Source: Propionibacteriaceae bacterium (lineage in GTDB: Bacteria > Actinomycetota > Actinomycetes > Propionibacteriales > Propionibacteriaceae). Taken from it: DNA of 11,000 nt. The stretch is from positions 1 to 11,000 of the forward strand of contig JAISCH010000029.1 of NCBI GenBank assembly GCA_031265725.1, read 5' to 3'. Each line of letters starts with the position of its first letter. Position 1 is the stretch's first letter. The notes beneath the pieces are model-generated. The model was given only the letters and a program-made list of their open reading frames with translations, was not told the DNA's origin and made no database searches. The position numbers were made by a program, and so were the translations under genes. Of the stretch, positions 1 to 11,000 are shown one piece after another.

Positions 1-646
1 GGCCGCGCAAAGAAGCCTCTTCCAAGGCGAATGCGATGGCGCGGACTTCGTCTTCCAGACTGATCCAGGGCCACCACTGGCTGCCACGTCCGATCCGCGC
101 ACCAGCCCCGAAACGAGTCGCCAAAGCGAGCGGTGCAAGCGCTCCAGAGCGGGCCATGACAAGACCAGTGCGGATATTCACCACCCGGGTACGAAGTTCG
201 GCAGGTTCAGTCGCCCGCTCCCACTCGTTGACAACCTGGGCCAGGAAACTGGTCCCTGCCGGACTGGACTCAACCAGCTCGGCTTCCCCGGTGGCATCGC
301 CGTAATAACCCACTGCGGAACCACTCACCCAGACCAAGGGTGGATCAGCCGATTCGGCAATAGCCTGGGCCAAGCCTTGAGTGGCATCCACCCGGGAACA
401 CCGGATCGACTCCCGGTAAGACTTGGTCCAAGGCAGATGGGACAAGCTCGCCCCGTTCAGCGAAACGATCGCATCAGCCCAATCGACTGCCGCTTCAGGA
501 ACCGAGCCGGGCCTGCCAAGCCAGCTATAGCCATTTGGTGCAGCGTCAGAACGCAGCAGCATCCGGACCTCATGTCCTTCCGATCCCAGCCAAGCGCGCA
601 GTGCTGACCCGATCATTCCCGACCCACCAGCAAGCAAAACCCGCAT
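1..646 (-). CDS. TIGR01777/SDR39U1-type NAD(P)-binding epimerase family protein (3' end beyond left edge)
   Basis: This is an atypical short-chain dehydrogenase of the TIGR01777 (SDR39U1, YfcH-like) group, a cytosolic NAD(P)-binding Rossmann protein. Homologues are called sugar-nucleotide epimerases, but their true substrate is generally unknown. The ATG is at 646-644, with AGGA seven bases upstream. The frame stays open to the window edge, giving 215 of a usual ~300 residues. The N-terminus MRVLLAGGSGMIGSAL holds the dinucleotide-binding GGxGxxG motif (residues 7-13). Family marks follow: NGASLS (64-69), VSGSAVGYYG (107-116) and WPWISLEDE (192-200). The C-terminal part lies outside the window. 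It follows menB on the same strand after 72 bp. A TTGACC hexamer at 703-698 could be a -35 box, but no good -10 follows, so read-through from menB is possible. Family assignment is firm; the reaction is not. Confidence 0.9.
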   Translation of the reverse strand, partial: MRVLLAGGSGMIGSALRAWLGSEGHEVRMLLRSDAAPNGYSWLGRPGSVPEAAVDWADAIVSLNGASLSHLPWTKSYRESIRCSRVDATQGLAQAIAESADPPLVWVSGSAVGYYGDATGEAELVESSPAGTSFLAQVVNEWERATEPAELRTRVVNIRTGLVMARSGALAPLALATRFGAGARIGRGSQWWPWISLEDEVRAIAFALEEASLRG

Positions 647-718
647 AACCCGATCCTAACGAGGCTTCCCGGCTTAAGTGCGCGCAATAGGGAAATAGGT
701 CAATGGGGATGACGTGGG

Positions 719-1777
719 TCAGTAGTAATAGGGGAAATTCGACCAGTCTGGTGGGCGCTTCTCTAGGAAGGCGTCGCGGCCTTCGACGGCCTCGTCGGTC
801 ATATAGGCCAGGCGGGTGGTCTCGCCGGCGAAAACCTGCTGCCCGATCAGGCCATCGTCAATGGCGTTGAAAGCGAACTTCAGCATCCGCTGGGCGGTGG
901 GCGACTTCCCACAAATCTTGGCTGCCCATCCCAGCCCGGTGGTCTCCAAGTCTGCGTGCGGGACGACCGCGTTCACCATGCCCATCCGATAGGCGTCTTG
1001 CGCGGAGTAGGTGTCACCGAGGAAGAAAATCTCCCGGGCGAATTTCTGCCCCACCTGACGGGCCAGATAGGCCGAGCCGAAACCGGCGTCGAAGGAGCCG
1101 ACATCGGCGTCGGTCTGCTTGAAACGAGCGTGTTCCAGCGAGGCCAGGCTGAGGTCGCAGACCACATGGAGGGAGTGGCCGCCTCCTGCCGCCCACCCGT
1201 TCACCAGCGCGATCACGACTTTCGGCATGAAGCGGATCAACCGCTGCACTTCCAGAATGTGCAAATGCCCCAGCGCCGCCCGCTGGCTGGTGCTGACCTC
1301 ACCGGTACTGACCGCACTAGTGCCAGTATCGGCGGATGGTTGACTCCTAGTGGCCCGGGCCACGTCATCCTCGGCCACCGCGCCGTTATCGTATGGTTGG
1401 TCTACAGTGGCACGGGCCGTGTCATGCTCAGCACGCGCACGAGCCGCGCCGTCCTCAGCCAACGCGCCGGCCTCGTACTGATAGCCGGAACGACCTCGAA
1501 TCCGTTGATCGCCACCCGAGCAGAACGCCCAGCCGCCGTCTTTGCTGGACGGCCCATTGCCGGTCAGCAGTACGCAGCCGATCTCCGCGCTGGTCCGGGC
1601 ATGGTCGAGTGCGAGGTAAAGCTCGTCAACCGTGTGCGGACGGAAGGCATTGCGCACTTCGGGACGATTGAAGGCGATCCGTACGCAGGGAACGTCTTTG
1701 GCCCGATGGTAACTGATGTCCGTGAAGGCGAAGCCGGGGACGTTCTCCCAACGGTTAGGATCAAACGGGTTCTCCAT
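719..1777 (-). CDS. menB: 1,4-dihydroxy-2-naphthoyl-CoA synthase with enlarged active-site loop
   Basis: MenB is a crotonase-fold enzyme that closes the ring of o-succinylbenzoyl-CoA to give 1,4-dihydroxy-2-naphthoyl-CoA in menaquinone synthesis. Visible motifs, numbered from the ATG at 1777: GGDQRIRGRSGYQY (88-101), GWAAGGGHSLHVVCDL (194-209), KQTDADVGSFD (220-230) and the C-terminal KRPPDWSNFPYYY. D223, S228 and D230 match residues assigned to catalysis in the Mycobacterium tuberculosis enzyme. Aspartate rather than glycine at the D223 position is typical of the bicarbonate-independent class (family knowledge). At 352 residues it is longer than M. tuberculosis MenB (~314), because the loop at about 102-171 contains degenerate repeats. 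AGGAGG lies at 1789-1784, which suits the second of two adjacent ATGs (1777, spacing 6) better than the first (1780, spacing 3). The start overlaps the end of marR, so translation is probably coupled. Confidence 0.95.
   Translation of the reverse strand: MENPFDPNRWENVPGFAFTDISYHRAKDVPCVRIAFNRPEVRNAFRPHTVDELYLALDHARTSAEIGCVLLTGNGPSSKDGGWAFCSGGDQRIRGRSGYQYEAGALAEDGAARARAEHDTARATVDQPYDNGAVAEDDVARATRSQPSADTGTSAVSTGEVSTSQRAALGHLHILEVQRLIRFMPKVVIALVNGWAAGGGHSLHVVCDLSLASLEHARFKQTDADVGSFDAGFGSAYLARQVGQKFAREIFFLGDTYSAQDAYRMGMVNAVVPHADLETTGLGWAAKICGKSPTAQRMLKFAFNAIDDGLIGQQVFAGETTRLAYMTDEAVEGRDAFLEKRPPDWSNFPYYY
1322..1486. repeat. Degenerate in-frame tandem repeat inside menB
   Basis: Three diverged units lie head to tail. 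Unit A (1322-1381, 60 bp) and unit B (1382-1438, 57 bp) align along their length with one 3-bp gap. A partial unit C (1439-1486) aligns with the end of A and the start of B. Unit lengths are multiples of three, so the menB frame is kept. In the protein this appears as repeated ARAT..QP and (A)EDxxARA segments within residues 102-150. The alignment was made by eye and no repeat score was calculated. Confidence 0.65.
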
Positions 1778-2249
1778 CATCGGCCTCCTGGCTCACCCTG
1801 GCCACTGCGGCCAACACCACTTCGGTGCTCCGTTTCAGCAACTCCAAATCGGCTATATCCAGCACCGAGACGACGCGGGCGAGCACATTTCCGAACAGCG
1901 ACCCGATGGCAGCGGTAAATTCCTGGCCCAACGGACTGGGGAAAATTCGCCGTATCCGTCGGTCCTTCTTGTCGTCGATCCGTTCCACCATGCCTTTGTC
2001 GACCAGCCGGTCCACCAAACCACTGGCGGTGGGCGCGCTCACCCCGAGCCGCCGACTCAATTCTTGGATGGACATGCCCGGATTGGAATACAGTCGTTCC
2101 ATCACCCGGATTTGCTGCAAAGTTAAGTCATGGCATTCCACTATCTTGCTGACCAGCTCCTCGGCATAGACCCGCAGCTCATCTTGCAGCGCAAAAACCT
2201 CCGCAATCAACGGATCGCGCTCATCGCCCATCAAGGGCACTGCTTTCAT
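1761..2249 (-). CDS. MarR-family winged-helix transcriptional regulator
   Basis: This 162-residue protein has the length and layout of a MarR dimer that binds palindromic DNA and usually releases it on contact with a small, often aromatic, ligand or an oxidant. An N-terminal dimerisation helix (about 10-40) is followed by LTLQQIRVMERL (43-54), the helix-turn-helix SIQELSRRLGVSAPTASGLV with recognition helix at about 68-85, and a charged wing DDKKDRRIRRIF (about 91-102). C-terminal helices complete the dimer interface. The ATG at 2249 is preceded by AGAAAGG. The gene overlaps menB by 17-20 bp and is divergent from the RND pump gene, the usual arrangement for a local MarR repressor of an efflux pump. 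A possible promoter has -10 TATACT at 2302-2297, inside a palindrome, which suggests autorepression. The ligand cannot be read from the sequence. Confidence 0.93.
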   Translation of the reverse strand: MKAVPLMGDERDPLIAEVFALQDELRVYAEELVSKIVECHDLTLQQIRVMERLYSNPGMSIQELSRRLGVSAPTASGLVDRLVDKGMVERIDDKKDRRIRRIFPSPLGQEFTAAIGSLFGNVLARVVSVLDIADLELLKRSTEVVLAAVARVSQEADDGEPV

Positions 2250-2275
2250 GCGAGCCTTTCTACCTCGCTCACCAA

Positions 2276-2299
2276 ACTAACCAACCACCGTTGATTAGT
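2276..2299. promoter_or_regulatory. Candidate MarR operator 1, overlapping a marR -10 element
   Basis: Inverted repeat ACTAACCAAC - 4 bp - GTTGATTAGT, with 9 of 10 arm positions complementary. The right arm overlaps a minus-strand TATACT (2302-2297), a good -10 candidate for marR 48 bases from its ATG. The -35 region is weak. Size and position fit a MarR-family site; binding is inferred. Confidence 0.5.
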
Positions 2300-2314
2300 A
2301 TAGGGCCACAGATG

Positions 2315-2331
2315 ATTAGCATAAGGCTAAT
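2315..2331. promoter_or_regulatory. Candidate MarR operator 2
   Basis: Perfect inverted repeat ATTAGC - ATAAG - GCTAAT. Its left side is also a direct repeat of operator 1's right side: TTGATTAGTATAGGGC (2291-2306) and ATGATTAGCATAAGGC (2312-2327) match at 13 of 16 positions, exactly 21 bp or two helical turns apart. That favours two dimers bound on the same face of the DNA. Confidence 0.5.
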
Positions 2332-2333
2332 AA

Positions 2334-2352
2334 GTAAGTTAGGCTAAGCATC
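2334..2352 (+). promoter_or_regulatory. Possible DtxR/IdeR-type iron box 1
   Basis: The core GTTAGGCTAA (2338-2347) matches the centre of the DtxR/IdeR consensus TTAGGTTAGGCTAACCTAA at ten consecutive positions; over all 19 positions 13 match. The outer half-sites are poor, so this could be chance. It lies on the pump side of the divergent region. Confidence 0.3.
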
Positions 2353-2372
2353 GCCGATTATATGTCTCCCAG

Positions 2373-2391
2373 TCAGATTAGGCTAGCTCAG
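2373..2391 (+). promoter_or_regulatory. Possible DtxR/IdeR-type iron box 2
   Basis: A second TTAGGCTA core (2378-2385) lies 39 bp downstream of the first. It too matches 13 of 19 consensus positions. Repetition of the core in one short promoter region is the main reason to list it; matches outside the core are scattered. Confidence 0.3.
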
Positions 2392-2486
2392 CGGTGCGCC
2401 GTACGCTCAATGCTGCGATGCACGTTTCCTTTGGAATCACTAAGCTAACTGATGCTACTGGGGTAGCTGCCAGAAGAGAGAAACTC

Positions 2487-5400
2487 ATGAGTCGCCTCAC
2501 TCGCGTGAGTCTTGCTTATCGAACAGTGATCATTTTGCTTGGATTGCTCGCGGTGATCGCTGGCATCTACTGCACGACCGCACTCAAGCAAGAGTTGATC
2601 CCATCGATGGAATTGCCCAGGGGAACGGTGATATCGGTCTACCCCGGCGCCAGCCCGGAAGTGGTCGAAGCGGAAGTCTCCAAACCCATTGAGGCGGCCA
2701 TCCAAGGCATCACCGGGATAAAACGAGTCACCTCGTCCAGTTCATCCAATGTGTCCCAGGTGAGCGTGCAGTGGGACTACGGCGCCGACTCCGAGGAAAT
2801 CGTCAGTGAGGTCACCCGGGCGGTCGACGGGCTGACCCTGCCTGAAAACGTTAACCCACGGGTGATGACCGGCAGCATTGACGATCTGCCGGTGCTCATC
2901 GTCTCAGCGGCCAGTGACGAAGAATTGGACGTTTTCTCGAAGAAGATCAACGAGATCGTTACGCCCGAATTAAGAGGGATCGCGGGTGTCCGTGATATTG
3001 AGGTCAGCGGCGAGGAGACCAAGGAGATTTCTGTCGTTCTCGACCAGGATGAGGTGCAGAAGAAAGGCGTCGATCTAACAGTTATCTCCTCGATGTTCAT
3101 GGCGAACGGGATGGCGATTCCAGCCGGTACCATCCACTCCAGCAGCGGTGACGTTGATGTCCAAGTTGGGGCGAACTTCTCCTCAATTGAGGAAATCCAA
3201 AACCTGCTCATCATGACTGCGGACGACCCAGTGCGGCTGGGCGATATCGCCACCGTCGCAGAGGTCAAGGCCGAGGTGACCTCGATCTCCCGGGTGAACG
3301 GCCGTCCCTCGCTCACCCTGTCGATCACCAAGACCCTGGACGGGAATACTGTCTCCACCTCGCACGGCTTGCGCGACAAACTCGATTCGCTGAGCAAAGA
3401 ATTGGGCAACGGCACTGAATTCAAAGTCATCTTCGACCAGTCGCCATTCATCGAGGACTCGATCCATGACCTCTCCATGGAGGGCGGGATCGGCCTGGTG
3501 ATGGCGATCATCGTCATCATGATCTTCCTGTGGAGCGTGCGGCCCACTCTGATCACCGCGATTTCCATCCCGCTATCGCTTTTGATCGCGTTGGTCGGCC
3601 TCTTCGTCGGGGGAAATTCGCTGAACATCCTCACCCTGGGCGCATTGACCGTCGCTATCGGACGAGTAGTGGACGATTCGATCGTCATCATCGAAAATAT
3701 TAAACGACATCAATCGCTCGGCCATGTCGGCCGCAGCGCAATCATCGGCGCGGTGAAAGAGGTCGCTGGAGCGGTGACCAGTTCCACCTTGACCACTGTC
3801 GCGGTATTCCTGCCGATGGGCCTGGTCAGTGGCCAGGTGGGAGAGATGTTCCGTCCCTTCGCCGTCACCGTGGCCATCGCGCTGATCGCCTCGCTGATCG
3901 TTTCGATGACCGTCGTCCCGGTGTTGGCGAGTTGGTTCATGCGGGTCAAAACTTCAGTGCCAATGCAGCCGGAAGCTCCAGATGGCGCATTGCCGCTTGA
4001 GATTCCACAGACTTTAACTTGGCTCCAGCGTGGATACTTACCGGTACTGAATTGGGCGCTCACCCACCGGCTGATCACCATCGTGATCTCGATCGTCCTC
4101 TGCGGCGGCACGGTAGCGCTTGCACCCAACCTCAAGACCGATTTCCTCGGTGATATGGGGCAGAACATGGTGCAAATCAGCATGAAATTCCCGAACGGCA
4201 CCAGCCTGGAAGACACCGATGCCGCAGCCAAAAAGGTGGAAGAGCTGTTGGCCAGAGAGCCGAACATTGAGGCGTATCAGACGACCTCTGGTTCCGGGTC
4301 GGGCCTGATGAGCATGATGTCAGGTTCGTCCGGCAGCGGCAGCCAGGCGTCGATCTACGTGATCATGGAAGAGGGCGCTGAATCGAAGCCCTTGGTGGAA
4401 AGACTGCGCAGCGAAACCGCTGAAATGACTGGGCTGGGGGAAATCCAAATCGGCACCACTGGCACGACAGGGGCGTCTTCCCAGGTAGTGCTTTACGTGG
4501 AAGCCACCAATCCAGACAACCTTGGTGCCGGATCGGAAATCGTAACCCAGATGGTCGAAGGCCTGCCCGGATTGGTCAATGCCAACTCCGACCTCACTGC
4601 GGCCCAGCCGATGCTTAAGATCGATCTGAAAGAGGAGATCGCAGCCAAGAAGGGCTACACCAAGGCCACTGTGGGTCAGGCCATCCAGCGCGCCGTCCGT
4701 GGCCAGCAACTCGGCACGTTGACCCAAGGGGACAGCACTATCGACGTATATCTGAAATCGCAGCAGCCGGTGAAGACTGTTGCGGAATTGCGTGACGCAC
4801 TGCTGCCGGTGACCCAGCAGATGACGGCTCAGGTCCGGCTCGATGCCATTGACAAGGTGACGGAGAAATCTGAGAAATTCGCCGACGACAATAAGAAGAA
4901 GGCCACTGACGCTTATGAAAAGCAGGTGAAACAGCTCAACGAAGCACGTTCGGAGGCGAAGAAGAATATTCCTGATTTGCAGCGGGACTTCGAAGAAGCA
5001 TACGCGGAAATAATGATCCTGAAAGATAAGCTCGAAATAGCGGAAATCACTCCAGTAGGTCCAGACAATCCGGCTGGATCCGTGACAGCGCAAATGCTGA
5101 CTAAAGCGCTGGCCGCCAAGATGCAGGATATGTCTGGGATAACGATGCGCCTAACTCAAGCGAAAGCCTCCGTCTCGCAGATAGACGCGCAGCTTTCCGC
5201 TCAGAAAAAACAGCGCGAAGCCACCTTAGAGGCTCAAGACGAACAAGAGGCTTTGCAGGAGGAGAGCAAGGACGCCCAGAAAGCCAAGGCCAAGCCGCTC
5301 AAGCTCAGCGCGATAGCCGAGGTGAGCGAAGTCGAGTCACCGGCCAAGATCACCCGGGCGGACGGAGTGCGGGCGGCCACCATCACCGCCTCCACCGAAT

Positions 5401-6251
5401 CGAATAATCTGAGCGCGATCAACAGCCAACTGGAAGAGGCCATCGCCAAGCTCAATCTTCCCGACGGGGTGAGCGTCCGCATCGGCGGCATTTCCGAGCA
5501 GCAGGCGGAAGCCTTCCAGCAATTGGGCTTGGCAATGCTCATCGCTATCGGCGTGGTGTACCTGGTGATGGTGGCCACCTTCGGATCGCTGTCCCAGCCA
5601 CTGATCCTGCTGGTGTCCATCCCCTTCGCGGCTACTGGCGCGCTTGGGTTGAGCCTGCTCACCGACATCCCGATCGGGGTGCCCTCACTGATCGGCATGT
5701 TGATGTTGATCGGCATCGTGGTGACGAATGCGATTGTGCTCATCGACCTGATAAATCAATACCGGAAACGTGGGGAGGACGTTGCCTCATCGGTTATGTA
5801 CGGCGCTGCTCTGCGCGTCCGTCCGATTGTGATGACGGCGTTGGCGACCATCTTCGCCCTGCTGCCAATGGGATTGGGGCTGACTGGTGGCAGTGTGTTC
5901 ATCTCCAAACCGCTGGCAATCGTGGTGATGGGCGGGCTGATCTCGTCAACGCTGCTGACGCTGATCTTGGTGCCGGTGATTTACGATCTATTCGAGTCCT
6001 GGCGGCAACGACGTATCGACCGGAGGGCGGCTGCCGCAGCCGGTGTCCCCGCGATAGCTGCCTATACCGCTGCCGCCGATGCCATCGTTCCCGCCGAGGT
6101 CCCCGCGCTTGACGAAGCCACTGCCGCTGCCTACGCGATTACAGCCGACGCGACTGAAACCAATGCCATCGCCACTGCCGCCACTGCCGCTGCTGTTGAT
6201 GACGCCAACGACGATCCGTTCTCCGCGCTGTTTGTCCCGCAGAACAGGTGA
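2487..6251 (+). CDS. RND-family (HAE1/SwrC-like) efflux permease with coiled-coil hairpin insert
   Basis: This 1254-residue proton-driven exporter belongs to the AcrB/SwrC superfamily, built as a duplicated unit of six membrane helices plus a large extracytoplasmic loop. TM1 is at about 12-31; the first porter region (PSMELPRGTVISVYPGASPEVVE) follows; TM2-6 span about 335-490. TM4 holds GRVVDDSIVIIENI with the proton-relay pair D396/D397. TM10 has GIVVTNAIVLID; T1080 occupies the place of AcrB K940. The second extracytoplasmic loop contains an extra ~155 residues (about 783-938) predicted as a helical hairpin. The tail after TM12 is about 75 residues, alanine-rich and probably cytoplasmic. 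The chosen ATG (2487) follows GAGAG and begins MSRLTRVSLAYR, a normal RND N-terminus; the frame extends upstream to a GTG at 2394, but those 31 residues look unlike coding sequence. No adaptor or outer-membrane partner gene is near. Substrate unknown. Confidence 0.92.
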   Translation: MSRLTRVSLAYRTVIILLGLLAVIAGIYCTTALKQELIPSMELPRGTVISVYPGASPEVVEAEVSKPIEAAIQGITGIKRVTSSSSSNVSQVSVQWDYGADSEEIVSEVTRAVDGLTLPENVNPRVMTGSIDDLPVLIVSAASDEELDVFSKKINEIVTPELRGIAGVRDIEVSGEETKEISVVLDQDEVQKKGVDLTVISSMFMANGMAIPAGTIHSSSGDVDVQVGANFSSIEEIQNLLIMTADDPVRLGDIATVAEVKAEVTSISRVNGRPSLTLSITKTLDGNTVSTSHGLRDKLDSLSKELGNGTEFKVIFDQSPFIEDSIHDLSMEGGIGLVMAIIVIMIFLWSVRPTLITAISIPLSLLIALVGLFVGGNSLNILTLGALTVAIGRVVDDSIVIIENIKRHQSLGHVGRSAIIGAVKEVAGAVTSSTLTTVAVFLPMGLVSGQVGEMFRPFAVTVAIALIASLIVSMTVVPVLASWFMRVKTSVPMQPEAPDGALPLEIPQTLTWLQRGYLPVLNWALTHRLITIVISIVLCGGTVALAPNLKTDFLGDMGQNMVQISMKFPNGTSLEDTDAAAKKVEELLAREPNIEAYQTTSGSGSGLMSMMSGSSGSGSQASIYVIMEEGAESKPLVERLRSETAEMTGLGEIQIGTTGTTGASSQVVLYVEATNPDNLGAGSEIVTQMVEGLPGLVNANSDLTAAQPMLKIDLKEEIAAKKGYTKATVGQAIQRAVRGQQLGTLTQGDSTIDVYLKSQQPVKTVAELRDALLPVTQQMTAQVRLDAIDKVTEKSEKFADDNKKKATDAYEKQVKQLNEARSEAKKNIPDLQRDFEEAYAEIMILKDKLEIAEITPVGPDNPAGSVTAQMLTKALAAKMQDMSGITMRLTQAKASVSQIDAQLSAQKKQREATLEAQDEQEALQEESKDAQKAKAKPLKLSAIAEVSEVESPAKITRADGVRAATITASTESNNLSAINSQLEEAIAKLNLPDGVSVRIGGISEQQAEAFQQLGLAMLIAIGVVYLVMVATFGSLSQPLILLVSIPFAATGALGLSLLTDIPIGVPSLIGMLMLIGIVVTNAIVLIDLINQYRKRGEDVASSVMYGAALRVRPIVMTALATIFALLPMGLGLTGGSVFISKPLAIVVMGGLISSTLLTLILVPVIYDLFESWRQRRIDRRAAAAAGVPAIAAYTAAADAIVPAEVPALDEATAAAYAITADATETNAIATAATAAAVDDANDDPFSALFVPQNR
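4833..5330 (+). other. Predicted coiled-coil hairpin insert and its flanking repeated strands in the RND pump
   Basis: Residues 783-948 of the pump. A first strand-like motif VRLDAIDKVTE (783-793) leads into a charged, Lys/Glu/Gln/Ala-rich helix up to about 853, interrupted by P829. A Pro/Gly turn TPVGPDNPAGS (855-865) follows, then a second long helix to about 936. The chain re-enters the porter fold with a second copy of the strand motif, LKLSAIAEVSE (938-948), followed by the normal ESPAKITRADGVRAATI. Typical family members have only a short hairpin here. The equivalent place in the first half (MTADDPVRLGDIA) is short and ordinary. Confidence 0.7.
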
Positions 6252-6305
6252 AGGCCACTTAAGACCTTGTTAGCTGCGATAGAGTGATGAGCAAACGGAG
6301 AGCGC

Positions 6306-6785
6306 ATGACAACGATGTTCATAATCGGTGCGATCGCACTGGTGGTCGCTATTGTTTCGCTCGCCCTGGATGGGACGTTGGACCTGCCCGACTCGGAATG
6401 GCTGTCCACCACCGGGGTATTTTCCGGGGTGGCCATCTTCTGCTTTGTCGCCGGGATCATGCAGGGTTACGGTGCGCCGATGCCAGCTTGGATCATCGCC
6501 GGTGCGATCTCCGCACTGTTAGTGACCGGCGGGACGAGTTTCCTCATCTTCAAATTGCGCAAATCCGGTGCCCAATCCTCGACTCCGGTCCAAAAACTGC
6601 TCGGCACCACCGGCTCGGTCACTGTCCCTATCGAGCCGGGCGGCTTCGGCCAAATCAACCTCAGCGTGAGCGGGGAAACCCTGCAAATGAACGCAGTATC
6701 CGATGAGGCTATAGCTTTTAACCAGTCAATAAGGGTAGTTGGCGTCGAATCTCCCACCTGTGTGCGGGTGGAGAATCTGCGCTGA
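6306..6785 (+). CDS. NfeD/YuaF-like membrane protein with C-terminal OB-fold
   Basis: This 159-residue protein matches the short NfeD class (like Bacillus YuaF) that partners flotillins in membrane microdomains and lacks the protease domain of long NfeD. Three hydrophobic segments lie at about 3-21, 37-56 and 60-82. A small beta-rich domain (about 96-159) starts LLGTTGSVTVPIEPGGFGQI and ends VVGVESPTCVRVENL, the usual OB-fold pattern of the family. The ATG at 6306 is preceded by CGGAG. It starts 54 bp after the pump gene and ends 11 bp before the flotillin gene, so co-translation with flotillin is very likely and co-transcription with the pump is possible. No strong separate promoter was seen in 6252-6305. 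Confidence 0.85.
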   Translation: MTTMFIIGAIALVVAIVSLALDGTLDLPDSEWLSTTGVFSGVAIFCFVAGIMQGYGAPMPAWIIAGAISALLVTGGTSFLIFKLRKSGAQSSTPVQKLLGTTGSVTVPIEPGGFGQINLSVSGETLQMNAVSDEAIAFNQSIRVVGVESPTCVRVENLR

Positions 6786-6796
6786 GAAAGGAAATC

Positions 6797-8242
6797 ATGT
6801 TCGACTTCATCTTCAGTAATCCGGCGACCGGCGTTTTCGGCATCGTCATTGTCGTTGCCCTTATTATCTGGCTGATCGCCTCCCGCTACCGGGTGGCCAA
6901 ACCGAACGAGGCATTCGTGATCACCGGCCCCGGCGGCAATGACCGCAAAGCCATTGAGGCCGGCACGGGAGTCTCGACCGCTGGCCAGCGAGTCGTCCGT
7001 GGTGGCGGCGCGTTCATCGTCCCGCTGATTCAGCAGTTGTCCGTGGTGGACCTGTCCAGCCACCGTATCGAGGTCGCCGTCGACGGCGCGTACAACCAAA
7101 AGGGCATCAAGCTCAACGCCAAGGGCGTGGCCATCGTCAAAGTCGGCGGTACCGACGAGGCGATCCGGGCGGCCGCGCAACGTTTCGTGGCCCAGCAGGA
7201 GTCGATTGAATACTTCACCAAAGAGGTGCTGACCGGCAGCCTGCGTTCCATCATCGGTTCGATGGACGTGGACAAGATCGTCTCCGACCGGGCCGAATTT
7301 GCCAAGCAGGTCGCGGAGACCTCCGAGTCGTCACTGTCCGGGCAGGGCCTGATCATTGACACTTTCCAAATCCAGGAGATTCAAGACGCCGAAGACGGCA
7401 GCTACTTGCGCGACCTGGGGCGTCCGGAGCAGGCGTTGATCCGGCAGCGCGCCGAAATCGCTGAGGCGGGCAGCCGCAAAGCCGCCGAGCAGGCCAAGGC
7501 CCAAGCGGACCAGGCGATAGCCGAGGCCCAGCGCGACCTCGCCCTGAAGCGGGCGGAAATCCAGTCGATCACCGACCGGGCCGCCGCCGAGGCCGCCAAC
7601 GCCGGGCCGTTGGAGCAGGCCAACCAGCAACGCATGTTGGTCACCGAGCAGCAGAAGGTCGCCGAGCAAGACGCCACCCTGCGGGAGAAGCAGCTCGCCG
7701 CCGAAGTCCGCAAGCCAGCCGACGCCCGGCGCTACCAGGTCGAGACCGAAGCCGCCGCCCAGCAACAGGCGACGATCCTCGCCGCCGATGCGGAGAAGGC
7801 CCGCCGCGTGGCGTTGGCCGACGCCATGCGCGCCGAGGGCGAAGCCCAAGCCGCCGCCACCCTGGCCAAAGGTGAGGCCGAGGCCGAGGTGCTGGACAAG
7901 AAAGCCGCCGCCTACCGCAACTACAACGACGCCGCCGTCCTCGAAATGGCCTTCCGGGCGCTCCCGGAAATGGCCAAGGAGATCGCCACCCCAATGTCGG
8001 CCATCGACAAGCTCACCGTGATCTCCACCGATGGCGCATCCGACCTCTCCAAAAAGGTAGCCGCCACCACCGCCGAAGTCCCCGCCCTACTAAAAGACCT
8101 AGCCGGAATCGACCTAGTGGAATTGCTCCAAGGCTTCACCAGCAGCCGTACCCAGCCCGCCAAGCCCTTGCCCGCCGCCAAACCCCCCAAGGCCGCAGAG
8201 CCCAAAGCGGCCCCCACTCCAAAAGAGCCAAAGCCCAACTAG
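6797..8242 (+). CDS. Flotillin-like SPFH-domain membrane scaffold protein
   Basis: Flotillins are membrane-anchored scaffolds that oligomerise and organise ordered membrane patches; they affect membrane fluidity and the assembly of membrane complexes. The 481 residues show an N-terminal membrane segment (about 12-28), an SPFH/PHB domain (about 30-205) with GGGAFIVPLIQQLSVVDL (69-86), and a long Ala/Glu/Gln/Lys coiled coil (about 205-400) with AEAEVL-like repeats. A conserved C-terminal region (about 390-445) follows. The last ~35 residues are a Pro/Lys/Ala tail beginning near SSRTQPAKPL, which is not a core part of the family. The ATG at 6797 follows AAAGGAAATC. It directly follows the NfeD-like gene, its standard partner. 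The gene converges on the PIN toxin gene, with 37 bp between them and no clear terminator hairpin. Confidence 0.93.
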   Translation: MFDFIFSNPATGVFGIVIVVALIIWLIASRYRVAKPNEAFVITGPGGNDRKAIEAGTGVSTAGQRVVRGGGAFIVPLIQQLSVVDLSSHRIEVAVDGAYNQKGIKLNAKGVAIVKVGGTDEAIRAAAQRFVAQQESIEYFTKEVLTGSLRSIIGSMDVDKIVSDRAEFAKQVAETSESSLSGQGLIIDTFQIQEIQDAEDGSYLRDLGRPEQALIRQRAEIAEAGSRKAAEQAKAQADQAIAEAQRDLALKRAEIQSITDRAAAEAANAGPLEQANQQRMLVTEQQKVAEQDATLREKQLAAEVRKPADARRYQVETEAAAQQQATILAADAEKARRVALADAMRAEGEAQAAATLAKGEAEAEVLDKKAAAYRNYNDAAVLEMAFRALPEMAKEIATPMSAIDKLTVISTDGASDLSKKVAATTAEVPALLKDLAGIDLVELLQGFTSSRTQPAKPLPAAKPPKAAEPKAAPTPKEPKPN

Positions 8243-8279
8243 TCGTACAGGTCAGCGGAAATGCCTGGTTGCGGAGCCA

Positions 8280-8699
8280 TCACCTCAACTCGAAAGGATC
8301 AAAGCAACTCACGTCGGCACCCTCGAAGTCTTTAGTGTTTCGCGTCACCAAGGCTAAGCCGTGAGTTATTGCGGTGGCCGCGATGAATGAATCCAGCCAC
8401 GGAAGGGTGCGTTTGGCCGGAAGACAGGCCCAAGCCTCAGCTATAGCAGGGGTCACATCAAGGATGCGCCCAGCGTATTGCGCCACCGTATCCGCAAGCC
8501 AGTGATTGAGTCTTACGGCTTTGGCCGTCGCTCTTTTCGCTTCCAGGAGCACGATACCGCGTCGCAACTCGGCTAACGTCAACACACTCAAGCAACACTG
8601 CTCAGCGGGCACAGACTCCAACCACGCTATGACAGTCGGGTTGGGCTGCGGCTTGCAGTTTTCAGAAACGACGTTTGTATCGATCAGATAGCTAGGCAT
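8280..8699 (-). CDS. vapC: PIN-domain toxin RNase, VapC/FitB-like
   Basis: VapC toxins are Mg-dependent ribonucleases held inactive by a co-expressed antitoxin. From the ATG at 8699 the protein has 139 residues, normal for the family. The acidic PIN residues are visible: D7 in YLIDTNVVSE, E44 in SVLTLAELRRGI, D103 in LPWLDSFIAATA, and the TRNTKDF motif (119-125) with D124. The KPQPNPTVIAWL and LTLAELRRGI segments resemble the FitB-like subgroup. The ATG lies one base after the antitoxin stop, so translation is coupled. An in-frame TTG at 8711 is an alternative start but would overlap the antitoxin. Target RNA unknown. Confidence 0.9.
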   Translation of the reverse strand: MPSYLIDTNVVSENCKPQPNPTVIAWLESVPAEQCCLSVLTLAELRRGIVLLEAKRATAKAVRLNHWLADTVAQYAGRILDVTPAIAEAWACLPAKRTLPWLDSFIAATAITHGLALVTRNTKDFEGADVSCFDPFELR

Positions 8700-8700
8700 C

Positions 8701-8991
8701 TCAGTCCGCAAAACTGAACTCGCGCCCGGAAGGATACAGCTTGCGCTCCGCGATCACTTGATCCAACACCACAGAAATCTCATCGTCATCGGCCTCGAAT
8801 TTTGGAAGCGCTCTTAGCGAGTCAGCGCGCCGATTCTGGTCCAACCCGCGCAATCTCCGATACTCGTCCATATCGATCACCACTGCGATTTCCGCACCGT
8901 GCTTGGTGATGATCTGGTCGCCTTCGCTGGCCACCTTACGCAACACCTCACTGAAACGTTGCTTCGCCTCTTGCACTTGCCAAGCCGCCAT
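8701..8991 (-). CDS. Phd/YefM-family antitoxin paired with the PIN toxin
   Basis: This 96-residue protein has the N-terminal Phd/YefM DNA-binding fold: WQVQEAKQRFSEVLRKVASEGDQ (4-26), then ITKHGAEIAVVIDMDEYRRLRG (28-49). The C-terminal half (about 50-96) is acidic and then aromatic/basic, and probably wraps the toxin. The ATG at 8991 is preceded by AGGG; a TTG one codon earlier is a weaker choice. The gene is directly upstream of the PIN toxin. The pair probably represses its own promoter through the palindrome at 9004-9021. Phd-type antitoxins pair with PIN toxins less famously than AbrB- or RHH-type ones, but the combination is known. Confidence 0.9.
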   Translation of the reverse strand: MAAWQVQEAKQRFSEVLRKVASEGDQIITKHGAEIAVVIDMDEYRRLRGLDQNRRADSLRALPKFEADDDEISVVLDQVIAERKLYPSGREFSFAD

Positions 8992-9003
8992 CAAACACCC
9001 TAA

Positions 9004-9021
9004 TCTAGACTGTCTAGACAG
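9004..9021. promoter_or_regulatory. Nested palindromes upstream of the Phd-PIN operon, probable autoregulatory operator
   Basis: TCTAGACTGTCTAGACAG is two nearly identical 9-bp units in tandem. It contains the perfect 12-bp palindrome CTGTCTAGACAG (9010-9021) and an overlapping inverted repeat TAGAC-T-GTCTA (9006-9016). It lies 13-30 bases upstream of the antitoxin ATG, overlapping the expected promoter, where toxin-antitoxin complexes normally bind. A weak minus-strand -10 (TAGATT, 9007-9002) is adjacent. Confidence 0.65.
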
Positions 9022-9053
9022 AATATCGCATCAGACACATTCCGGCTACTAAC

Positions 9054-9076
9054 AACAACTCACCAAATAAGTTGAG
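9054..9076 (+). repeat. 23-bp imperfect direct repeat, left copy
   Basis: It matches 20 of 23 bases with 9981-10003, differing at repeat positions 6, 15 and 16. The copy lies 15 bp past the stop codon of the GNAT toxin. It also contains a small inverted repeat, CAACT - 9 bp - AGTTG. Confidence 0.6.
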
Positions 9077-9091
9077 CATCGCGCTTATTTC

Positions 9092-9592
9092 TTAGCTGGC
9101 TTGGTCTGCGGCGCGTTTAATGTCTTTGATGGAGATCAGTAGATGCATCGGGTCCGTGGGTGACTCGTAGAACTCGCTTTGCGCGAGGTAGAACGCCTTG
9201 GCTTGCTCATCGCGGCAATGAATCAACAACACGGCCGCGCCGATGCTGGAACTGAGCAGTACCGTCCGTTTGAAAGCATCCAGTAACAGTTTGCGGCCCA
9301 CACCCTGATTCTGGGCGCGGGAGTTCACCGCAAGCCTGGCCAACAGCACGCAGGGGACAGACGCAGGCCTAGCCTTGGCTAACTTTGGCGGGACGTCAGT
9401 CTTTCCGACTCCGCACATAGTGATCGAGTAGAAGCCAAGCACCGAACCGGGATCGTCCACCGCAACATAAGTGACTGCGTTATTGGCTTGTTGGTTCTCC
9501 CAGGCGAACCGGACAAACCAGTCGTCCAAATCAGCGGCACCGGAAACGAAACTCTCCAGGTCGTCACTCTTCGCCAGCTTGCGGACCAGCAC
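9092..9592 (-). CDS. GNAT acetyltransferase toxin (TacT/AtaT-like)
   Basis: Toxins of this group acetylate the amino group of charged aminoacyl-tRNAs and stop translation. The 166-residue reading from GTG (9592) begins VLVRKLAKSDDLESF, as expected, and continues with LDDWFVRFAWEN (22-33). The acetyl-CoA-binding motif Q94-N-Q-G97-V-G99 lies in SRAQNQGVGRKLL. The AFYLAQSEFYESP segment (133-145) has Y135 at the position expected for the catalytic tyrosine. The frame is open further upstream to 9730, but that part overlaps the antitoxin and looks non-coding, so GTG just after the antitoxin stop was chosen; GAGG lies nine bases before it. The pair is tightly coupled. Which tRNA is modified cannot be told. 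Confidence 0.88.
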   Translation of the reverse strand: MLVRKLAKSDDLESFVSGAADLDDWFVRFAWENQQANNAVTYVAVDDPGSVLGFYSITMCGVGKTDVPPKLAKARPASVPCVLLARLAVNSRAQNQGVGRKLLLDAFKRTVLLSSSIGAAVLLIHCRDEQAKAFYLAQSEFYESPTDPMHLLISIKDIKRAADQAS

Positions 9593-9593
9593 C

Positions 9594-9869
9594 TCACTGA
9601 TCCTCGGCGAATAGCCCGGCCAACTTGTCCACCGACGGTAGTGGAGTATCCGACAGCCGAAGGAACTCATCGAACTGCTCATCGGAGAGCGCAAACCATC
9701 TGCGATCCGCCAAGACCTGCTGCGCTTCAATCATCGCCGCATTCAGTACGAAATCAGACAAAGTGTGGTCAGTCACATCGGCGGCACGCTTCAATATCTG
9801 CTCCTGCCGAGCAGAAACACGCAGCCCGATACGACCAGCCTTCCGAGTAGGTGTCGCCAGCACAGTCAC
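9594..9869 (-). CDS. DUF1778 ribbon-helix-helix antitoxin of the GNAT toxin
   Basis: This 91-residue TacA/AtaR-like antitoxin binds DNA through an N-terminal ribbon-helix-helix and blocks the acetyl-CoA pocket of the toxin with its C-terminus. RIGLRVSARQEQILKRAAD (13-31) and the following LSDFVLNAAMIEAQQVL form the ribbon and helices. RRWFALSDEQFDEFLRLS (about 57-74) is the usual toxin-binding segment. A GTG start at 9869 is preferred because GGAGG lies five bases before it; the frame could extend to a GTG at 9905, and another GTG lies at 9863. The stop is separated from the toxin GTG by a single base. Confidence 0.88.
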   Translation of the reverse strand: MTVLATPTRKAGRIGLRVSARQEQILKRAADVTDHTLSDFVLNAAMIEAQQVLADRRWFALSDEQFDEFLRLSDTPLPSVDKLAGLFAEDQ

Positions 9870-9879
9870 TTCAACCTCC
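9870..9879 (-). promoter_or_regulatory. Ribosome binding site fixing the DUF1778 antitoxin start
   Basis: Minus strand GGAGGTTGAA: GGAGG at 9879-9875, then five bases to GTG at 9869. This decides among several in-frame GTG codons (9905, 9881, 9869, 9863). Confidence 0.7.
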
Positions 9880-9934
9880 ACAAACGATGTATGCCCATAG
9901 TACACACATTTTCCCCGTCACCGGCGTGGCCGCA

Positions 9935-9953
9935 GTTAAATTAACGTAGTACG
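9935..9953. promoter_or_regulatory. Two adjoining small palindromes upstream of the DUF1778-GNAT operon
   Basis: GTTAA-A-TTAAC (9935-9945) shares its last base with CGTA-G-TACG (9945-9953). They lie about 66 bases upstream of the antitoxin start, where an autoregulatory site could sit, although no clear promoter hexamers were seen. Apart from the repeat at 9981-10003, nothing else was recognised between 9880 and 10110. Confidence 0.25.
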
Positions 9954-9980
9954 CGCGAAACCCAGAATGACACGACCACC

Positions 9981-10003
9981 AACAAGTCACCAAACGAGTT
10001 GAG
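9981..10003 (+). repeat. 23-bp imperfect direct repeat, right copy
   Basis: It matches the left copy (9054-9076) at 20 of 23 positions in the same orientation. The two copies bracket the whole DUF1778-GNAT module and its upstream region. Similarity fades within a few bases on both sides. Confidence 0.6.
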
Positions 10004-10110
10004 TGGTATTGGCGCGGATTAAGCCGACGCTTTGACGTGGTAGAACGCATCTTGGGGCAAGGTATGGCCCTGGCTAACGGAGACTCCTCTCGGCGAGGCA
10101 TTTGCCGATG

Positions 10111-11000
10111 CTACAAGTATTGGACTTCGACTGGTTCACGTTTGGCGGCGGATTCCATTACGGCTAGGAGGGCCAGTGAGCCGTTCGCGGCGTCTTCTAC
10201 GGTTACTTTGAATTCGTCGCCGCTGAGGATGCAGTCTACGAAGGAGCGGATCGACTCGAAGGCGAAGCCTTTTGGTGCGCCGAAGATCGTATTCTTGACC
10301 AGCACGTCTGGGACGGTGACGGAATTATCGGTGTAGCACTGGATCAAGTTGTGGTTGGTGGCGTCCACGGCGATGCTCCCCCGCGTGCCTTGCAGGTTGA
10401 ATTTGATGTCGTTCACATTCGGGTGCCCGTTGGGGATGATCCAGCCGTTCTCCATCTGGGCGATGCCTCCGCCAGCGAATTCGAGCGTGGTGAGGTAGAT
10501 ATCGGTAGTGTCAACGCCTAAACCATCCAGCAGACCCTTGCGCGCCACTGAGTAGACGCGCTCAACCTCGGCGGAGAAGAACCAACGCAGGGTGTCTAGG
10601 CTGTGGCTTCCCAAGAACCACAGGATTGACGACTTGGCTGCCCAGGGCAGCAGATCAGTGGCCACCCATTTGGTGTCGTTCAACCGGAAATAAGCCGAAT
10701 ACGGATCACCGAGTTCCCCGGAGTCAAGCAACTGTTTGGCGGTGTTGAAGGGCGGGCTCCAGCGATTGTGCAGGTCGACCATCGCCCGCACTCCAGCGGA
10801 GGTGATGGCATCCATCATCCGCGCCACATCGTCACGGGTGGTGGCCAGCGGCTTCTCGATGAGCATGTGCTTGCCGCCCTGAGCGGCAGCGATGGCGATA
10901 TCGGCATGGGCGAAATCAGGGGTGACGATGGCCACCGCGTCACAGCCGGATTTCGCTATCATTTCCCGATAGTCGCAGTACCAAGCCTCGACACCGAGCC
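10111..11000 (-). CDS. Gfo/Idh/MocA-family NAD(P)-dependent oxidoreductase (5' end beyond right edge)
   Basis: Members of this cytosolic family oxidise or reduce sugars, inositols and related compounds. The frame is open from the right edge, so the methionine at 10962 is internal: LGVEAWYCDYRE precedes it in frame. About 296 residues are visible, and the N-terminal GxGxxG strand lies outside. Visible family marks are AVAIVTPDFAHADIAIAA, the cofactor motif HMLIEKPLATT with EKP, MVDLHNRWSPPF, and GSHSLDTLRWFF, whose His and Asp sit at positions usually near the active site. The stop TAG is at 10113-10111. Substrate and partner genes cannot be judged because the operon continues off the window. 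It is separated by 241 bp from the antitoxin gene. Confidence 0.92.
   Translation of the reverse strand, partial: LGVEAWYCDYREMIAKSGCDAVAIVTPDFAHADIAIAAAQGGKHMLIEKPLATTRDDVARMMDAITSAGVRAMVDLHNRWSPPFNTAKQLLDSGELGDPYSAYFRLNDTKWVATDLLPWAAKSSILWFLGSHSLDTLRWFFSAEVERVYSVARKGLLDGLGVDTTDIYLTTLEFAGGGIAQMENGWIIPNGHPNVNDIKFNLQGTRGSIAVDATNHNLIQCYTDNSVTVPDVLVKNTIFGAPKGFAFESIRSFVDCILSGDEFKVTVEDAANGSLALLAVMESAAKREPVEVQYL

Follow-up and report, generated by a model that had tools for sequence, protein, structure and literature searches.

An AcrB-type (HAE1) RND permease from a member of the Propionibacteriaceae carries a long insert at the tip of its C-terminal docking (DC) hairpin, and comparison with its relatives confirms this insert, at the level of sequence, as a predicted antiparallel coiled-coil hairpin of roughly 11 nm. 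The gene lies in an 11,000-nucleotide stretch of DNA, the whole of which is called the window here, and its features are collected in Table 1. In Gram-negative bacteria AcrB-type pumps are classic components of tripartite systems, and how they serve cells that lack an outer membrane is poorly understood. The conserved coil, placed at the point where other pumps of this type contact TolC, suggests a concrete, testable answer to the question of what HAE1 pumps do in monoderm bacteria.

Table 1. Features of the permease and of the adjoining regulator gene. Positions are those of the window; residues are counted from the GTG codon.
Feature	Position	Strand	Evidence
MarR-type regulator, divergent, 145 bp from the GTG start	1761..2249	-	Pfam MarR
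AcrB-type (HAE1) RND permease, 1285 aa from GTG	2394..6251	+	PF00873, PDB matches, homologue alignment
Asp pair of TM4 (Asp427-Asp428), at the aligned position of the AcrB D407-D408 proton relay	3672..3677	+	97/97 aligned actinobacterial HAE1 sequences, query included
DC docking-hairpin tip insert, residues 805-966, net +157 relative to AcrB	4806..5291	+	E. coli AcrB alignment
Predicted hairpin arm 1, residues 810-884	4821..5045	+	periodicity, conservation
Gln844 to Arg852, inferred polar layer (arm 1)	4923..4949	+	conservation
Turn, residues 885-897 (Pro890, Pro893); cysteine-pair region in relatives	5046..5084	+	
Predicted hairpin arm 2, residues 898-966	5085..5291	+	periodicity, conservation
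Gln933 to Arg941, inferred polar layer (arm 2)	5190..5216	+	conservation

The permease and its docking-tip insert

The Pfam family PF00873 (ACR_tran) matches the permease with 680 bits against a cut-off of 28. By sequence, the best solved chain in a PDB search is MdtB, followed by CmeB, AcrB and other HAE1 pumps. The cut-off of the NCBIfam subfamily RND_permease_2 is missed (579 bits, with 1250 needed), and alignment with E. coli AcrB leaves extra residues at both ends. Met32 (2487), where the alignment starts for most homologues, is a likelier start than the GTG at 2394; the database copy of the same permease begins at residue 45. The position of AcrB Lys940, a relay residue of TM10, is occupied in the query by Thr1111 (window 5724-5726). 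Of 66 other actinobacterial HAE1 permeases, 58 also have threonine there, which makes it a trait of the group, and the proton relay in these permeases and the query may differ from that of AcrB.

The main alignment consists of the query and 119 of 123 homologues (clustered at 90% identity), the excluded sequences being the window's own protein and three short ones (P0005, P0010 and P0013). All 119 align with the insert, which rules out an assembly artefact or a one-off. The named genomes closest to that of the window go under the labels Propionibacteriaceae bacterium, Propionicimonas, Micropruina, Tessaracoccus and Arachnia. The insert falls between AcrB V791 and Q797, with an edge that varies by a few residues among alignments (789-797). 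We take AcrB 791-797, around D795, to be the tip of the DC hairpin. A preliminary description of this DNA had placed about 155 residues rich in Ala, Lys, Glu and Gln at the docking tip, and only in the second extracytoplasmic loop. The composition and the site agree with the AcrB alignment, the net excess is 157 residues, and the first extracytoplasmic loop has no insert in that alignment (-2 residues at the DN tip). The coordinates given there, 4833-5330, caught the right region and missed its edges, starting about 9 residues late and ending about 13 late. Its turn "near 860", numbered from Met32, is residue 891 from GTG and does lie in a turn-like motif, PVGPDNPAG (887-895).

Several features of the alignment point to two antiparallel helices. 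In the profile of 120 sequences, arm 1 has a hydropathy period near 3.6 that was matched by none of 2000 permutations, and the period of arm 2 was matched by 36 of 2000. For the query alone the numbers are 20 of 2000 for arm 1 and 257 of 2000 for arm 2, and the latter is not significant. With the heptad register assigned here, the hydrophobic core is confined to positions a and d and forms one seam; positions e and g are not hydrophobic. Proline is rare in the arms, occurring in 0, 5, 5 and 0 of the 120 sequences across the four arm segments.

The lengths of the arms vary together. Among the 72 relatives with cysteines at the tip, the arms measure 77 and 69 residues in 33 sequences and 70 and 62 in 15, the latter being shorter by seven residues (one heptad) in both arms. 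The covariation is strong (r = 0.91, reached in 0 of 5000 permutations, which ignore kinship). It is not universal: 16 of the 72 have arms of 81 and 69 residues, with four more in arm 1 alone, and in the distant relative L099 both basal arms are longer by 14 residues and the distal segments by 8 and 14. The remaining cysteine-bearing sequences have arms of 79 and 70 (six) or 77 and 68 residues (two). Arms of 65-70 residues had been expected from the query, and the 70-81 and 62-70 residues found in the 72 sequences fit that estimate. At about 73 residues per arm and 1.5 A per residue, the hairpin would be roughly 11 nm long.

Cysteines at the tip are present as a pair in 72 of the 120 sequences and absent from the other 48, which include the query; no sequence has a single one. 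In 62 of the 72 the pair represents the only cysteines of the protein, and in 52 of the 72 the spacing is C-x8-C. On one tree built from the rest of the protein, the presence of the pair requires 14 parsimony changes. A tip disulfide looks like the simple reading of this all-or-none pattern. The absence of tip cysteines from the query itself, and Pro860 in its distal arm 1 (it is among the five sequences with any proline in that segment), are points against a hairpin in this particular protein.

Conservation is also structured along the arms. Gln844 is present in 120 of 120 sequences and Arg852 in 87, with Lys instead in 28; Gln933 and Arg941 are each kept in 118. Seven of eight distant relatives have Gln844 and seven have Arg852, and where a residue is present at the position Gln933 occurs in 7/7 and Arg941 in 4/7. 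The pairing sums are equal (844 + 941 = 852 + 933 = 1785) and centred on the proline turn at 890-893, as would be the case if Gln844-Arg941 and Arg852-Gln933 were paired in one register, an equality of sums that is not set against chance. Mean entropy is lowest in the basal arms (1.28 and 1.15), higher in the distal arms (1.91 and 1.72) and highest in the turn, the least conserved segment (2.1). The periodicity of the arms, their coupled lengths and the cysteine pair of relatives together bear out the coiled-coil hairpin of the preliminary description. A PDB search with the insert alone returned only fibritin, at E 0.94.

Occurrence of the insert and variation of docking tips

The insert is a trait of one clade. 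When the query was aligned with 96 other actinobacterial HAE1 sequences, 31 of the 97 showed an excess of over 60 residues at the DC tip, and all 31 belong to the window's GTDB family and to a single clade (support 0.977). Three short or wrong-frame pieces (L030, L031 and one ORF of L025) were excluded from this alignment; L030 also has the insert. Five aligned pumps of the same GTDB family (L033, L034, L036, L040 and L050) lack it. L094, from another family, is the sister of the clade; where the clade has the insert it carries a low-complexity loop of 39 residues. A separate loop of this kind, 55 residues long, occurs at the DC tip of L036.

The DN docking tip, which we take to be AcrB 254-255, is variable as well. 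Extras of at least 10 residues (11-83) occur there in 31 of the 66 actinobacterial HAE1 sequences without the coil and in none of the 31 of the coil clade. They are carried by L041-L049, L086-L091 and others; those whose sequence was inspected, which lie outside L041-L049, are of low complexity, with Gly, Ala, Pro, Ser or Thr in abundance. Taken together, the variation of both tips and the single insert clade indicate that these bacteria allow their docking tips to vary widely, and that in one clade the tip has become what is predicted to be an ordered hairpin.

Wider searches place the insert in the same group. At E 1e-20, at least 111 of 393 genomes from the class gave HAE1 matches, and at E 1e-60 the same was true of 71 of 396 from the phylum; the two samples overlap. 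Among the matches listed from these genomes no DC insert of this size was seen outside the family, partial matches being uninformative; one split match (G760) was left unassigned. Two protein-database searches with the insert returned 13 and 5 proteins, and all eight with a taxon name are from Propionibacteriales. In a plasmid collection 628 records match the permease, none covering 80% of the query. The two taxonomies divide the hosts differently: NCBI lists Propionicimonas and Micropruina under Nocardioidaceae, and Tessaracoccus, Arachnia, Naumannella and Desertihabitans under Propionibacteriaceae, whereas GTDB puts all coil-bearing genomes in one family of Propionibacteriales. A link of the insert to envelope type, which had been raised as a possibility, is not supported; the insert follows one clade, and it is missing from other families as well as from the five pumps of the same GTDB family.

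A different site of variation lies at AcrB ~508, where L094, L095, L037, L039 and others have 40-109 extra residues. By homology this is the cytoplasmic side of the protein, in the stretch that links TM6 to TM7.

Gene neighbourhood and role of the hairpin

A divergent MarR gene within 188 bp of the permease start is found in 14 of 22 neighbourhoods, or 14 of the 19 that bear the coil. A neighbour cluster (c7) considered as a partner of the pump was rejected, for it overlies the MarR gene and most likely represents a wrong-strand ORF. Directly downstream of the permease and on the same strand are genes for an NfeD-like protein (window 6306-6785) and a flotillin/SPFH protein (6797-8242), neither of which has a BLAST relative in the other 21 neighbourhoods. 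Elsewhere in the window, a PIN-domain gene with a small overlapping upstream ORF (8280-8711, 8701-8994) is type II toxin-antitoxin-like. A GNAT acetyltransferase gene is also accompanied by a small overlapping upstream ORF (9092-9730, 9594-9905), and we take this pair to resemble GNAT toxin-antitoxin systems. Upstream, an enoyl-CoA hydratase family protein (719-1780) with an internal low-complexity stretch of about 60 residues is, judging from its C-terminus, presumably a naphthoate synthase.

The preliminary description had suggested that the coil could stand in for an adaptor or channel, and the genomes are consistent with this. A TolC-type outer-membrane efflux protein (OEP, PF02321) was found in 0 of 33 genomes (27 of the 32 known coil-bearing genomes and six without the coil), the window genome among them being an incomplete draft (59.7% complete). 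No adaptor beside the pump was detected by tblastn when seven adaptor sequences, five of them from Propionibacteriales (L182 was not used), were compared with the 22 neighbourhoods of 11-16.5 kb. An adaptor profile gave one weak match (E 1e-4), in a 1143-residue frame of L117 that is too long for an adaptor. RND-type adaptor matches do occur elsewhere in at least 29 of the 33 genomes, over the cut-off in at least 25. Among the matches listed, the adaptor nearest to the pump on the same contig is more than 230 kb away, and an adaptor may act in trans with the pump.

We see about an even chance that the permease works as an AcrB-like trimer whose docking-tip hairpins guide substrate outward from the membrane. 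It would be a proton-driven exporter of the AcrB type in which each DC hairpin tip is extended by the antiparallel coil, clamped in many relatives by the putative tip disulfide. Three hairpins would rise from the funnel mouth and pack at their conserved bases; the basal halves are the better conserved, so they are inferred to touch something, most likely each other at the mouth of the funnel. Jointly the hairpins would guide released substrate off the membrane surface into the wall zone, doing part of the job of adaptor and channel for a cell with a single membrane. The HAE1 arms contain 53-61% of the large hydrophobics of MmpL arms, which is enough for a hairpin and weak for a barrel; a hydrophobically packed six-helix barrel is not indicated, and the composition leans away from a hydrophobic, Met-lined helical barrel of the MmpL kind. 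Because hydrophobicity is modest and its seam limited to a/d, a looser three-legged chimney would be favoured over a tight tube, at least in the outer half.

Precedent for a transport role comes by analogy from the mycobacterial MmpL proteins. In MmpL5 the coil is 196 residues long, and efflux is lost when it is deleted (PMC12501195); its hairpins form a trimeric needle of 125 A by cryo-EM (PMC12346298), and oligomerisation of MmpL10 is described as driven by its coil (PMC12183618). Counting against an axial bundle is the coil of MmpL4, tilted about 60 degrees from the trimer axis in PMC12803245, which also mentions a conserved tip cysteine pair. The wall of Gram-positive cells is of a thickness that a hairpin of roughly 11 nm is not expected to cross. 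That the hairpin would reach through the wall is doubtful, and for MmpL5 itself the authors disagree: a modelled 13 nm tube with a tip disulfide is judged too short for a 22 nm periplasm (PMC12501195), and the needle is judged long enough for the outer membrane (PMC12346298). HAE1 pumps of monoderms may have acquired coil extensions on more than one occasion. Only tentatively do we put forward a bolder proposal, in which the three docking-tip hairpins would form one conduit, an independently evolved MmpL-like needle, and a single gene would replace permease, adaptor and channel; coil extensions in monoderms would then have appeared at least twice, at the docking tip in one Propionibacteriales clade and in the first loop in the Oscillospiraceae type.

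The same hairpins might instead stand apart, as independent two-helix struts that space or anchor the pump in the wall while substrate exits from an open funnel. The single a/d seam, the low share of large hydrophobics relative to MmpL and a tip clamp of the kind that suits a free-standing hairpin all favour such stalks, as does distal arm 1, which is basic on average (mean net charge +4.6). The charge ranges from -3 to +10, however, and is -2 in the query, so that this arm is not basic here, and the conservation of Gln, Arg, Lys and Asp in the basal halves, beyond the a/d core, suggests a further contact surface. We regard separate stalks as rather unlikely, and prefer hairpins that act together on the substrate.

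It is improbable that the hairpin serves instead as a platform for some partner in the wall or among secreted proteins, or for an adaptor acting in trans, much as the tips of AcrB bind TolC or AcrA. The adaptor-type matches noted above and a Brevibacillus HAE1 pump with an adjoining adaptor gene speak for docking, and the tip of MmpL5 has been proposed to meet an unknown partner (PMC12501195). Against it are the neighbourhoods, with nothing adaptor-like but the weak profile match in L117, and the poor conservation of the turn. Least probable by far is neutral expansion, in which a docking tip that need not contact TolC can absorb inserts and the coil is without function. The DN-tip extras of other actinobacterial pumps and the low-complexity DC loops of L036 and L094 are what such tolerance would produce; it is disfavoured by the one-heptad change in both arms, the all-or-none cysteine pair and, in 120 sequences, an invariant Gln844 with near-invariant Gln933 and Arg941.

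Comparison with other RND pumps

The query resembles the AcrB/MdtB-type HAE1 pumps of Gram-negative tripartite systems in its whole protein body, its aligned docking subdomains and the TM4 Asp pair. It differs from them in the 157-residue docking-tip insert and in the replacement of Lys940 by Thr, and from AcrAB-TolC systems in that the 33 genomes have no OEP and the 22 neighbourhoods no adaptor that could be found. With the Gram-positive HAE1 pumps (SwrC/YerP-like and others) it shares an AcrB-type permease in a monoderm, and the operon of a Brevibacillus HAE1 pump, like the query, has a MarR gene beside the pump. Two short Bacillota HAE1 pumps that were aligned have no DC insert, unlike the query, and a type from Oscillospiraceae is extended by 230 residues in its first loop and by 41 at the DC tip; L177 was not used in this alignment, and SwrC itself is not among the aligned sequences. 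Judged by titles and the beginnings of abstracts, the open-licence literature contains no report of a coil on a Gram-positive HAE1 pump.

A second kind of extension was observed in L050 (311-4261, - strand, contig G017:C11), from the window's genus. This protein represents a different HAE1 subfamily, in which the first loop is longer at AcrB 195-197 by 230-280 residues that look coiled-coil-like. In L050 the excess is 280 residues and contains a C-x10-C pair and helical-looking repeats; the genome is a draft and contamination is possible. L176, from Vescimonas fastidiosa (Clostridia, Oscillospiraceae), is 41% identical over nearly all of L050 and has 230 extra residues at AcrB 195-197, with no cysteine pair there.

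The design of a coiled-coil stalk is better known from mycobacterial MmpL proteins, another RND branch, and the analogy drawn to them in the preliminary description is supported. MmpL4/5/10 and the coil-bearing HAE1 pumps are alike in being RND permeases with a coil in the second extracytoplasmic loop, built of antiparallel arms of similar length. The hosts of the coil-bearing HAE1 pumps presumably have no mycomembrane, unlike those of MmpL. Tip cysteines number two in 30 of 30 MmpL proteins, spaced C-x5-C in all, and two in 72 of 120 HAE1 sequences, where the spacing is mostly C-x8-C; the query has none there. Large hydrophobics account for 33% and 34% of the MmpL arms and for 18% and 21% of the arms in the 72 cysteine-bearing HAE1 sequences. 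The former contain 6-7% Met and the latter less than 1%, with about 20% Ala. HAE1 pumps have a docking domain, and MmpL is described as lacking one (PMC12501195).

Profile searches separate the two branches. A profile of the HAE1 insert, built from 107 of the 120 inserts (those with the letters LPVT), found none of the 30 MmpL proteins, even with E values of up to 10 allowed. At E 1e-100 the window genome yields no match to TIGR00833, the MmpL branch, and the 20 NCBIfam families listed for the permease do not include it. A coil shared by descent with MmpL is rejected with caution on the profile result and the differences in tip spacing and composition, for coil sequences probably carry little signal of descent, and their composition weakens such a test. 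According to a review (PMC8277102), MmpL cluster I insertions likewise seem unrelated to those in RND funnel domains. Because tip spacing and composition differ, the HAE1 coil and the MmpL needle are read, with the same caution, as convergent. The two offer a natural contrast between a hairpin bundle as a conduit and as a strut.
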